Part shown: piece after piece, positions 1 to 64,000 of the stretch
Numbering within the stretch: the first letter of the stretch is position 1
Layout of the letters: every line of letters starts with the position of its first letter
From: an uncultured Ignavibacteria bacterium
GTDB taxonomy: Bacteria > Bacteroidota > Ignavibacteria > Tepidaquicellales > OLB5
Length of the DNA: 64,000 nucleotides
NCBI GenBank assembly: GCA_937873695.1
Contig: CALMYL010000028.1
Coordinates: 1 to 64,000 of the forward strand
Direction of reading: 5' to 3'
Translations under genes and position numbers: made by a program
Notes under the pieces: model-generated
The model's input: only the letters and a program-made list of their open reading frames with translations
Told to the model about the DNA's origin: nothing
The model's database searches: none

Positions 1-518
1 TGAAAACTTAAATTATCACTCTTAATTTTTTGTCCATTTTTTTGAGGGCATTCCACCTCAACAATTAGAGGGTATAAGTGACAAATTCTATTCATGCAAT
101 ATTCTGCTAATATTTGTGCTAATAGTGTTGGCCCTATAATGATAAAAAAGAAATCAAAAATATTTAAGATTGTTAAATTATTAGTTATAACTATATATGT
201 TTGCAGAGTGCATAAAATGATGGTAGCTAAAACCACGAGTTTAAAATTAAATAACTTATATGATTTAATAAGTTGCTTTATGTCAAAATCTTCATTTTTT
301 AAATTTTTATCTATTTCATGAAAATTCTTAGTTAAATAATCTATTAATACATAGTAATATCTTAATATTGCTTGCGTATCATAAAAGGAGTATTGTTCAC
401 TGAAAAATAATGACGAAATATAATTTTTTACATGAAGAAGTTTTATATTGTCATTTTCACAATCTTTTATTTTCTTAGATAACTCTGACCTCAAAATCCT
501 TACTGATAGGTCTTCCAT
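1..518 (-). CDS. Partial unrecognised membrane protein, cut by the left edge
   Basis: Reading the minus strand from the ATG at 516-518, the frame stays open for 172 codons to the window edge with no stop, so the C-terminus lies outside. The first ~90 residues are polar and rich in Lys, Asp and Asn. Two hydrophobic stretches follow at about residues 93-112 and 117-137, consistent with a two-pass membrane anchor. The DNA is strongly AT-rich, like the next gene and unlike the glycogen gene beyond it. I do not recognise the family and propose no function. The plus-strand frame at 94-321 is a shadow of this gene. Confidence 0.6.
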   Translation of the reverse strand, partial: MEDLSVRILRSELSKKIKDCENDNIKLLHVKNYISSLFFSEQYSFYDTQAILRYYYVLIDYLTKNFHEIDKNLKNEDFDIKQLIKSYKLFNFKLVVLATIILCTLQTYIVITNNLTILNIFDFFFIIIGPTLLAQILAEYCMNRICHLYPLIVEVECPQKNGQKIKSDNLSF

Positions 519-694
519 GTAATTACTTTATATTATGAAAATTTTTAATTATATGCATTTATATCAATAAGAGATATAACTTTAAACAACTTCCAAATTT
601 ACCGCCTATTCCATTACTTATCAATCCATTTCTCTTTGTAGCAAATTTCTTTATCCTTTAAAAATAATAAGTCCATTGCTGGTATAGAATTGAT

Positions 695-702
695 TATATT
701 TG
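695..702 (+). promoter_or_regulatory. Possible -7 promoter element (TAnnTTTG type)
   Basis: TATATTTG matches the -7 element TAnnTTTG known from Bacteroidota promoters and lies 27 nt before the ATG at 730. No convincing -33 element at the usual spacing was found, so this is tentative. The same octamer followed by a similar ATCTATAAA stretch occurs in the 69-bp repeats near 58.6 and 60.6 kb. Confidence 0.3.
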
Positions 703-729
703 TAAATCTATAAAATAAATAATAATTTT

Positions 730-1404
730 ATGTGGGAAGAGATTACAATTTTATTTTTTGCGAATTTTCAATTAGTTTTAGGTTGGTTTCTAGGTTTATT
801 AAGTGCGGTAATAATTGATTGGTTAAGGAATTTCAAAGAGAAAAGGGAAGTTAAGCGGGGAATACTTGCAGAAGTAAAAGATCTCCAATATCGCTTAGTA
901 GGTTTATGTTTCCTGACTACACTTAATTCAAATATAATCACTCAAGAGTGGGCAAAATGGATTCGTCCACTGCACACAAAATTGATGAGTTCAGGTGAAT
1001 TTGAATATGTAGCGAATACCAGTGAAATGGTTGAAAAATTGTCTAAATTGTCTGATGAAGAGTACTTTATCTATTTAACAGGTTTTCAACCAATATACCA
1101 AACTAATAACAAAGGTATTACTCAAAATATTGTGAAATTTAATATGCCCTATACTGAATCTAAATATGGTTCTATTTCGAAATTAGGAGAAAAATTTCAA
1201 TCATCGATTTCCAAGCTTAAACGAGATATTGACGTTCTAAATAATGACGCTGACCAAATTTGGTTTTACCAAACAAAAACATTTGATAAACTTTCAGATA
1301 TGAATCATGAAGTCGTTGTCAAAAATATTGAAGAAATATCAAATAGAATTTCAAGAAATACTGTACCATTGATAAAGTTGACCCAAAATATCTTAAAATT
1401 GTAA
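730..1404 (+). CDS. Unrecognised membrane-anchored protein, 224 aa
   Basis: The protein has one N-terminal hydrophobic segment (about residues 8-30) followed at once by a basic patch (NFKEKREVKR), the positive-inside pattern of a signal anchor. The rest is soluble and rich in Lys, Asn, Ile and Ser. I see no catalytic motif and do not recognise the family. It stands alone on the plus strand between a divergent partial membrane gene and the convergent branching-enzyme gene, in AT-rich DNA that looks acquired. A possible promoter octamer lies at 695-702. The ATG at 730 is the first in frame and gives the membrane anchor, which supports this start. Confidence 0.65.
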   Translation: MWEEITILFFANFQLVLGWFLGLLSAVIIDWLRNFKEKREVKRGILAEVKDLQYRLVGLCFLTTLNSNIITQEWAKWIRPLHTKLMSSGEFEYVANTSEMVEKLSKLSDEEYFIYLTGFQPIYQTNNKGITQNIVKFNMPYTESKYGSISKLGEKFQSSISKLKRDIDVLNNDADQIWFYQTKTFDKLSDMNHEVVVKNIEEISNRISRNTVPLIKLTQNILKL

Positions 1405-1430
1405 ATTGTCATCTGTGTTTCGCTTCTTAA

Positions 1431-3923
1431 TTACCCGCCGCCGCCGGTATCAGAATCAACATAAAGATCTTCGACATTTGCAATGCCCGGCTCTATTTCA
1501 GCATTAACGTCGGGCTGAACCCATTCAAACACATTTACCGCAAGCGGCGGCAGCACAACTTTAATGGAATTATCCCAATTCTTGCTTTTAACCGGCTCTG
1601 ATTCCTTACCGCCCATGTTTCCGATACCTGAGCCGCCGTAAATTTCAGCATCACTATTGAAGATCTCTTTCCAGTAACCCGCCTCCGGCACACCAATTGA
1701 ATAATCATCTCTTACGGTGGGGGTCATATTGAAAGTGAAAAGCAGTATCTGCTTTTTATCCTTTGATATCCTGTAGAACGAAAGCACGCTTGAGAGCGCA
1801 TCAGAAAAATCTATCCACTGGAATCCTTCTGAACCGAAATCTATTTCATGCAATGCGGGTGAGGTTTTATAAATGCGGTTAAGGTCCTGTACGTATAGGT
1901 TTAACTGCCTGTTCAGCTCAACTTTTTCTATCAGATCCAATTCAAGACCGGTTTCGCTGTTCCATTCATTATACTGCGCAATATCAGTTGTCATAAAGTT
2001 CAGCTTTTTGCCGGGGTGTCCAGTCATGAACCCAAGGAACAGCCTCAGGTTCGCGAACTTCTGCCAGTTATCGCCCGGCATTTTTTCAAGCAGTGATTTT
2101 TTGCCGTGTACAACTTCGTCATGTGAAACAGGCAGTACAAAATTTTCGCTGAAAGCGTACCAAAGAGAGAATGTAATTTTCCCCTGGTGAAACTTCCTGT
2201 GAATGGGGTCTTTGCTGAAATAAAGAAGTATATCGTTCATCCAGCCCATGTTCCATTTCATATCAAACCCAAGGCCGCCTTCGGCAACGGAGTGTGATAC
2301 TCCCGGCCAGCTTGTGGATTCTTCAGCTATCATTAACGCATGCGGGTAATATTCATGAACAGTGTTATTAAGGTGCTTAAGGAATTCCACAGCTTCCAGG
2401 TTCTCTCTGCCGCCGTGGATGTTAGGCTCCCACTCGCCATGGTCGCGGGAATAATCCAGATACAGCATCGATGCAACTGCATCTACTCTTAGCCCGTCAA
2501 CGTGATACTTTTCAAACCAGAACAGCGCGCTTGAAATAAGGAAGTTCCATACCTGAGGACGCGAATAATCGAACACGTACGTGTTCCAGTCCTTATGGAA
2601 TCCCTTTTTATAATTTTCATAACCGTATATCTGCCTGCCGTCGTAGAAAGCAAGCGCATGTTCATCAGCGGGGAAGTGTGCGGGAACCCAATCGAGAATT
2701 ACGCCGATACCATTTTGATGGCAGTGATCAACAAAGTACATAAAATCATCGGGAGTGCCAAAACGGCTTGTTGGCGCGTAATAATGTGTAACCTGGTAAC
2801 CCCAGGAAATATCCAGCGGGTGCTCCATTACAGGCATAAGCTCTATGTGAGTATAGCCCATTCGCTTAACGTAATCTATAATATCATGCGCAAGCTGACC
2901 GTAGCTTAAGTAGCCCCATTCATTGGGGAATTCAGTATTATTGTAATTCCTTTTCCATGAACCGAGATGCAGCTCATAAATATTAATAGGGGACTCTTTG
3001 TATGACAAGGGGTAACTACCCCTTGTTCTTGATTTCCTCTCAATCCACTCTGAATCTTTCCATTCATATTTGTTTATATCATGAACAACGCATGCGTTTT
3101 TTGGGCGGTGTTCACTCCTGAAAGCGTAAGGGTCAATTTTTCTTCTTTGCACTCCGTCAACATTGCTAGTAATGCCGAACTTGTATGTATCGCCTTCTTT
3201 CATTTCCGGAATAAATACCGACCATAACCCCGAGTCGTGTACTTTCTGCATTTCATTTATTCCTTCAGTCCAGCCGTTGAATTCGCCTATCACGCTGATT
3301 GAATCAGCATTTGGCGCCCATGTTGTAAATCTTACTCCCTGTTTTCCGTTTTCATATGTCACCTGCGCGCCGAATTTTTCGTATACTTTGTAAAATGTAC
3401 CCTTGCTGAAAAGATGCGCGTCAAAATCAGTTATCACCTTAGAGTTTTCAGGCGGGTTAGCGGTATCTGATGACTCAATGTTTTCATCATCAAGGGTGAT
3501 CCTGGTTTCTGTATCTTTGCTTTCAATGTTATCAACAGAAACAATTTCCTCAATTGCCGCCGGCGTACCCGGTTTGTCAATTACATCAGGAATTTCCCGG
3601 TCATAATTTCTTTCAGCAGGTTTAATTTCTGATTCAATGATCTTGGGAATATCGATCCTTTGAACGGGCTCAATTATAATATTTTTATTGATCAGCACCT
3701 TCGGAATTTCAGGAAGTTCATCCTTTTGGCTGATCATTTCCGGAGTACTTTCAGAGGTATCTTTTTCCTGAATAGTTTTGCCGGTTACAGCTCCGCCTGG
3801 AATTTCTTCCGCAGGTTTGGGATGAAGCCGCTGTTCTATTTCCTTTTTGCGAAGCTCAGCCTGCTGTTCAATTGAAAGCGGCTTCTTGCTTTCCGGGTTT
3901 TCACTGTTATCGATATTGCTCAT
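1431..3923 (-). CDS. glgB: 1,4-alpha-glucan branching enzyme GlgB with long N-terminal extension
   Basis: This GH13 enzyme forms alpha-1,6 branches in glycogen. From about residue 180 it follows the family layout: CBM48-type beta-sandwich (motif IGEFNGW), then the (beta/alpha)8 barrel. Aligned with the E. coli enzyme, the nucleophile is Asp481 (DGLRVDAV), the acid/base Glu534 (MIAEEST) and the third carboxylate Asp602 (SHDEVVHGK), so it should be active. At 830 aa it is about 100 longer than E. coli GlgB. The first ~165 residues are a Pro/Glu/Lys/Ile-rich, probably disordered tail, and the C-terminus ends in four Gly. It follows the beta-propeller lipoprotein gene by 8 bp, suggesting co-transcription. 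No other glycogen genes are in the window. Confidence 0.95.
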   Translation of the reverse strand: MSNIDNSENPESKKPLSIEQQAELRKKEIEQRLHPKPAEEIPGGAVTGKTIQEKDTSESTPEMISQKDELPEIPKVLINKNIIIEPVQRIDIPKIIESEIKPAERNYDREIPDVIDKPGTPAAIEEIVSVDNIESKDTETRITLDDENIESSDTANPPENSKVITDFDAHLFSKGTFYKVYEKFGAQVTYENGKQGVRFTTWAPNADSISVIGEFNGWTEGINEMQKVHDSGLWSVFIPEMKEGDTYKFGITSNVDGVQRRKIDPYAFRSEHRPKNACVVHDINKYEWKDSEWIERKSRTRGSYPLSYKESPINIYELHLGSWKRNYNNTEFPNEWGYLSYGQLAHDIIDYVKRMGYTHIELMPVMEHPLDISWGYQVTHYYAPTSRFGTPDDFMYFVDHCHQNGIGVILDWVPAHFPADEHALAFYDGRQIYGYENYKKGFHKDWNTYVFDYSRPQVWNFLISSALFWFEKYHVDGLRVDAVASMLYLDYSRDHGEWEPNIHGGRENLEAVEFLKHLNNTVHEYYPHALMIAEESTSWPGVSHSVAEGGLGFDMKWNMGWMNDILLYFSKDPIHRKFHQGKITFSLWYAFSENFVLPVSHDEVVHGKKSLLEKMPGDNWQKFANLRLFLGFMTGHPGKKLNFMTTDIAQYNEWNSETGLELDLIEKVELNRQLNLYVQDLNRIYKTSPALHEIDFGSEGFQWIDFSDALSSVLSFYRISKDKKQILLFTFNMTPTVRDDYSIGVPEAGYWKEIFNSDAEIYGGSGIGNMGGKESEPVKSKNWDNSIKVVLPPLAVNVFEWVQPDVNAEIEPGIANVEDLYVDSDTGGGG

Positions 3924-3931
3924 AAAAATAA

Positions 3932-4954
3932 TTACCTGTTATCTAAACTGCTTGTAGGCTGGTAAATGCCAAGGCCGCCTTCGGCGGCGGCCAGGAAAAT
4001 GTATCCGCCGGAATAAAAAATATTAACTGCGGAGCTGTTGGTTTGAATGTAGCCTACCTGGTTTGGCGATGAAGCGTTTGAAACGTTCACATTTTCAATG
4101 CCGTAAGTGTTATCTGCGCAGTACACATTGTTGTTGTTGGCATAAACACCCAGTATCTGTCCCGTGCCCGTAAATTTAGATTTATATACTGGCGCCTGGG
4201 GACTTGTTACATCAAGTATAAGCATGCCGTTGTACGAATCTGCAACATAAGCAAAACCGCCGTTAACAACAACATCACTTGCAACGCCGGTGGTGTTAAA
4301 AACGTTTGTTAAAACAGGAGCGGCGGGATCTGTTACATTGATCACCGCAAGACCATTACTGCCAGCGGCAGCGTAAAGGTAGTTACCTGAAAGGTAAACG
4401 CCGTTTATACCGGATGTACCGATAGAAATTGAAGATACAAAAGTTGGCATATCCGGAAGCTGAGAAATATCGTAAACCTGGATCTGACCTGATTCCATCG
4501 CTATATAGGCAAGTTTGTTCGATTGATCAATGAACGATGTATTTACAAATCCGGTTACAAGTATAGTGCCTATCAAAAAGGGATTTGAAGGGTTATCAAT
4601 ATCAAGTACTACAAAACCGTTATCATAATCACTTATAAAAGCATAAAGATCGCCGTTTATATATGATGCTGTAACATCATTTGCATTTCCGTCAGTATCA
4701 AATGAAGAGACCGAATCAGGCTGATTTATGATAGTAATATCAACTACCTGCATACCGTTGGTTCCATCTGCTATAAGCGCGTAATCTCTGAGGTTTATGG
4801 GCATTACATACACTCCGTTGGTCGAAGCGTTAGTACTGTAAACGCTTACTAAGCTTATGTTAGACTGGTCTACGGGGGTGATAATGCCGCTATCTTTACA
4901 TGACTGAAATGCAGTTATGAAAATCAATAATAATGCGAATAATAATGCTTTCAT
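3932..4954 (-). CDS. LVIVD-repeat beta-propeller lipoprotein
   Basis: The N-terminus is a lipoprotein signal peptide: Lys, a hydrophobic core, then FQSC with Cys19 as the acylation site. The rest is made of ~40-residue repeats such as YVADSYNGMLILDVTSP, which match the LVIVD repeat family, proposed to form beta-propellers at the cell surface. Length 340 aa would allow about six to seven blades. The product should sit lipid-anchored in an outer or inner membrane leaflet. It is the first gene of a likely two-gene unit with glgB. The functional link to a cytoplasmic branching enzyme is unclear and may only reflect shared transcription. Confidence 0.85.
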   Translation of the reverse strand: MKALLFALLLIFITAFQSCKDSGIITPVDQSNISLVSVYSTNASTNGVYVMPINLRDYALIADGTNGMQVVDITIINQPDSVSSFDTDGNANDVTASYINGDLYAFISDYDNGFVVLDIDNPSNPFLIGTILVTGFVNTSFIDQSNKLAYIAMESGQIQVYDISQLPDMPTFVSSISIGTSGINGVYLSGNYLYAAAGSNGLAVINVTDPAAPVLTNVFNTTGVASDVVVNGGFAYVADSYNGMLILDVTSPQAPVYKSKFTGTGQILGVYANNNNVYCADNTYGIENVNVSNASSPNQVGYIQTNSSAVNIFYSGGYIFLAAAEGGLGIYQPTSSLDNR

Positions 4955-5044
4955 AAATTAAATTAATTTTTTATTACCTGTAATTTATGAGAATATTATC
5001 AAATTATTTATGCAAATAATGAGCCTTTTTGTAAATAATTGTAT

Positions 5045-5623
5045 TCAACTAAGCGTAATTTTGATATCATATTTGTTCAGCAAACCTATGACTGATGGTA
5101 CAGAAAATTGCGCCTTTTTTATCCTGTTCAATTCGGGGTCTATCGAATAGTTAAATGCCGTCCTTAAGTCAGCTTTTTCAAGTACTGTTCTGTTGAATAC
5201 TGCACCTTTGAGGTCGCATTTATCAAAAACACTTGCTGTCAGGTCCGCTTCGCTGAGATCAATATCATGCATACGGCAGTTTGCAAAGATCGTTTTCTTA
5301 ATTTTGAGTTTATAAAATGAACTGTCATTCAAAATACAATCTTCAAATCTGAAAGAGAGTCCGAACTCGTTGCAGCTTTCAAAGCGTAAGCCAAGCATTT
5401 TGCAGTCTTTAAATGCCACATCACGGAGCGCCGTATTACTTAATGCAGCAAGACTCAAATCACATCCGCTGAACACACATTCGGCAAATACCGCGTCAGA
5501 TAGATTACACTGTGAGAAATTACAATTGTTAAAATTGCAGCGGTCATATTCAGCAGGCTGAAAGCCTTCAATGGAAAAATCAACTCCTTCAAATGATTTT
5601 TCTTCAATATAGTTCTTTTCCAT
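5045..5623 (-). CDS. Pentapeptide-repeat protein (Qnr/McbG-like fold)
   Basis: Most of the 192 residues follow the A(D/N)LxF five-residue periodicity, e.g. CNFNNCNFSQCNLSDAVF, which folds into a right-handed quadrilateral beta-helix. The length and the non-repetitive C-terminal tail (NYSIDPE...KYDI) resemble the small DNA-mimic class that contains Qnr and McbG, which protect DNA gyrase from quinolones or microcin B17. That role is inference, since many pentapeptide proteins have unknown function. It lies 15 bp after the methyltransferase gene and is the last gene of a four-gene minus-strand operon. Confidence 0.85.
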   Translation of the reverse strand: MEKNYIEEKSFEGVDFSIEGFQPAEYDRCNFNNCNFSQCNLSDAVFAECVFSGCDLSLAALSNTALRDVAFKDCKMLGLRFESCNEFGLSFRFEDCILNDSSFYKLKIKKTIFANCRMHDIDLSEADLTASVFDKCDLKGAVFNRTVLEKADLRTAFNYSIDPELNRIKKAQFSVPSVIGLLNKYDIKITLS

Positions 5624-5638
5624 ATTCGCAGCGATATC

Positions 5639-6439
5639 TTATTTCAGGGCAGTGAACATTATTCTTGAAAGCCTTTTTTCAGATGAAAGGGTATGAACCA
5701 TTTTGAAGAATTTCTGCAGCCCGTTGTAATTTTCTTCATCTTCAATTTTAAGCAGATCGCCTTTCCTTTTTTCGCGGGCATTATACCATTTCTGTGAAAC
5801 AGAGGACATATTTTCGGTAACATCATTTGAGCGGATATCCTTAAACCCCGCAGCCGAAAGCAGCCTTTCATTTTCACCCAATGGTGTGAAAAGAAAATAC
5901 CCAATAGAGCTTCTTACCGCAATTTCTTCATTGGTCAATATTCCTGTAACAACAATAGGGTCAGTGTAAAGCAGTCTTCCTCCGGCTTTAAGCACACGGT
6001 AAAATTCCTTAAATACTCTTTCCCTGTTTTTCAGGTGATTGATGGCATCAATAGTGAATACCGCATCAAAAGAATTATCCTCAAACGGAAGCGGCTTTGA
6101 GGCATCACCATGAAGGAATTTTGTTTGCCCCGTGAGTCCGTTTGCTTCTGCCAACTTAAGGGAATTATCCACTCCATTTTTGTCATATTCCAAACCTGTC
6201 AAATGGCAGCCGGTTTCTTTTACCATGAATACGGCGGGTCCGCCTGAACCAGATGCAATTTCAAGTACTCGTGTATTATTCCCCAGGTGCAGGAGTGAAA
6301 AAAAACTGCGGTATTCATCTGCTGTCAGCCAGCTGTTCTGCCCGATATCTTCACCGAATGTTTCATGCCTGATAGCCTTATAAATATCATCGGCATAATT
6401 TTTATACGTGCCGGGGTAAAGTTTTACTTTTGTTGACAT
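5639..6439 (-). CDS. Class I SAM-dependent methyltransferase
   Basis: The 266-aa protein carries the Rossmann-fold methyltransferase signature: motif I LEIASGSGG near residue 60, an acidic residue ending the next strand (GLEYD), and FDAVFTIDAINHL followed by a LKAGGRL loop. This is the Methyltransf_11/UbiE-like arrangement used for small-molecule substrates. The substrate cannot be told from sequence. The gene is 10 bp from the acetyltransferase upstream and 15 bp from the pentapeptide gene downstream. A modifying pair of methyl- and acetyltransferase beside a Qnr-like protein could suit detoxification, but this is only context. Confidence 0.85.
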   Translation of the reverse strand: MSTKVKLYPGTYKNYADDIYKAIRHETFGEDIGQNSWLTADEYRSFFSLLHLGNNTRVLEIASGSGGPAVFMVKETGCHLTGLEYDKNGVDNSLKLAEANGLTGQTKFLHGDASKPLPFEDNSFDAVFTIDAINHLKNRERVFKEFYRVLKAGGRLLYTDPIVVTGILTNEEIAVRSSIGYFLFTPLGENERLLSAAGFKDIRSNDVTENMSSVSQKWYNAREKRKGDLLKIEDEENYNGLQKFFKMVHTLSSEKRLSRIMFTALK

Positions 6440-6449
6440 TTTGAAATTG

Positions 6450-6914
6450 TTATTTGACTGAAATATTTAATTCCTTAATGAAGCAAACACTGTTTTCTAT
6501 CCCAATATACTGTCCGTAATTTGGAATTATTTTATACCCGTTCTTTTTATACAAGGCTATTGCTTCCGGCTGGCGTTTACCGGTTTCAAGGATGCATTTT
6601 GAGTAACCCAGCTCAAGTGACCATTTTTCAAGTTCGCTTAATATCAAAGAGGCTATGCCTCTTGATCGAAATTGCAGGGGAGTAAACATTCGCTTAATTT
6701 CCATGGTATTATCTGAAAAGTGTTTTATCGCGCCGCACCCTGCGGGGATATCCTCATCAAAGGCAACGATAACATGCTTTATGGCATCAAGCCTGTTGAA
6801 CTGATTGTAAAACACGCGGTCACTGCCATCACGTACTGCCAGATCCGTATCAAGCTGATTTACAAGTTCAAGGAATTGAGTATTTTCTGAATCAGTTCTT
6901 AAAATTATTAACAA
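6450..6914 (-). CDS. GNAT-family N-acetyltransferase
   Basis: The protein is 154 aa, the usual size of a single GNAT domain. The acetyl-CoA pyrophosphate-binding motif is seen as FRSRGIASLILSELE (R/Q-x-x-G-x-A pattern), followed by a LETGKRQPEAIALYKKNGY segment that is standard for motif B. The preceding strand (IKRMFTPLQ) is also typical. Substrate unknown. It is the second gene of the minus-strand operon that starts at 7,272. Confidence 0.9.
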   Translation of the reverse strand: MLIILRTDSENTQFLELVNQLDTDLAVRDGSDRVFYNQFNRLDAIKHVIVAFDEDIPAGCGAIKHFSDNTMEIKRMFTPLQFRSRGIASLILSELEKWSLELGYSKCILETGKRQPEAIALYKKNGYKIIPNYGQYIGIENSVCFIKELNISVK

Positions 6915-6933
6915 ACTTTAATTTTACTTTTAT

Positions 6934-7272
6934 TTATGAATATAAACGGTATAACAATATTGCCAAAGCTATCAATACAATGACTGTATAAATTCTTTTG
7001 TTATACTTCGCAAGCCAGTGCGGAAGGTAAATATCAAAATTCGCCCGGTCGGAATCAGAATATCTTTCAGCAAGCAATGTAACGGGACAAACACTTCTGA
7101 AGATGAGCAAAATAATTACCTCGAGCCCAATAAGTCCAAGGCAAATCCAAACCCAAATATCTATCTTATTGATGATTACAGCGTAAAGAAGGTAGAAAAT
7201 CACAATATTGAAGAAAACCCAAATGACTGTGTGAAGAAGTTTAACTAAGATAAGCTTGGTATTATCTTTCAT
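6934..7272 (-). CDS. Small three-helix membrane protein, 112 aa
   Basis: Three hydrophobic segments are visible (about residues 11-32, 40-60 and 92-111). Between the second and third lies a conserved-looking loop with CPVTLLAERYSDSD and LPHWLAKYNK. The CP(V/L)T loop recalls DUF2784-like small integral membrane proteins, but I cannot confirm membership. It is the first gene of the run leading into the acetyltransferase, methyltransferase and pentapeptide genes, 19 bp before the acetyltransferase. No function is proposed. Confidence 0.7.
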   Translation of the reverse strand: MKDNTKLILVKLLHTVIWVFFNIVIFYLLYAVIINKIDIWVWICLGLIGLEVIILLIFRSVCPVTLLAERYSDSDRANFDIYLPHWLAKYNKRIYTVIVLIALAILLYRLYS

Positions 7273-7354
7273 TGGTAATTTATAAACCTGCCATAAAACC
7301 CAAATATACTAAATGGAGAGATTAATTTGTAAGTAAATTGTTTTGTTCCTTCAA

Positions 7355-8443
7355 CTAAAACAATTCACCCTGCGTTTTATCTAATGGCGGAACGCGGAAA
7401 AGATCTTTGCGTGTATGCTGAATATCTTTATTCAAACCGTACCTGTGGCAGCAGGTTTTGAAGAGATTATGAATATGCTGCGCATATTCGCCTTCGCCGC
7501 GCATGCGTGTGCCAAACTGTGGACTCGACATCTCACCGCGCCGGATATCCTTAATGCGGTTTATTATTTTCGATGCTTTATCGGGATACACACGCATCAG
7601 CCACTCGTAAAACAGCTCCTTAACTGAGTGGGGGAGCCGTACCATTACTTTTCCCGCGGTCTTCGCGCCGCACTCAGCGGCGGCTTTGAGTATTGCGGGA
7701 ATTTCTTCATCATTCAGCCCGGGGATAATCGGCGCGGCGTTTACGCCAACGGGAATTCCGGCTGAAGATAATTTGTAAACTGTATCAAGCCTTTTTGCGG
7801 GAACAGATGTCCTTGGCTCCATTTTCCGTGAAAGCTCACGCTTAAGTGTGGTGATGCTTATCACAACATTAACAAGTCTTAGCTTTGCAAGCTCACTCAG
7901 TATATCTATATCCCTTTGAATGAGCGCGTTCTTTGTTATCACGCCAACGGGATTGCGGAAATCGAGAAATACCTTCAGGCATTCGCGTGTAATTTCAAGC
8001 CTGCGCTCGATGGGCTGATAACAATCGGTGTTACCCGAAAACATAATTGTTTGCGGCACCCATGACTTTTTGCGGAACGCTTCGGCGAGTAACTTAGGCG
8101 CATCGCGCTTGACCATAATTTTGGTTTCAAAATCCAGTCCGGCGGAAAAACCAAGATACTCGTGCGTGGGTCTAGCATAGCAGTAAATACAGCCATGCTC
8201 ACAGCCGCGGTACGGATTTATACTGTAATCAAACCCAAGATCAGGGGAGTCGTTTTTGGCAAGTATTGATTTAGAATTATCATTGTAGAACTTGGTTTTA
8301 ATTCTCACAAGCTCGGGGTCTGAATCAAAATATTCATCAAACGTGCTCAGGTCGTAATCAATATCCAGCTGCTCAAAGCGGTTCTTTGTGTTAACACCAG
8401 AGCCACGCGATTTAAGATCGATATGTTTCTGTGATTCATTCAT
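7355..8443 (-). CDS. PA0069-type radical SAM protein (SplB-like)
   Basis: The radical SAM cluster motif CxxxCxxC is seen as CEHGCIYCYARP, preceded by SINPYRG, the signature of the PA0069/SplB-related family. LGFSAGLDFETKIMVK and RDIRRGEMSSPQFG are further family blocks. It should bind a 4Fe-4S cluster and cleave S-adenosylmethionine. The substrate is not established, and the spore photoproduct lyase resemblance is at superfamily level. An upstream ATG at 8,479 gives a 12-residue longer form. I prefer the ATG at 8,443 because the family usually begins just before the SRGSGVNTKNRFE stretch. It is a single-gene unit. Confidence 0.88.
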   Translation of the reverse strand: MNESQKHIDLKSRGSGVNTKNRFEQLDIDYDLSTFDEYFDSDPELVRIKTKFYNDNSKSILAKNDSPDLGFDYSINPYRGCEHGCIYCYARPTHEYLGFSAGLDFETKIMVKRDAPKLLAEAFRKKSWVPQTIMFSGNTDCYQPIERRLEITRECLKVFLDFRNPVGVITKNALIQRDIDILSELAKLRLVNVVISITTLKRELSRKMEPRTSVPAKRLDTVYKLSSAGIPVGVNAAPIIPGLNDEEIPAILKAAAECGAKTAGKVMVRLPHSVKELFYEWLMRVYPDKASKIINRIKDIRRGEMSSPQFGTRMRGEGEYAQHIHNLFKTCCHRYGLNKDIQHTRKDLFRVPPLDKTQGELF

Positions 8444-8589
8444 GTTGCTGAATTTAATATGCGTTTTGCTTTTAAACAAATCATTGGATGATACTTTTTC
8501 GTAAAGGTTGTAAAATCATAAAGAATAAATAGTGTTAACAATACAAAAAAAGGGATTGAATGAAATTATTAGAAATTGCATATTTGTGG

Positions 8590-8662
8590 GCATCCTTAGC
8601 TCAGTTGGTAGAGCAAATGACTCTTAATCATTAGGCCTGGGGTTCGAGTCCCCAAGGATGCA
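8590..8662 (+). tRNA. tRNA-Lys (anticodon CTT)
   Basis: A complete cloverleaf can be drawn. The acceptor arms are GCATCCT and AGGATGC with discriminator A. The anticodon stem AATGA/TCATT holds loop CTCTTAA, giving anticodon CTT for Lys codon AAG. The T arm is TGGGG-TTCGAGT-CCCCA. The 3' CCA is not encoded. A strong intrinsic terminator follows at 8,742. Confidence 0.97.
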
Positions 8663-8741
8663 CTAAGATTTCACCAAAATCCATCATTTCTTTAAATAAT
8701 TAGCAGATTATTAAAAAGATAATACCAATCAAAAGCCTTTT

Positions 8742-8774
8742 AACAGCGGGAAGCGTTCTTCTCGCTGTTTTTTT
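8742..8774 (+). terminator. Rho-independent terminator after tRNA-Lys
   Basis: A 12-bp stem (AACAGCGGGAAG paired with CTTCTCGCTGTT, one G-T pair) closes a CGTT loop and runs into seven T residues. It lies 80 bp after the tRNA and 27 bp before marC, so it ends the tRNA transcript. Confidence 0.9.
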
Positions 8775-8800
8775 ATAAATTTTCAATATTACGTATAAAA

Positions 8801-9427
8801 ATGTCAATTACAGATCTGTTATCATTTACCGGAGTTGCGTTCAGTGTTTTATTCCCGCTGATAAATCCAATCGGGGGAGTGCCCGCATTTTCGGGGTTGA
8901 CTGCCCACGATACACCCGATTTCCGCAAATCGCAGGCGCGCAAAATTGCGATTAATGTGTTTATAATTCTCATTACATTTTTGCTTATTGGCAAGCTGCT
9001 GCTTGAGCTTTTTGGGATATCGCTTGGAGTGCTGCAAATTGCAGGCGGACTGATTGTAGCCAATACGGGCTGGCAGATGGTAAATTCAAAAGCTGATGAG
9101 GAGAAACAAAGCGCATCGAAAGTGGAAAATGTAGATATATCATTTATGCCGATGGCAATGCCGATACTTAGCGGTCCCGGCGCCATAGGCGCGGTTATCG
9201 GGATGTCAACAAACGCAAAACATATTGAAGACTACATTGGTTTTGTTACCGGGATATTCCTAATAGGGCTTGTTACTTATTTGTTCCTTATACTTTCTAT
9301 CCCGTTGATGAAAAAGCTTGGGTCAACCGGAATAAATGTATTAACACGTATGATGGGATTCTTTATTCTTGCAATTGCGGTAAACCTGGTTTACCAGGGG
9401 ATACTGGCATTGAGTAAGGTGCATTAA
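8801..9427 (+). CDS. MarC-family integral membrane protein (UPF0056)
   Basis: The 208-aa protein has six hydrophobic segments and the MarC family blocks FPLINPIGGVPAF near the N-terminus and PMAMPILSGPGAIGAV in the middle, with two related NP(I/L)G and SGPGAI half-motifs as expected from an internal duplication. Members are inner-membrane proteins. Some archaeal homologues transport neutral amino acids, while E. coli MarC has no settled role and is not involved in antibiotic resistance. It is monocistronic and converges on the HicBA pair. Confidence 0.92.
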   Translation: MSITDLLSFTGVAFSVLFPLINPIGGVPAFSGLTAHDTPDFRKSQARKIAINVFIILITFLLIGKLLLELFGISLGVLQIAGGLIVANTGWQMVNSKADEEKQSASKVENVDISFMPMAMPILSGPGAIGAVIGMSTNAKHIEDYIGFVTGIFLIGLVTYLFLILSIPLMKKLGSTGINVLTRMMGFFILAIAVNLVYQGILALSKVH

Positions 9428-9445
9428 AGCAGTTATTGAAATAAA

Positions 9446-9667
9446 TTAAACTACTGATTCCCAATCTTTTTTAGTAATATTAGCTTGCTTAAGAATTCTT
9501 GTTAACAGGTCTTTACTTATATCACCTTTGTGTGGATTTGGTATAACCAGCCTAATTGAACCATTGATCATAAATTGATGTTTTCCGCCTGTAAATGGAC
9601 CGGTAAATCCGAATGATTTCAAATAATAGATCAGGTCCTTTCTTTTGATCGGACCAAACTTAGGCAT
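9446..9667 (-). CDS. hicA: HicA-type toxin, mRNA interferase
   Basis: At 73 aa this has the size and layout of HicA: an N-terminal IKRKDLIYYLKSFGF helix, the strand with the catalytic His in GGKHQF, then VIPNPHKGDISKDLLTRILKQANI, which matches the family closely. HicA has a dsRBD-like fold and cleaves mRNA in the cell. The gene overlaps the end of hicB by 8 bp, so toxin follows antitoxin in the transcript, the less common HicBA order. The catalytic His is present, so the toxin should be active. Confidence 0.93.
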   Translation of the reverse strand: MPKFGPIKRKDLIYYLKSFGFTGPFTGGKHQFMINGSIRLVIPNPHKGDISKDLLTRILKQANITKKDWESVV

Positions 9668-9905
9668 CTTCAGTTTCCTGAACTATTAATTCAATTCCAT
9701 CAATAACAGGCAGGGGCAGGTGTTTTGAAATACTCAGAAGTATCCAATCTTCCAGAGTATCCTCAAGTTCATTCCTGCATTCTTCAAGAGTAGATTCATT
9801 GGAAAATAATCCGCTAAAACCAGGAATTTCACCATAATATGTTTTATCTTCAAGGATCTCATAAATGGCTTTGCTCATTGCTGCTTTTATGTAGTCTCTA
9901 AGCAT
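9660..9905 (-). CDS. hicB: HicB-type antitoxin
   Basis: The protein is 81 aa. The partial-RNase-H-like HicB core is seen in DKTYYGEIPGFSGLFSNESTLEECRNELEDTLEDWI, a typical HicB sequence with the PGF and tLEE blocks. No C-terminal helix-turn-helix or ribbon-helix-helix domain is present after residue 75, so DNA binding for autoregulation is not evident in this short form. It precedes hicA with an 8-bp overlap, which couples translation. It neutralises HicA by covering its active site. Confidence 0.9.
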   Translation of the reverse strand: MLRDYIKAAMSKAIYEILEDKTYYGEIPGFSGLFSNESTLEECRNELEDTLEDWILLSISKHLPLPVIDGIELIVQETEDA

Positions 9906-9984
9906 AATTATAAATTATATTATCCTAATATAAAAAATTTTATGTAAAATTGAAATTGTAACTTAAAGGGTAATCAATTTTCGA

Positions 9985-10028
9985 TTTGTAAATATTGCCA
10001 GTCTCGAAACGGCGTTTCGATTTACAAA
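9985..10028. repeat. Nested inverted repeat between ppx and hicBA
   Basis: An outer 9-bp arm pair (TTTGTAAAT at 9,985-9,993 and ATTTACAAA at 10,020-10,028) encloses an inner 8-bp pair (TCGAAACG and CGTTTCGA around one G, 10,004-10,020). It begins directly after the ppx stop codon on the minus strand. It may be a dispersed genomic repeat or a transcript end. There is no clear T-run after it on the minus strand. Confidence 0.75.
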
Positions 10029-10029
10029 G

Positions 10030-10974
10030 TCATAAATTTATCACATCCCGCAAAAAAACGCCGTAACGCAAACCTTTGGTACTGACCTTAACATTCTCAA
10101 ACCCGAATTTCCTCATAAAGCATTTCAGTATCAATATACCCGGAATAACTATATCAGCCCTGCCTGTCATGTAGTCACCCATACCGTATAATTCTTCAAT
10201 TGGCATTGGTATGAGTCTGTTAAGCACACTTTCAATTTCGGTGATCGTAATATTCAGCCCGTCGACCTTTTGAGAATCAAATTTATCAAGTCCAAGTACA
10301 ATAGCGCCAAGTGTTGTAATTGTGCCCGCTACACCGATAAGTTCAGTACCTGCAATATCAAAATCAATTTCCTTTAAATGTTCATTAATGAATTTCTCTG
10401 CGTTCATTATATCATCAAAAGCAGGGGGGTGGTTCTTCAGGTACTTTTCATTTAACCTCACTGAGCCGATATTCATGCTTTTGCCGGTTATTTGCCCGTC
10501 AAGCAGGTCGTTTAAAGCGTTAAGCGGATTTGCTGAAGTGGTAATTTCTGTACTTCCGCCTCCGATATCAATTGTTGTGAGTCTGGAGTTACCGCCAAGT
10601 TTATCGTACACGCCTCCGGCATAGGTCCATTTGGCTTCATCACTGCCTGAAAGTATCTCAATTTCAATTCCCGTGTTTAGCCTAATAGCGTTTATAAATT
10701 CATCCCTGTTGTGTGAATCACGGATAAAGCTTGTGGCGGTAGCCGTAATCTTATCCGAGTCGTGATCTTCGCTGATATCATAATATTCCTCCAGTATATC
10801 TATTGCTTTCTGTATTGATTCAGGCATTATATTGCGGTTTGAATCAACTCCTTTGCCAAGTCTTGGCACTCGCTGGATATCAAGGATAGTACGGATATTT
10901 CCGGTTTGTTCATTGTATTCTGCTATTAGCATCAGGATTGTGTTTGTACCTATATCGATTGCAGATCTTATCAT
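10030..10974 (-). CDS. Ppx/GppA-family phosphatase (exopolyphosphatase)
   Basis: The ASKHA-fold signatures are visible: SAIDIGTNTILML at the N-terminus (phosphate-1 loop), a central TIDIGGGSTEI (phosphate-2 loop) and GVAGTITTLGA further on. These define the Ppx/GppA family that hydrolyses polyphosphate or pppGpp. At about 314 aa it has only the core two domains, like short Ppx1/Ppx2-type enzymes, without the C-terminal HD-like region of E. coli Ppx. I chose the ATG at 10,974, which overlaps the prmA stop as ATGA, rather than the ATG nine codons upstream. That overlap suggests translational coupling to prmA. Confidence 0.92.
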   Translation of the reverse strand: MIRSAIDIGTNTILMLIAEYNEQTGNIRTILDIQRVPRLGKGVDSNRNIMPESIQKAIDILEEYYDISEDHDSDKITATATSFIRDSHNRDEFINAIRLNTGIEIEILSGSDEAKWTYAGGVYDKLGGNSRLTTIDIGGGSTEITTSANPLNALNDLLDGQITGKSMNIGSVRLNEKYLKNHPPAFDDIMNAEKFINEHLKEIDFDIAGTELIGVAGTITTLGAIVLGLDKFDSQKVDGLNITITEIESVLNRLIPMPIEELYGMGDYMTGRADIVIPGILILKCFMRKFGFENVKVSTKGLRYGVFLRDVINL

Positions 10975-11831
10975 TGTTTTATTGCATAAAAAGCTGACCA
11001 TTCAGCCCGTTGTTTGAGTTCTTTCATCAAAAAATTCTGTTTTGTAAGTTCGTTTATCAGTGTTTCAGTTTCTTCATTCAGTATTCCCGTTACAAACAGC
11101 TTTCCGTTGGATTTTAGTTTGTCATAAATATTCCCAAGGTTTGGAATTATGACATTGCTTGTTATATTTGCAGCAACAATATCAAATCCCGTTTCAGAAA
11201 TTTCGGCAATATCAGCCTTATGCATTACTACATTTCCTGAAACGCCGTTCAATTCAAAATACTCTGCCGCATTTATCAGTGAATCATCATCAATTTCGAT
11301 GGCTACGGCGCTTTCAACTCCAAGCTTAATTGCTGCAATGCTGAGTATACCTGTTCCGCTGCCGAAATCAAGCAAATATTTATCCTCTTCGGGAGCGATG
11401 AATGTGCTCATCTGTTCCAGAATAAGCTGAGTAGTTTCATTATGGCCCGTACCAAAGGACATTTTAGGGTCAATTTCAATTGGAATATTACCCTTAGTGA
11501 GATCAAGCTCTTCACGTTTCCATGAAGGATAAATTACAAGTTTATCGTGTATGTAAACCGGTTCAATGGTCTTTTCCCATTCGGTATTCCAGTCCTTATT
11601 TTCAAATGTTCCAGTGTGAATACTTGAAGAGGGAATCTTATCTTCCTGTTTAAGTTCGTTAACTAATTTCTCTAATAAGGGTAAATCAGCCTCTGCCAGG
11701 TACACTTTTAGTGTACCATTCTCTTCGAGAATTGTGGTTAAGCCGTTCAGGTAAAGTCTGTTATAAATAAGATCATAAGTGGATTCGTTAAATGCAATTT
11801 CAAGCTCTGTGTATGATTTTTCCATAAGCAT
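10971..11831 (-). CDS. prmA: Ribosomal protein L11 methyltransferase PrmA
   Basis: The C-terminal catalytic domain contains the PrmA block KMSFGTGHNETTQLILEQM, followed by SAM motif I LLDFGSGTGILSIAA and VAANITSNVI, equivalent to the NILA/NPP-like motif. The N-terminal ~100 residues form the L11-recognition domain. It trimethylates lysines and the N-terminus of ribosomal protein L11. Length 286 aa is normal. The start may be the second Met two codons in. Its stop overlaps the ppx start by ATGA. Confidence 0.94.
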   Translation of the reverse strand: MLMEKSYTELEIAFNESTYDLIYNRLYLNGLTTILEENGTLKVYLAEADLPLLEKLVNELKQEDKIPSSSIHTGTFENKDWNTEWEKTIEPVYIHDKLVIYPSWKREELDLTKGNIPIEIDPKMSFGTGHNETTQLILEQMSTFIAPEEDKYLLDFGSGTGILSIAAIKLGVESAVAIEIDDDSLINAAEYFELNGVSGNVVMHKADIAEISETGFDIVAANITSNVIIPNLGNIYDKLKSNGKLFVTGILNEETETLINELTKQNFLMKELKQRAEWSAFYAIKQ

Positions 11832-11919
11832 AAATTAAGAAGCGCAGTAAATAAAGTACACCGGCCTCAGTTAAAATAGTTATAATCTTTTTGCAGCGTC
11901 CATTTCGCAAAGATGCAGT

Positions 11920-12810
11920 TTAACTATAGATCTTTTTGAGAGCGGAATCAAGTGTGTTTTTCATAAGCATGGCAATTGTCATGGGTCCAACACCGCCGGG
12001 AACGGGTGTTATTAATGAGGCTTTTTTGTAACACTCCCTGTAATCCACATCACCAACAACTCTGTATCCTTTTTTGCTTTCAGGGTCGTCGATCCTGTTT
12101 ATTCCCACATCAATTATTACAACGCCCTTTTTTACCATGTTTGCCTTCAGGTATTCCGGCTGACCTATAGCTGCAATAATAATATCAGCTTTCTTAGTGA
12201 ATTCGCTTATACCGGCAGTAGCGCTGTGTGCCACTGTAACCGTACAGTTTGCGCCTTTAGATTTCTGCAGCAGAATATTAGCGATCGGCTTACCCACAAT
12301 ATTGCTTCTGCCTATTACTACGGCATTTTTACCTGATGTTATAACATTGTATCGTTTCAGCAGCTCGTGTATTCCGGCAGGAGTGCAGGGAATAAAGCAT
12401 TTTTCACCGATCATCAGTCTTCCCGCGTTCACAGGATGGAAACCATCTACATCTTTCCTGTAATCCACGGCTTCCAGCACATTCATTTCATTTATGTGTT
12501 TGGGCAAAGGCAGCTGGATAAGTATGCCGTGTATCTTACTGCTGTTGTTGTATGAGCGAATGTGCGCCAGAAGCTCCGCTTCAGTAATTTTTTCTGAAAG
12601 CCTGTTTACAATAGAATAATAACCCAGCTCAGCGCACTTTTTTTCCTTCATCCTAACATAAATTTCGCTTGCGGGATTATTTCCCACAAGTATAAGCGCA
12701 AGCCCGGGCTTGATGTTATTATGCAGGGCAAGTTCTTTTTTTATCTCATCGGTTATTTGTGATGCGATGAGTTTACCGTCGATTATTTTATTTACAGGTG
12801 TTTTTGCCAA
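11920..12810 (-). CDS. folD: Bifunctional methylenetetrahydrofolate dehydrogenase/cyclohydrolase FolD
   Basis: The 296-aa protein matches FolD along its length. The catalytic region has YVRMKEKKCAELGY (Tyr and the Lys of the YxxxK pair) and GILIQLPLP. The NADP-binding domain has VVIGRSNIVGKPIANIL and ends with PVPGGVGPMTIAMLM. It interconverts 5,10-methylene- and 10-formyl-tetrahydrofolate for purine and formyl-Met synthesis. It follows the S9 peptidase gene by 5 bp on the same strand. Confidence 0.97.
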   Translation of the reverse strand: MAKTPVNKIIDGKLIASQITDEIKKELALHNNIKPGLALILVGNNPASEIYVRMKEKKCAELGYYSIVNRLSEKITEAELLAHIRSYNNSSKIHGILIQLPLPKHINEMNVLEAVDYRKDVDGFHPVNAGRLMIGEKCFIPCTPAGIHELLKRYNVITSGKNAVVIGRSNIVGKPIANILLQKSKGANCTVTVAHSATAGISEFTKKADIIIAAIGQPEYLKANMVKKGVVIIDVGINRIDDPESKKGYRVVGDVDYRECYKKASLITPVPGGVGPMTIAMLMKNTLDSALKKIYS

Positions 12811-12815
12811 TTCTC

Positions 12816-14699
12816 TTATGAGTTATAACTTATATTTGATTCAAAAGATTTCTGTTTAAGATGCTTCTCAAGAAAATCGCATATCATGTTCCATACAAGG
12901 ATCTGGTTGGATACCCTGCTGAATCCGTGGCCTTCATCTTCAAGGACCTTATAGTCCACTTCTTTATTGCTGCTGCGCAGCTTTTCTACCATCTGGTCAG
13001 ATTCCGCCTGAACAACCCTCGGATCGTTCTTTCCCTGGATTATCAGCATGGGGGCTGTAACCTTATCAATATGATTTATCGGCGAGCGTTCCATAAGGAA
13101 TTCTTTATCCTTTTCAACATCGCCTACAAGCATTACAACACCCGGCTTCCAGTGTTCAGGAACTGAATTGCAGAAAGTAATAAGATTAGAAGGCCCGAAT
13201 ATATCAACTGCGCATTTCCATAATTCAGGAGCCCTGGTTACGCAGGTAAGTGTCATAAATCCGCCAAAGCTGCCGCCAACAACCGCGATCCTGTTTCTAT
13301 CTGCGTAACCGGTTTGCAGCAGATATTCATATGCGCCAAGTACATCTTTAAATTCACCGCCGCCCCAGTCTTTATAAATTTTGCTCTGAAATGTCTTTCC
13401 GTAACCTGTGCTGCCGCGGAAGTTAGGAGCGATCACGATGTAACCCCTGTTGGTCAATATCTGAAAGTACTTGTTGAAGAGGTTCTTTTCCTGCCACTCA
13501 GGTCCGCCATGCGGCCAAACAATTGCCGGGTTGGATCCGTCTTTCTTAATGCCTTTGGGAATGTAGAGGAAACCGTTTATTTCAAGCCCGTCAAAGCTTT
13601 TATATCTGATACTCTGAGGCACAACAAAATCATTTTTGGGTATTCCCCCGATCATAGAAAAAGTAACCTGGGTCATTTTTTCTTTCTTAATATCATAAAC
13701 ATAAATATCATTGGGGTTCTGAGGTGAATCAAATATCAGAATGATCTTCCTGTCATCTTTGGTAAAATGGTATGAACTGCAGTTTCCCTTTGGGAGTTTC
13801 AGAGTCTTTACCTTACCGGTCTTAAGATCCTTCATCTTAAGTTTTACGGTTCCGCTTTCATTGATTGAGTAGAGCAGGCGCTTTTGATCATTAGATAAGT
13901 CATAATTTGTAATATCCCATTTCTCAGTCTGAAACCATCCTATCTCTCCGGTCTTAATTTTGTAATATGCCAGCGCAAGAAATTCACGTTCGTAATCAGA
14001 AAGGAAAAATATTGTATCAGCCTTTTTATTGAACATTGCCCCCGCATTCTTCATATTTCCGGAATGCTCTGTGATGTTTGTTGTCAGGCCGGTTTGGGTA
14101 TCATAAAGCAGGATATCATGATTGGAATTACTGTAGAATTTCTGGTAGAGTATATATCTTTCATTTTCGCTCCATGCAACAGCGGATGAAGGGTAGGGGT
14201 CATTGAACTCGATGACGCATTTTTCATTTCCTGTATTGATATCAACAATATAAGTATCAAAAAATCTGCTGTCACGCTTGTTTGAACTGAAGAGTATCTT
14301 ATCGCCTTTTTTATTAAATGAACAGAACATTGTCTGCGCTCCGGCGTGTGAAGTAGTCAAGGGTCTTACCTCGCCCCCTTTATCAGATATTAAAAAAAGC
14401 TGGTGATTTTCATCGCCCATATTATCACCTGAAAATACTATCTCGTTTTTTTTGGGGGAATAGTGTATTGATGATACCGCGTTATCTTCAAGTGTTATCT
14501 GGCTCGTCCAGCCGCCGCTGATGGGAACGGTCCAGATGTTTGGCATACCGTTAGTATTTGTAACATAAGCAATGGTCTTCCCGTCGGGAGAGACTGATGT
14601 TCCCATAATTGCCCTGATGGCGAAGTATTGGGATATGGAATATTGTTTCTTTGCAGCCTGAGAGTTTTTTAAATTGGTTTCCGGATTTTGAGAAGTCAT
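12816..14699 (-). CDS. S9-family prolyl oligopeptidase-like serine peptidase
   Basis: The first ~370 residues are WD40/TolB-like repeats (SVSPDGKTIAYVTN, SPKKNEIVFSGDN), forming the beta-propeller lid. The C-terminal alpha/beta hydrolase domain carries the complete triad: Ser477 in GGSFGGF, Asp559 in GKNDPRV and His591 in DEGHGF. The protein is 627 aa, usual for the acylaminoacyl-peptidase/DAP subfamily. No signal peptide is present, so it should cleave peptides in the cytoplasm. It is the first gene ahead of folD on the minus strand and diverges from deoC. Confidence 0.93.
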   Translation of the reverse strand: MTSQNPETNLKNSQAAKKQYSISQYFAIRAIMGTSVSPDGKTIAYVTNTNGMPNIWTVPISGGWTSQITLEDNAVSSIHYSPKKNEIVFSGDNMGDENHQLFLISDKGGEVRPLTTSHAGAQTMFCSFNKKGDKILFSSNKRDSRFFDTYIVDINTGNEKCVIEFNDPYPSSAVAWSENERYILYQKFYSNSNHDILLYDTQTGLTTNITEHSGNMKNAGAMFNKKADTIFFLSDYEREFLALAYYKIKTGEIGWFQTEKWDITNYDLSNDQKRLLYSINESGTVKLKMKDLKTGKVKTLKLPKGNCSSYHFTKDDRKIILIFDSPQNPNDIYVYDIKKEKMTQVTFSMIGGIPKNDFVVPQSIRYKSFDGLEINGFLYIPKGIKKDGSNPAIVWPHGGPEWQEKNLFNKYFQILTNRGYIVIAPNFRGSTGYGKTFQSKIYKDWGGGEFKDVLGAYEYLLQTGYADRNRIAVVGGSFGGFMTLTCVTRAPELWKCAVDIFGPSNLITFCNSVPEHWKPGVVMLVGDVEKDKEFLMERSPINHIDKVTAPMLIIQGKNDPRVVQAESDQMVEKLRSSNKEVDYKVLEDEGHGFSRVSNQILVWNMICDFLEKHLKQKSFESNISYNS

Positions 14700-14830
14700 T
14701 AATATAAAAAGTTTATTCAGTAATTAACAAAGATAACATTTTGCTTAATTAGATTTAATCCATAAAATTCTGAATTTAATAACTGAAATTCGTTTTAATT
14801 AATCAAATATATGCGTAAATTTGCCGAAAT

Positions 14831-15745
14831 ATGAATATCAATTCAGCAATAAACAGCCTTGAATCATTCCACCTTGCGGTAGATGAAACCGGCGCCAAAG
14901 AAAGAGCGGCATCTATTGCGGGCAGAAGTATAAAGAAACAGAGCAAGGTGCGCGCGATAAAACTTGCTGTATCTATGATAGACCTGACTACCCTTGAAGG
15001 CAAAGATTCCGACGGAAAAGTGCACGCTTTATGCCAAAAGGGTATACACCCAATTGAAGGCAGCAGTGAGATCCCGCATGTTGCGGCTATTTGTGTTTAT
15101 CCAAATATGATAAGAACCGCAAAATCGGCTCTTGCCGGCAGCGGGGTTAAAGTTGCTTCTGTGGCAACAGGATTTCCCGGCGGGCAGGTTCCTATGAAAC
15201 TGAAAATTGACGAAGTGAAAAAAGTTGTAAGCATGGGCGCGGATGAAGTGGATATGGTGATCAGCAGGGGGCAGTTTCTTGAAGGCAATTACAGGTATAC
15301 ATTTGATGAAGTGACGGCTGTTAAAGAAGCATGCGGAGACGCGCATCTGAAAGTAATTCTTGAAACCGGTGAGCTTGAGACTTTTGATAATGTACGCAAG
15401 GCAAGTATTATATCTATGCTTGCGGGTGCTGATTTTATAAAGACATCGACGGGGAAAGTGCAGCCGGCAGCAACGCTGCCTGTTACACTGGTTATGCTTG
15501 AGGCTATACGTGATTTTTATAATGAGACCGGTAAAATAACAGGTATGAAACCCGCAGGCGGTATAAAAACTACCAAAGACGCTATTGCTTACCTCTGCCT
15601 GGTAAATGAAACTCTTGGGGATACATGGCTTACTCCGGATCTTTTCAGAATGGGAGCTTCATCACTTCTTAACGATCTGTTAATGCAGTACAAAAAAGAA
15701 CAAACAGGTATTTATCAATCTGCAGACTATTTTTCAAATGACTAA
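14831..15745 (+). CDS. deoC: Deoxyribose-phosphate aldolase DeoC
   Basis: DeoC splits 2-deoxyribose-5-phosphate into acetaldehyde and glyceraldehyde-3-phosphate. The Schiff-base Lys lies in DFIKTSTGKVQP and the second active-site Lys in GMKPAGGIKTTKDA; EVDMVISRG is a further family block. At 304 aa it belongs to the longer DeoC class with an N-terminal helical extension. It starts a plus-strand run and overlaps the next gene by 8 bp. The ALDH two genes downstream is a plausible consumer of the acetaldehyde. Confidence 0.96.
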   Translation: MNINSAINSLESFHLAVDETGAKERAASIAGRSIKKQSKVRAIKLAVSMIDLTTLEGKDSDGKVHALCQKGIHPIEGSSEIPHVAAICVYPNMIRTAKSALAGSGVKVASVATGFPGGQVPMKLKIDEVKKVVSMGADEVDMVISRGQFLEGNYRYTFDEVTAVKEACGDAHLKVILETGELETFDNVRKASIISMLAGADFIKTSTGKVQPAATLPVTLVMLEAIRDFYNETGKITGMKPAGGIKTTKDAIAYLCLVNETLGDTWLTPDLFRMGASSLLNDLLMQYKKEQTGIYQSADYFSND

Positions 15746-16523
15746 ATTCTATTTTATACTCCTCTTCATTTGTGCGGTTTCCACAGGCGGATCTTTATAT
15801 TCCGGCCATAATGCTGATACCAATTTGAGCTTTAAATATAACAATTATGATGTTGCAATAAGCAGTTCATCATCGGGATTTTTTGGAGGCCGGCTGAGTG
15901 TTTCTGAAGGCGGTAAAACTCTTTTTTCGATGGATAGCTCTTTTACAAATTACGTTGAACATAAGTTCATAGATCTCAACGGGGACGGTTCAAACGAAAT
16001 GCTTCTTTATCTGACAGAAGGCGCTTCGCCTTATGTTTTTCATTACCTGTATGTATTTGACAGCAAAAGGGGAGCAGAACCGCTTTATATGCTTCAAAAC
16101 GGCGAAGTTGATACATCAGTTTTCGAAAAACCATTACTGACAGTTAACCTGAGAATGTCGCCTGCGGTTCTTGGCTTGTGGTACAGTTATTTTCTGGAAT
16201 ACAGTGATAACAGGCTTAGATATACAGAACCCGGCGGTAACAGAAGCATTATGCTTGGGCCTGACTTTGCAAGCATAAAAGAAAACCTGGATGAATTGAA
16301 TAAGAGTAATGAGATATGTGATGATTTCGCATATGATGTATTCTTTGAATATATTTTTATTACTTCAAAAATATCGGGCCAGGAGCCGAAGGCTGAAAGA
16401 TTTTTCAACGAGAATTACAGGTGCGAAAACAGGATATCGGCGCTGAAACAGTTCAAAACCGCTGCTGTTGATAATTATTCATGGATCAAAAATGAAGAGA
16501 ATTATAAATATTCGATTTATTAA
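15738..16523 (+). CDS. Exported protein of unknown function, 261 aa
   Basis: A short hydrophobic N-terminus (FYFILLFICAVSTGG) looks like a signal peptide. The mature part has a DLNGDGSNEML motif of the calcium-binding FG-GAP/dockerin-like type near residue 80, and otherwise mixed beta-rich sequence. I do not recognise a family. The start ATG lies inside the end of deoC with an 8-bp overlap, which supports translational coupling, although an exported protein has no obvious place in deoxyribose breakdown. Confidence 0.7.
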   Translation: MTKFYFILLFICAVSTGGSLYSGHNADTNLSFKYNNYDVAISSSSSGFFGGRLSVSEGGKTLFSMDSSFTNYVEHKFIDLNGDGSNEMLLYLTEGASPYVFHYLYVFDSKRGAEPLYMLQNGEVDTSVFEKPLLTVNLRMSPAVLGLWYSYFLEYSDNRLRYTEPGGNRSIMLGPDFASIKENLDELNKSNEICDDFAYDVFFEYIFITSKISGQEPKAERFFNENYRCENRISALKQFKTAAVDNYSWIKNEENYKYSIY

Positions 16524-16541
16524 ATAACTAAATTTATTACA

Positions 16542-16745
16542 ATGCCAGAAATCTCAGAATACAAAGGCAACAAACTTATTTGCCTGAACCCCGGTTCAAA
16601 GTTCACATTTTCATTCGGTTTAAGCAAAGCAAAGATGATACTCGAAAATCTTGATGCTATCAGGAAATTTGTTGAAACAAACGGCGAAAGCTGCGGCGAT
16701 GACGCGCCGGCAGGCGGTGAGGGTTCATCGGCTGAACCGTTCTAG
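16542..16745 (+). CDS. Small conserved-looking protein, 67 aa
   Basis: The first ~46 residues form a compact, well-composed sequence (EYKGNKLICLNPGSKFTFSF, then KAKMILENLDAIRKFV), and the end is a Gly/Ala/Glu/Ser-rich tail with one Cys. It sits 18 bp after the exported protein and 42 bp before the ALDH gene, so it is likely co-transcribed. It has the appearance of a real small regulatory or accessory protein rather than a chance frame. I know of no assigned function. Confidence 0.7.
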   Translation: MPEISEYKGNKLICLNPGSKFTFSFGLSKAKMILENLDAIRKFVETNGESCGDDAPAGGEGSSAEPF

Positions 16746-16787
16746 TAAACCTTGTTTGTAAATTGAGTTTCCCAATTTTAAATTAAT

Positions 16788-18314
16788 GTGAAAATGACAT
16801 TCAGGGAAAAATCTTCATCAGCATCAGAGCGTACTGCCGTTTCGGGCAATGGCAGTTCAAAAAGCCGCATTACGGTTTCCGTTAAGCCGGTGTGGGAGTA
16901 TGCGCCTTCTCCGGAAGCAAAAGATCATATCGAAATAAAACCGCAATATGACCTTTTTATCAACGGTAAATGGCATAAAACCAAAAAATATTTTGCAACT
17001 ATAAATCCCGCAACAGAAGAAAAGCTTTCCGAAGCCGCTAATGCATCCAAAGAAGATGTAAACAGGGCAGTGCTTGCCGCCGAACGGGCATATAACAGGG
17101 TGTGGAGCAAAACTCCGCCAAAGGAGCGCGCCAAGTATATCTTCCGGATCGCCAGGATAATTCAGGAAAAAGCCAGGGAATTTGCTGTGATTGAAACAAT
17201 GGATGGCGGCAAACCGATAAAGGAATCCAAGTCAGTTGATGTACCGCTTGCGCTTGCCCATTTTTTCTATTATGCCGGCTGGGCTGATAAACTGAATTAC
17301 GCTTTCCCGAATCAGTCATTTTCTCCGATTGGAGTTGTTGGCCAGATCATCCCCTGGAACTTTCCGTTACTTATGGCGGCATGGAAAATTGCACCGGCAT
17401 TGGCATGCGGTAACACAGTTGTGATAAAATCAGCCGAAACCACACCATTAACGCTTTATAAATTAGCAGAAGTAATTCAGGAAGCAGGGCTTCCTGAGGG
17501 TGTTGTTAATATAATCAGCGGAGCAGGTGATACCGGGGCCGCGATAGTAAATCACCCGAAAGTCAGAAAGATCGCATTTACGGGCTCAACAGAAGTTGGT
17601 AAGCTTATAATGCGCTCAATTGCCGGGACTGATAAGAAAGTTACGCTTGAACTTGGCGGCAAAGCCGCGAATATTATTTTTGAAGACGCTCCGCTTGACC
17701 AGGCTGTAGAAGGCATAGTAAACGGTATTTATTTTAACCAGGGGCATGTGTGCTGCGCCGGTTCAAGATTATTTGTACAGGAGAGTATCAAAAATATTGT
17801 TATAAAGAAACTTAAACACCGCTTAAAGAGTTTAAGAGTAGGAGATCCTCTTGATAAGAATACTGATGTTGGCGCTGTCAATTCAGCGGCGCAGCTGAAG
17901 AAAATTACGGAACTTGTTGATTCAGGGATCGAAGAAGGATGCAGTATCTACCAGCCTGATTGCAAACTGCCCGGTCGCGGTTATTTCTTCAGACCTACTT
18001 TTTTTACAAATGTAGCTCAGTCAAACCGCATTGCCAGAGAAGAGATATTCGGGCCGGTACTTTCTGTGTTAACTTTCAGGACCCCAAAGGAAGCTATAGA
18101 AAAGGCTAATAATACACAGTACGGACTTTCAGCGGGGATATGGTCTGATAAGGGCTCGAAGGTGTTTAAGATGGTCTCACAGCTCAAAGCGGGCGTTATT
18201 TGGTCGAATACATATAATAAATTTAACCCCGCATCACCTTTTGGCGGATACAAAGAAAGCGGATTTGGCCGGGAAGGCGGTTTGCAGGGATTAAAAGAAT
18301 ATTTAAATTTCTAA
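16788..18314 (+). CDS. Aldehyde dehydrogenase, likely catalytic half of a split ALDH16
   Basis: This NAD(P)-dependent enzyme has a complete ALDH fold. The general base is Glu288 (VTLELGGKAAN) and the catalytic Cys is Cys322 (GHVCCAGSR); the PWNFPL and FTGSTEVG cofactor motifs are present. The N-terminal WEYAPSPEA followed by LFINGKW resembles the EYGPVPES...YVNGKW start of ALDH16 proteins. Together with the 293-aa ALDH-like protein at 24,712 the total of ~800 aa equals a full-length ALDH16. The start is a GTG at 16,788, or the ATG two codons later; the first ~45 residues are Ser-rich. Clustering with deoC suggests acetaldehyde or a related aldehyde as substrate. Confidence 0.92.
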   Translation: MKMTFREKSSSASERTAVSGNGSSKSRITVSVKPVWEYAPSPEAKDHIEIKPQYDLFINGKWHKTKKYFATINPATEEKLSEAANASKEDVNRAVLAAERAYNRVWSKTPPKERAKYIFRIARIIQEKAREFAVIETMDGGKPIKESKSVDVPLALAHFFYYAGWADKLNYAFPNQSFSPIGVVGQIIPWNFPLLMAAWKIAPALACGNTVVIKSAETTPLTLYKLAEVIQEAGLPEGVVNIISGAGDTGAAIVNHPKVRKIAFTGSTEVGKLIMRSIAGTDKKVTLELGGKAANIIFEDAPLDQAVEGIVNGIYFNQGHVCCAGSRLFVQESIKNIVIKKLKHRLKSLRVGDPLDKNTDVGAVNSAAQLKKITELVDSGIEEGCSIYQPDCKLPGRGYFFRPTFFTNVAQSNRIAREEIFGPVLSVLTFRTPKEAIEKANNTQYGLSAGIWSDKGSKVFKMVSQLKAGVIWSNTYNKFNPASPFGGYKESGFGREGGLQGLKEYLNF

Positions 18315-18333
18315 ACATAAAAAAAATCAGGGA

Positions 18334-19683
18334 ATGAGAATTAGACTCCTTTTATTAGCAGCAGCGTTAATAATCTCAAATCTTACTTATTCATTTGATT
18401 CAACTCGTGTAAGTTTCGATGAAGCTATGGATGCCCTTAATGCTGAAGATTACGAACTTGCGGTAGACTTGTTCACACGATACCTTAGAATAGCTACAGG
18501 CCATGATGAAGGATTTTACCAGCGCGGCAATGCTTACTACGAACTGAAACAGTACGATAAGGCTCTTACCGATTATTCTCATGCTTATAATATAGGTTTC
18601 CAGAAGGATGAGGTTATGTTCTACAGGATGGGAATGATCTATAAAAACAACAAAGATTATATGACTTCCCTGGAATATTTTAAACTTGCTGTAAGCATTG
18701 ATAAAAAATTCACCGAAGCTTACCTTGAAATGGGAAATCTTTCTTTTCTGGCTGAAGATTATAAAAATGCAGCAGAGTATTACAACAAGGCGCTTAGCCT
18801 TGACCCTAATTTTCCTGAGGCATATTTCGCCCTGGCTGAAATGAATATGAGCTCAGGTAATTACGGTGATGCTGTAACTAATTATGAAAAGGCTGTGAAA
18901 CTGGATTCTGCCAACCTTAAATATTATTACCAGCTTGGTATGGCATATAACAGCCTTAAGGATACGAACAATACCATAAAGTACCTTAATAAAGCTCTGA
19001 AAATTGATCCTAATTATGGATTGGCATATTATGGACTTGCTATGGTTTACTCCGGTTTGGGAAATCACCAGAAGACAATTGAAAATTACACCAAAGCAAT
19101 AAATGCCAAAGGCACGGGTTTAATGCCTTACTTTTTATATACAGAGCGCGGTTTGGCATACCTGAAAATGAATGATGTGAATAATGCGCTGAAGGATTTT
19201 GATTTTGCAATAAAGCTTAACCCTAATGATACTGATTCTTTTCTTGAAAGAGGAAAGATATTCCTTTCAATGGGTAATGATACTCTGGCATTCAATGATT
19301 TTTCGAAGGTTATTTCAATTGACGAGCAAAATGCACAGGCATATGCATACCGCGGGAATATTTATATAAACAGGCAGCAAAATGAGCTTGCCGAGTCTGA
19401 CCTGCGCAAAGCGGTAACATACAATCCAAATGATACAGTAGCCCTGTTTAACCTGGGTAATCTTTATTACGCGAAAGATGAGTTTCAGAATGCGCTGAAT
19501 TATTATATAAAGGCATTGAATGTTAATCCTAAATACAGCGCGGTATTTGAAAACAGGGGTATATGTTATTACAATCTTGGGTTCTACAAACTTGCTGCAG
19601 CAGATTTCGAATCCGCCATGAAATATAACCCGGAGTTGACAGAAAAACTGAAGCCGCTTTTTATTGACGCCAGATCGAAGTAA
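18334..19683 (+). CDS. Exported TPR-repeat protein
   Basis: After a signal peptide (residues 1-20, cleavage near TYS) the 449-aa protein is almost entirely tetratricopeptide repeats, about eleven, with the usual pattern such as AYFALAEMNMSSGNYGDAVTNYEKAVKLD. TPR arrays form a superhelical scaffold for protein binding, here outside the cytoplasm. No catalytic domain is present. It starts 20 bp after the ALDH stop and is followed by a strong terminator at 19,722, so it may close the deoC-ALDH transcript. Confidence 0.93.
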   Translation: MRIRLLLLAAALIISNLTYSFDSTRVSFDEAMDALNAEDYELAVDLFTRYLRIATGHDEGFYQRGNAYYELKQYDKALTDYSHAYNIGFQKDEVMFYRMGMIYKNNKDYMTSLEYFKLAVSIDKKFTEAYLEMGNLSFLAEDYKNAAEYYNKALSLDPNFPEAYFALAEMNMSSGNYGDAVTNYEKAVKLDSANLKYYYQLGMAYNSLKDTNNTIKYLNKALKIDPNYGLAYYGLAMVYSGLGNHQKTIENYTKAINAKGTGLMPYFLYTERGLAYLKMNDVNNALKDFDFAIKLNPNDTDSFLERGKIFLSMGNDTLAFNDFSKVISIDEQNAQAYAYRGNIYINRQQNELAESDLRKAVTYNPNDTVALFNLGNLYYAKDEFQNALNYYIKALNVNPKYSAVFENRGICYYNLGFYKLAAADFESAMKYNPELTEKLKPLFIDARSK

Positions 19684-19721
19684 CAATTCATTTTATATAT
19701 AGCTTCTGTGCTTTTTAGCCT

Positions 19722-19760
19722 AAAACCGGCATTTTTTAAATAAAATGCTGGTTTTTGTTT
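19722..19760 (+). terminator. Rho-independent terminator after TPR gene
   Basis: A 14-bp stem with one G-T pair (AAAACCGGCATTTT with AAAATGCTGGTTTT) is followed by a T-rich stretch. It separates the deoC-ALDH-TPR run from the histidine kinase gene. Confidence 0.88.
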
Positions 19761-19897
19761 ATTTACTATTTCATAAACGTTGTTTATCTTTGAATGTGAC
19801 AGCTGCTGTTTGTTTTTATGATAAATTCATTTCGATCAAGAATTTTTCACACCTTGAACCTCTGATTTCTGTTTGAATTTCTTTCAGTTTAAAAATA

Positions 19898-22800
19898 TTG
19901 AAACGTATTCCCGAAAAGAAATATATTAACATTGGTTTCATTGCGGCATTGCTGATCTTGATATCAGTCAATATTGTAATATACCTCAACATTCGGTTTC
20001 ATTTTGAAGATGAAGCGATAATCACCAGATCACTCCTCGTAATTCAGTCATCCGAAGCATTATACTCAGGCATAGTAGAAGCCGAAACAAACAGGCGCGG
20101 TTATCTTATAACCGGTAATGAAGAGTTCATGAAGGAGTATTTTCCCTCACTCAGCGCAATTGACAGTTCCTTTTCGAACCTTTATTCAGTTGTAACAGAC
20201 CCCGAAGAAAAAAAGACACTTGATACACTTAAACAGCTTATATTCAACCGGAAAGATCTTCTGCAGGAATCGCTTGAGCTGCAGGAGAAGCGCTCAAAAG
20301 ACTACAAAGCACAGATAGAGTTTACCAGCAAAGGAAAGATCTATCTTGACAGAATAAAAGCAGGTATAGAAAGTATCCAGTATAAGGAAAAGAAGATCCT
20401 TAATACCAGGCTGCTTGAAGCGGAATCAAGCTCTGCATATACGCTGACAAATCTTGTGGTAGGTAATATTATCGCGTTTTCTTTGCTAATAATTGCAGTA
20501 ATACTTCTGAACAGGAGTATTAACAAACGGAAAGCCGCTGAAATTTCTCTGGAGGAAAACCGCAACTGGCTGGCAACAACGCTAGAAAGTATAGGCGACG
20601 CAGTTATTGTAACAAGCAAAATAGGTGAAATTCTTTTTATCAACAAAGCCGCCGAAGAGCTGACCGGCTGGAAAAGCTCAGAAGCAAACGGCCTGCTGAT
20701 AGATCATGTATTCAATATTTATAACGAAGATACAGGTTCCCGTTCGCCTGACCCGATCCAGAAAGTAGTCTCAGACAGGAAAGTGATAGGACTTGATGAC
20801 CATACTGTTCTGATACGGAAAGATAAATCAGAGGTTCCCATAGATGACAGCGCCGCACCTATAATTAACGCCTCAGGCGAGCTTATTGGAGTTGTAATGG
20901 TTTTCAGAAATATTTCAGAGCGGAGAAGATCTGAAAAAGAGATCCTGAATAATCAGAAATTTATAAAAAGGATCGCGGATTCGCTTCCGAGCATACTTTA
21001 TATTTATGATCTGAAAGGACCGAAAATTTCATTTATTAATTATAAGGTGGCTGAGCTTTTGGGTTATGACGCGGAAGAAGTCATGAGAACAGGCGAGCAG
21101 TTTTTCGGCAAGTTCATTCATCCGGAAGATTACAAAAAGCTCAGAAATAATTTCCAGAAGTATTACGAGGCCAAAGATAATGATATCCTTATTTATGAGT
21201 ACAGGATACTGGATTCAAAAGGCAAGTACAGATGGTTCAGGAGTCATGAAGTCGTATTTTCACGAAACGGTGAAGGCAGAGCCTCTGAGATCCTTGGTTC
21301 AGCATTTGATATCACAAACAGGAAACTGCTTGAGCAGGAACTTCAGAAATACAGCGGCCATTTGGAGGAACTGGTTGATAAACGAACAGGCGAACTTCAG
21401 GCAGCCAACCGTAAACTGAAACAGGAAATTTTTGAAAGAGCCAGGGCAGAAGGCAATATAATTGATGCGGAAGAGAAGTTCAGAAGCCTGGTGGAAAATG
21501 CGCTTGTGGGTATTTACATTTTGCAGGATGAAAATTATGCTTATGTAAATCCGAAATACGAAGAGATCTTTGGTTACGGCAAGGGTGAAATGCTTGGCAA
21601 GAACGCATGGGATGTAGTAATTCCGGAACACAGGGAACTTGTAATAGAAAATATCAGGAAACGCGTTGAAAACGAAGTGAACACTATACAGTATTCTTTT
21701 AAAGCGCTTAAGAAAGACGGCGCGGTAATTGATGTTGAAGTAAAAGGCTCCACTATGATGTACAGCGGCAAGCTTGCAATAATTGGTACCCTGCAGGATA
21801 TCACAGAACGACTGCGTTCTGAGCAGGAATTGCGCAATTCGCGCCAGAAATTGCTGCTGCATGTAGAAAGAACTCCGCTGGGTGTAATAGAGTGGGATAT
21901 GAATTTTAATATTGTTCAATGGAACATTGCCGCCGAAAGAATATTCGGGTGGAAACAGGATGAAGTTACAGGCAGAAACGCTGAGATCATAATACCTGAT
22001 GAAACAAAACACCATGTATCAGCAATATGGAGTGAGCTTATCAGCAAAAAAGGCGGTGAAAGAAGCACCAATGAGAATATCACAAAAGATAATAAAAGAG
22101 TTCTGTGTGAGTGGTACAACACGCCGCTTATCAATGAATTCGGTGAAGTGATAGGAGTTGCTTCGCTTGTAGAAGATGTAACTGAACGTGTAAAGGCAGA
22201 GGAATTGCTGCGCACCCAGAGAGAGTACTTAAGGACAGTTATTGATACCGATCCGAATTTTGTATTTGCCAAAGACTGGGAAGGTAAATTCACACTGGTT
22301 AACAAAGCTGTGGCTGATAATTACGGCACCAGTGTTGATAACCTTATCGGCAGATCAGACGCGGAGTTTAATTCCAATATCCAGGAAGTGGAGCATTTTC
22401 TCAACGATGACAGGGAAGTGATCTCAACTGGAGAGCCTAAATTTATCCCTGAAGAAAAGGTGACTGATTCCAGGACCGGGATGACAAAATGGTACCAAAC
22501 CATTAAAGTACCACTCAGAAGTTCAGATGGCTCTATGCATGTACTGGGTGTAGCAGCTGATATTACATCAAGGAAACTTGCCGAAGAAATAACCTGGAGA
22601 TCATTGAAGGAAAAAGAGCTGCTGCTGAAGGAAATACATCACAGGGTAAAAAACAATTTACAGATAATTGTAAGCCTGCTTAAATTGCAGGCAAAGTATG
22701 TTTTTGACCCGAGGGATCTTGAAATTTTCAACAAAAGCCGCTCAAGGGTTGAAACAATGTCTCTGATACACGAAAAACTCTACAAGTCTGCTGATATTTC

Positions 22801-23230
22801 ACAGATAGATATGGGAAATTACCTTAAAGACCTTGTGGGACACCTTCTGAAAGCCTATAATTTAAGTACTGCAAAAATACAGTTTAGTATTAATGCTGAA
22901 AATATACTAATGTCAATTGATACTGCCATTCCCTGCGGATTGATAGTAAATGAACTTATCAATAATATACTTAAGCATGCTTTCCCGGATGGTTACAATG
23001 GAAAAATTAAGTTAAATTTGCACAGGTCAGATGAAAATGTGATACTTGAAGTTTCAGATAACGGCATAGGAATTCCTGAATCATTTAATATGGATAAAAA
23101 TGATTCTCTGGGAATGCAGCTTGTTGATACGCTTGTTAAACAGCTTGATGGTGTTATCGAAGTTACAAGAACTGACGGAACAGGGTTTTTGATAGAATTC
23201 AGGGAATTAAAATATAAAGAAAGGATCTGA
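19898..23230 (+). CDS. CHASE3/multi-PAS sensor histidine kinase (HisKA_2 type)
   Basis: Two membrane segments (about residues 11-30 and 185-204) bracket a CHASE3-like helical sensor ([21 protein letters not shown]). Five PAS domains follow between residues ~215 and ~895, several ending in PAC-type (D)ITERKxxE linkers. The kinase core is of the HisKA_2 class: [11 protein letters not shown] places the phosphate-accepting His at 915, followed by a HATPase with [12 protein letters not shown] and DNGIGIP. The start codon is TTG at 19,898, in frame just before the first membrane segment. No response regulator lies nearby. The DUF4476 gene begins 6 bp after its stop. Confidence 0.93.
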
Positions 23231-23236
23231 AAATTA

Positions 23237-23962
23237 ATGAGGAAGAATTTCCTTGCAGGATTTTTATTAATTGTGTTTTTATCAGCGTGTGTGTTTTCGC
23301 AAAGCTCTTACTTGCAGCTTTCTTTGTTTGATGACGGCAATTTTACCGTTACTCTTGATAATTCATCTTTAAGTGCGGGTAATTACGCTGAGTTTGATCT
23401 GCTGCCTGCAGGCGAGCATTCACTTAAAGTAACCAGGGTTAACGCGGAACCTTCGGTGCAGGGCGACGTTGTTTTTGACGGTAAGATAAAAATTCCGTCC
23501 GGAACAGATCTTTATGCTGTGATAGATGAGTATAATACCTTTGTGGTATACAAAAAAAAGAAGTACGGTTTTAACCGCATGATCCCTTTGGGAGAGTTTG
23601 TTGTAAGATGCGGTGACGGAAAGACACCGACATCTGATAAAGACCAGTATTCCGCTACCGATGAATGCCGCTACAAAGTAATGAAGAAGGATGATTTTAA
23701 AGACCTGAAGAGCACCATAAATAACAGGAATTTTGAGTCATATAATTCAACCATTGTGAAAAGCGCTATTGATAATAATTATTTCACATCAGAGCAGGTA
23801 GTAGAACTGCTGCGGTATTTTACGTTTGAAGATACTAAGCTGGAGATAGCGAAGTACTCGTATAAGAAAGTCTGCGACCAGGGAAATTTTTTTAAGGTAT
23901 ATGATGCGTTCGATTTCGAATCCAGTGTTACTGAATTAAAGAATTACATTTCTGGAAAATAA
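23237..23962 (+). CDS. Exported DUF4476-domain protein
   Basis: A signal peptide (residues 1-22, cleaved near VFSQ) precedes a beta-rich domain of about 90 residues in the style of PEGA-like repeats (LPAGEHSLKVTR). The C-terminal ~90 residues match DUF4476, recognised by FESYNSTIVKSAIDNNYFTS followed by VVELLRYFTFEDTKLEIAK. DUF4476 is common in Bacteroidota and has no known biochemical role. Placement 6 bp after a sensor kinase suggests co-transcription. Confidence 0.88.
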   Translation: MRKNFLAGFLLIVFLSACVFSQSSYLQLSLFDDGNFTVTLDNSSLSAGNYAEFDLLPAGEHSLKVTRVNAEPSVQGDVVFDGKIKIPSGTDLYAVIDEYNTFVVYKKKKYGFNRMIPLGEFVVRCGDGKTPTSDKDQYSATDECRYKVMKKDDFKDLKSTINNRNFESYNSTIVKSAIDNNYFTSEQVVELLRYFTFEDTKLEIAKYSYKKVCDQGNFFKVYDAFDFESSVTELKNYISGK

Positions 23963-23978
23963 TTGCTAAATTGCACGC

Positions 23979-24107
23979 ATGAATAATGAAAATGAAGTAA
24001 ATTATCCTTCAACAGGGGCAAGTACAGGTTTCGCTTTGGGATTCCTGATTTTTTACGTAGTTGTTGTTTTTATGGTACTTGGGATATTTTTCAGGATCCC
24101 TTTTTGA
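23979..24107 (+). CDS. 42-aa single-pass membrane miniprotein
   Basis: An ATG at 23,979 opens a 42-codon frame. It has a polar N-terminus (MNNENEVNYPSTGAST) followed by one hydrophobic helix of about 22 residues and ends FRIPF. The composition, a 16-bp gap from the DUF4476 gene and a terminator only 26 bp downstream argue for a real gene. I do not recognise it. Confidence 0.6.
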   Translation: MNNENEVNYPSTGASTGFALGFLIFYVVVVFMVLGIFFRIPF

Positions 24108-24133
24108 TCCGCTGCGGACAGGTATTTTTACAT

Positions 24134-24169
24134 AAGGTTTAGTTATTGAATAACTAAACCTTTATTTTT
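24134..24169 (+). terminator. Rho-independent terminator
   Basis: A perfect inverted repeat (AAGGTTTAGTTA and TAACTAAACCTT with a short loop) runs into a T-rich tail. It ends the kinase-DUF4476-miniprotein transcript. Confidence 0.9.
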
Positions 24170-24215
24170 ATATTTTGATTGATTTTAATAAGCTAATATA
24201 AACGGAATAAATTTA

Positions 24216-24551
24216 ATGAATTGGATCAAAGCAGATTCCATCGAAAAGATCGATGAGATCAAAGCACTTTCGGGCAGCGAAAAAGTTTTAATACTTAAGT
24301 TTTCACCAAAATGTTCCATAAACTATGTCGTCAGATTTCTTCTTGAACGTGAGTGGAACAATGGCGAAATGCAGATGAAAACTTATTTGGTTGATGTACT
24401 ATCTAACAGAGAGCTTTCTGATAAAATTGAAAAAGATTTTGGAGTTACCCATGAAACACCGCAGGCAATTATACTCGAGAACTCTAAACCCGTTTTCACA
24501 GCTTCACACGGCAAGGTGATTTTTTCCGAATTGAGAAAATTCGCAAATTGA
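24216..24551 (+). CDS. ytxJ: YtxJ-family bacilliredoxin-like protein
   Basis: The 111-aa protein has a thioredoxin-like fold of the YtxJ (BrxC, DUF2847) type: LILKFSPKCSINY places a single Cys where monothiol bacilliredoxins have it, followed by YLVDVLSNRELSDKIEKDFGVTHETPQAIIL with the cis-Pro loop. Such proteins remove bacillithiol from S-thiolated proteins in the cytoplasm. Presence of this gene suggests the organism makes bacillithiol, known in Firmicutes and also in some Bacteroidota and Chlorobi. The synthesis genes are not in the window. It is preceded by a terminator and stands alone. Confidence 0.88.
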   Translation: MNWIKADSIEKIDEIKALSGSEKVLILKFSPKCSINYVVRFLLEREWNNGEMQMKTYLVDVLSNRELSDKIEKDFGVTHETPQAIILENSKPVFTASHGKVIFSELRKFAN

Positions 24552-24671
24552 TATATATATTTAACCAACTTTCAAAAAGCGAGAGTCAGGCAAATTTCAC
24601 GAATTCATACGAAGTTAATGTTTAGCAATTTGAAATTAAATTTAAGTTTTTTAATGGATGTTAACTTATAA

Positions 24672-24692
24672 CCCCGCCTTTTAAGGCGTGGG
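24672..24692. repeat. Short palindromic intergenic element
   Basis: CGCCTT-TT-AAGGCG forms a 6-bp stem flanked by C4 and TGGG. A 13-nt part (24,679-24,691) is identical to 38,487-38,499 upstream of prfB, so this is probably a dispersed genomic repeat. It lies 25 bp before the ALDH-like start. Confidence 0.55.
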
Positions 24693-24711
24693 AAATTAAT
24701 ATCATAAAATT

Positions 24712-25593
24712 ATGTCTACACGAATTGCAGTTCCTAAAATGTACAAGCTTTTTATAGGCGGTAAGTTCACCCGCACGGAATCAGAGCGCTATACATCCGT
24801 AAAAGATGCCAGGACCGGCAAAAAGATCTGCAACATCAGCCGCGCTTCGCGCAAGGATGTTAAAAATGCAGTGGTTGCCGCGCGAAGCGGTTATAACACA
24901 TGGTCAGCTAAAACGGGCTATGAAAGGGGACAGATACTCTACCGATTAGCCGAAATGCTTGAAGGCAGAAAAGATCAGATAGCACATGAAATAACACTTA
25001 CCACAACCAACAGCAAGGCACAGGCATCTAAGGAAGTAATGAAGGCTATTGACAGGATCATCTGGTATGCAGGTTTAGCTGATAAATACGGTCAGCTTAT
25101 TGGTACGGTCAACGATGTACAGAACGGTTACTTCAATTTTTCGATCGCTGAACCAACCGGTGTTGTTGGAATATTGCTTCCTGAAGAGCAGCCATTCCTG
25201 GCGCTGGTGAGCAGATTGTGTGCTGTTATTACCAGCGGCAATTCATGTATTATTTTGGCTTCTGAAAAGTCACCCCTGCCTGCATTAACATTCTCAGAAA
25301 TCGCAGCGACAAGCGATATCCCCGGGGGAGTTGTTAACATACTTACCGGAAGTAAAAAAGAATTAATTCCTCATTTAGCTTCGCATATGGATGTTAATTC
25401 ATTTGATTATGCTGAAAGCAATTCAGCATACAAAAAAGAAGTAATGGCGGCCTGCGCAAATAATGTAAAGAGGTTTGTTTACTCAGCTTCAAAAGATAAG
25501 AACGATTATTATAACGATGATAAGAATGAGAATATTATGCAGGTTCAGAATTTTACAGAACTGAAAACTGTATGGCACACTATGGGGCTTTAA
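24712..25593 (+). CDS. Truncated ALDH-like protein without catalytic domain, likely ALDH16 C-terminal half
   Basis: The first ~215 residues align with the NAD-binding and N-terminal part of ALDH (LFIGGKFTRTESERY, EPTGVVGILLPEEQPF, VVNILTGSKKEL). The whole catalytic domain is absent: there is no LELGGK and no GQxCxAG Cys. After ~55 residues in its place, it ends with IMQVQNFTELKTVWHTMGL, a beta-flap-like tail. This is the architecture of the non-catalytic second ALDH domain of ALDH16. The ends look natural, with no frameshift, so it is a pseudoenzyme rather than a broken gene. Its presumed partner is the 508-aa ALDH 6.4 kb upstream. Confidence 0.85.
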   Translation: MSTRIAVPKMYKLFIGGKFTRTESERYTSVKDARTGKKICNISRASRKDVKNAVVAARSGYNTWSAKTGYERGQILYRLAEMLEGRKDQIAHEITLTTTNSKAQASKEVMKAIDRIIWYAGLADKYGQLIGTVNDVQNGYFNFSIAEPTGVVGILLPEEQPFLALVSRLCAVITSGNSCIILASEKSPLPALTFSEIAATSDIPGGVVNILTGSKKELIPHLASHMDVNSFDYAESNSAYKKEVMAACANNVKRFVYSASKDKNDYYNDDKNENIMQVQNFTELKTVWHTMGL

Positions 25594-25624
25594 AGTAATC
25601 AAAACGTCAATACAAAGAACTTAT

Positions 25625-26155
25625 ATGTCAACTAAAAGCAAATATTTCATTGTATCGGATATTGATGGATATACGCCACAAATTGGCAGGCTTGTTTGGA
25701 TGATGAATTACGCAAGAAGTGTGACGATTGATTCTGTAAAGAACTTAACTACCCCTCAATTAGATTTCCTTCTGGATGAAAAAGCCAATTCAATTGGCGC
25801 GTTACTTCTGCATATAGCCTCTACTGATTATTTTTTCAGGGTACTCAGTTTTGAAAAGCGGGAATTAACCGCAGAAGAAGATAGTGAGTGGGCATCGGCT
25901 TCTTACCTTGGAGAGCAGGGCAGAGAGCATATCAAAGGAAACAAAGTGGATTACTATATTGATATACTGAATAGTGAAAGAAAGAAAGTTCTTGATCTGT
26001 TTAAAACTGTTAACGATAGTTGGCTATATGAGGAAATGCCGTTATGGGATAATGAGCCCGCAAATAATTATTTTATGTGGTACCATGTATTTGAAGATGA
26101 GATCAATCACAGGGGACAGATAAATTTGATAAGAAAGAGACTACCGAAAAACTGA
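25625..26155 (+). CDS. DinB-fold metal-dependent protein (bacillithiol transferase-like)
   Basis: The 176-aa sequence has the DinB/YfiT four-helix-bundle pattern with His ligands in the expected places: LLLHIASTDYFF in helix two and YHVFEDEINHRGQI in helix four. Family members bind a divalent metal, and many act as thiol-S-transferases using bacillithiol or mycothiol. The specific activity is not determinable. A neighbouring YtxJ gene makes a bacillithiol link attractive. It starts 31 bp after the ALDH-like gene. Confidence 0.85.
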   Translation: MSTKSKYFIVSDIDGYTPQIGRLVWMMNYARSVTIDSVKNLTTPQLDFLLDEKANSIGALLLHIASTDYFFRVLSFEKRELTAEEDSEWASASYLGEQGREHIKGNKVDYYIDILNSERKKVLDLFKTVNDSWLYEEMPLWDNEPANNYFMWYHVFEDEINHRGQINLIRKRLPKN

Positions 26156-26217
26156 ATAATCTGCAATAGAACTAAATCTTTTCCGGAATTGTTCTTATTA
26201 ATAGTCAGTCATATTCT

Positions 26218-26688
26218 ATGAAGATATTACTTAAGCTAATTTTTTCTATCATAATTTGTCAGCTTGCCGGTGTGATCGGCTCGTTTTTTACTGTCAGCAA
26301 TATTACTTCGTGGTATATTGATCTCAATAAGCCCCTGCTTAATCCGCCAAACTGGGTATTCGGACCGGTATGGATCACTTTATATTTCTTAATGGGTATA
26401 GCTCTTTTCCTTGTATGGAATAAAGGTCTGCAATCTCGCTTTAACAGGAATGCAATTATTCTTTTCATGGTGCAATTGCTGCTTAACTCGCTTTGGAGTA
26501 TAGTGTTTTTTGGTTTGCACCAGCTTCTTTTCTCAATATTTGTTATAGTACTATTGTGGCTGCTGATATTCATCAATATCGTGCAGTTCGGCAGAATATC
26601 CAAAACTGCAGCATATTTGCTGATACCTTATATCTTGTGGGTAAGCTTCGCATCTTACCTTAATATTGCCATTTACATCCTTAATTGA
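26218..26688 (+). CDS. tspO: TspO/MBR-family membrane protein
   Basis: The 156-aa protein has five hydrophobic helices and the TspO signature LNPPNWVFGPVWITLYFLMGIALFLVW, in which PPNWVFGPVW forms the porphyrin-binding site entrance. A second Trp-rich region (LLNSLWSIVFFGLHQ) is also typical. TspO proteins bind tetrapyrroles and steroids in membranes and have been tied to stress and porphyrin handling. It stands 62 bp after the DinB gene and 119 bp before the protease gene. Confidence 0.95.
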   Translation: MKILLKLIFSIIICQLAGVIGSFFTVSNITSWYIDLNKPLLNPPNWVFGPVWITLYFLMGIALFLVWNKGLQSRFNRNAIILFMVQLLLNSLWSIVFFGLHQLLFSIFVIVLLWLLIFINIVQFGRISKTAAYLLIPYILWVSFASYLNIAIYILN

Positions 26689-26807
26689 TACAAATATGTT
26701 AATTAAGCAGTTCTTAATTAAAATCTTTAATTATGAAACTTATTTAAGTATATTGTTGTATATAAGTATAGAAAAAACAAAGAAATCATAGGAGATATCA
26801 CAAAATA

Positions 26808-28400
26808 ATGCAAAAACGTAAATATCTGGTACCGATTTTCCTGATGTTGATCTCAATTGGTGTGCTTGTTGGCATGAAGGTCAATACTGCCGCATCAGGC
26901 GATGATGTTTTTGATAACGTCAGGAAATTCAACGAAGCTCTCACTTTGGTTCAGAAAAATTATGTTGATGATGTAAATGCGGATAAGCTTACCGAAGCTG
27001 CCATTAAAGGTATGCTGGCGCAGCTTGACCCGCACTCAACATATATTTCACAGGACCAGCTTAAGCGTATAAATGAAGATTTCCAGGGAAGCTTTGAAGG
27101 TATCGGGGTTGAGTTTGATATAGTAAACGATACAATCACTATTGTTACTCCAATTTCGGGGGGACCCTCAGAAGCGCTTGGAATACAGGCGGGTGACAAA
27201 ATAGTAAAAATTGACGGTGTTAATTCAGTTGGAATGACCAGGGAAGATGTTCCCAAAAAGCTTCGCGGTCCCAAGGGCACAAAAGTTGTTGTTTCAATTT
27301 CAAGAGGCGGGAACCCGAACCTGATAGATTTTGAAATTACGCGCGATAAAATTCCGCTTTACAGCGTTGACGCATCATTTATGATCAATAACGAAGTTGG
27401 ATACGCAAGAGTAACCAGGTTTTCAGCAACAACTTACGATGAGTTCGCAAAAGCGCTTGCCGAGATGAAGAAGCAGGGAATGAAAAAACTTGTTCTTGAC
27501 TTAAGGAATAATCCCGGCGGTTATCTTGACCAGGCTTTCAAAATGGCAAGTATGTTCATAGAGCGCGGTAAAAAAATTGTATATACAAAAAGCAGGATTC
27601 CCGCATTCAATGATGAGTACATTTCTGAAGGCGGAGAGTATACCAATATGCCGCTTATAGTCCTTGTAAATGACGGCTCGGCTTCTGCAAGTGAGATCGT
27701 TAGCGGCGCAATACAGGATTGGGACAGGGGCCTTATTGTCGGCGAAAATACATTCGGTAAAGGACTTGTTCAGAGACAGTATGACCTTTCAGACGGCTCG
27801 GCAATGCGCGTTACGACCTCCAGATATTACACTCCTTCAGGCAGGCTGATTCAGAAGCCGTATGAAGGCGGAGAATACAAAAAGATGCTTATGAATCCTG
27901 AAGAAGGTGATAACCTTTACCACAACAATGATACCAAAGATACATCAAGGCCTGAGTTTAAGACGATGGGCGGCAGGACAGTTTACGGCGGCGGCGGAGT
28001 CACTCCGGATTTTGTAATAAAACTTGATACTCTAACCGACTATTCCGTTCAGCTCCGCAGGGTTAACCTGTTTCTTGAATACGCAAATAATTATTATGAT
28101 GTAAATAAAGAAAATCTTAAATCAGGTTACTCAGATTTTCTGAAATTCAGGGATAACTTCCAGGTTACGCAGAACATGCTGGATGATTTTAAGGCGCTTG
28201 CCGCTTCAAAAAATATTTCATTTAACGATGAGCAGTACAGCCGTGATCTGGATTTTATAACAACCAGCATAAAATCAATTATTGCAAGGGATATTTGGGG
28301 CAACAACGGCAGTATGGCAGTTTGGCTGGCAACTGATAAACAATTTGAAAAGGCAATGACACTTTTCCCCGAAGCCGAAAAGCTTGCACATTTAAAATAA
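26808..28400 (+). CDS. ctpA: S41-family C-terminal processing peptidase (CtpA)
   Basis: An N-terminal signal anchor (residues 6-24) precedes a helical region, a PDZ domain (about 100-175, GIGVEFDIVNDTITIV and IQAGDKIVKIDG) and the S41 core. The Ser-Lys dyad is Ser293 in GSASASEIV and Lys318 in TFGKGLVQ, with the 25-residue spacing seen in Tsp. It acts in the periplasm, cutting substrates near their C-termini. The C-terminal ~140 residues form the extra helical domain usual for the Bacteroidota group. Length 530 aa fits. Confidence 0.95.
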   Translation: MQKRKYLVPIFLMLISIGVLVGMKVNTAASGDDVFDNVRKFNEALTLVQKNYVDDVNADKLTEAAIKGMLAQLDPHSTYISQDQLKRINEDFQGSFEGIGVEFDIVNDTITIVTPISGGPSEALGIQAGDKIVKIDGVNSVGMTREDVPKKLRGPKGTKVVVSISRGGNPNLIDFEITRDKIPLYSVDASFMINNEVGYARVTRFSATTYDEFAKALAEMKKQGMKKLVLDLRNNPGGYLDQAFKMASMFIERGKKIVYTKSRIPAFNDEYISEGGEYTNMPLIVLVNDGSASASEIVSGAIQDWDRGLIVGENTFGKGLVQRQYDLSDGSAMRVTTSRYYTPSGRLIQKPYEGGEYKKMLMNPEEGDNLYHNNDTKDTSRPEFKTMGGRTVYGGGGVTPDFVIKLDTLTDYSVQLRRVNLFLEYANNYYDVNKENLKSGYSDFLKFRDNFQVTQNMLDDFKALAASKNISFNDEQYSRDLDFITTSIKSIIARDIWGNNGSMAVWLATDKQFEKAMTLFPEAEKLAHLK

Positions 28401-28435
28401 AGTAAAGTTTTTGGTGAGAGTTTCCGGAAAGATAA

Positions 28436-29224
28436 ATGCTCTCAATATATAAAAATACAGTTTTAACATTAGTCTTGCTGCTTTTATTAAGCAGCAAGAC
28501 TTTTCCGCAAACAGAGGTACTTTATGGCGGAGAGGAGCTCTACTATGAAGTGAATTATTCGTTCATTAATATAGGCTGGGCAAAGTTCACCACGGAGAAA
28601 ATCACTGGGCAGACCGAGAGGTATATCTGCCGCGCGAAACTGAAATCAAATAATTCACTTCCTTTAATTGATGTTGATTTCGATTTCATAAGTGAAATTG
28701 AAATTAAAAACGGAAAGATAGTTCCTCATAAATTTACATCATACCAGTACAAAGACGGCAAAAAAAGTACAGAGGTGTACGATTTCCTGTATGATTCGGC
28801 TTTGATCAATATAAAACGAACGGGATATGACGGAAGAGTTGAGATCGATAAAAAGCTCAGAACTTCAACAGTGTTTCAGGATGGTCTTTCGATCTTTTAT
28901 TTTGCCCGGGCAAATACCAATAAAGATATTTCCGAATATGTGCCGGTACTTATGCAGACTGATACATCTTTGATGAAGATAGATTTTTCTGCCAAACGAA
29001 CTGATGTTGAAATAGGTGAGTTTGAGGGTGATATTGCTTCAGTATATCTTGAAGGATTTTCATATTTTACGGCCGTGTTTGGTTTAACCGGCGAGTTTTC
29101 AGGATGGTTTTCATATGATAAAGCAAGGATACCGCTTAAAGCAAAGCTTCAGGTAGAAATTGGAAGTATAACACTTGAACTGAAATCATGGAAACACGGG
29201 AATTGGCAGCCTCCGAAGTTTTAA
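28436..29224 (+). CDS. Exported DUF3108 protein
   Basis: The signal peptide (residues 1-25, ending TFPQ) has a long Leu core. The mature protein matches DUF3108: EELYYEVNYSFINIGWAKF at the start, then alternating beta strands, with a C-terminal SITLELKSW. DUF3108 proteins are periplasmic or outer-membrane-associated and have no firm function. The gene starts 35 bp after ctpA and probably shares its transcript. A perfect 12-bp hairpin lies in the signal-peptide codons. Confidence 0.88.
   Translation: MLSIYKNTVLTLVLLLLLSSKTFPQTEVLYGGEELYYEVNYSFINIGWAKFTTEKITGQTERYICRAKLKSNNSLPLIDVDFDFISEIEIKNGKIVPHKFTSYQYKDGKKSTEVYDFLYDSALINIKRTGYDGRVEIDKKLRTSTVFQDGLSIFYFARANTNKDISEYVPVLMQTDTSLMKIDFSAKRTDVEIGEFEGDIASVYLEGFSYFTAVFGLTGEFSGWFSYDKARIPLKAKLQVEIGSITLELKSWKHGNWQPPKF
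28472..28504 (+). promoter_or_regulatory. Terminator-like hairpin inside the DUF3108 signal-peptide codons
   Basis: GTCTTGCTGCTT pairs perfectly with AAGCAGCAAGAC around a 5-nt loop (28,472-28,500) and is followed by TTTT. It starts 36 nt after the ATG and encodes part of the Leu core. It could act as an attenuator or a 3'-end-stabilising hairpin for the ctpA transcript. Confidence 0.55.
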
Positions 29225-29238
29225 TCCTGAGCGGAGCG

Positions 29239-29268
29239 CCTGCCTGCCGTAACGGTAGTTCAGGCAGG
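29239..29268. repeat. Palindromic intergenic repeat (CCTGCCTG type)
   Basis: CCTGCCTG and CAGGCAGG form an 8-bp stem, with an inner CCGT/ACGG pair. It is framed by TCCTGAGCGGAG and AAGGATCTCA. It looks like a REP-type dispersed element in the gap after the DUF3108 gene. Confidence 0.7.
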
Positions 29269-29309
29269 AAGGATCTCATTTCAAAAAACTATGTAAAAAT
29301 TGTTAGAAG

Positions 29310-29350
29310 ATTCCTGCATTCCATGCCATAGGCAGGCGCGGCGCAGGAAT
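29310..29350. repeat. Palindromic intergenic repeat (ATTCCTGC type)
   Basis: ATTCCTGC at 29,310-29,317 and GCAGGAAT at 29,343-29,350 form an 8-bp stem around a GC-rich centre. Similar fragments (CATTCCTGC, GCAGGAATC) occur at 56.8-57.0 kb. Confidence 0.65.
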
Positions 29351-29403
29351 GCAAATATAAAAAATTTGGTTTACCTATTGAAGTTTCGGAATAAATAATA
29401 CAG

Positions 29404-29424
29404 ATGCTGAACCAGGTTCAGCAT
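29404..29424. repeat. Perfect palindrome just upstream of the carbonic anhydrase gene
   Basis: ATGCTGAACC-A-GGTTCAGCAT is a perfect 10-bp inverted repeat with a 1-nt centre. Its ATG creates a false upstream start for the next gene. Confidence 0.75.
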
Positions 29425-29439
29425 GACAAAGTTAAAAAT

Positions 29440-29991
29440 ATGATTCTTCCATATCAAAATAAATATCCTAAGATCCACGATTCTGTACTTGTAGCCGAAG
29501 GCGCGCATGTAATTGGCGATGTTGAAATCGGCAAGGATTCCAGCATTTGGTTTAATACAGTTATAAGAGGTGATGTAAATTATATAAGAATAGGTGAGCG
29601 GACCAACATTCAGGATCTTTCAGTGGTTCACGTTACATACAAAAAATTCCCCACTTTTATAGGGAATGATATATCCATTGGTCACAGCGCAGTCATCCAC
29701 GGATGCAAAATTGATGATTTTGTTCTTATTGGAATCGGTGCTAAATTGCTTGATAATTGCCATGTGAATTCATTTTCGCTTGTCGCGGCAGGTTCGGTAG
29801 TTAAAGAAGGATTCGAAGTTCCTGAAGGTACACTTGTAGCCGGAGTTCCGGCAAAAATTATCAGAGAACTTAAGCCCGAAGAGATCGAAAAAATACGTCA
29901 AAACGCTAAAAATTACCTGTTTTACTGTCAGCAATACAAGGAATTCAACAAAGGGCTCGGTTTTCAAGAAATTTTGACACTTGACAAATAA
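29440..29991 (+). CDS. Gamma-class carbonic anhydrase family protein
   Basis: The protein is a left-handed beta-helix of hexapeptide repeats (VIGDVEIGKDSSIWFNTVIRGDVNYIRIG). The three zinc-binding His are seen in VVHV, IGHS and VIHG, the gamma-CA pattern. Members hydrate CO2 or have unclear roles (YrdA, PaaY). I chose the ATG at 29,440. The frame opens earlier at 29,404, but those 12 codons come from a palindromic repeat and encode LNQVQHD, which is not part of the family. Length from 29,440 is 183 aa, close to the usual 170-180. Confidence 0.92.
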   Translation: MILPYQNKYPKIHDSVLVAEGAHVIGDVEIGKDSSIWFNTVIRGDVNYIRIGERTNIQDLSVVHVTYKKFPTFIGNDISIGHSAVIHGCKIDDFVLIGIGAKLLDNCHVNSFSLVAAGSVVKEGFEVPEGTLVAGVPAKIIRELKPEEIEKIRQNAKNYLFYCQQYKEFNKGLGFQEILTLDK

Positions 29992-30086
29992 TAAATTTCT
30001 GTATATTTTTAAGTGTCGTAAAATAAGAAGTTTTGATAAGATGTTAATGTTACACTTTAATTTTGTTGAATTTAAGTTAAGTTTTA

Positions 30087-30542
30087 TTGCCTAAGGTTAA
30101 GAAAAAAGATATATTTTTAACTAAATCGTTAGTATTGATAAATAATTTACACCCGTCTTATAAGCTTCCAATTTCACATAATAACGTCAGGGAATCGGTA
30201 TCTGAAGTAATGGATGGAGAGGATTGCCGTTTTAATGAAATTATTGTAAATTTCGTTAATGATAGTGCGATCAGAAAGTTAAATCTGGAATATTTGGATC
30301 ACAACTATAATACTGATATCATTACGTTCCCTTACAATGATAAAAGAAAAGAAATAGAAGGTGAAATCTTTATTTCCCTGGATACTGTTAAAAAAAACGG
30401 GAAGTTTTACGGTTCGGGATATAAAAAGGAACTCAGGCGTGTTATAATACATGGGTGCCTTCATTTGGCCGGGTATGAGGATAGCTCTGTGAAGCAGAAG
30501 GAACTTATCAGAAGCAGGGAGAATTACTACCTTAGCATATAA
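30087..30542 (+). CDS. ybeY: Endoribonuclease YbeY (rRNA maturation)
   Basis: The metal-binding block is RRVIIHGCLHLAGYED: two His of the canonical HGxLHLxGYDH motif are present, and the third metal ligand position is occupied by Asp, as is usual in Bacteroidota homologues. DHNYNTDIITFPY and GEIFISLDTV are further family blocks. YbeY takes part in 16S rRNA 3'-end processing and ribosome quality control. The start is a TTG at 30,087, since no ATG precedes the conserved region. Smg and topA follow on the same strand. Confidence 0.92.
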   Translation: MPKVKKKDIFLTKSLVLINNLHPSYKLPISHNNVRESVSEVMDGEDCRFNEIIVNFVNDSAIRKLNLEYLDHNYNTDIITFPYNDKRKEIEGEIFISLDTVKKNGKFYGSGYKKELRRVIIHGCLHLAGYEDSSVKQKELIRSRENYYLSI

Positions 30543-30611
30543 ACAGAAGCAAAAGTGTAAAATAGCTGTAATAGTATAAAACAGCGGCAAAAAAGGGGAA
30601 AGATACATTTA

Positions 30612-31070
30612 ATGTTATACGAGAAGATAATAGAGATAATTGTATATCTGTTAAGTGAGCTTAAGAACAATAAGCAGCTTGCTGAAGTGGATATGGATAA
30701 TCTTGAGAAGCTTGGTTACACGCAGAACGAAATAAATACAGCTTTCAGCTGGGTTTATTCAAAGATCTACGCGGGTGAAAAGATATTTCTTGATCCAAAA
30801 TCCGATACGCGGTCACAGCGTTTTCTGCATGATGCGGAACAAAATGTTGTCAGCGCAGAAGGATACGGTTACCTGGTTCAGCTAAAAGAACTTGGTCTGA
30901 TAAATAATATGGATATTGATCTTATAATTGATAAGATCATGGTTTCCAGCTACAACAATGTTTCAAAAGAAGATATGAAGTCAATTATAGCTTCATACCT
31001 GCTGGATCTGGATGAAATGAATGATACAAACAGCAGGGTTATGATAAACATAAACGATACAATTCACTAA
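30612..31070 (+). CDS. smg: Smg family protein (DUF494)
   Basis: The 152-aa protein matches DUF494: LYEKIIEIIVYLLSELKNN at the start, LEKLGYTQNEINTAFSWVY, then LGLINNMDIDLIIDKIM. It is helical and cytoplasmic. In E. coli smg lies next to a topA-like zinc-finger gene, and here it sits 42 bp before topA, the same association. The function is unknown. Confidence 0.93.
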   Translation: MLYEKIIEIIVYLLSELKNNKQLAEVDMDNLEKLGYTQNEINTAFSWVYSKIYAGEKIFLDPKSDTRSQRFLHDAEQNVVSAEGYGYLVQLKELGLINNMDIDLIIDKIMVSSYNNVSKEDMKSIIASYLLDLDEMNDTNSRVMININDTIH

Positions 31071-31112
31071 TACAGAATCACTAAAAGAAAAAGAACAGGC
31101 AATATAGAGTAA

Positions 31113-33431
31113 ATGGCAAAATCATTGGTAATAGTTGAGTCTCCATCAAAGGCGAAGACCATAAACAAATATCTTGGAAAAGGATATAAGGTTATCGCTT
31201 CTGTGGGACATATTAAGAATCTGCCTAAAAGCAAAATCAGCGTGGATTTTGAAAATGGCTATGAGCTTACCTATGAAACTATTCCGGGTAAGGAAAAAGT
31301 AATTGATGAAATGAAGGAGCTTTCAGAAGGAGCAGATAAGATATACATAGCAACAGATCCTGACCGCGAAGGCGAAGCCATCGCATTTGATATTGCCGAA
31401 GAAGTAAAAGGAAAGAACTCTAATATCTACCGCGTACTTTTTAATGAAATTACCAAGAAGGGCGTAGAAGAAGGAATTAACAATCCCCTGCAGATAGATG
31501 AGAAACTTGTCAGCTCTCAGCAGGCACGCCGTGCACTTGACAGGATAGTTGGATATAAGGTAAGCCCGTTTTTGTGGAGAGTAGTGTATTACGGTCTTTC
31601 AGCAGGAAGAGTCCAGTCAGTTGCGCTGAGGCTTATTTGCGACCGCGAAGAAGAGATCAGGAACTTTGTTCCTGTGGAGTACTGGAGCATACTTGCCAAT
31701 TTCCGGGATAGAGATAAGAACAAAGTTTTTGAATCAAAACTAATATCTCAGAACGATACTTCATTTAAATTCAACGGAGATGACCCCAAGATAAACAATG
31801 AAGCTGAGGCAAATGAAATTATCAGCGATCTGAATTCAAAGCAGTTCAAAGTATCAGATATTATCAGGAAAGAAGTAAAACGGAATCCATACCCGCCGTT
31901 CACAACATCATCGCTTCAGCAGGATTCATCAGTAAGGCTGCGCTTTGCGCCTAAGAAAACAATGATGCTTGCGCAGAAGCTTTATGAAGGTATTGATATA
32001 GGTGAAGAGGGTTTAACCGGTCTTATTACGTACATGAGAACTGACTCCACACGCTTAAGTGAGGATGCAGTTGCAGAAGCCCGGGGTTACATCAAAGAAA
32101 CATTTGGAAAAGAATTTTTACCCAAAGAAGCTAAGGTTTACTCAAAGAAGAAGGAAAATACTCAGGATGCGCACGAAGCTATAAGGCCAACATCAGTTTG
32201 GCGAACCCCTGAGAGCCTTAAAGCTGACCTGACGCCGGACCTGTTAAGACTTTACGACCTTATTTGGAAAAGGTTTGTTGCCTGCCAGATGCAGAATTCA
32301 GTAAGCGACCAGATCACTTTATTGATTGACTCGTTTTCCGATTCAGAGAACGGGAAGAAGCTCAATACTTACCAGTTCCGCACAACGGATTCTACCATAA
32401 AATTCAAAGGATTTCTTGCTTTATATGATGATGTATTTGAAGAAGAAGCAGAAGACACCGAAGATGAGTTCGCAATTCCCGAGGGAATTGAGATCGGAGA
32501 CCTGCTGGATATGAAGGAAATTTTCAGCAAGCAGCATTTCACTAACCCGCCTCCCAGATACACAGAAAGCAGCCTGATAAAGCAGCTCGATAATTTGGGT
32601 ATAGGCAGACCTTCTACCTACGCGCTGATAGTTTCAACTATCATAAACAGGACTTATTGTGACTTAAAGGAAAGAAAACTCTACGCAACAGAGCTTGGTG
32701 AAACAGTCAACAAGCTGCTTGCATCCCATTTTTCTGATGTGATAAGCGTTAAGTTCACCGCTCAGATGGAAGAAGAGCTCGATAAGATCGCCGAAGGCGA
32801 CTTATCATATAAAAAAGTACTTGATGATTTTTACCTGCCGTTCAATCTTGACCTTGAGTTTTTAAACAAGAAAACCAAGGAAATAAAAGAATCGCTGATT
32901 GAGCATACAGATATTGTGTGCGATAAATGCGGCGGAGCTATGCTTATAAAGTGGGGCAGGAACGGAAGATTCCTTTCATGCAGCAAATATCCCAAATGCA
33001 AGAATGCGCAGCCGCTTCCGGGTGAGCAGGAAGAGCACCAGGAACTTGCCGAAGGCAAGTTCTGCGGAGTCTGCGGCGCTCCAATGGTGGTTAAATCCAG
33101 CAAATACGGTAAATTCCTTGGATGTTCAAGATATCCGGAGTGCAAGAATATTCAGCCTATTACGCTTGGTATTAAGTGCCCCAAATGCAAGGAAGGCGAA
33201 GTTTTAGCCCGTAAAGCTCTTAAATCAAAAAAAGTATTCTATGGATGTACAAGGTATCCTGATTGTGATTTCATATCCAACAGCAAACCGCGGGAGACCA
33301 AATGCGAAATGTGCGGCAGCAGTTACATGCTTGAAAAGTATTCCAAGAAAAAGGGCGAATATCTTGAGTGTCCTGAGTGTAAACACAAAGTTGAGCTTGA
33401 ATCAAAAGATGCCGTTGAAACTTCGGGATAA
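31113..33431 (+). CDS. topA: DNA topoisomerase I TopA
   Basis: This type IA topoisomerase relaxes negative supercoils. The Toprim domain opens with SLVIVESPSKAKTINKYLG and contains TDPDREGEA (residues 81-89) for Mg binding. The catalytic Tyr is Tyr307 in GLITYMRTDS. The C-terminus has four Cys4 zinc ribbons, starting CDKCGG, CGVCGA, CPKC and CEMCGS. The second to fourth follow closely after each other. At 772 aa it is a normal length. smg lies directly upstream. Confidence 0.97.
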   Translation: MAKSLVIVESPSKAKTINKYLGKGYKVIASVGHIKNLPKSKISVDFENGYELTYETIPGKEKVIDEMKELSEGADKIYIATDPDREGEAIAFDIAEEVKGKNSNIYRVLFNEITKKGVEEGINNPLQIDEKLVSSQQARRALDRIVGYKVSPFLWRVVYYGLSAGRVQSVALRLICDREEEIRNFVPVEYWSILANFRDRDKNKVFESKLISQNDTSFKFNGDDPKINNEAEANEIISDLNSKQFKVSDIIRKEVKRNPYPPFTTSSLQQDSSVRLRFAPKKTMMLAQKLYEGIDIGEEGLTGLITYMRTDSTRLSEDAVAEARGYIKETFGKEFLPKEAKVYSKKKENTQDAHEAIRPTSVWRTPESLKADLTPDLLRLYDLIWKRFVACQMQNSVSDQITLLIDSFSDSENGKKLNTYQFRTTDSTIKFKGFLALYDDVFEEEAEDTEDEFAIPEGIEIGDLLDMKEIFSKQHFTNPPPRYTESSLIKQLDNLGIGRPSTYALIVSTIINRTYCDLKERKLYATELGETVNKLLASHFSDVISVKFTAQMEEELDKIAEGDLSYKKVLDDFYLPFNLDLEFLNKKTKEIKESLIEHTDIVCDKCGGAMLIKWGRNGRFLSCSKYPKCKNAQPLPGEQEEHQELAEGKFCGVCGAPMVVKSSKYGKFLGCSRYPECKNIQPITLGIKCPKCKEGEVLARKALKSKKVFYGCTRYPDCDFISNSKPRETKCEMCGSSYMLEKYSKKKGEYLECPECKHKVELESKDAVETSG

Positions 33432-33469
33432 TTTCTTTATTTTGCAGTTCAACTTCATCCGAACATAAA

Positions 33470-35065
33470 ATGAAAAGACGAAATTTTATAAAATGCTGCT
33501 CTATGGCTCTGCCGGGAGCAGTTTTTGCTAATAGTATAGGGGGTAATGTTTTGAGCGCGACTGGTGAAATAACTATGCCCAGGCATAGAATGTATGATGA
33601 TGATTATATCAAAAAGATAGCCGATACTGTTTTGTTTACCGCAAAGAACAGCGGTGCATCGTATTCGGATTTCAGGCTGAGCAACTTCCGTTCGCAGAAC
33701 GTATCTACGCGTGAGCAGGTGATACAATCTGTAAGAGATAACGAAAATTTTGGTTTTGCCGTAAGGGTTATAATTGAGGGTACATGGGGATTTGCTGCAA
33801 GCAGTACATTCAGTGAAGATGAAGCCGTCAGAATAACAAAAATAGCCTGCGAAACGGCTAAGGCAAATAAACGTATTCAGACGAAGAAAGTTGAACTTGT
33901 GCCTGCGCCTTCATACAACGAAACATGGACAACCCCAATAAAAAAGAATGCATTTGAAGTTTCCATTAATGATAAAGTGAACTTCCTCTTTAATATTAAT
34001 GAAAAAGCAAAGAGCCTGGGGGCTGATTTCTGCAGCTCATTTATTTGGGCTGTTAATGAATGGAAGTATTTTGCGTCATCAGAAGGCTCATACATTAAGC
34101 AGGACCTGCACAGGTTATGGTCTGCGTTTGATCTTACTGTTGTTGATAAGGAGACAGGCAATTTTGAATCACGCGATTCATTTACCGTTCCGATAGGCAA
34201 AGGTTATGAGTATGTTGAAGAATACGATTACATGAAAGACCTTGAAGAAGCAGTTGAGCACACAAAAATGAAACATAAAGCTCCTTCAGTGCAGCCGGCA
34301 AAACGTGACCTGATACTGGATTCAAATCACCTGTGGCTTACTATACATGAATCATGCGGCCACCCTACTGAACTAGACAGGGCTCTTGGCTATGAGGCAA
34401 ATTACGCCGGTACAAGCTTTATGACGCCTGATAAGCTGAATAAACTGCAGTACGGCAGCAGTGTAATTAACATGAAGGGTGACAGAACACAGAAAGACGG
34501 TTTGGCTACCCGCGGATTTGATGATGACGGCGTTAAAACTACTGAATGGGATATTATTAAAGAAGGTAAGTTTGTTGGCTACCAGACAACCCGTGAAATG
34601 GCAAAGTTCATTGGTGAAAGCGCATCTAACGGATGCGCGTATGCCGATAGCTGGGATCACTTCCCGATACAGAGAATGCCCAATGTTTCACTTCAGCCCG
34701 GTAAAAATAAACTTTCACTGGCTGAGCTTATTGCTGATACTGAAGACGGAATTTTCATAAAGGGAAGCGGAAGCTGGTCAATTGATATGCAGCGGTATAA
34801 TTTTCAGTTCACAGGGCAGGAATTCTGGGAAATTAAGAACGGTAAAATTATTGGTATGCTTAAAGATGTTGCTTACCAGGGTAATACTGTTGACTTCTGG
34901 AATTCATGTGACGCGGTTTGTGATGAAACAGAATACAGGCTTGGAGGCTCATTTTTCTGCGGAAAAGGTGAGCCCGGACAGGTTTCACCTGTCAGCCATG
35001 GCTCATCACCTGCAAGATTCAGAAAGGTTAATATATTGAATACATCGAAGGAGGCGGGAAATTGA
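33470..35065 (+). CDS. tldD: TldD-family metalloprotease subunit with Tat-like signal
   Basis: The TldD zinc motif HEx3H is seen as HESCGHPTELDRALG, with a further ligand expected near SFFCGKGEPGQ. TldD forms a heterodimer with TldE and degrades unfolded peptides through a narrow channel. The N-terminus MKRRNFIKCCSMALPGAVF carries a twin-arginine motif and a hydrophobic stretch, which suggests Tat export, as described for some Bacteroidota TldD proteins. The TldE gene starts within the stop codon of this gene (TTGA overlap). Confidence 0.93.
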   Translation: MKRRNFIKCCSMALPGAVFANSIGGNVLSATGEITMPRHRMYDDDYIKKIADTVLFTAKNSGASYSDFRLSNFRSQNVSTREQVIQSVRDNENFGFAVRVIIEGTWGFAASSTFSEDEAVRITKIACETAKANKRIQTKKVELVPAPSYNETWTTPIKKNAFEVSINDKVNFLFNINEKAKSLGADFCSSFIWAVNEWKYFASSEGSYIKQDLHRLWSAFDLTVVDKETGNFESRDSFTVPIGKGYEYVEEYDYMKDLEEAVEHTKMKHKAPSVQPAKRDLILDSNHLWLTIHESCGHPTELDRALGYEANYAGTSFMTPDKLNKLQYGSSVINMKGDRTQKDGLATRGFDDDGVKTTEWDIIKEGKFVGYQTTREMAKFIGESASNGCAYADSWDHFPIQRMPNVSLQPGKNKLSLAELIADTEDGIFIKGSGSWSIDMQRYNFQFTGQEFWEIKNGKIIGMLKDVAYQGNTVDFWNSCDAVCDETEYRLGGSFFCGKGEPGQVSPVSHGSSPARFRKVNILNTSKEAGN

Positions 35066-36396
35066 TACTCAGCGAAAATGAAGCCAGGAATTTACTGGCA
35101 AAGGTACTTTCCAATTCAAAGGCAGATTCAGCATCGGCAGTTCTTGAAGGAAGTAATACATATAATATAAGATTTGCCCGCAATTCAATTTCAACCAACG
35201 GTTTTTCGGACGGGCTTTCTGTTTCCATAACAAGTAACATCGGTAAAAAATCGGGTTCTGTATCCACAAATAAATTTGATGATGTTTCAATTAAAGCTGC
35301 TGTAAAAAAATCAGAGGATATAGCCGGTGTCTCTCCTGAAAACAAAGAATTTATGCCGCCGCTTGGCGCGCAAAGCTACGCTTTGGCTACAAATTTTTCA
35401 GCTGATACAGAAAACCTGACCGGTGAACAAAGATCAGACAAGGCCGCGTATGTAATAGAGCAATCTATAGCAAACAATGTAACATCTGCCGGATATATGG
35501 AAGACGGAATATCGTTCTACGCTATCATGAACACAAACGGTCTGTTTGCGTACAATAAAAGCTCTATGGCAAAGCTTTCTTCAACTGTTAGAACCAATGA
35601 CGGAACAGGCTCAGGCAGGTTTGAAAAAAATTACGTTGATGTAAATAAGATAGATGGTAAAGGGCTTGCTGACTGGGCAATTAGCCGCTCAAAGCTATCG
35701 GTTAACCCCGGTGAAATCAAGCCGGGCAGGTATACAGTTATTCTTGAACACGCAGCAGCAGCCGATATGCTTAGTTTGTGCATAAATTTTATGGGTTCTC
35801 GGTGGGCAGATGAAGGCAGAAGTTATTTTTCAAAAAAAGGCGGCGGTACAATAATTGGAGAAACCATAGCAGATAGTAAACTGAATATATATTCTGATCC
35901 CAATGATCCCGCAGCTCCGGCATCTCCGTTTTCTGATAGCGGTGAGCCGCAGCAAAAAATTGTTTGGTTTGAAAACGGCATGCTGAAGAACCTCCACCGT
36001 AATCGTTTTTGGGCAGAAAAGACTTCGCAGCCTTCAGTACCTTATCCTTCAAACATAATAATGAAGGGCGGCAGTAAATCTGTTGAGCAGCTTATCGCTG
36101 AATCAGATGACGCAATATTGGTTACAAGATTTTGGTATATCAGGACAGTTGACCCTCGGACAATGCTTTTCACGGGCTTGACCCGTGACGGAGTATTTGA
36201 AGTGAAAAACGGAAAGATCATCCGGCCCGTTAAGAACTTCAGGTTCAACGAAAGTCCGATGAATATATTCAAAAATATAATTGAGCTTGGCGCAGCCGAA
36301 AAAGCTGTTGGCAGTGAAACGGGTGATTATCCCATAGTTGTACCTGCCATTAAGGCTGCAAATTTTAATTTCTCAAGCTTATCTGATGCGATATAA
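35062..36396 (+). CDS. tldE: TldE/PmbA-family metalloprotease partner
   Basis: The 444-aa protein has the PmbA/TldE layout with N-terminal domain, GLSVSITSNIGKKSG, and a C-terminal domain ending in FRFNESPMNIFKNIIELG. It lacks the HEx3H zinc site, as TldE normally does. The start is a TTG at 35,062 overlapping the tldD stop by 4 nt. An ATG near the beginning is absent. Unlike TldD, no export signal is seen. The pair should work as a heterodimer. Confidence 0.92.
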   Translation: MILSENEARNLLAKVLSNSKADSASAVLEGSNTYNIRFARNSISTNGFSDGLSVSITSNIGKKSGSVSTNKFDDVSIKAAVKKSEDIAGVSPENKEFMPPLGAQSYALATNFSADTENLTGEQRSDKAAYVIEQSIANNVTSAGYMEDGISFYAIMNTNGLFAYNKSSMAKLSSTVRTNDGTGSGRFEKNYVDVNKIDGKGLADWAISRSKLSVNPGEIKPGRYTVILEHAAAADMLSLCINFMGSRWADEGRSYFSKKGGGTIIGETIADSKLNIYSDPNDPAAPASPFSDSGEPQQKIVWFENGMLKNLHRNRFWAEKTSQPSVPYPSNIIMKGGSKSVEQLIAESDDAILVTRFWYIRTVDPRTMLFTGLTRDGVFEVKNGKIIRPVKNFRFNESPMNIFKNIIELGAAEKAVGSETGDYPIVVPAIKAANFNFSSLSDAI

Positions 36397-36405
36397 AATT
36401 CAATC

Positions 36406-37335
36406 ATGAATTTAATCCATGCTATCGATAAATTTTCTGCTTACCTTATAAACGAAAAGAATTATTCAAAGCATACCCTTATGAATTACATCAAGGACTT
36501 GAACGACCTTTACAGTTTTATTGCCAAAAGTCTTGAAGATACAACTCCCAAAATTGAACTTAAGTACATTGATGAATCTACTTTGAAGAGCTTCATCGCC
36601 GCTTTTGTACTTAATAAAGAGCTTAAGTATTCAAAACGCACCATTTCACGGAAGATATCGACTCTCAAATCATTTTACAAATTTCTCAATCGCAAAAAAA
36701 TATTTGCAGAAAACCCTTCGCGCAATCTGATATTCCCAAAACTTGGGCGGAACCTGCCGACGGTAGTTGAGGAAACCTCTTTAACCGGGCTGCTGAATTC
36801 CGATACTTTTGGTAAGGATGTTTGGGGTGAGCGTGACCGGGCGATAATTGAGCTGTTATACAGCTCAGGCATCCGCCTGAATGAGCTGATTGAGCTGAGC
36901 GTAGATAGGATCGACCTTGATAATTTCACCATACGCGTGAAAGGAAAGGGTAGGAAAGAGCGTATCATTCCCGTTGGCACTGTTGCTGTTGGGGCAATTT
37001 CATCATATCTCGAAAAGAGGGAAGTATACTTTGCTGAAAAGGGAGTTGAATTTAACAATGGTGTGATATTTAATGCCAAAAATGGTAAGAAGTTATACCC
37101 TGCACTTATGAACCGTATCACAACAAAATACATTTCAAAAATATCTGAGCTTAAGAAGAAGTCACCCCACGTTTTACGGCACTCATTTGCCACTCATTTA
37201 CTTGATCACGGCGCTGATATACGGGCAGTTAAAGACCTGCTGGGTCACTCCAGCCTGAGCACAACGCAGGTTTATACACATGTATCAGTTGATAGACTTA
37301 AGAAAGTTTACCAGAAGTCACACCCGAAGGGGTAG
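36406..37335 (+). CDS. xerC: Tyrosine recombinase XerC/XerD
   Basis: The full catalytic set is present: Arg157 (SSGIRLNE), Lys181 (KGKGRKER), His255 and Arg258 (HVLRHSF), His281 (LGHSSLS) and the nucleophile Tyr290 (QVYTHVS). The N-terminal SAM-like DNA-binding domain spans residues 1-100. At 309 aa it fits the chromosomal Xer recombinases that resolve dimers at dif. It could also belong to a single-Xer system. No dif site was found in this window. Confidence 0.93.
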   Translation: MNLIHAIDKFSAYLINEKNYSKHTLMNYIKDLNDLYSFIAKSLEDTTPKIELKYIDESTLKSFIAAFVLNKELKYSKRTISRKISTLKSFYKFLNRKKIFAENPSRNLIFPKLGRNLPTVVEETSLTGLLNSDTFGKDVWGERDRAIIELLYSSGIRLNELIELSVDRIDLDNFTIRVKGKGRKERIIPVGTVAVGAISSYLEKREVYFAEKGVEFNNGVIFNAKNGKKLYPALMNRITTKYISKISELKKKSPHVLRHSFATHLLDHGADIRAVKDLLGHSSLSTTQVYTHVSVDRLKKVYQKSHPKG

Positions 37336-37341
37336 AACTGT

Positions 37342-37680
37342 ATGAATATGCATATAAATTATGACAGAATTGAAATCCCAAAAAACAAATTAGTCGGATA
37401 TTTATTAAATAAGAATCATAGTGTTGGAGTTCACAAGGCTGTATATTTCGAGAGTTTGGGATATAATTCAGAAAATTGGCAAATCCTAAGAGATGCCTTA
37501 TTTGAACATGTTGAAACAGCGGAAAATATTGATTTTGTTGAAAACCAATTTGGCATGAAAGTTGTTATAATCAATAATCTCAATGGTCAAAACAATAGAA
37601 TTGCAAAAATTAAATCAATTTGGTTCATTGAAAATAATGAAAATATTCTTAAATTTGTAACAGCATATCCGGAAAAATAA
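37342..37680 (+). CDS. DUF6883-like protein, possible toxin of a two-gene module
   Basis: The 112-aa protein has the DUF6883 pattern: IPKNKLVGYLLNKNHSVGVHKAVYFESLGY, then ILRDALFEH and a beta-rich C-terminus with KIKSIWFI. DUF6883 is found beside DUF4926 in many genomes, and such pairs are suspected toxin-antitoxin or toxin-immunity modules. That role is inference. The stop codon overlaps the next start (ATGA-type, 1 nt). The DNA is AT-rich compared with xerC, suggesting transfer. Confidence 0.75.
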   Translation: MNMHINYDRIEIPKNKLVGYLLNKNHSVGVHKAVYFESLGYNSENWQILRDALFEHVETAENIDFVENQFGMKVVIINNLNGQNNRIAKIKSIWFIENNENILKFVTAYPEK

Positions 37681-37901
37681 TGATAAAAGAACTAGACAGA
37701 GTAATATTGACACGTGATATCCCTGAGAATAATCTCAAAAAAGGTGATATAGGGATTGTTGTTATGATCCACTCCAATACAAAAGGATTTGAAGTTGAAT
37801 TTTCTACATTGGATGGGGATACGATCACAGTGGTTACATTGAATTCTGAAGATGTTCGTGAGATCAGGAAACACGAAATTGCACATGCCAGAGTTATTTG
37901 A
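37680..37901 (+). CDS. DUF4926-like protein, possible partner of the DUF6883 protein
   Basis: The 73-aa protein matches DUF4926: ELDRVILTRDIPENNLKKGDIGIVVMIH, then a strand-rich GFEVEFSTLDGDTITVVTL, a small SH3-like beta-barrel. It starts at the last base of the DUF6883 stop and is thus translationally coupled. In this pairing it would be the candidate antitoxin or immunity protein. The AT-rich composition is shared with its partner. Confidence 0.8.
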   Translation: MIKELDRVILTRDIPENNLKKGDIGIVVMIHSNTKGFEVEFSTLDGDTITVVTLNSEDVREIRKHEIAHARVI

Positions 37902-38022
37902 TTCATAAAGCTTTCTGGTCCCATTACTCATACATTTCATTAATCCCTATTTATTGTTAAATTTGTAAAATTCGTTAAATTATTAATGGAGATACCCATT
38001 TACGCGGGTATTGTTGAGTAAT

Positions 38023-38337
38023 ATGGCAAAAATTCAGTTAAAAGAGATATGTCACGGCCGCTCTGGCGATAAGGGTGACGCTGCAAATGTGGGATTGATC
38101 GCATTCAAAAAGGAAGATTACGCGGTAATCAAAGAAAAGGTCACAGCTGATGCCGTAAAAAAGTACTTTGAGGGTATTTGCGAAGGTAAGGTTGAAAGAT
38201 ATGAACTTCCGAACATCAATGCGCTGAATTTCATATTGCACAATACTTTAGGTGGCGGCGGTACCGTTTCCCTTAAAAATGATGCACAGGGGAAGACTCT
38301 TGCATCGGCATTGCTGATGATGGAAATAGACTATTGA
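38023..38337 (+). CDS. AtuA C-terminal domain-like protein
   Basis: KIQLKEICHGRSGDKGDAANVGLIAF is the signature of the C-terminal region of AtuA-related (DUF1446) proteins, with NALNFILHNTLGGGGTVSL later. The 104-aa single-domain form is common beside, or separate from, the large AtuA subunit involved in terpene utilisation; no large subunit is in the window. I chose the ATG at 38,023 because the TTG at 38,011 adds four residues not seen in the family. Confidence 0.85.
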   Translation: MAKIQLKEICHGRSGDKGDAANVGLIAFKKEDYAVIKEKVTADAVKKYFEGICEGKVERYELPNINALNFILHNTLGGGGTVSLKNDAQGKTLASALLMMEIDY

Positions 38338-38519
38338 CCCTGAATGAAATGAAGGGTCTCATTCGGTATGCAAGCACTCAATAAGTGATGCTTAACAAGT
38401 ATTAAATAAAGACAGTTAGCAATTTTTTATTAAACTAAAATTTAGCAAGTACAAGGAATGGATCCTTCCTTCCTCCCGCTCCGCGGTTTTAAGGCGTGGC
38501 GCTTTGCTAAGGGATAAAC

Positions 38520-39612
38520 ATGTTCGATTACAGTAAATCAGAATTAAAAAAGCTTAAGACAAGGGTTGATAACCTAAGGAGGTTCCTTTGAAATTGATGA
38601 AAAGCAGGCATTAGTATCATCTTTACAGGAAAGATCCCAGGAATCGAACTTTTGGGATGATAACAACGAAGCGCAGAAAGTCTTACAGGAAATAACCCGC
38701 CATAATGAGTGGATAGACCTGTGGAAAAACCTGGAAAACAAGTATAATGACCTTGAATCAATTATAACATTAGCAGAAGAAGAATCCGATATAACCCTTG
38801 AGGAAGTAATAGAAAAAGACATTGAAAAACTAACGATTGAAGTAGAGAACGTTGAGTTTAAGAACATGCTTCGCGATGAAGATGATAAACGAGACGCTAT
38901 ACTTACAATTAACTCCGGTGCCGGAGGCACAGAGGCACAGGACTGGGCTCAAATGCTCATGCGTATGTATTTAAGATACTGCGAAAAGCAGGGCTTTAGG
39001 GCTGAAATTGTAGATCTGCTGGAAGGTGACGGCGCAGGTATAAAAAGTGCGACTATCGAAGTCCACGGGCAATATGCCTATGGTTACCTTAAAGCCGAAA
39101 ACGGAGTACACAGGCTGGTCAGAATATCACCATTCGACGCTAATAAAAAGCGGCATACATCATTTGCCGCTGTATTTGTTTATCCGGTTGTTGATGATAA
39201 CATAGAAATTGAGATAAATCCCGCTGAAATACGGGTTGATACATTCAGAAGCGGCGGTGCCGGCGGACAGAATGTAAACAAAGTGGAAACAGCTATCAGG
39301 ATAACGCACATCCCCACAAACATTGTAGTTCAGTGCCAGAATGAACGCTCACAGCACCAGAACCGCGCAAATGCGATGAAGATGCTTAAATCAAAGCTTT
39401 ACCAGCTTGAAAAGGAAAAAGAACAGGCAAAGCTTGATAAGATCGAAGGCTCTAAAAAGAAAATTGAATGGGGAAGCCAGATTCGTTCTTATGTATTCCA
39501 CCCATACAATATGGTGAAAGACCACAGGACAGACCATGAAACAAGCAACACACAGGGAGTGATGGATGGCAATATACAGGAGTTTATAAAAAGCTACTTA
39601 ATGGAATTTTAA
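38520..39612 (+). CDS. prfB: Peptide chain release factor 2, expressed by programmed +1 frameshift
   Basis: The gene starts at the ATG at 38,520. Its first 23 codons end at CTT followed by an in-frame TGA at 38,589-38,591. Slipping one base gives GAA and continues for 340 codons to the stop at 39,612, yielding a ~363-aa RF2. The GGQ motif ([10 protein letters not shown]) for peptidyl-tRNA hydrolysis and the SPF stop-codon recognition tripeptide ([10 protein letters not shown]) are present. RF2 reads UGA and UAA. Recoding at its own UGA gives autoregulation, because low RF2 favours the frameshift. A simple frame search would miss the first ~115 residues. Confidence 0.97.
38576..38592 (+). promoter_or_regulatory. 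prfB programmed frameshift site
   Basis: AAGGAGG (38,576-38,582), an internal Shine-Dalgarno sequence, is followed three bases later by the slippery CTT-TGA (38,586-38,591). This is the same arrangement as in E. coli prfB: SD, 3-nt spacer, CUU slip codon, UGA stop. The +1 slip resumes with GAA at 38,590. Confidence 0.96.
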
Positions 39613-39631
39613 ATAAATAACTTACGCCTAA

Positions 39632-40855
39632 TTGGTAAACTTTTTTCTCGCAAAAAGATTTTTAAGATCTAAGAAGGAATCCAGTTTCATTTCCTTTATT
39701 ACAACTATATCAGTTGCGGGAATTGCCATAGGTGTTGCCGCTTTGATCATCGCGGTATCCGTATTAGGCGGCTTTGAGAGGGAAATTACTGAAAAGACCA
39801 TATCTCTTTCATCGCATATACAGGTAACATCATTCAAAAAAGAGGGAATAGCAGACTATAACGCTGTAATAAAACAACTAAATGACCCCGAAAATGATCT
39901 TTTTGTAAAGGAAGCTCACCCGTACGTACAACGGGAAGCCGTCATTAAGTTTAAGGACCGAACTGAGGGCATAATTATCAAGGGTGTGAGGAATGAAGAC
40001 AGCGTTTTTTCCAAACAAAGGAAGATAGTACAGGGAACAGGTACTTTGGGCATTATTGATTCAAGTGTATCAAACATAATTGTTGGTAATAAACTTGCTA
40101 ATAAGCTTAATATAGCAGTTGGCAGCAAGGTATTCATAATTGCAACTGTTGGTATTCCATCTGCTGCTAATACTCCGGCAGTAAAAGGATTCAATGTGGT
40201 TGGTATTTATGAATCAGGTTTAAAAGAATATGATGATGTGCTGCTATATACAGATATGAAAGATGCGCAGAAATTGTTCAGCATGGGTCCCTATGTTACA
40301 GGTATTGAACTTTTCCTTACAGATACAGGCAAAATAAGAAAAGTTACCAACGAGATAAAGGCGCAGGTTGACTATCCAAATAACAATGCGCGCAATGTTT
40401 ACCAGATATATAAGGGTCTTTTTACATGGGTAGAACTGCAGAAAGAGCCAATTCCCGTAGTTTTGGGGCTGATAATCATAGTAGCGGCAATAAATATTAT
40501 CGGATTTCTGTTAATGCTGGTGCTGGAAAAGACCGAAACTATAGGAATACTTAAATCGCTTGGCGCAAAAAATACCGATATAACATTTATCTTTTTCTTC
40601 CAGGGGATGCTTATTTCACTGGCGGGTATCATTTCAGGGAATATACTTGGATACGGTTTATGTTTCCTTCAATTGAAATACGATCTCATCAAGATCCCGG
40701 AGATATATTACATGTCATCGGTACCGCTGGAAATTGATATTAACACCGGCATCGTAATTACCTTAATTGCCGTACTGTTAAGCATATTGGTGACAGTAAT
40801 TCCTTCCTACATGGCCTCAAGGCTGAATCCAATTACATCTCTGAGATTTAAATAA
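39632..40855 (+). CDS. Lol/FtsX-type ABC transporter permease (LolC/LolE-like)
   Basis: The 407-aa protein begins FFLAKRFLRSKKESSFISFITTISVAGIAIGVAALI, the LolC/E signature with the first membrane helix. A periplasmic domain of ~230 residues follows, then three more helices in the FtsX domain (LIIVAAINIIGFLLML, then IGILKSLGAKNTDI). It would release lipoproteins from the inner membrane with a LolD ATPase, not present here. The start is a TTG at 39,632. Several lipoproteins are encoded in the window. Confidence 0.92.
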   Translation: MVNFFLAKRFLRSKKESSFISFITTISVAGIAIGVAALIIAVSVLGGFEREITEKTISLSSHIQVTSFKKEGIADYNAVIKQLNDPENDLFVKEAHPYVQREAVIKFKDRTEGIIIKGVRNEDSVFSKQRKIVQGTGTLGIIDSSVSNIIVGNKLANKLNIAVGSKVFIIATVGIPSAANTPAVKGFNVVGIYESGLKEYDDVLLYTDMKDAQKLFSMGPYVTGIELFLTDTGKIRKVTNEIKAQVDYPNNNARNVYQIYKGLFTWVELQKEPIPVVLGLIIIVAAINIIGFLLMLVLEKTETIGILKSLGAKNTDITFIFFFQGMLISLAGIISGNILGYGLCFLQLKYDLIKIPEIYYMSSVPLEIDINTGIVITLIAVLLSILVTVIPSYMASRLNPITSLRFK

Positions 40856-40903
40856 TCATTCATTTACGAATACTGATTTGCATTAACTCTGTAAAGATAT
40901 TTA

Positions 40904-41605
40904 ATGAAATATACAAAGAATAAACAGTTCATAGGCAACATGTTCGATGAAATATCACCGACCTATGATAAGCTCAATCATTTACTCAGCGGTTACCAGG
41001 ATAACCGCTGGCGCAGAGGCGCTGTTAAGTACCTGGCATCAGTTTCAGACAGGTATGATAATATCCTTGATCTGGCATCCGGCTCTGGTGATCTGGGATT
41101 GGAATTTCTTAAATTGAACCCCAAAAGGATGTTTTCAGCAGATCTCTCGCATGAAATGCTGAAAATTGACAGGGAAAAGCTGCCGAAAGACATTAACCTG
41201 CCGGTAAAAGCCGAAGCAGAACATTTGCCGTTCAGAACGGGTTATTTTGATCTTTGCGGCATTGGTTTCGGTGTGCGGAACTTTGAGCACCTGCCGGAGT
41301 GTATAATGGAAATATCTCGGGTACTGAAGCCCGGAGGTAAATTTGTAACTATTGAAATGTTTAAACCATTAAAGGCAAATATAGCTAATAAGTCATTCAG
41401 GCTGTACTTTGAAAAAGTGCTGCCAAAGATAGGGAATAAAATGGCAAAAAGTGAATATGCTTACAGTTATTTGTTTGAATCAGTTGATAATTTTATAAAT
41501 ATTGCTGAATATTCCGAAATTCTGCAAAAGTGCGGTTTTAAAATAATGAAAACAAAAAACAATTTTTTAGGAATTGTAAACAGTGTGTTTGCCGAAAAAT
41601 TGTAA
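40904..41605 (+). CDS. ubiE: Menaquinone/ubiquinone methyltransferase UbiE
   Basis: The 233-aa protein matches UbiE/MenG: FIGNMFDEISPTYDKLNHLLS, the family's first signature, SAM motif I LDLASGSGDLGLEF, and FGVRNFEHLPECIMEISRVLKPGG. It transfers methyl from SAM to demethylmenaquinol in the last step of menaquinone synthesis. Because bacteria of this group use menaquinone, MenG activity is expected. It follows the Lol permease by 48 bp. Confidence 0.95.
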   Translation: MKYTKNKQFIGNMFDEISPTYDKLNHLLSGYQDNRWRRGAVKYLASVSDRYDNILDLASGSGDLGLEFLKLNPKRMFSADLSHEMLKIDREKLPKDINLPVKAEAEHLPFRTGYFDLCGIGFGVRNFEHLPECIMEISRVLKPGGKFVTIEMFKPLKANIANKSFRLYFEKVLPKIGNKMAKSEYAYSYLFESVDNFINIAEYSEILQKCGFKIMKTKNNFLGIVNSVFAEKL

Positions 41606-41673
41606 TAAATTGTATAAATTATTGTGATTTAACAATTGAATAATTATATTTACAGCAAATTAAAACTTAATTT

Positions 41674-42141
41674 ATGAAAAAAATGAGCAAAGTTGTTACT
41701 ATCCGCATCATTACTGCGTTAATGCTTGTTTCGCTGACGCTTGTTGGCAGTGACTGCGAGGATATTATTAACCAGATATCACAGCCAACCGGTGATATCA
41801 CGGGTAACTGGACCCTGATATATAACGCGGGAACGCTTCTGGATATCTGCCCGGGAGAAACTGTTAATTTTCCTAATGCATCAGGCGGTGATGCCACATT
41901 GACCTGCCCGAATCAGACGGGTATAAACAGGACTTATTCTGTATCCGGTTCTACATTAACATATACTGCCTCAGGTGTTGAGTATAATGTGGGTTTTACA
42001 CAGAACAATGAGCTTGTTTTAACGGGTATTAACAACAACAGGATCCTCTACTACAGCAATACGATCACCGATATAAAATCTGAAAACATCGATTCAGGTA
42101 AAAATACAGTTAACTATAATTCATCAGAAATAAAAAAATAA
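41674..42141 (+). CDS. Exported protein of unknown function, 155 aa
   Basis: A signal peptide (residues 1-24) is followed by SDCED, where the Cys might be lipidated although the -1 residue is Asp, not a standard lipobox. The mature part starts GDITGNWTLIYNAGTLLDICPGE and looks like a small beta-barrel of the lipocalin-like kind seen in Bacteroidota. It lies 6 bp before the metalloprotease gene and is probably co-transcribed. It might act as inhibitor or partner of the protease, but this is only context. Confidence 0.7.
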   Translation: MKKMSKVVTIRIITALMLVSLTLVGSDCEDIINQISQPTGDITGNWTLIYNAGTLLDICPGETVNFPNASGGDATLTCPNQTGINRTYSVSGSTLTYTASGVEYNVGFTQNNELVLTGINNNRILYYSNTITDIKSENIDSGKNTVNYNSSEIKK

Positions 42142-42147
42142 AATTAT

Positions 42148-43869
42148 ATGAAAAGTACATACAAAATAAATTTAATTTTTGCATCGTTATTTCTCTGTGT
42201 TATAGTACTGGCATTTTCAGCATTTAACACAGAAGAAATTATTGCTGTTAATCAGCAGGTAAATACTGACCTGAACCATAAGAACTCTGCTTTTGAACTG
42301 GTGAACAGCAGAAAATCTACTGCTATGTTTGAGTCTGTAAGTATATTTAAGAAAAGCAGTAAAGATAATTCACAGACGATCAGTTCATCAGTTTCCGAAG
42401 CTTCATTTTTTACGCTTGACAGAACAGCGCTAAAAGATCTTTACGGCCGAAATTCACAGAATATCACACTGAACATTCCATCCGTAAATGGAAATGTGGA
42501 GCTTGAACTTAGCCGGGTTAATTTTATTCCTGATGATTTCAGAATAGTAACATCTGACGGCAAAACAGAAGACTACAAAAGAGGGATGTATTTTCAGGGG
42601 ATAATTAAAGATGATGAGAATTCCATGGCGGCTATCAGCATATTTGAAAATGAGGTTATTGGTATAGTATCTACAAATGAAGGAAATTATAATCTGGGTT
42701 CATTGCTTAATGATAACAATGAGTATATTTATTATAATGACAGAAATCTGCTTAAGAGATTTGATTTCAAATGCGATGTGGAAGACGGGTACGGCAAACA
42801 TTACAGAAATAACGGACATGTAAAAACAGAAGGGCAGTCTACTTCATCATCGACTGTTAATCCGGTAAGAATGTATTATGTCTGTGATTACCAAATGTAT
42901 CTTGACAGAAGCAGTAATACCCAAAGCGTTGTAAATTACGTTACTGCTGTTTTTAACCAGGAAAACCTGCTGTACAATAACGAAACATTGAGCCTTGCTT
43001 TATCGTCTCAAATGTTTGTATATACAAGCGCTGATCCGTACAGACAATACAGCACAAGCCAAACGGCCGAGATCCTTTACGCATTCGGAACTGCTACAAA
43101 AAATAATTTTGATGGCAATTTGGCCCAGCTTCTTTCAACCAGAACACCGGTTATGGGAGCAATTGCATGGGTTAACGTTCTTTGCCAGTCATATGAACCG
43201 GGAAGCCAGTCAGGCAGATATGCTTTTATTGAGCTGGAAAACACATATAACAATGTACCCATCTACTCATGGTCAGTAGAGGTAATGGCTCATGAAACGG
43301 GCCATAATTTCGGTTCTTCACACACCCAGGCCTGCATATGGCCATCATTACCGGGCGGCGGTATCGGAGCAATTGATTCATGTGTAGCTGCAGAGCAGGG
43401 GAACTGTTTTACCCAAACAAGACCTAACCCCAATGGTACTATAATGAGCTATTGCCATATACCGCAGGGCGGAGCGATCAATTTCACACTGGGTTTTGGT
43501 CCATTACCGGGTGATACAATAAGATTGAGGTACGAGCAGGCACTTTGTATTGATAACCCAATCAATTCATCAGAAGCGCCGGTGGCTTTTAACCTGCTGC
43601 AGAATTACCCGAATCCGTTCAATCCTTCAACAAACATAAAGTTCGCGCTTCCGCAGGATGGGCTGGTTACTCTACGGGTCTATGATGTATCAGGCAGGGA
43701 AGTTGCAAAACTGATTAACAGTCAATACTATCCTATCGGGATCTTTTCATACACACTTGATGCATCAACATTGAATTTGGCTTCGGGAGTGTATCTGTAC
43801 AAACTTGATGTAAGCAGGGATAATAATTCGGTCTATTCTGAAATTAAAAAAATGGTGCTGGTGAAATAA
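42148..43869 (+). CDS. Secreted zinc metalloprotease with T9SS sorting domain
   Basis: The protein has a signal peptide (residues 1-25), a long pro-region, and an M12-like catalytic domain. The zinc site HExxHxxGxxH is seen at His382, Glu383, His386 and His392, followed by a Met-turn (IMSYC, about 432-436), so it is a metzincin. A C-terminal ~90-residue type A sorting domain contains NPFNP at 489-493 and ends KKMVLVK. It should leave the cell through the T9SS whose SprA is at 49-56 kb. The pro-region probably keeps it inactive until cleavage. The next gene starts at the last base of its stop. Confidence 0.92.
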   Translation: MKSTYKINLIFASLFLCVIVLAFSAFNTEEIIAVNQQVNTDLNHKNSAFELVNSRKSTAMFESVSIFKKSSKDNSQTISSSVSEASFFTLDRTALKDLYGRNSQNITLNIPSVNGNVELELSRVNFIPDDFRIVTSDGKTEDYKRGMYFQGIIKDDENSMAAISIFENEVIGIVSTNEGNYNLGSLLNDNNEYIYYNDRNLLKRFDFKCDVEDGYGKHYRNNGHVKTEGQSTSSSTVNPVRMYYVCDYQMYLDRSSNTQSVVNYVTAVFNQENLLYNNETLSLALSSQMFVYTSADPYRQYSTSQTAEILYAFGTATKNNFDGNLAQLLSTRTPVMGAIAWVNVLCQSYEPGSQSGRYAFIELENTYNNVPIYSWSVEVMAHETGHNFGSSHTQACIWPSLPGGGIGAIDSCVAAEQGNCFTQTRPNPNGTIMSYCHIPQGGAINFTLGFGPLPGDTIRLRYEQALCIDNPINSSEAPVAFNLLQNYPNPFNPSTNIKFALPQDGLVTLRVYDVSGREVAKLINSQYYPIGIFSYTLDASTLNLASGVYLYKLDVSRDNNSVYSEIKKMVLVK

Positions 43870-44333
43870 TGAAAATAATAGCGATACTTTCAATTGTATT
43901 TGTAATAATTTTCAATTCCTGCTCAGGCAGTGATACTGAAAAAACCACAACGCTGAAAACCGGTAAATACAACTATACTTTAACCGATAGTGCAGGAACT
44001 GTTTTAGTTGACGGTGAAATGATGTTTGATAAGATAACCAAACAGAAAGAAAGTGATGATTACATTGTATCAGGCAGTTATACTATTAAAACTATGACAG
44101 CAGATACAAGTTACCAGGGCTTTTCTACAATGAATGGCGGTGAGCTTACGGGTTATTACAATAACGGGAAGAAGTTCCTGAATATCAATACTAATCCTAA
44201 AATTGCTGATGCAAATGTTTTTATTAATGTTGACGTAAAAAGCTCAGCGCTTGATGGAAGCTGGTACTACTCTACGTTCCGCGGTATGGATAAAGAAGGC
44301 GGGTTATTTAAAGCAACCAGGATCAAGAAATAA
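43869..44333 (+). CDS. Small lipoprotein, 154 aa
   Basis: The lipobox FNSC with Cys18 follows a hydrophobic signal peptide. The mature 137 residues are beta-rich, with DSAGTVLVDGEMMF and SGSYTIKT, perhaps a small barrel. I do not recognise the family. It starts at the last base of the metalloprotease stop, ATGA-type overlap, so the two are coupled. A bidirectional terminator follows. Confidence 0.75.
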   Translation: MKIIAILSIVFVIIFNSCSGSDTEKTTTLKTGKYNYTLTDSAGTVLVDGEMMFDKITKQKESDDYIVSGSYTIKTMTADTSYQGFSTMNGGELTGYYNNGKKFLNINTNPKIADANVFINVDVKSSALDGSWYYSTFRGMDKEGGLFKATRIKK

Positions 44334-44351
44334 CATATTGATATCAGAAAC

Positions 44352-44388
44352 AAAAAAAGGCTCAGGATTTATCTCCTGAGCCTTTTTT
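44352..44388. terminator. Bidirectional terminator between convergent operons
   Basis: AAAAAAAGGCTCAGGA and TCCTGAGCCTTTTTT form a 14-bp stem with A- and T-runs on both sides. It can end both the metalloprotease operon (plus) and purA (minus). Confidence 0.93.
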
Positions 44389-44405
44389 AATGCTAAAAAT
44401 TTACT

Positions 44406-45680
<1,275 letters not shown>

Positions 45681-45718
45681 CTATCGAAAATTAATATTAT
45701 AAACTAAAAACTAAGAAA

Positions 45719-46669
45719 CTAAGCTTTTGAAACAGCAACTTTACCCTGAAGAGAAGATTTATTCTTTTTCTGTCTCTTCTTGATATCAACTACAAACGCA
45801 CTCGCAACATAAATTGAAGAATAAGTACCGGTCAAGACACCAATTGTAAACGTAAAAGCAAAGGTCCTGTTCACTTCACCACCAAACAGAAGCAGAATGA
45901 ATACGGTCAGAAATACGGTACCGCTGGTAATCACCGTTCTGCTTAAAGTAGTGTTGATACTTCGGTTCATTACAGTGAAGATATCTTCACTTTTATACAA
46001 TTTTATGTTTTCACGAATTCTGTCAAACACAATAACTGTATCATTTACTGAAAAACCAATAAGCGTAAGGAAAGCCGCGACCATACCCGAATTCAGCTCG
46101 AGATTCAAACCGGGAAAGAAAGTATGAAAAATCGCTATCATACCAAGAGTAATAAGGACATCGTGGAATAATCCAAGCACGGCTCCAAGGGCATATACAA
46201 ATTCAAATCTGAAAGCAAGATAAATCAAAATTGCAATCAGCGAAAAGATCGTGGCGTAAATAGCCGAAATTCTCAGCTCTTTACCAATTTTAGGACCTAC
46301 TTTATCGATCCTTAATACTTCATAACTATTTCCGGAAACATTCTGAGTCAATGATTCCTTGATCTTGTCACTGATAGAAGTGCCTTCGCCCGGCTCTGCC
46401 GTCCTTATCAAGATGTCCTTTTCGCTTCCCATTGTCTTAATTTCGGCCCCAACAAGTCCGCCTTTATCCATAGCGCTTCTGACGTCATCAATTCTGACAT
46501 CATTCTGGAACCTGACGAGCATTTCTGTTCCTCCGGCAAAATCTATACCCAGAGTTATGCCTTTTGTGAAAAATAGAGTTAGTCCGGCAATAATCATGAC
46601 TGCCGAAACGACGTAGAATTTTTTTCTGGCTCCTAGAAAATCTATTTGTAGATTATGAAAAAATTGCAT
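45719..46669 (-). CDS. secF: Protein translocase subunit SecF
   Basis: The 316-aa protein begins FLGARKKFYVVSAVMIIAGL (TM1) and has the SecF motif GIDFAGGTEM, with six membrane helices and a periplasmic loop. SecF with SecD uses the proton gradient to complete translocation through SecYEG. Conserved SecF blocks are GFSVNDTVIVFDRIREN and LSRTVITSGTV. It follows secD by 19 bp. Bacteroidota often have a fused secDF; here they are separate genes. Confidence 0.96.
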   Translation of the reverse strand: MQFFHNLQIDFLGARKKFYVVSAVMIIAGLTLFFTKGITLGIDFAGGTEMLVRFQNDVRIDDVRSAMDKGGLVGAEIKTMGSEKDILIRTAEPGEGTSISDKIKESLTQNVSGNSYEVLRIDKVGPKIGKELRISAIYATIFSLIAILIYLAFRFEFVYALGAVLGLFHDVLITLGMIAIFHTFFPGLNLELNSGMVAAFLTLIGFSVNDTVIVFDRIRENIKLYKSEDIFTVMNRSINTTLSRTVITSGTVFLTVFILLLFGGEVNRTFAFTFTIGVLTGTYSSIYVASAFVVDIKKRQKKNKSSLQGKVAVSKA

Positions 46670-46688
46670 TATATGATCTTAATTTAAA

Positions 46689-48776
46689 TTATCCGAAATT
46701 AATTGAAGTTTTGCCTTTATCAGTCATAACGTCAAATACTATTCTTGTAATGACAATAGCTGTAAAGAGGTTTGCTATCAAACCAATCATAAGTGTAAGT
46801 GCAAAACCCTGAATAGGACCGGTACCAAACTGATACAGAATTATAGCAGTGATAATAGATGTCACATGCGAATCCATAATTGCCGAAAAGGCCTTTTTAT
46901 ATCCAATTTCAATTGCTGTTCTAAGCGGCTTTGCTGAAGCGATCTCCTCCCTGATACGTTCGTAAATAAGCACGTTGGAGTCAACCGCCATACCTATTGT
47001 TAGTATCAGAGCTGCGATGCCCGGAAGCGTTAATGTTGCATGGAAACTTGCCATGATACCCATAACGAATATCATATTGAAGATAAGTGCCATATCAGCT
47101 ACACCACCTGCAAAATGGTAATACACCAGCATGAACAATGCAACAAGGATCAATGCTATGATCGAAGAATAAAGCCCTTTCTGAATTGAATCTTCACCAA
47201 GTGACGGTCCGACAGTTCTTTCTTCGATGATTGCAAGCGGGGCGGGGAGAGCGCCTGCTTTGAGTACGATCTCAAGAAGCTTCGCTTCCTGGATATTTGC
47301 CATACCTTCAATTTCTGAATTTCCGCCGGTGATCTTTCCTCTTACAACCGGTGCCGAATAAACAACGTTATCAAGTACGATGGCTATTTGTTTATTGATG
47401 TTCGCGCCTGTTATTCTTCCCCAGTCAGCAGCGCCTTCGCTGTTCATTTCCATGTAAACTACGGGCTGGTTGCTTGTAGGATCTATGTTTGATCTTGCGT
47501 TTGTTACAACGCCTCCGGTTAATTCCGGTTCTTTTTTAAGGATATAAAACTGGTAGATCTTCTCTCCATTATCAACAAAAGTTGAACGGTTGCTGAATGC
47601 GAAGCTTACATCATTAGGGATAATATCCTGAATCTCTTTTTTCTCAAGTATCTTCTGAACTTTGGGCTTATCAGTTTCGCGGACAAACCATGCGAGCGAC
47701 CCATCCTGGAACTGCTGCGGACGAACGAGATAGAACCAGGGGTTCTTCTGCTTGAATTCTTCTTCGCTCAACTGCTGGTTCGTATCAATCGGGTTCCCGT
47801 TGCTGTCAGTTAAACCGGAAAGATTTGAATCAGAAGGTTTAATAGAATCTTTTGAAGTTATTTTCTTTGATGTATCCTTCTTTGTATCTTTCTTTGTTGT
47901 GTCCCTGGTCTGGGATACAGAAGTGGAATCTTTTTTGATATTCTTATCAGTAAGTTTCGTTGTATCTTTCTTTGTGGTATCAACTTTTGTAATCTTGCTT
48001 AATGAATCAGCTTTTATCAGTGAATCAAGGTTGCCGCCGGCCATGTATGTATTGACCTTCTCCATCACTTTTACGGCTATTTGCGGGTCTATTACAAGTT
48101 TGAATTCAAGCAAAGCGGTACCCTGAAGCAGCTTTCTTACTTCGCTTACATTACTTACACCGGGAAGCTCAACAACCAGCCTGCTGGATCCTTTTTTCTG
48201 GATCACCGGTTCAGATACGCCGTACTGGTCAATTCGGTTTCTAACAACCTGAATAGCCCTGTCAATAGCATTCTCAACTTCGGTTTTAAGAGTGGACTTA
48301 ATATTCGCGTCATCATCTCTGATTTCGCCATAATACGCTTTAAGTGAAAGGCCCCTTTCTTTAAGCTTCAGTTCCACAACATCAACAAAATCCTCATCAG
48401 AATTCTTGGTCTGTTCTGTGGCAGCTGCAAGAACCTGGTTTAATATTTCATCCTGTTTTTTGGCAAGATCTGAAAGAAGCTTGGCAATATCAACTTCCAT
48501 GATGACGTACATGCCGCCCTGCAGATCAAGACCCAGTTTGATCCTGTCCTCTCTTGCTTTCAGGATTTCGTTGCTGTATTTATCAAAAAATGCAGCACTA
48601 TCCTGCGCATTTGCCAGGTTTTTTATATCTTTGTTGAACTGGTAATCCTTGTATGTAGGATATAAAAAGTATAGGGAAAGACCTATAAATAGCAGTGTTA
48701 AAATAATTCTGAACCTGTTTTTTCTCAAGCTAATCCTCTGTATTTTTGGAAATTTCTTAAAAAAACTAAGAAACAA
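46689..48776 (-). CDS. secD: Protein translocase subunit SecD with Lys/Thr/Asp-rich insert
   Basis: SecD blocks are present: LGLDLQGGMYVIMEV after the first helix, RIDQYGVSEPVIQKKG in the P1 domain and VDSNVLIYERIREEIA in the last membrane region. Between P1 halves, residues ~262-335 form a low-complexity insert of repeated DTTKKDT-like units, absent from E. coli SecD. The protein is 695 aa, about 80 more than E. coli SecD. It should lie in the periplasm as a flexible, probably disordered loop. secF follows by 19 bp. Confidence 0.95.
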   Translation of the reverse strand: MFLSFFKKFPKIQRISLRKNRFRIILTLLFIGLSLYFLYPTYKDYQFNKDIKNLANAQDSAAFFDKYSNEILKAREDRIKLGLDLQGGMYVIMEVDIAKLLSDLAKKQDEILNQVLAAATEQTKNSDEDFVDVVELKLKERGLSLKAYYGEIRDDDANIKSTLKTEVENAIDRAIQVVRNRIDQYGVSEPVIQKKGSSRLVVELPGVSNVSEVRKLLQGTALLEFKLVIDPQIAVKVMEKVNTYMAGGNLDSLIKADSLSKITKVDTTKKDTTKLTDKNIKKDSTSVSQTRDTTKKDTKKDTSKKITSKDSIKPSDSNLSGLTDSNGNPIDTNQQLSEEEFKQKNPWFYLVRPQQFQDGSLAWFVRETDKPKVQKILEKKEIQDIIPNDVSFAFSNRSTFVDNGEKIYQFYILKKEPELTGGVVTNARSNIDPTSNQPVVYMEMNSEGAADWGRITGANINKQIAIVLDNVVYSAPVVRGKITGGNSEIEGMANIQEAKLLEIVLKAGALPAPLAIIEERTVGPSLGEDSIQKGLYSSIIALILVALFMLVYYHFAGGVADMALIFNMIFVMGIMASFHATLTLPGIAALILTIGMAVDSNVLIYERIREEIASAKPLRTAIEIGYKKAFSAIMDSHVTSIITAIILYQFGTGPIQGFALTLMIGLIANLFTAIVITRIVFDVMTDKGKTSINFG

Positions 48777-48864
48777 ATATAAATTTAAAGTCTTTAATAA
48801 TCAATGAAAAATAGCAGTTAACCAGGGAGTTTTGGGTGATTTGCTGCAATGTTTTGCGGATATT

Positions 48865-48942
48865 TGGGGTGAGCGAGGGGATTCGAACCCCCGACCCTCA
48901 GAGCCACAATCTGATGTTCTAACCAACTGAACTACGCTCACC
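48865..48942 (-). tRNA. tRNA-His (anticodon GTG)
   Basis: The acceptor GTGAGCG/CGCTCAC is preceded by the extra G(-1) at 48,942, paired with discriminator C at 48,868, the hallmark of tRNA-His. The anticodon stem TCAGA/TCTGA holds loop TTGTGGC with anticodon GTG. The CCA end is templated (48,867-48,865). Confidence 0.96.
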
Positions 48943-48952
48943 ATAAAACTTG

Positions 48953-49026
48953 TACGCCCATCAGGAATCGAACCTGAAACCTACAGCTTAGAAGGCTGTC
49001 GCTCTATCCGATTGAGCTATGGGCGC
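48953..49026 (-). tRNA. tRNA-Arg (anticodon TCT)
   Basis: The acceptor GCGCCCA pairs with TGGGCGT (one G-T), discriminator A. The anticodon stem ACAGC/GCTGT holds loop CTTCTAA with anticodon TCT for AGA/AGG codons. The T arm has TTCGATT. A full CCA is not encoded. It sits 10 bp upstream of tRNA-His. Confidence 0.96.
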
Positions 49027-49113
49027 AAATAAGTTATGATTTTGCTGAAAATTTTAACAACAAGTAACAAATATAAAAATTTCGCAAATTAAAAGAAATA
49101 TAAATAAATTTCG

Positions 49114-49371
49114 CTATTTATACTTAATTTTCAATATAAGGATTATCGTCATGAAGACAATTGATACTGTATTTGCAGCAATTATGGGAACACTGTTTAT
49201 CAGTATGCCGTATGTAAGCCAGGTTATGAGCCCGAATTCGAGCATAATTACCATTGGGAAGGATATATCCTTGGTATGCCGTGTTTTTATTGCTTTTATT
49301 GACTGCGGCAAATAAGCAAATGTAGTTAAGCATGCTGCAAGCAATCCCAATACCAGTGTAAAAGTTTCCAA
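49114..49371 (-). CDS. SemiSWEET-type sugar transporter
   Basis: The 85-aa protein has three helices and the PQ-loop motif (FAYLPQSIKAIKTRHTKDIS) of bacterial SemiSWEETs, which dimerise to form a sugar channel in the inner membrane. WLTYGIL in helix two and AANTVSIVF, containing the substrate-binding Asn, in helix three are further family blocks. It lies 1 bp after the sprA stop, so it is transcribed with sprA, although a functional link is not obvious. Confidence 0.92.
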   Translation of the reverse strand: METFTLVLGLLAACLTTFAYLPQSIKAIKTRHTKDISFPMVIMLEFGLITWLTYGILINSVPIIAANTVSIVFMTIILILKIKYK

Positions 49372-49372
49372 A

Positions 49373-52300
49373 TTATTGTATCTGCAGTCTAATATTCAAA
49401 CCGGCTTCATTTGTCGTCCTGGTCGTGATCTGAAGGTTAGAACCGGTCGGTTCTATTTTTGTATATTTATAGAACAACTGCATAGTTACGCTTCTTGAAA
49501 GATTGTACTGTATAGACGGATTTAATGTAGTTGAAGTAGAACCGTTCTGGGAATTGGATTCCCATAAGTTGCTTAAGTAAGACCAAACTTTTGGATCGTT
49601 CTTTGTTCTTGTATAAGAAAAAGAGATCGTAAGGTTGTTTTCAAGTGAAAGACCGAAAAGCGGAAGCGAAAATCCTGATTTGGTAAAGCTGGCATTTATA
49701 GCAATATCATTAGTAGCAGTATTTGTAAGCTTGGCGTTGTTTGGTTCGAAAATAAAATTATTTGTATTGCTCAGTTTAAATGAAGCAGTAAGGTTGCCGC
49801 CTGATATCTGCTTGAAAGTAAAGTTAACGCCTATAAGCGGGGTAAAACCTGATGTTAACGCCTGTGCGCTGATGTATTCGGGTGTCCTGCCGTCATACGA
49901 TAATACTTTTCTGTACTCACTTGAGTAACCGCTTTCAAGAGTAACTGCCTGGGCAATGTTCTGGAACATCTCGAATTTCTCAATTCCGGTTAAAGAGAGT
50001 GTCCAGCTTGGGAAGGGGAATGATACCATGTTCTTTTCAAAATTTTCAGAGAAGAACTGAGCCTGTGTAACACCGGAAGTAGTATCACCCAAAAACCTTC
50101 CAAGTTTATCTTCTATAACTCCTTCTGAAACGAAGAAACTCGGTCTGGTTATTGTCCGGTTTTCAAGTGTATTTATAGGTGTGCCAATAAAGCCCGATGA
50201 GTCTGAATTGTATGTCAGAGAATTTATTGTTCCTGTTCCTGTTTTATAGGTAAAACTTAATTTCAGGTTATCCGGGAAGATCGGATTTATGAAAGTATTG
50301 AATGTATATGAATTGTTCAGATTCAGGTTATCTACCAGGTTCAGCAAGGGAATTCTTCTGCCCGGGTCGGTTTCCCATCCAAGCTGATACATTCTGGATG
50401 GTCCGAGGTTCTCTTTTGAATTGAACTGCATCCAGAAATTGCCGAAACCGGGCCTGCCCTGAATAGCGGGGTTTTGGATCTGTTTGGTTTGCGCGAACGT
50501 AACTGATACCTGGTCAGGTATGAATGTCTTCAATAATTTCAGCAGGTCAGCGGGATTCTGGTCCTGGAATTCATTCTTGGAACCTCCCATTAAGTTGTTT
50601 GACTTTGAAAACAGCTTAAAAATATTATTCAGTTTTACGAATGCTGTTGCCTGAAGATCACTGTTGAAGCCAACGTTGCTGCCTTGCGCATTATTGAATT
50701 GTGAAGCGCGCCAGCCGTAAATGACCCTGTAGCTGCTTGTCAGATCAATGAAATCCCTTAAGCCGGGAATATTGAACTTAGGATTAATGGAAACAGTTTG
50801 TGAGTAATCAAGGTCTTTGCCCCAGTTTATCAAACCGTTATTAAAGAAGATATCATCGTAAATTTCAGCATTGTTTCTCTGAAGTCTCAATGAGTCATTT
50901 GTAGTTTCAAGATAAGTTAAGTCACTGCCTGAGCGGAACGAATAGTCGCCCTGCAGGTCAATCATCCAGTTCTCAATGAACTTCCAGTTCATAGTAAAAC
51001 CGCGGCTCGCATCAAACTGCCTTGAAGTAGGACTGTTGGTAAAACTTGCCCTTAGTTTTTCATCTCCGCGCCTGCGGTTGAAACTTCCCGATAGCGCTAT
51101 GTTGTTTGTAAACAGGGGAGCCAGCGGCATGAACGGGAAGAAGAAATACATTCTTGCTTCCTTGAACTCTTCGCCAAATGGCAGGAATCTTCCGATCTTG
51201 AGGTTAAGTGAATTCATCAGGTCTATATCAGTGCTAAGCCCGACTGAACCGTTCATATCCCATGCATATTTGCTTTCAAGCGTGGGTGTTCTTTCTGTGT
51301 ATGTATTCCTTACAAAATTCACTTCCAGTTTGTTCAGTACCTGCTGAACGAAGAAATTGTCTCCGGGGAATGTGAATTTTGCCCCTGTTATGGAGAACCT
51401 GTTGGCAATCCTTAATGTTTGTGAAGCTACTCTTATCTGGTCAGCATAATATGCAGCAAGCTCCTGGTTGCCGGTTTCTTCAAGTATCTGGGCGTACTTG
51501 TTGTTTGCCGCTGTTTCAAGATCTATATCTGTAGCCGGGAGGTACTTGGGTTTATCCAGTATTTCCTGGTGAGAAAATGAAATGGGCAAAGTAAAGAAAT
51601 CCTTGAATTTAACCGAAACGTATTTTGAAAGCAGTGCATTTATTATCTTATGTGCGTTCACAAGCCCTGAAAACTCCCAGCTGTTCGCGGTAGTTAAGTT
51701 ACCAAAACTGGTTTCAAGTGAATGAAAATTCGGATCAGTTTTGTTATAACTGAAATTCAGTGTTGCAAGATCAGCGATCTTAAGGCCCGCACTAAGAGTG
51801 AAAGCGTAACCGCTCGCATCATTTGTTTTTATAACCCTCATTTCATCGAACCACACAGAGCCCGTGAGTTCGCGGGTGATTATAGGGTCATCATTATTGT
51901 TGTATACCCCAAGCGTGATCTGCCTGACATCCCTGATTGACGGGCTGCCTATAACCCCGTAATACGCTCCCGGCGGACCGTTAACTACCGGCTCGTAATG
52001 AATTAAACCGGTACTGTCAGCTTTCTGTTTAATGGCTGTAAGTTCGCTAAGATTAATGATCACTTCGTTAAATGAATTCCACGGAGTCATCGGTCTGATA
52101 TCGGGCCTGATAGGCGCCCTGTATTCATAATAATTTGATGAATCATTTCCAAGCCTCACAACCACCGCAGCATCATACTTATTTGCATTTGTGTATGTGA
52201 ATGAGCTATCGCCATTGACGAACACTTTGAATATTTTGTAATTTACAAGGTCAATGGGTCTGGTGGCAAAGGACTTGAACACATATTTGCCCTGTCCGGG

Positions 52301-55300
52301 CAGTATATTGGTTACATCAAGAGACATTGACTGCTCGTTGGAAAGTACATTCTGGTCAACCTGTGTCTGGTCTTTCTGTCTTAACCCGTCAACAGGAGGG
52401 GAATAATAATTGGGATTATCTTCAATGTTAACAACCGAAACTGAATATGAAGTATCATTTTTGTTTGATTTAACCCACTGGTTTCCAACAAGATTAAAAT
52501 CTACTATCTTTATCTGTGTCTGCTGTTCAAATCCTTTGAACCAGACTCTTGCATACTGAATGTTTGTTAATGTGGCGCTGCCCACAGTTCTTTTCCATTG
52601 GTCCAGCGGTATTATAAACTGGTACCAGCCTGCATTTCCGCCGCCTGCGACAAACGGGTGATTGGTGAATGAAACCGAATCAAGAGGAATAGAATACTCG
52701 AAATAACTATTTATTATATCCAGGTTGCCGTTATTATTAAGATCTTCAGTATCAATTCGTTTTGCTTCCGTCAGATTAGTAGCATTCTGTTCGGTTCCGT
52801 TGAATGATACATAATTGTTACTACCCTGTATCCATTGGTAATCATCACGACTCGGGTCTCCGCCCGTTTCAGCTGTCAATTCACCATAATAAAAATTTTC
52901 GGCGCTGTTCGGCTGACCGTCAATACCGTTATCTTCACCAACATCCAGCTGGCCGCTGCTGTTTTTATCTTCAGTGTGATAGTTTGTATTCGGATTGGAA
53001 GAATTCAGCGGCATCCGTTTTGATGTAATTATTTTTTCAGAGATCGTTCCAAGATCTATCAACATCTTAGCCGAATCGTTTTGAATAGGTATTCCGCCGT
53101 TAACCTGCATCCACACTTCTATGTAGTTTATATTCTCATCTACCAGATTGGTTTGAGAAGAATTTATGTACTTAAACACTCCGCTCCATTTGTTTTCTGC
53201 AGGCCCTTCAGCGGCAAAATCGCTGTACTTAATATAATTGTAGGCACCAACTGAATCCGGTTTTATATCAAACACCATAGGTGTAAGAGACTGGTTCTGG
53301 TTGCTGGCGATGCTTCGGTTGGGGTAAACTTCAAGAATTGGTACATTGTTCAGCAGGTTATACCAGTTCAGCCTGCCGCGCTTTCTGCTCATCAAACTGT
53401 CACGCACCGCATCTTCAAGAATACCCGGTACAAGTACATTATCATATGGAATAGATGACAAGGTCCACGAAAGGGGATTAAGCCCCAGAGGTATAACCTT
53501 TTTTACGCCTTCAAAATCATCAATGTAGGCAACTGCTTCGCCGTTATCACTGGGGATAATGCTTTTAAGTGTATTGGGGTCAGGCAGCATGAACGCTATT
53601 TCGCCTTTCAGATTCAGTATAGATTCTTCTTTGGTATTATAGCCCGGTATTTTATTTACAAGTTTGGTTAAGAAGTTCGTCTTAATATCTGTTGATGCGT
53701 CAAAACCGATTATAGTATTATTTGTTGGCTCTTCGCCAATTCTTATTTTGTTGTTAAGCGTCTGCTGTTTTAGGTTTATAAGCGTAAAACCCAGATATGT
53801 GGTTTTATTGAACTGAAACTCAGCCCTTGTTCCCAGCAGGGTTTTTGAAGCAAGCTGGAACAGGTCGTTGGTTTCATATGTAATTTTCAGATTTGCGCCT
53901 GCAACCAGGGCCGAAGCATTAATAATTACAAGTTCACCCAGGGAATAATCGATTGAGTAATCAATTCCCTGTGCAAGTTCAACAGTTCCGTTAAATACTT
54001 TTACACTTCCTTCAACAAGATTAAAACCAAGCGAGTATCTTGATGAAGCATCGCCCTTGGCGTTGCCTTTTAAAGTGAATTTCAGGTTTCCGAAATTCTG
54101 TGCGGTTGATTTGGATGAAGTGTAAATTGTGTCATTTTTCCCGATGTAAATATCTTCCACACCTTTTTCACGAAGCGTAGTAGAAAATGGCCTTAGAGAC
54201 GGGAAAATAATATTACCGTTTGCAAGATCAATTGTATTGCCCGGGAAGAAATCGAAATTATTATCGCCGTCAGGCAGAACAGTTGTGGGATCGCCGTTTA
54301 CCCTGTAATCAACGCCGGTTATATTCATATATGTTTTGCCGTTCTTTGGGCCCGTGCCGTTATACTGGGGGGTTGGTGTCTGTCCCGGCTCGGAATAGTA
54401 GATGTTAAATGTCAGATTCGCAGGATCATTTTTTATATTCCTTACCCCAAGATTGTAAATATTCTTCAGCATCCTGTTCCAAAGACGCGCATAATTGGGG
54501 TCCTGGTCAGGCGGCTTCTGGCTTTCGTACCTCAGCAGTTTAAGCTTCAGCATGGCGTTTGATGAAACATCATTTACAAAATCACCAATCTGCTTGCCGC
54601 TTGAAATGGAATCGTTGAATTTGTACGCCACTGCAATAGCATCCTTGCCGTAAGACTGCAGGTTACCGTTAAGCGTAATATAGCCTGCATAGCGGTTCCA
54701 CGTATATTCCGAGGCATCGAGTTTTACAAAATTACCTATCAGTACATGCCCGGGTACGGCGGTAGTTGTATCAGGAAAGAAATATCCTCCTGTGGGTCTT
54801 ACACCAAGAGTATCAAGCCCGTATACAAATCTTTTATTTGGATTGTTGGGCTCAGCATAAACCCAAACCTGCACATCCGTAACATCAATAGGTGTATTAC
54901 CGTTAGTGTAATAACGGGTAAAGTACTGACCCCACGTTTCATCAAGCAGGTAATTGGTTTCGGCGTAATCGTAAATAGAAATATCAAAAGGCGTTTCAAC
55001 CGAACCGCCGGTAATATTTACTTCTTTCTTTTCAGATTTTTTCTGTGATGCGATAGTTGTAAGCGTAAGCGGCCCCAGTTTAAACTGTGCTTTCACGCCA
55101 AACAAAGCCTGCGTACTTCCAATTAAATTAGAACGGGTTTCAAGTGAAACGTTACCGGCCTCTATGAGCTGAATAACTTCATCAGGATAGCCTGTGTATT
55201 TTAGCTTAAGCTGGTTCTCGAATTCAAATGTACGCTGTGAGTTCCAGTCAGCATCCACAGTAAGCTTATCACCAACTGTACCTTTTGTGGTTACCTGTAC

Positions 55301-55990
55301 TTCCTGTTTAAAGTTAATGTTGTTCTGGTTTTGGGATTCAGAAAGAATAGTTGAAAGATCATTGGTGCTGCGCTGGTATGACGCGGTTATATCGATGATA
55401 CCGTTTATTTTCAGATTAATAGTTGGCGGCCCGAAAATTGTCTCCGTGGCAAACGGCAGGGGAATGGTAATTTCCGTGATATTCTTGAACAGCTTTTCAA
55501 GGTCATCCTGTGTTTCTATCTGGAACTTATCCGAAACGATCCTGTAGAACTGGTCTTTAAGACCTAACTGGCTTCTTAGCTCAATATATTTATCCAATGG
55601 TATAACAAGGGGAACTTTAAGCTGCTCGTTATCTATTGATTCTGTTATGATAACATTATCAAGCGAATCAAACTTAACGCTGTAATTTATCTGGGATGAA
55701 CCATAGAGCAGTAAAGAAGAACGCCAAACGCCGTAATCAGGTACTGGTTCATCTACTCTTTCAAACTTAAAATTGTTTACCCTTGCAGTCGAGTCAATGG
55801 GACCCCTGATCTTTGTTGTATCGCTTATTAATGAGGTATCAATGTAAGAGCCGGATGTATCAATGAACCCGATCTGGAACTTACTTCTATCCCTGCCCTG
55901 AGCGAAAGTATCTTTGAATGTGCCTATTCCTGCCATAAAACATACGGCAAGCAGCAGATACTTAATGTAATTGGTTTTATATTTTAACAA
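49373..55990 (-). CDS. sprA: Cell-surface protein SprA, T9SS outer-membrane translocon
   Basis: The 2,205-aa protein has an N-terminal signal peptide (cleavage near TFAQ) and the large, aromatic-rich beta-strand content of SprA. Recognised blocks include EAGNVSLETRSNLIGSTQAL (SprA N-terminal) and AYIDDFEGVKKVIPLG. SprA is the 36-strand outer-membrane barrel through which T9SS cargo with C-terminal sorting domains exits, and is needed for gliding in gliding species. Flavobacterium SprA is about 2,400 aa, so this one is slightly shorter. The three NPFNP-domain proteins in this window are plausible cargo. Confidence 0.94.
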   Translation of the reverse strand: MLKYKTNYIKYLLLAVCFMAGIGTFKDTFAQGRDRSKFQIGFIDTSGSYIDTSLISDTTKIRGPIDSTARVNNFKFERVDEPVPDYGVWRSSLLLYGSSQINYSVKFDSLDNVIITESIDNEQLKVPLVIPLDKYIELRSQLGLKDQFYRIVSDKFQIETQDDLEKLFKNITEITIPLPFATETIFGPPTINLKINGIIDITASYQRSTNDLSTILSESQNQNNINFKQEVQVTTKGTVGDKLTVDADWNSQRTFEFENQLKLKYTGYPDEVIQLIEAGNVSLETRSNLIGSTQALFGVKAQFKLGPLTLTTIASQKKSEKKEVNITGGSVETPFDISIYDYAETNYLLDETWGQYFTRYYTNGNTPIDVTDVQVWVYAEPNNPNKRFVYGLDTLGVRPTGGYFFPDTTTAVPGHVLIGNFVKLDASEYTWNRYAGYITLNGNLQSYGKDAIAVAYKFNDSISSGKQIGDFVNDVSSNAMLKLKLLRYESQKPPDQDPNYARLWNRMLKNIYNLGVRNIKNDPANLTFNIYYSEPGQTPTPQYNGTGPKNGKTYMNITGVDYRVNGDPTTVLPDGDNNFDFFPGNTIDLANGNIIFPSLRPFSTTLREKGVEDIYIGKNDTIYTSSKSTAQNFGNLKFTLKGNAKGDASSRYSLGFNLVEGSVKVFNGTVELAQGIDYSIDYSLGELVIINASALVAGANLKITYETNDLFQLASKTLLGTRAEFQFNKTTYLGFTLINLKQQTLNNKIRIGEEPTNNTIIGFDASTDIKTNFLTKLVNKIPGYNTKEESILNLKGEIAFMLPDPNTLKSIIPSDNGEAVAYIDDFEGVKKVIPLGLNPLSWTLSSIPYDNVLVPGILEDAVRDSLMSRKRGRLNWYNLLNNVPILEVYPNRSIASNQNQSLTPMVFDIKPDSVGAYNYIKYSDFAAEGPAENKWSGVFKYINSSQTNLVDENINYIEVWMQVNGGIPIQNDSAKMLIDLGTISEKIITSKRMPLNSSNPNTNYHTEDKNSSGQLDVGEDNGIDGQPNSAENFYYGELTAETGGDPSRDDYQWIQGSNNYVSFNGTEQNATNLTEAKRIDTEDLNNNGNLDIINSYFEYSIPLDSVSFTNHPFVAGGGNAGWYQFIIPLDQWKRTVGSATLTNIQYARVWFKGFEQQTQIKIVDFNLVGNQWVKSNKNDTSYSVSVVNIEDNPNYYSPPVDGLRQKDQTQVDQNVLSNEQSMSLDVTNILPGQGKYVFKSFATRPIDLVNYKIFKVFVNGDSSFTYTNANKYDAAVVVRLGNDSSNYYEYRAPIRPDIRPMTPWNSFNEVIINLSELTAIKQKADSTGLIHYEPVVNGPPGAYYGVIGSPSIRDVRQITLGVYNNNDDPIITRELTGSVWFDEMRVIKTNDASGYAFTLSAGLKIADLATLNFSYNKTDPNFHSLETSFGNLTTANSWEFSGLVNAHKIINALLSKYVSVKFKDFFTLPISFSHQEILDKPKYLPATDIDLETAANNKYAQILEETGNQELAAYYADQIRVASQTLRIANRFSITGAKFTFPGDNFFVQQVLNKLEVNFVRNTYTERTPTLESKYAWDMNGSVGLSTDIDLMNSLNLKIGRFLPFGEEFKEARMYFFFPFMPLAPLFTNNIALSGSFNRRRGDEKLRASFTNSPTSRQFDASRGFTMNWKFIENWMIDLQGDYSFRSGSDLTYLETTNDSLRLQRNNAEIYDDIFFNNGLINWGKDLDYSQTVSINPKFNIPGLRDFIDLTSSYRVIYGWRASQFNNAQGSNVGFNSDLQATAFVKLNNIFKLFSKSNNLMGGSKNEFQDQNPADLLKLLKTFIPDQVSVTFAQTKQIQNPAIQGRPGFGNFWMQFNSKENLGPSRMYQLGWETDPGRRIPLLNLVDNLNLNNSYTFNTFINPIFPDNLKLSFTYKTGTGTINSLTYNSDSSGFIGTPINTLENRTITRPSFFVSEGVIEDKLGRFLGDTTSGVTQAQFFSENFEKNMVSFPFPSWTLSLTGIEKFEMFQNIAQAVTLESGYSSEYRKVLSYDGRTPEYISAQALTSGFTPLIGVNFTFKQISGGNLTASFKLSNTNNFIFEPNNAKLTNTATNDIAINASFTKSGFSLPLFGLSLENNLTISFSYTRTKNDPKVWSYLSNLWESNSQNGSTSTTLNPSIQYNLSRSVTMQLFYKYTKIEPTGSNLQITTRTTNEAGLNIRLQIQ

Positions 55991-56134
55991 TAATATACTC
56001 TAAGATTTAAAACCGTAATTATTGCTTCATAGGCATTTTTAGTTTGTAATTACGTAATTTTAGGTTTTGAACACAAATAATGCAATACCAAAATTTTTAA
56101 ATGAAAAATTTTGTCATTTTATTAAAATAATACA

Positions 56135-56788
56135 GTGACCTTGTTTATTTTTCATAAAAATGCTATTTTTAAAGAATTAATTGAAAATGCAGCTAAAATA
56201 CGTGAGAAAAGGAGCAGAGACTTCGAATCTGACCACGAATTTGATATTACCGAACATTGGGATGGCAGCAGATCCAATGGGAAATTAAGCGGCAAAGTGC
56301 TGGTGCTTAACCAGAACTATGAGGCTATGAGCATTTGTAATGTACAAAGAGCTGTTGTCCTTTTATTCCTTGGCAAGGCCGAGCTTATTTCATCCAAAGA
56401 TTCGAAGAAAGTGCATTCAGTAAGAACCGCCCTGCCGTTTCCGACAATTGTAAGGCTTAGGGTGTATATTAAAGTTCCATATAAAAAGATCGTTCTTTCA
56501 AGGAAAAATATTTTGAGACGCGATAATCATAAATGCATTTACTGCCAGCGGGCAGATCTTCAGCTTACAATAGACCATATTGTGCCTAAATCAAAAGGCG
56601 GCGATGATACCTGGGAAAACCTTGTTACCGCATGCGTGAAGTGCAATAATAAAAAAGGTGACCGCTCGCCTGAAGAAGCTAAAATGCCGCTGCTTAAAAA
56701 GCCATCAAAGCCTTCTCATATTACATTTATGAAGCATTTTATAGGCAGAGTTGATGAGGACTGGAAACCTTATTTGTATATGAATTAG
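56135..56788 (+). CDS. HNH endonuclease-like protein
   Basis: The C-terminal half holds the HNH fold: CIYCQRADLQLTIDHIVPKSKGG, then WENLVTACVKCNNKKGDR, with two CxxC pairs for structural zinc and the catalytic DH. The N-terminal part (VLVLNQNYEAMSICNVQRAVVLLFLGKAELI) is the block found in the widespread chromosomal HNH family of Bacteroidota, cyanobacteria and others. The role is unknown, not obviously restriction. The start is a GTG at 56,135, and a later start is possible. It is monocistronic. Confidence 0.88.
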   Translation: MTLFIFHKNAIFKELIENAAKIREKRSRDFESDHEFDITEHWDGSRSNGKLSGKVLVLNQNYEAMSICNVQRAVVLLFLGKAELISSKDSKKVHSVRTALPFPTIVRLRVYIKVPYKKIVLSRKNILRRDNHKCIYCQRADLQLTIDHIVPKSKGGDDTWENLVTACVKCNNKKGDRSPEEAKMPLLKKPSKPSHITFMKHFIGRVDEDWKPYLYMN

Positions 56789-57026
56789 GTTTGCAGAAAG
56801 CGCTGACAGCAGCACATGCATTCCTGCAAATGCCTTCAATGTCATTCTGCAAAGCGGGATTTCGCTTTGCTCAAAATTACAAAGCCCAAATGTCAAAATA
56901 TTTTTAATTTGTTAATTCGGAATTAGTGAAAGTTTTTGTCATTCCCTGTTTACCACTTTGGGGCGAAAGCAGGAATCTTTTTTTACAGGTTACGATATTT
57001 TAAAAACTAAATCATAATATAACTTA
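56789..57026. other. Intergenic gap with palindromic repeat fragments
   Basis: The gap holds a GCAAAGCG/CGCTTTGC hairpin (56,849-56,870) and CATTCCTGC and GCAGGAATC fragments like those at 29.3 kb. I see no gene. The repeats probably belong to the same dispersed family. Confidence 0.5.
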
Positions 57027-58517
57027 ATGCTGGAATACAAAATTTACATAAACGGTGAGTTCAGGGATGCATCCGATAAAGGAACGATGGATTCAATAAA
57101 TCCCTACGATAAAAGCGTTTTCGCGAAGCTTGCCAAATCAACTGTTGAAGATACCAAACTTGCCATTAAAGCCGCAAGGAATGCCTTCGATAGCGGCGTA
57201 TGGACAGGTAAAACAAATGAAGAGCGCAGCGTAATATTAAAACAAATTGCTGATAAGATAAAAGAAAATTCCGCAATGCTGCAGGAATTGGAAATTCAGG
57301 AATCAGGCTCAACTTACAAGAAATCAAAGGACGATATGTTTTTAACATATCGTGCTGCAAGCACTTTCGCAAAACTTGCGCTCACCGATCTCAATGAAAC
57401 ACTGGATATTTCTAAAGAAGGTGTAAGCAAAAATCTATTGGTGCGTGAACCCGTGGGAGTTGTTTCAGCTATCATTCCGTGGAACTTCCCGCTGCAAATG
57501 GCAATGTGGAAAATAGGACCCGCTTTAGCCGCAGGCTGCACTATAGTGCTGAAACCCGCACCTGAAACATCAGTCAGCGCGCTTGAACTTGCTAAGATCA
57601 TTGATTCAACCGACCTGCCAAAGGGTGTTGTTAATATTATTACAGGTGATGCGGAAGTTGGCGAAGAGATGGTAACAAACCCGATGGTTGATAAGGTCGC
57701 TTTCACCGGGTCAACTGAAATTGGCAGAAAAGTAATGTCACTTGCTTCGGCAACGATGAAAAGTGTTACACTTGAGCTTGGCGGCAAATCAGCAAGTATA
57801 ATTTTAGATGATGCTGATCTGGATCTGGCAATAGATGGTTCAGCTTACGCGGGATATTTCCATAACGGGCAGTGCTGTGTGGCGGGTTCACGTTTAATTT
57901 TAACCAACAAGAATTACGATGAAGTTGTTGAGAGATTAAAAGCCAAGCTTGCCAAAATGAAAATAGGCAATCCGATGGATAAGGATACTGATATTGGTCC
58001 GATGGTAAGCGAAAAACAGCAGAAGCGGGTTTTGGAGTATATTGAAATAGGAAAAAAAGAAGGCGCGAAACTTGTTTATGGCGGGGGAGTGCCTAAAGGA
58101 TTTGAATCAGGCTGTTATGTAGAACCGACATTGTTTGCTGATGTTAGTAATGATATGCGAATTGCGCAGGAAGAAATTTTCGGTCCGGTGCTTGCTGTTA
58201 TAAAGGCTGAGAGTGAAAATGACGCAATACGTATAGCAAATGCTTCAAGCTTCGGTCTTGCAGGCGGTGTATGGTCACGCGACAACGACCGCGCGCTTGA
58301 TGTAGCAAAGCAACTGAGGGCCGGTACTATATGGATCAACGAGTGGCACATCCTCAATGATAAAGCGCCGTTTGGCGGTTACAAGCAAAGCGGAGTTGGC
58401 AGAGAGCTTGGCATTGAAGGATTGAAAGCCTACACAGAAGTTAAGCACATTCACATTGATGAAGTGCTTGACCGAAAGAAGAAATTCTGGTATAATGTTA
58501 CAGTGCCGCAGGATTGA
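57027..58517 (+). CDS. Aldehyde dehydrogenase, canonical NAD(P)-dependent
   Basis: The 496-aa protein is a complete classical ALDH. Glu250 (VTLELGGK) is the general base and Cys284 (GQCCVAGSR) the nucleophile; PWNFPL and FTGSTEIG bind the cofactor. The C-terminus ends FGGYKQSGVGRELG followed by YTEVKHIHI, the betaine/phenylacetaldehyde-type arrangement. The substrate cannot be told. Unlike the ALDH near deoC it has no ALDH16-like N-terminus. A hairpin terminator follows at 58,563. Confidence 0.93.
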   Translation: MLEYKIYINGEFRDASDKGTMDSINPYDKSVFAKLAKSTVEDTKLAIKAARNAFDSGVWTGKTNEERSVILKQIADKIKENSAMLQELEIQESGSTYKKSKDDMFLTYRAASTFAKLALTDLNETLDISKEGVSKNLLVREPVGVVSAIIPWNFPLQMAMWKIGPALAAGCTIVLKPAPETSVSALELAKIIDSTDLPKGVVNIITGDAEVGEEMVTNPMVDKVAFTGSTEIGRKVMSLASATMKSVTLELGGKSASIILDDADLDLAIDGSAYAGYFHNGQCCVAGSRLILTNKNYDEVVERLKAKLAKMKIGNPMDKDTDIGPMVSEKQQKRVLEYIEIGKKEGAKLVYGGGVPKGFESGCYVEPTLFADVSNDMRIAQEEIFGPVLAVIKAESENDAIRIANASSFGLAGGVWSRDNDRALDVAKQLRAGTIWINEWHILNDKAPFGGYKQSGVGRELGIEGLKAYTEVKHIHIDEVLDRKKKFWYNVTVPQD

Positions 58518-58562
58518 ACTTGAAGTGAAAAGTCAAAAGTAAAAAAGCAAAAAAGGATTTTT

Positions 58563-58592
58563 AAGGCGGCCTAAAAGGGGACGCCTTTTTTT
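58563..58592 (+). terminator. Rho-independent terminator after ALDH
   Basis: AAGGCG and CGCCTT form the stem, with inner CC/GG pairs around TAAAA, followed by a T-run. The core CCTAAAAGGG recurs in the terminator at 62,365. Confidence 0.88.
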
Positions 58593-58621
58593 ATGACCCA
58601 AATCATTCTTCTGTCTTAATT

Positions 58622-58690
58622 GGTATATTATATTTGTAATGAATCTATAAATACCATAGCAAACTATAGATACCCGAGCCTTTCTGCTGA
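58622..58690 (+). repeat. 69-bp direct repeat, copy 1
   Basis: Matches 60,630-60,698 with three mismatches, and the 57 bp at 58,626-58,682 are identical. It contains TATATTTG and an internal 11-nt direct repeat (CTATAAATACC, CTATAGATACC). It ends 166 bp before the likely ATG of the first surface-protein gene. The rest of the gap 58,518-58,856 holds only the terminator and no visible gene. Confidence 0.93.
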
Positions 58691-58856
58691 AGTATAACTT
58701 CTTTTCTCGATTTGAAGATCATTTTATGCTTGACAATTGACAACAAATATTGTAATTTGTTATTGACAAATATAAGTATAACCCGAATCCTTTGAGTTTA
58801 CTGTGAAAACGGGAAAACGAACCAAACTGAGACACACCGATTTATTTTTTAAAAAT

Positions 58857-60344
58857 ATGAGAAAAATACCTGAAAAACTTGTAAATTTTATTAATGCTAA
58901 AGCATTTAGTTTTGTCTTGGTATTAATCGGTATTGTATGCAGTGCAAGTTTTGGACAAAGTATAACCTGGCAAAGAACTTTTAATGGGCCAGCAAATTAT
59001 AACGACAGAGCATATTCATTAACACCGGCTGATGGCAATAATTTTTATGCAGTCGGAAGAACAATTGTAAGCGGATATTACCATTATATTTTAAAGCTAA
59101 ATGAATTTGGTGATACCCTCTGGACCAGAAGTATCCAGATAAATCCTGGTTTTGGGGATTTTAGTTTAAGTTCTGTAACAGATGGAACAGGTGGAGTTGT
59201 TGTTACCGGTGATAATGATACGAGTTTTACTATGAAGCTTGATAAGAATGGAAATATTATTTGGTATAAAAATTATAATACAATAGCCGCAAAATGTTAT
59301 AGCATAATTAAGAAAATCGATGGTGGCTATATCTCTTGTGGTTTTAAACTAAGTTCTGATTACTATGGTTATGTACTTAGTATTGATTCATCGGGAAATT
59401 TGTTATGGCAGAGAGAATATCCTTCAACCGAATTGAGAATTTACCATGACCTAATAGAAAATTTTGACGGTTTTTATCTTACAGGCAGCGTTACAGATGC
59501 TATTGTTGATACTAATCATGTTTTATTGACGAAAATTGATATTTTTGGTGAAGTACAGTGGGAAAAGAGATATACTATATTTGGCAAAGATGGAAATGGT
59601 AAAAAAATAGCAAGATTGAAAGATAAGATAATTATTGCAGGCACAACAACGGATTCAATTTTAAACCAGGCAAGAGGTTATATTATGGAATTAGATACTA
59701 TTGGTAATGTTGCTCGTACAATAGTATTTCCATCAAACAGAAGTGAAAGCTTACAAGACATGCTTATATTAAATGAGAGTAGATTGCTTTTAATTCTTAC
59801 GAGAGATTCAACATTTAATATAAGTACAACAAGGGTAATTATAACAGATTTATCCGGAAATATCGTAAATGAAAAACATTTTATACCTCCACAAAATGAA
59901 GGAGATATACACTTGGTTTCCGGAATGAAAACGAGTAATGGTGACTTATTATTTGCAGGTAACAGTTATATTGATACAAACGCTACCAGTGAAGACGTTT
60001 TTGTTGCCAGAACAGACAGCATGTTATATGTACCTCCAATTGCAATCATTAATTCAAACTCACAAATACCAAAAACATTTGAAATTTCAGAGCCTTTTCC
60101 TAATCCATTTAATCCAGGCACAAAAATAGTTTATAAACTAAATAAAAACACTAACATTAGTATAAATATTTATGATATAAATGGAAGATTTGTAAAAGCT
60201 TTAGTAAATGGTTTTAAAAAATCCGGCACATACATTCTGAATTTAGAACTTGATGAAAATAAATATTCAAGTGGCATATATTTTATTAGTTTTGCTTCAA
60301 ATAATAATTATATAGTAACTAAGAGGCTCATTTACATTAAGTAA
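58857..60344 (+). CDS. Secreted T9SS-sorted repeat protein, 495 aa
   Basis: From the ATG at 58,857 the protein has a signal peptide (about residues 1-30, cleavage after SFGQ). The body consists of ~55-residue beta-propeller-like repeats with D(T/S)xGNxxW and GGY/GG patterns. The C-terminal ~85 residues are a type A sorting domain with PNPFNPGTK. It should be exported by the T9SS and attached to the surface or released. An in-frame GTG at 58,803 gives 18 more residues, but these precede the signal peptide, so I prefer 58,857. The DNA is AT-rich. It is related to the 60,873 gene but diverged. Confidence 0.85.
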   Translation: MRKIPEKLVNFINAKAFSFVLVLIGIVCSASFGQSITWQRTFNGPANYNDRAYSLTPADGNNFYAVGRTIVSGYYHYILKLNEFGDTLWTRSIQINPGFGDFSLSSVTDGTGGVVVTGDNDTSFTMKLDKNGNIIWYKNYNTIAAKCYSIIKKIDGGYISCGFKLSSDYYGYVLSIDSSGNLLWQREYPSTELRIYHDLIENFDGFYLTGSVTDAIVDTNHVLLTKIDIFGEVQWEKRYTIFGKDGNGKKIARLKDKIIIAGTTTDSILNQARGYIMELDTIGNVARTIVFPSNRSESLQDMLILNESRLLLILTRDSTFNISTTRVIITDLSGNIVNEKHFIPPQNEGDIHLVSGMKTSNGDLLFAGNSYIDTNATSEDVFVARTDSMLYVPPIAIINSNSQIPKTFEISEPFPNPFNPGTKIVYKLNKNTNISINIYDINGRFVKALVNGFKKSGTYILNLELDENKYSSGIYFISFASNNNYIVTKRLIYIK

Positions 60345-60371
60345 TATTCCCTAAATTAAAACTGGATAATC

Positions 60372-60647
60372 ATGAAAACTTTATACAAAATTTTATTCTG
60401 TTTTTATTTTTTGATAACTTTAAATTTGTTTACTCAGGATGAGGAACCACCACCTTATACAGGAGAAATAAAAATTGTTAACCAATCTACTACCCGTACT
60501 ATTTATGTAAAAGTGTATCCGGTAAGTATGCTTTTTAACGGATATGGTTTTTATGATCTGCATACTAGATATCCAGATGATGAAGATACAAATACATATC
60601 ATTATATGACAGGAGTTTATCTCAGCTCCGGTGTATTATATTTGTAA
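60372..60647 (+). CDS. Small exported protein, probably truncated, 91 aa
   Basis: A signal peptide (about residues 1-22) is followed by EEPPPYTGEIKIVNQSTTRTIYVKVYPV, a beta-strand-like start of a longer domain. The last five codons and the stop lie in the second 69-bp repeat, so the original 3' end may have been lost when the repeat arrived. I do not recognise a family. It is 27 bp after the surface-protein gene. Confidence 0.6.
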   Translation: MKTLYKILFCFYFLITLNLFTQDEEPPPYTGEIKIVNQSTTRTIYVKVYPVSMLFNGYGFYDLHTRYPDDEDTNTYHYMTGVYLSSGVLYL

Positions 60648-60698
60648 TGAATCTATAAATACCATAGCAAACTATAGATACCCGAGCCTTGATGCTGA
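60630..60698 (+). repeat. 69-bp direct repeat, copy 2
   Basis: Nearly identical to 58,622-58,690 (2,008 bp apart, same orientation). It ends 174 bp before the likely start of the second surface-protein gene, and its first 18 bases form the end of the 91-aa frame. The sequence between each repeat and the following gene is not similar, so the repeat alone is shared. Confidence 0.93.
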
Positions 60699-60872
60699 TT
60701 TTCCGCAAAAATTAAATAATTTTTAAATTAAGCGCATTTATTTTTTGCTTTAATGTTGTAAAAAGCCAAAAAGTGTATTATTTTAATTAAATTACTGCAA
60801 AATTACTGTTGATAAAATGATGGTATCATTTTAGAAACCTTGTTTCTAAGGCGAAAAAAGAATTTAATTAAA

Positions 60873-62315
60873 ATGATAATTATGAAAGAAAAAACTCAAA
60901 TTCAATTGAAATCAATCAAAAATCCATTAATATTTGTTGGTTTAGAGATAATGTTTTCATTATTAATAATATCCACTTTTCAGTCTCAAACAATAACCTT
61001 TCAGAAAACTATTCTGGCGCCTGATATTGAATATTTCACATCCGTTGTACAAACACCAGATGAAGGATATATTGCTGTAGGCAGAAAGCGTGAATCAGGG
61101 ATTAGAGATGATATGTACATTGTAAGGTATAATAAATTCGGGGATACGCTTTGGAGTAAAACCGTAGAAGTGGAGTTAGCTGAATGCATAATAAAGACAC
61201 TCGACAATAATTATCTTATATGCGGTCACGAAGGCAGTCTAGTAAAAATAAATCAAAATGGAGATATTTTACAGATAAGGCCATTTTTAGGATATGACTT
61301 TTTAATAATTACTACAGTTTTGCAGACTAATAGTGGTAACTTTTTTATTTGCGGCACACTTAGATCAAATCTTGACAGTCCTTATTTAGCAAAATATGAC
61401 AATAATTTAAATTTAATTTTTGATACATTGTATAACACAAATCGTTTTGATGGTGGCTTTTCAGGTATGATATTATCAAGGGATTCAAATTTAATATTAG
61501 TTGGATATCATAAAATACTTGTCAGTTCTCCTTTAAACTTATATTTAACAAAAATAGATCATAGCGGAAATGTATTTTGGGAAAACACTTTTACTCAGCA
61601 GCCTAATTTAATTACAAGAACAATTGCACGGACGAATGGAAATAACTATATAATCGGAGGATATAAATTTCTTGCAAAATTTGATTCGACAGGCAATAGT
61701 ATTTGGTATCAAAAAATTGACTCAATATTTAATAATCAGATTAATGATATTAAACTTACAAATGATAATAATTTTATTATGTCAGGATGGTTATATGACG
61801 GGAATAATGCCTTTGCAAGAATAAGAAAAATTGATTCTAATGGAACAACAATATGGGTTCGGTCTCATGGCTTTATAAATCGAAACAATGAAATACGAGC
61901 TATTCAGCAAACACTTGATTCCGGATTTATTTGTGCAGGTGTAACTGATTCAAGCAGTGAGGACACATATTTACTAAAAGTAGATAGTGAAGGAAATTTG
62001 TATCCAATTGGTATAAATATTATTTCTACAAATTTACCATATAGATTTGAATTATTTCAAAATTATCCAAATCCTTTTAACCCTAAAACAAACATCAAAT
62101 ACGAAATTCCGAGGGATGTAAATGTAAGCATCAAGATATATGATAAACTAGGTAAAGAAGTATTCAGTTATAACGAATACAAACTTGCAGGAAGCTATGA
62201 AGTTCAGTTTGACGGCACGAATCTTTCCAGTGGTATGTATTTTTATAAGATGGTTGCAGAGACGTCCCAGCGGGACGTCTTTACAGATACGAAGAAAATG
62301 GTGCTTCTTAAATAG
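60873..62315 (+). CDS. Secreted T9SS-sorted repeat protein, 480 aa
   Basis: A signal anchor-like region (about residues 15-40) is followed by beta-propeller-like repeats with GDTLWSKTV and GNVFWENTF patterns, related to the protein at 58,857. The C-terminal ~90 residues form a type A sorting domain with NYPNPFNPKTN and end KKMVLLK. It should be T9SS cargo. The frame is open from a TTG at 60,840, but the ATG at 60,873 (or 60,882) is the likely start. A 21-nt palindrome inside the sorting domain adds about five residues. Confidence 0.85.
   Translation: MIIMKEKTQIQLKSIKNPLIFVGLEIMFSLLIISTFQSQTITFQKTILAPDIEYFTSVVQTPDEGYIAVGRKRESGIRDDMYIVRYNKFGDTLWSKTVEVELAECIIKTLDNNYLICGHEGSLVKINQNGDILQIRPFLGYDFLIITTVLQTNSGNFFICGTLRSNLDSPYLAKYDNNLNLIFDTLYNTNRFDGGFSGMILSRDSNLILVGYHKILVSSPLNLYLTKIDHSGNVFWENTFTQQPNLITRTIARTNGNNYIIGGYKFLAKFDSTGNSIWYQKIDSIFNNQINDIKLTNDNNFIMSGWLYDGNNAFARIRKIDSNGTTIWVRSHGFINRNNEIRAIQQTLDSGFICAGVTDSSSEDTYLLKVDSEGNLYPIGINIISTNLPYRFELFQNYPNPFNPKTNIKYEIPRDVNVSIKIYDKLGKEVFSYNEYKLAGSYEVQFDGTNLSSGMYFYKMVAETSQRDVFTDTKKMVLLK
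62260..62280. repeat. 21-nt perfect palindrome inside a sorting-domain coding region
   Basis: AGACGTCCC-AGC-GGGACGTCT is a perfect 9-bp inverted repeat in frame in the C-terminal domain. It encodes ETSQRDV, interrupting the usual short turn before FTDTKKMVLLK. Confidence 0.8.
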
Positions 62316-62364
62316 TGAATTGATAGTCTATCAAAGCACAGCGAATTAGACAAAATGGATATTC

Positions 62365-62394
62365 AAAGGCGATCCTAAAAGGGTCGCCTTTTTT
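62365..62394 (+). terminator. Rho-independent terminator
   Basis: AAAGGCGATCC pairs with GGGTCGCCTTT (one T-G pair) around loop TAAAA, then a T-run. It ends the surface-protein transcript and shares its core with the terminator at 58,563. Confidence 0.92.
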
Positions 62395-62518
62395 ATGCTT
62401 AATGCCGGGTTCCGGCGTTGTCACTCCTTTATTTATTGATAAAAACCCAATTTTTGAGTAAGTTTGTTAATAAATAAATACCCAAATAATACAAAAAACT
62501 AGTCTTTAACATACTAAA

Positions 62519-63883
62519 TTGAAAGACGTACTCGAAAATACTCTGTTACAAACTTCGTCAGATATACGGATTAATACTCCTATAGACTTTAATATAGTTA
62601 AACAGAAGATCGAAGAATCAAAACTGCCTTGTGTAGGCAAAGCATCAATCAGAGAAATCAGATCCCTTATCAATCAAATAGAAAAAGCTAGCGGTAAAAA
62701 ATTCATAAGGATGGAAATGGGCGTGCCCGGACTTCCTGCTTCTGAAATAGGCGTAAACGCTGAAATTGAAGCACTTAAAAAAGGCGTAGCCAATGCTTAT
62801 CCTGAAATTGAAGGCATCACTGAATTAAAACGTGAAATATCAAGATTCATAAAGCTGTTTTTAGATGTCGATGTTCAGGAAAAGTCGTGCATACCCTGCA
62901 CAGGCTCAACCAGCGGAAGCTTTGTTACTTTTTTAACGCTTGCAAGGGCTGATAAGAACAAAGATACCGTTCTGTTTTTAGATCCGGGTTTCCCCGTTCA
63001 CAAAATGCAGCTGAAGGTTCTTGGTATAAACCAGACGAACATTGATGTTTATAAATTCCGCGGAGAAAAACTGCGCGATGCGCTTGAAGAAAAATTAAAA
63101 GCCGGCAATATTTCATGCCTTCTGTATTCAAATCCAAACAATCCTTCATGGATTTGTTTTACAGATAAAGAGCTCAAGATAATAGGCGAGCTTTGCACAA
63201 AGTATGATGTTATCCCGATAGAAGACCTTGCGTATTTTAACATGGATTTCCGCAAGGATTATTCCAAACCCGGCACGGGACCCCACCAGCCATCTGTTGC
63301 GAAGTATTGCGATAATTACATGATACTGGTTTCGGGTTCAAAGATATTTTCTTATGCAGGGCAGAGGATTGGCTGTATAATAATTTCAAATGAACTTTTT
63401 AAACGCGATTACCCTGATCTGCTCAGGTATTTCTCGAGCCCGAATTTCGGTCATACAATGATATTCGGTGCAGCTTACTCCGTAAGCGCGGGTGTAACAC
63501 ACTCCACCCAATATGCATTTGCAGCATTGCTTAAAGCTGTGAATGACGGCGACCATGACTTCATCAAAGAGGTTAAGATATACGGTCACCGTGCAAAGAA
63601 AATGAAGAAGATGTTCCTCGATAACGGCTTCAGGATAGTTTATGACCATGATGACGGCGAGCCTATTGCAGATGGTTTTTATTTCACAGTAGCGTATGAT
63701 GGTTATTCAGGTGAAGACTTAATTGAGCAGTTGTTATACTACGGCATCAGCGCAATATCGCTCAGCAATACGGGCAGTCTGCGCAAAGAGGGTATTAGAG
63801 CATGTGTATCGCTGGTACATGATTCACAGTTACCCGAGCTTGAAGAAAGATTAAAACTGTTTCACGAAAATCATAAAAAATAA
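62519..63883 (+). CDS. PLP-dependent class I/II aminotransferase
   Basis: The 454-aa protein has the fold type I aminotransferase pattern: FLDPGFPVHKMQ, SNPNNPSWICFTDKEL, IEDLAYFNMDF with the Asp that contacts the pyridine nitrogen, and the Schiff-base Lys in SGSKIFSYAGQRIG. The N-terminal ~70 residues are an extension before MEMGVPGLP. The start is a TTG at 62,519. Substrate unknown. Compared with aspartate aminotransferases, the class cannot be refined by eye. Confidence 0.9.
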   Translation: MKDVLENTLLQTSSDIRINTPIDFNIVKQKIEESKLPCVGKASIREIRSLINQIEKASGKKFIRMEMGVPGLPASEIGVNAEIEALKKGVANAYPEIEGITELKREISRFIKLFLDVDVQEKSCIPCTGSTSGSFVTFLTLARADKNKDTVLFLDPGFPVHKMQLKVLGINQTNIDVYKFRGEKLRDALEEKLKAGNISCLLYSNPNNPSWICFTDKELKIIGELCTKYDVIPIEDLAYFNMDFRKDYSKPGTGPHQPSVAKYCDNYMILVSGSKIFSYAGQRIGCIIISNELFKRDYPDLLRYFSSPNFGHTMIFGAAYSVSAGVTHSTQYAFAALLKAVNDGDHDFIKEVKIYGHRAKKMKKMFLDNGFRIVYDHDDGEPIADGFYFTVAYDGYSGEDLIEQLLYYGISAISLSNTGSLRKEGIRACVSLVHDSQLPELEERLKLFHENHKK

Positions 63884-63950
63884 GCTGCGGCAATTTACAG
63901 CTGAATAATAAATCACAATAAGAAATATTAAAATTTTAAATTTATAACAG

Positions 63951-64000
63951 GTGAACAATATTCTATCAATTCTGATCTTTGCGCCAATTGTTTTAGGTAT
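63951..64000 (+). CDS. Partial gene start, possibly NADH dehydrogenase subunit M
   Basis: A GTG at 63,951 opens a frame that stays open to the right edge (VNNILSILIFAPIVLG). The hydrophobic start with LSILIF is typical of the first helix of NuoM (NADH-quinone oxidoreductase chain 13). Only 16 residues are visible, so this is a weak call. No other nuo genes are in the window. Confidence 0.35.
   Translation, partial: MNNILSILIFAPIVLG

Follow-up and report, generated by a model that had tools for sequence, protein, structure and literature searches.

Introduction

Two direct repeats of 69 bp, each followed by a gene for a putative surface protein, lie close together near the end of the window, the 64,000-nucleotide stretch of an uncultured Ignavibacteria bacterium analysed here, and raise the question of whether such a pair is a recombination device, an inserted element or a part of the genes that it precedes. 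A first-pass annotation of the sequence had proposed either a shuffling or phase-variation unit or a shared long leader. To our knowledge, proteins with T9SS tails are very numerous in Ignavibacteria, and hardly any has an assigned role; a literature search for T9SS surface families of this group found no paper.

The comparison covered 13 genomes of one genus, several of them fragmented metagenome assemblies: the window's own (G000) and twelve further ones (G001–G012). W1 (58857–60344) and W2 (60873–62315) denote the two genes behind the repeats, and C11, C12, C15, C17, C20 and C30 denote loci on other contigs of G000; in relatives, G5_C128, for example, is contig 128 of G005. All window features given below are on the forward strand.

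Results

Positions 58622–58690 (copy 1) and 60630–60698 (copy 2) are direct repeats, identical at 66 of 69 nucleotides (96%) and offset by 2,008 bp, with an unbroken identity of 57 bp (58626–58682 in copy 1), exactly as first annotated. A 43-nucleotide core of the repeat, with up to three mismatches allowed, matched the window twice and gave no match in 100 shuffles. The ATG of W1 (58857) lies 166 bp past copy 1 and the start of W2 (60873 or 60882) 174–184 bp past copy 2, in agreement with the earlier figure of about 170 bp, and the stretches that link each repeat to its gene show little similarity in this pair, as had also been noted (43–62% identity per 60-nucleotide bin). The assumption of only two copies did not hold. 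The genome carries seven copies on six contigs, all in sense orientation relative to the gene and all about 170–290 bp 5′ of a QSITWQRT β-propeller gene whose product ends in a sorting domain of T9SS type A. The search of genome and relatives that the annotation had recommended found many copies, most of which precede such propeller genes in the relatives as well; they are therefore not absent elsewhere. Outside the genus, 26 other genomes of the order gave no convincing match to the repeat, with one 22-nucleotide hit only. Some loci of the family (G009 C1:3049, G009 C2:3051 and both ends of G004 C44) are found close to the end of a contig, each time at a matching distance, so the repeats probably break assemblies.

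The conservation exceeds the 69 bp. Upstream of copy 1 only, within this pair, it extends to a CRP/FNR-type dyad, ATGACCCAAATCAT (TGA-N6-TCA, 58593–58606), whose position is conserved in other promoters of the family, and at the other copies it continues downstream across the leader and the signal peptide. In most copies, ATGACnCAAATCATTGTTCTGCC stands upstream of the repeat and includes TGA-N6-TCA, with its half-sites spaced as in CRP/FNR sites, and in nearly all of them 22 nucleotides separate the 14-nucleotide dyad from TATATTTG. The latter (58629–58636 in copy 1) fits the −7 promoter element of Bacteroidota, TAnnTTTG, which was mapped at −12 to −5 in Flavobacterium psychrophilum (PMC9723704). 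If this convention is applied, although it may not be that of the host, transcription from copy 1 would start near 58641, and the dyad centre would fall at about −41.5. CRP/FNR proteins classically act as class II activators from this position, which the dyad of copy 1 would occupy given the predicted start; no such dyad is found upstream of W2. Copy 1 would thus hold the promoter core and leader start of W1, and copy 2 those of W2 with the dyad missing (box score 28/51). These comparisons give good support to reading the repeat as the promoter-proximal start of a conserved 5′ module composed of a putative dyad, promoter, leader and signal peptide. The earlier suggestion of a shared long leader with the promoter-like octamer TATATTTG is borne out by all seven genome copies and most copies of the relatives, which precede the same family.

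The module is not invariant. The perfect combination of dyad and promoter is present in five of the seven copies; C15 has one mismatch, and copy 2 lacks the dyad. A more distant relative, C17, shares only the dyad, with one mismatch, and the promoter. In G010, where the leader is otherwise different, a comparable dyad with unchanged spacing can be read before its three family genes, and the copies at G005 C128 and G011 C95 have neither dyad nor promoter. Co-regulation of the family is therefore not uniform. The predicted leader of W1 (58641–58856, about 216 nucleotides) is long in comparison with the medians of 24–32 nucleotides reported for other Bacteroidota. In several leaders, including that of L005 and window positions 60808–60838, GATAAAATGATGGTATCATTTTAGAAACCTTGTTTCTAAGGCG (two small hairpins) stands just before the start codon, and other leaders carry a different hairpin, ACTTTCATTTTTTGAAAGT, in its place; since the two alternate at the same place, this part of the leader also looks exchangeable. 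A search of 2.9 million viral contigs for the dyad-leader string, made with a phage origin in mind, gave no occurrence.

The two genes occupy a slot between conserved neighbours. Its left border is a gene of 496 aa (57027–58517), which we take to be aldehyde dehydrogenase-like, with proteins 86–98% identical in 10 relatives, and it ends in a terminator-like hairpin with a T-run (58563–58592). The 5′ module begins directly after this T-run, at the junction CGCCTTTTTTT|ATGACCC. On the right, a second terminator hairpin (62365–62394) forms with the left one a 44-nucleotide repeat of 70% identity; beyond it, from ATGCTTAATGCC on, the sequence of the empty site resumes, and the comparison of the slot in relatives places the right border at a presumably aminotransferase-like gene (62519–63883). 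The slot is empty of propeller genes in six relatives, five of which (G011, G005, G009, G001 and G012) have a terminator only and one (G010) a gene of another kind; the empty sites of G011 and G005 contain one terminator of the window type. In G002, G008 and G004 it holds other propeller genes. It may have been filled in G000 through gain there or emptied in the relatives through loss, and short homology between the terminators is a possible route of insertion.

Between W1 and copy 2 lies an ORF of 91 aa (60372–60647), which had been annotated as a gene but is the truncated 5′ remnant of a larger one of roughly 500–1050 aa. At several loci, propeller genes are followed by open frames of about 200–1050 aa, and the ORF resembles the N-terminal portion of their products. 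In the window its frame enters copy 2 and ends at a stop codon inside the repeat, so that a junction at about 60626–60630 removed the rest of the larger gene together with the dyad of W2.

The W1 protein starts with a signal peptide (58857–58955; helix at residues 6–32 in the model), followed by Gln, the first residue of QSITWQRT. Here we define the core as the segment of about 1.1 kb from this Gln up to the sorting domain. In W1 it spans 58956–60089 and is predicted to form a seven-bladed β-propeller of 28 strands, and the T9SS type A sorting domain with the stop codon occupies 60090–60344 (TIGR04183, E = 2.8e-11; PF18962, E = 7.3e-11). W2 (60873–62315) likewise consists of a signal peptide, a core from 60987 and a sorting domain from about 62058. 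Both proteins exceed the curated cut-offs, with 43.2 bits for W1 and 33.1 for W2 against TIGR04183 (cut-off 23) and 42.7 and 40.7 bits against PF18962 (cut-off 27). Family members share a hydrophobic N-terminal helix and a Gln after a cleavage-like site, which fits a Sec signal peptide and the Q-rule, by which Gln follows the signal peptide (PMC5837995). A SprA-like ORF of 2205 aa is present in the window at 49373–55990. The W1 and W2 products are predicted to be T9SS type A cargo.

AlphaFold2 modelling on 21 family proteins (mean pLDDT 82, pTM 0.71) gives the signal helix, 28 strands, a linker of low confidence and a C-terminal β domain, and the strand number is consistent with seven propeller blades. 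A fold search of the PDB returned generic propellers only, with CylK as the best match. The genome gave at least 168 matches, mostly to the sorting domain; among these, the full-length relatives of W1 and W2 are the repeat-preceded loci. A single family protein used as a query found only two loci, in Ignavibacteria bacterium UBA2360, one of which is the slot of G002. The proteins resemble the Delta-60/SBBP propeller proteins with a Por secretion tail (TIGR02608, TIGR04183, LipL53-like SBBP) in joining propeller repeats to a T9SS type A tail, but their matches to TIGR02608 and LipL53-like SBBP are weak, and no named family covers them. The C20 gene (L080, G000 C20:112063 onwards) has an in-frame TGA just past QSITWQRTYD, with dyad, promoter and leader kept, and is probably a pseudogene; the family gene of G004 C8 has a TAA inside the core. 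In W2, a REP-like palindrome, GACGTCCCAGCGGGACGTC (62261–62279), lies in the part encoding the sorting domain and contributes the residues TSQRDVF, which gives the impression of an in-frame insertion of a palindromic repeat.

According to their upstream flanks, by which slots were mostly matched, loci of different species occupy common chromosomal slots, and the cores found there disagree with the slots. Cores from the same slot were non-orthologous in 15 of 16 comparisons (24–36% identity), and most of these mismatched cores have counterparts of 60–95% identity at other slots. In the C12 slot, three genomes carry three kinds of core, which are of the C12 type in G000, the W1 type in G011 and the C11 type in G005; the G005 and G011 copies there are those without dyad and promoter. 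Between C15 and G11_C225, identity is 76–93% in the flank, 64–84% in the leader, 38–62% in the core and 83–92% in the sorting domain and downstream. The core of G5_C128 is 95.7% identical in DNA to that of C11 in G000 (1091/1140), a similarity that begins at the Gln codon and ends at the sorting domain. Reference sequences of G005 and G000 reach only 88.7% (aldehyde dehydrogenase), 87.8% (aminotransferase) and 88.9% (slot flank); this core exceeds the species-level identity, indicating that it was transferred between species after their split.

The same mosaic structure is seen within G000. Between the end of the repeat and the Gln codon, W1 and C30 share 268 of 271 nucleotides (98.9%), and their cores are 48.9% identical. 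The core of W1 matches G011 C225 and C95 at 73–74% aa identity, and the leaders and sorting domains of these loci are unlike those of W1; the core of W2 is 80–81% identical to that of G011 C202. In trees of 22 loci, the 5′ module groups W1 with C30 (support 99/94), and the core groups W1 with G11_C225 (100/100). AU tests reject the exchange of these groupings between the trees with p = 9e-146 and 3e-50, values that are descriptive only, as the tested clades were picked after viewing the trees and profiles. Along the genes, DNA identity changes abruptly at two places, the QSITW codon and the sorting domain; the propeller family displays incongruent segment histories with sharp breakpoints, and the earlier statement that the history of the repeats differs from that of the paralogues is upheld by the conflict between the trees.

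We observed a clear difference between the two segments in how similarity is distributed among 35 loci. Over the 250 nucleotides upstream, similarity was 96.0 bits within genomes vs 37.9 bits between them (0 of 5000 permutations), a contrast against which the search itself worked, since many loci were first found through leader similarity and the between-genome leader scores are raised. For the cores, the values were 123.1 bits within and 127.6 bits between genomes (2939 of 5000 permutations). Overall, the sequence comparisons support well the conclusion that propeller cores have been swapped between positions and species by recombination, with the gene ends mostly staying in place. The identical 57 bp of the window may be a product of the homogenisation of 5′ modules within the genome, or the two adjacent 5′ ends may have exchanged sequence recently.

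The arrangement of dyad and promoter is not restricted to this family. G000 contains 48 sites with TGA-N6-TCA followed after 22–24 nucleotides by TAnnTTTG, and the reversed-pattern control gave none. With spacings of 8–38 nucleotides allowed, there were 112 matches, 32 of them at spacing 23 and 13 at spacing 24, the other spacings averaging about 2. Most sites fall outside long ORFs. Examples of the 48 are C20:189371, C23:57902 and C29:4662. Among the genes behind the sites are those for pyruvate:ferredoxin oxidoreductase (PFOR), tryptophanase, NADP-glutamate dehydrogenase (NADP-GDH) and the Fe-S repair protein RIC, and further those for sulfide:quinone reductase, YfhL-like ferredoxins, PntA, AsnA, a heavy-metal ATPase and a Crp/Fnr regulator. 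The genome has four Crp/Fnr genes, one of which has an FNR-like best match and a CxxC...C motif near the N-terminus, and another adjoins RIC. Many of the 48 sites precede genes of fermentation, redox metabolism and NO repair, which makes a regulon of the FNR type likely, and an FNR-like activator likely controls the propeller family as well.

Discussion

We consider it very probable that conserved 5′ modules drive a dispersed family of propeller genes and that recombination replaces the cores in their slots; FNR-like control of the family is likely. A regulator of the CRP/FNR family, most likely FNR-like, would bind the dyad and activate from the class II position, so that the propeller genes would be expressed together with a fermentative and redox regulon. 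Recombination at the two conserved ends, the signal-peptide/QSITWQRT junction and the sorting domain, has replaced the core of about 1.1 kb in place, and the 5′ modules have been homogenised within genomes. Homologous recombination with DNA from other species would act over evolutionary time and diversify the displayed or secreted part, with control and export held constant. A stronger form of this idea, in which promoterless copies serve as silent donors, the gene ends serve as anchors and cores enter FNR-controlled slots in living populations, appears to us rather unlikely.

The reading of the repeats as a phase-variation or shuffling device, in which recombination between them removes W1 with the 91-aa ORF and leaves W2 with an intact dyad and promoter, is permitted by the geometry (57 identical bp in direct orientation), and the missing dyad of copy 2 means that such a deletion would hand W2 a full promoter. 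We nevertheless judge it quite improbable: the copies stand at dispersed single-gene loci, an identical stretch of 57 bp is on the short side for homologous recombination to occur often, and the predicted product, W2 alone behind the intact dyad and promoter, was absent at this slot in the relatives. No sign was seen of the deletion suggested in the first-pass annotation. Nor does the pair resemble an invertible promoter or shufflon, since inverted repeats were looked for at copy 1 and not found, and no recombinase gene was recognised among the ORFs beside the pair. Shuffling stands at the level of the family, where the core, bounded by the signal-peptide end and the sorting domain, is the unit; it falls for the segment between the repeats. 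Old gene duplication followed by differential loss, and no intragenic recombination at all, would also give mismatched slots and cores, and pseudogenes in this multi-copy family (C20, G4_C8) make loss plausible. It conflicts with the breakpoints that individual genes show on either side of the core, where flanks and sorting domain follow one lineage and the core another, and with a core closer between species than their orthologous genes, which leaves it a very slim chance.

The multi-copy, dispersed repeat with slot occupancy differing between species might also suggest a small mobile element, such as a MITE, inserting upstream of genes. The orientation and position of the copies before one gene family are constant, the dyad and promoter element keep a fixed distance, the conserved sequence continues into the leader and the signal peptide, and what is present or absent is the complete gene module rather than just the repeat. 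Terminal inverted repeats were not found at copy 1, and no copy with target duplications was seen away from the QSITWQRT family in the genome, so the probability of a MITE or IS is close to negligible. A structured cis-regulatory RNA, such as a riboswitch or thermometer, would account for the long leader, the strongly conserved motif CCCGAGCCTTGATGCTGA and the fold of the single sequence (z about −1.7). Against this, the consensus fold of 14 diverse leaders has three pairs and no compensatory change, the Rfam search of the leader gave no match, and the middle of the leader varies freely; a conserved covarying structure is thus not seen in this set, and we give this reading a slim chance.

The preferred explanation, core replacement behind constant 5′ modules, has partial counterparts in known systems. 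In Kgp, RgpA and HagA of Porphyromonas gingivalis (PMC5266723), T9SS surface proteins are likewise diversified by domain rearrangement and allelic exchange, and the mosaic does not follow the phylogeny, there of strains. Those are few loci in one species, whereas here a dispersed family across species occupies conserved slots, with the 5′ module and sorting domain constant and the propeller core replaced. Replacement flexible genomic islands (PMC4033161) and the S-layer cassette of C. difficile share with the slots the presence of different variants at one position and exchange by homologous recombination in conserved borders, but in the propeller family the borders lie inside the gene, and many slots per genome share one core pool. 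The apparent design is one of constant control, constant export signals and an exchangeable propeller, and comparing slot history with core history should allow similar families to be detected in other phyla related to Bacteroidota. If cores do switch within populations, surface variation of a new type would exist outside pathogens.

As regards control, the dyad position and the anaerobic, fermentative and NO-repair genes behind the sites resemble the class II promoters of FNR/CRP, which in E. coli FNR have a TGA-N6-TCA dyad at about −41.5 (PMC3688515). The differences are the Bacteroidota element TAnnTTTG, the predicted status of the regulator and the inclusion of a surface-protein family, which would tie such a family to an apparent anaerobic and redox regulon. 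Among the dyad-preceded genes, the sulfide:quinone reductase at L193 (G000 C6:50280 onwards) matches the NCBIfam model of a selenoprotein subtype with 639 bits, and a TGA-encoded selenocysteine is possible in this protein.
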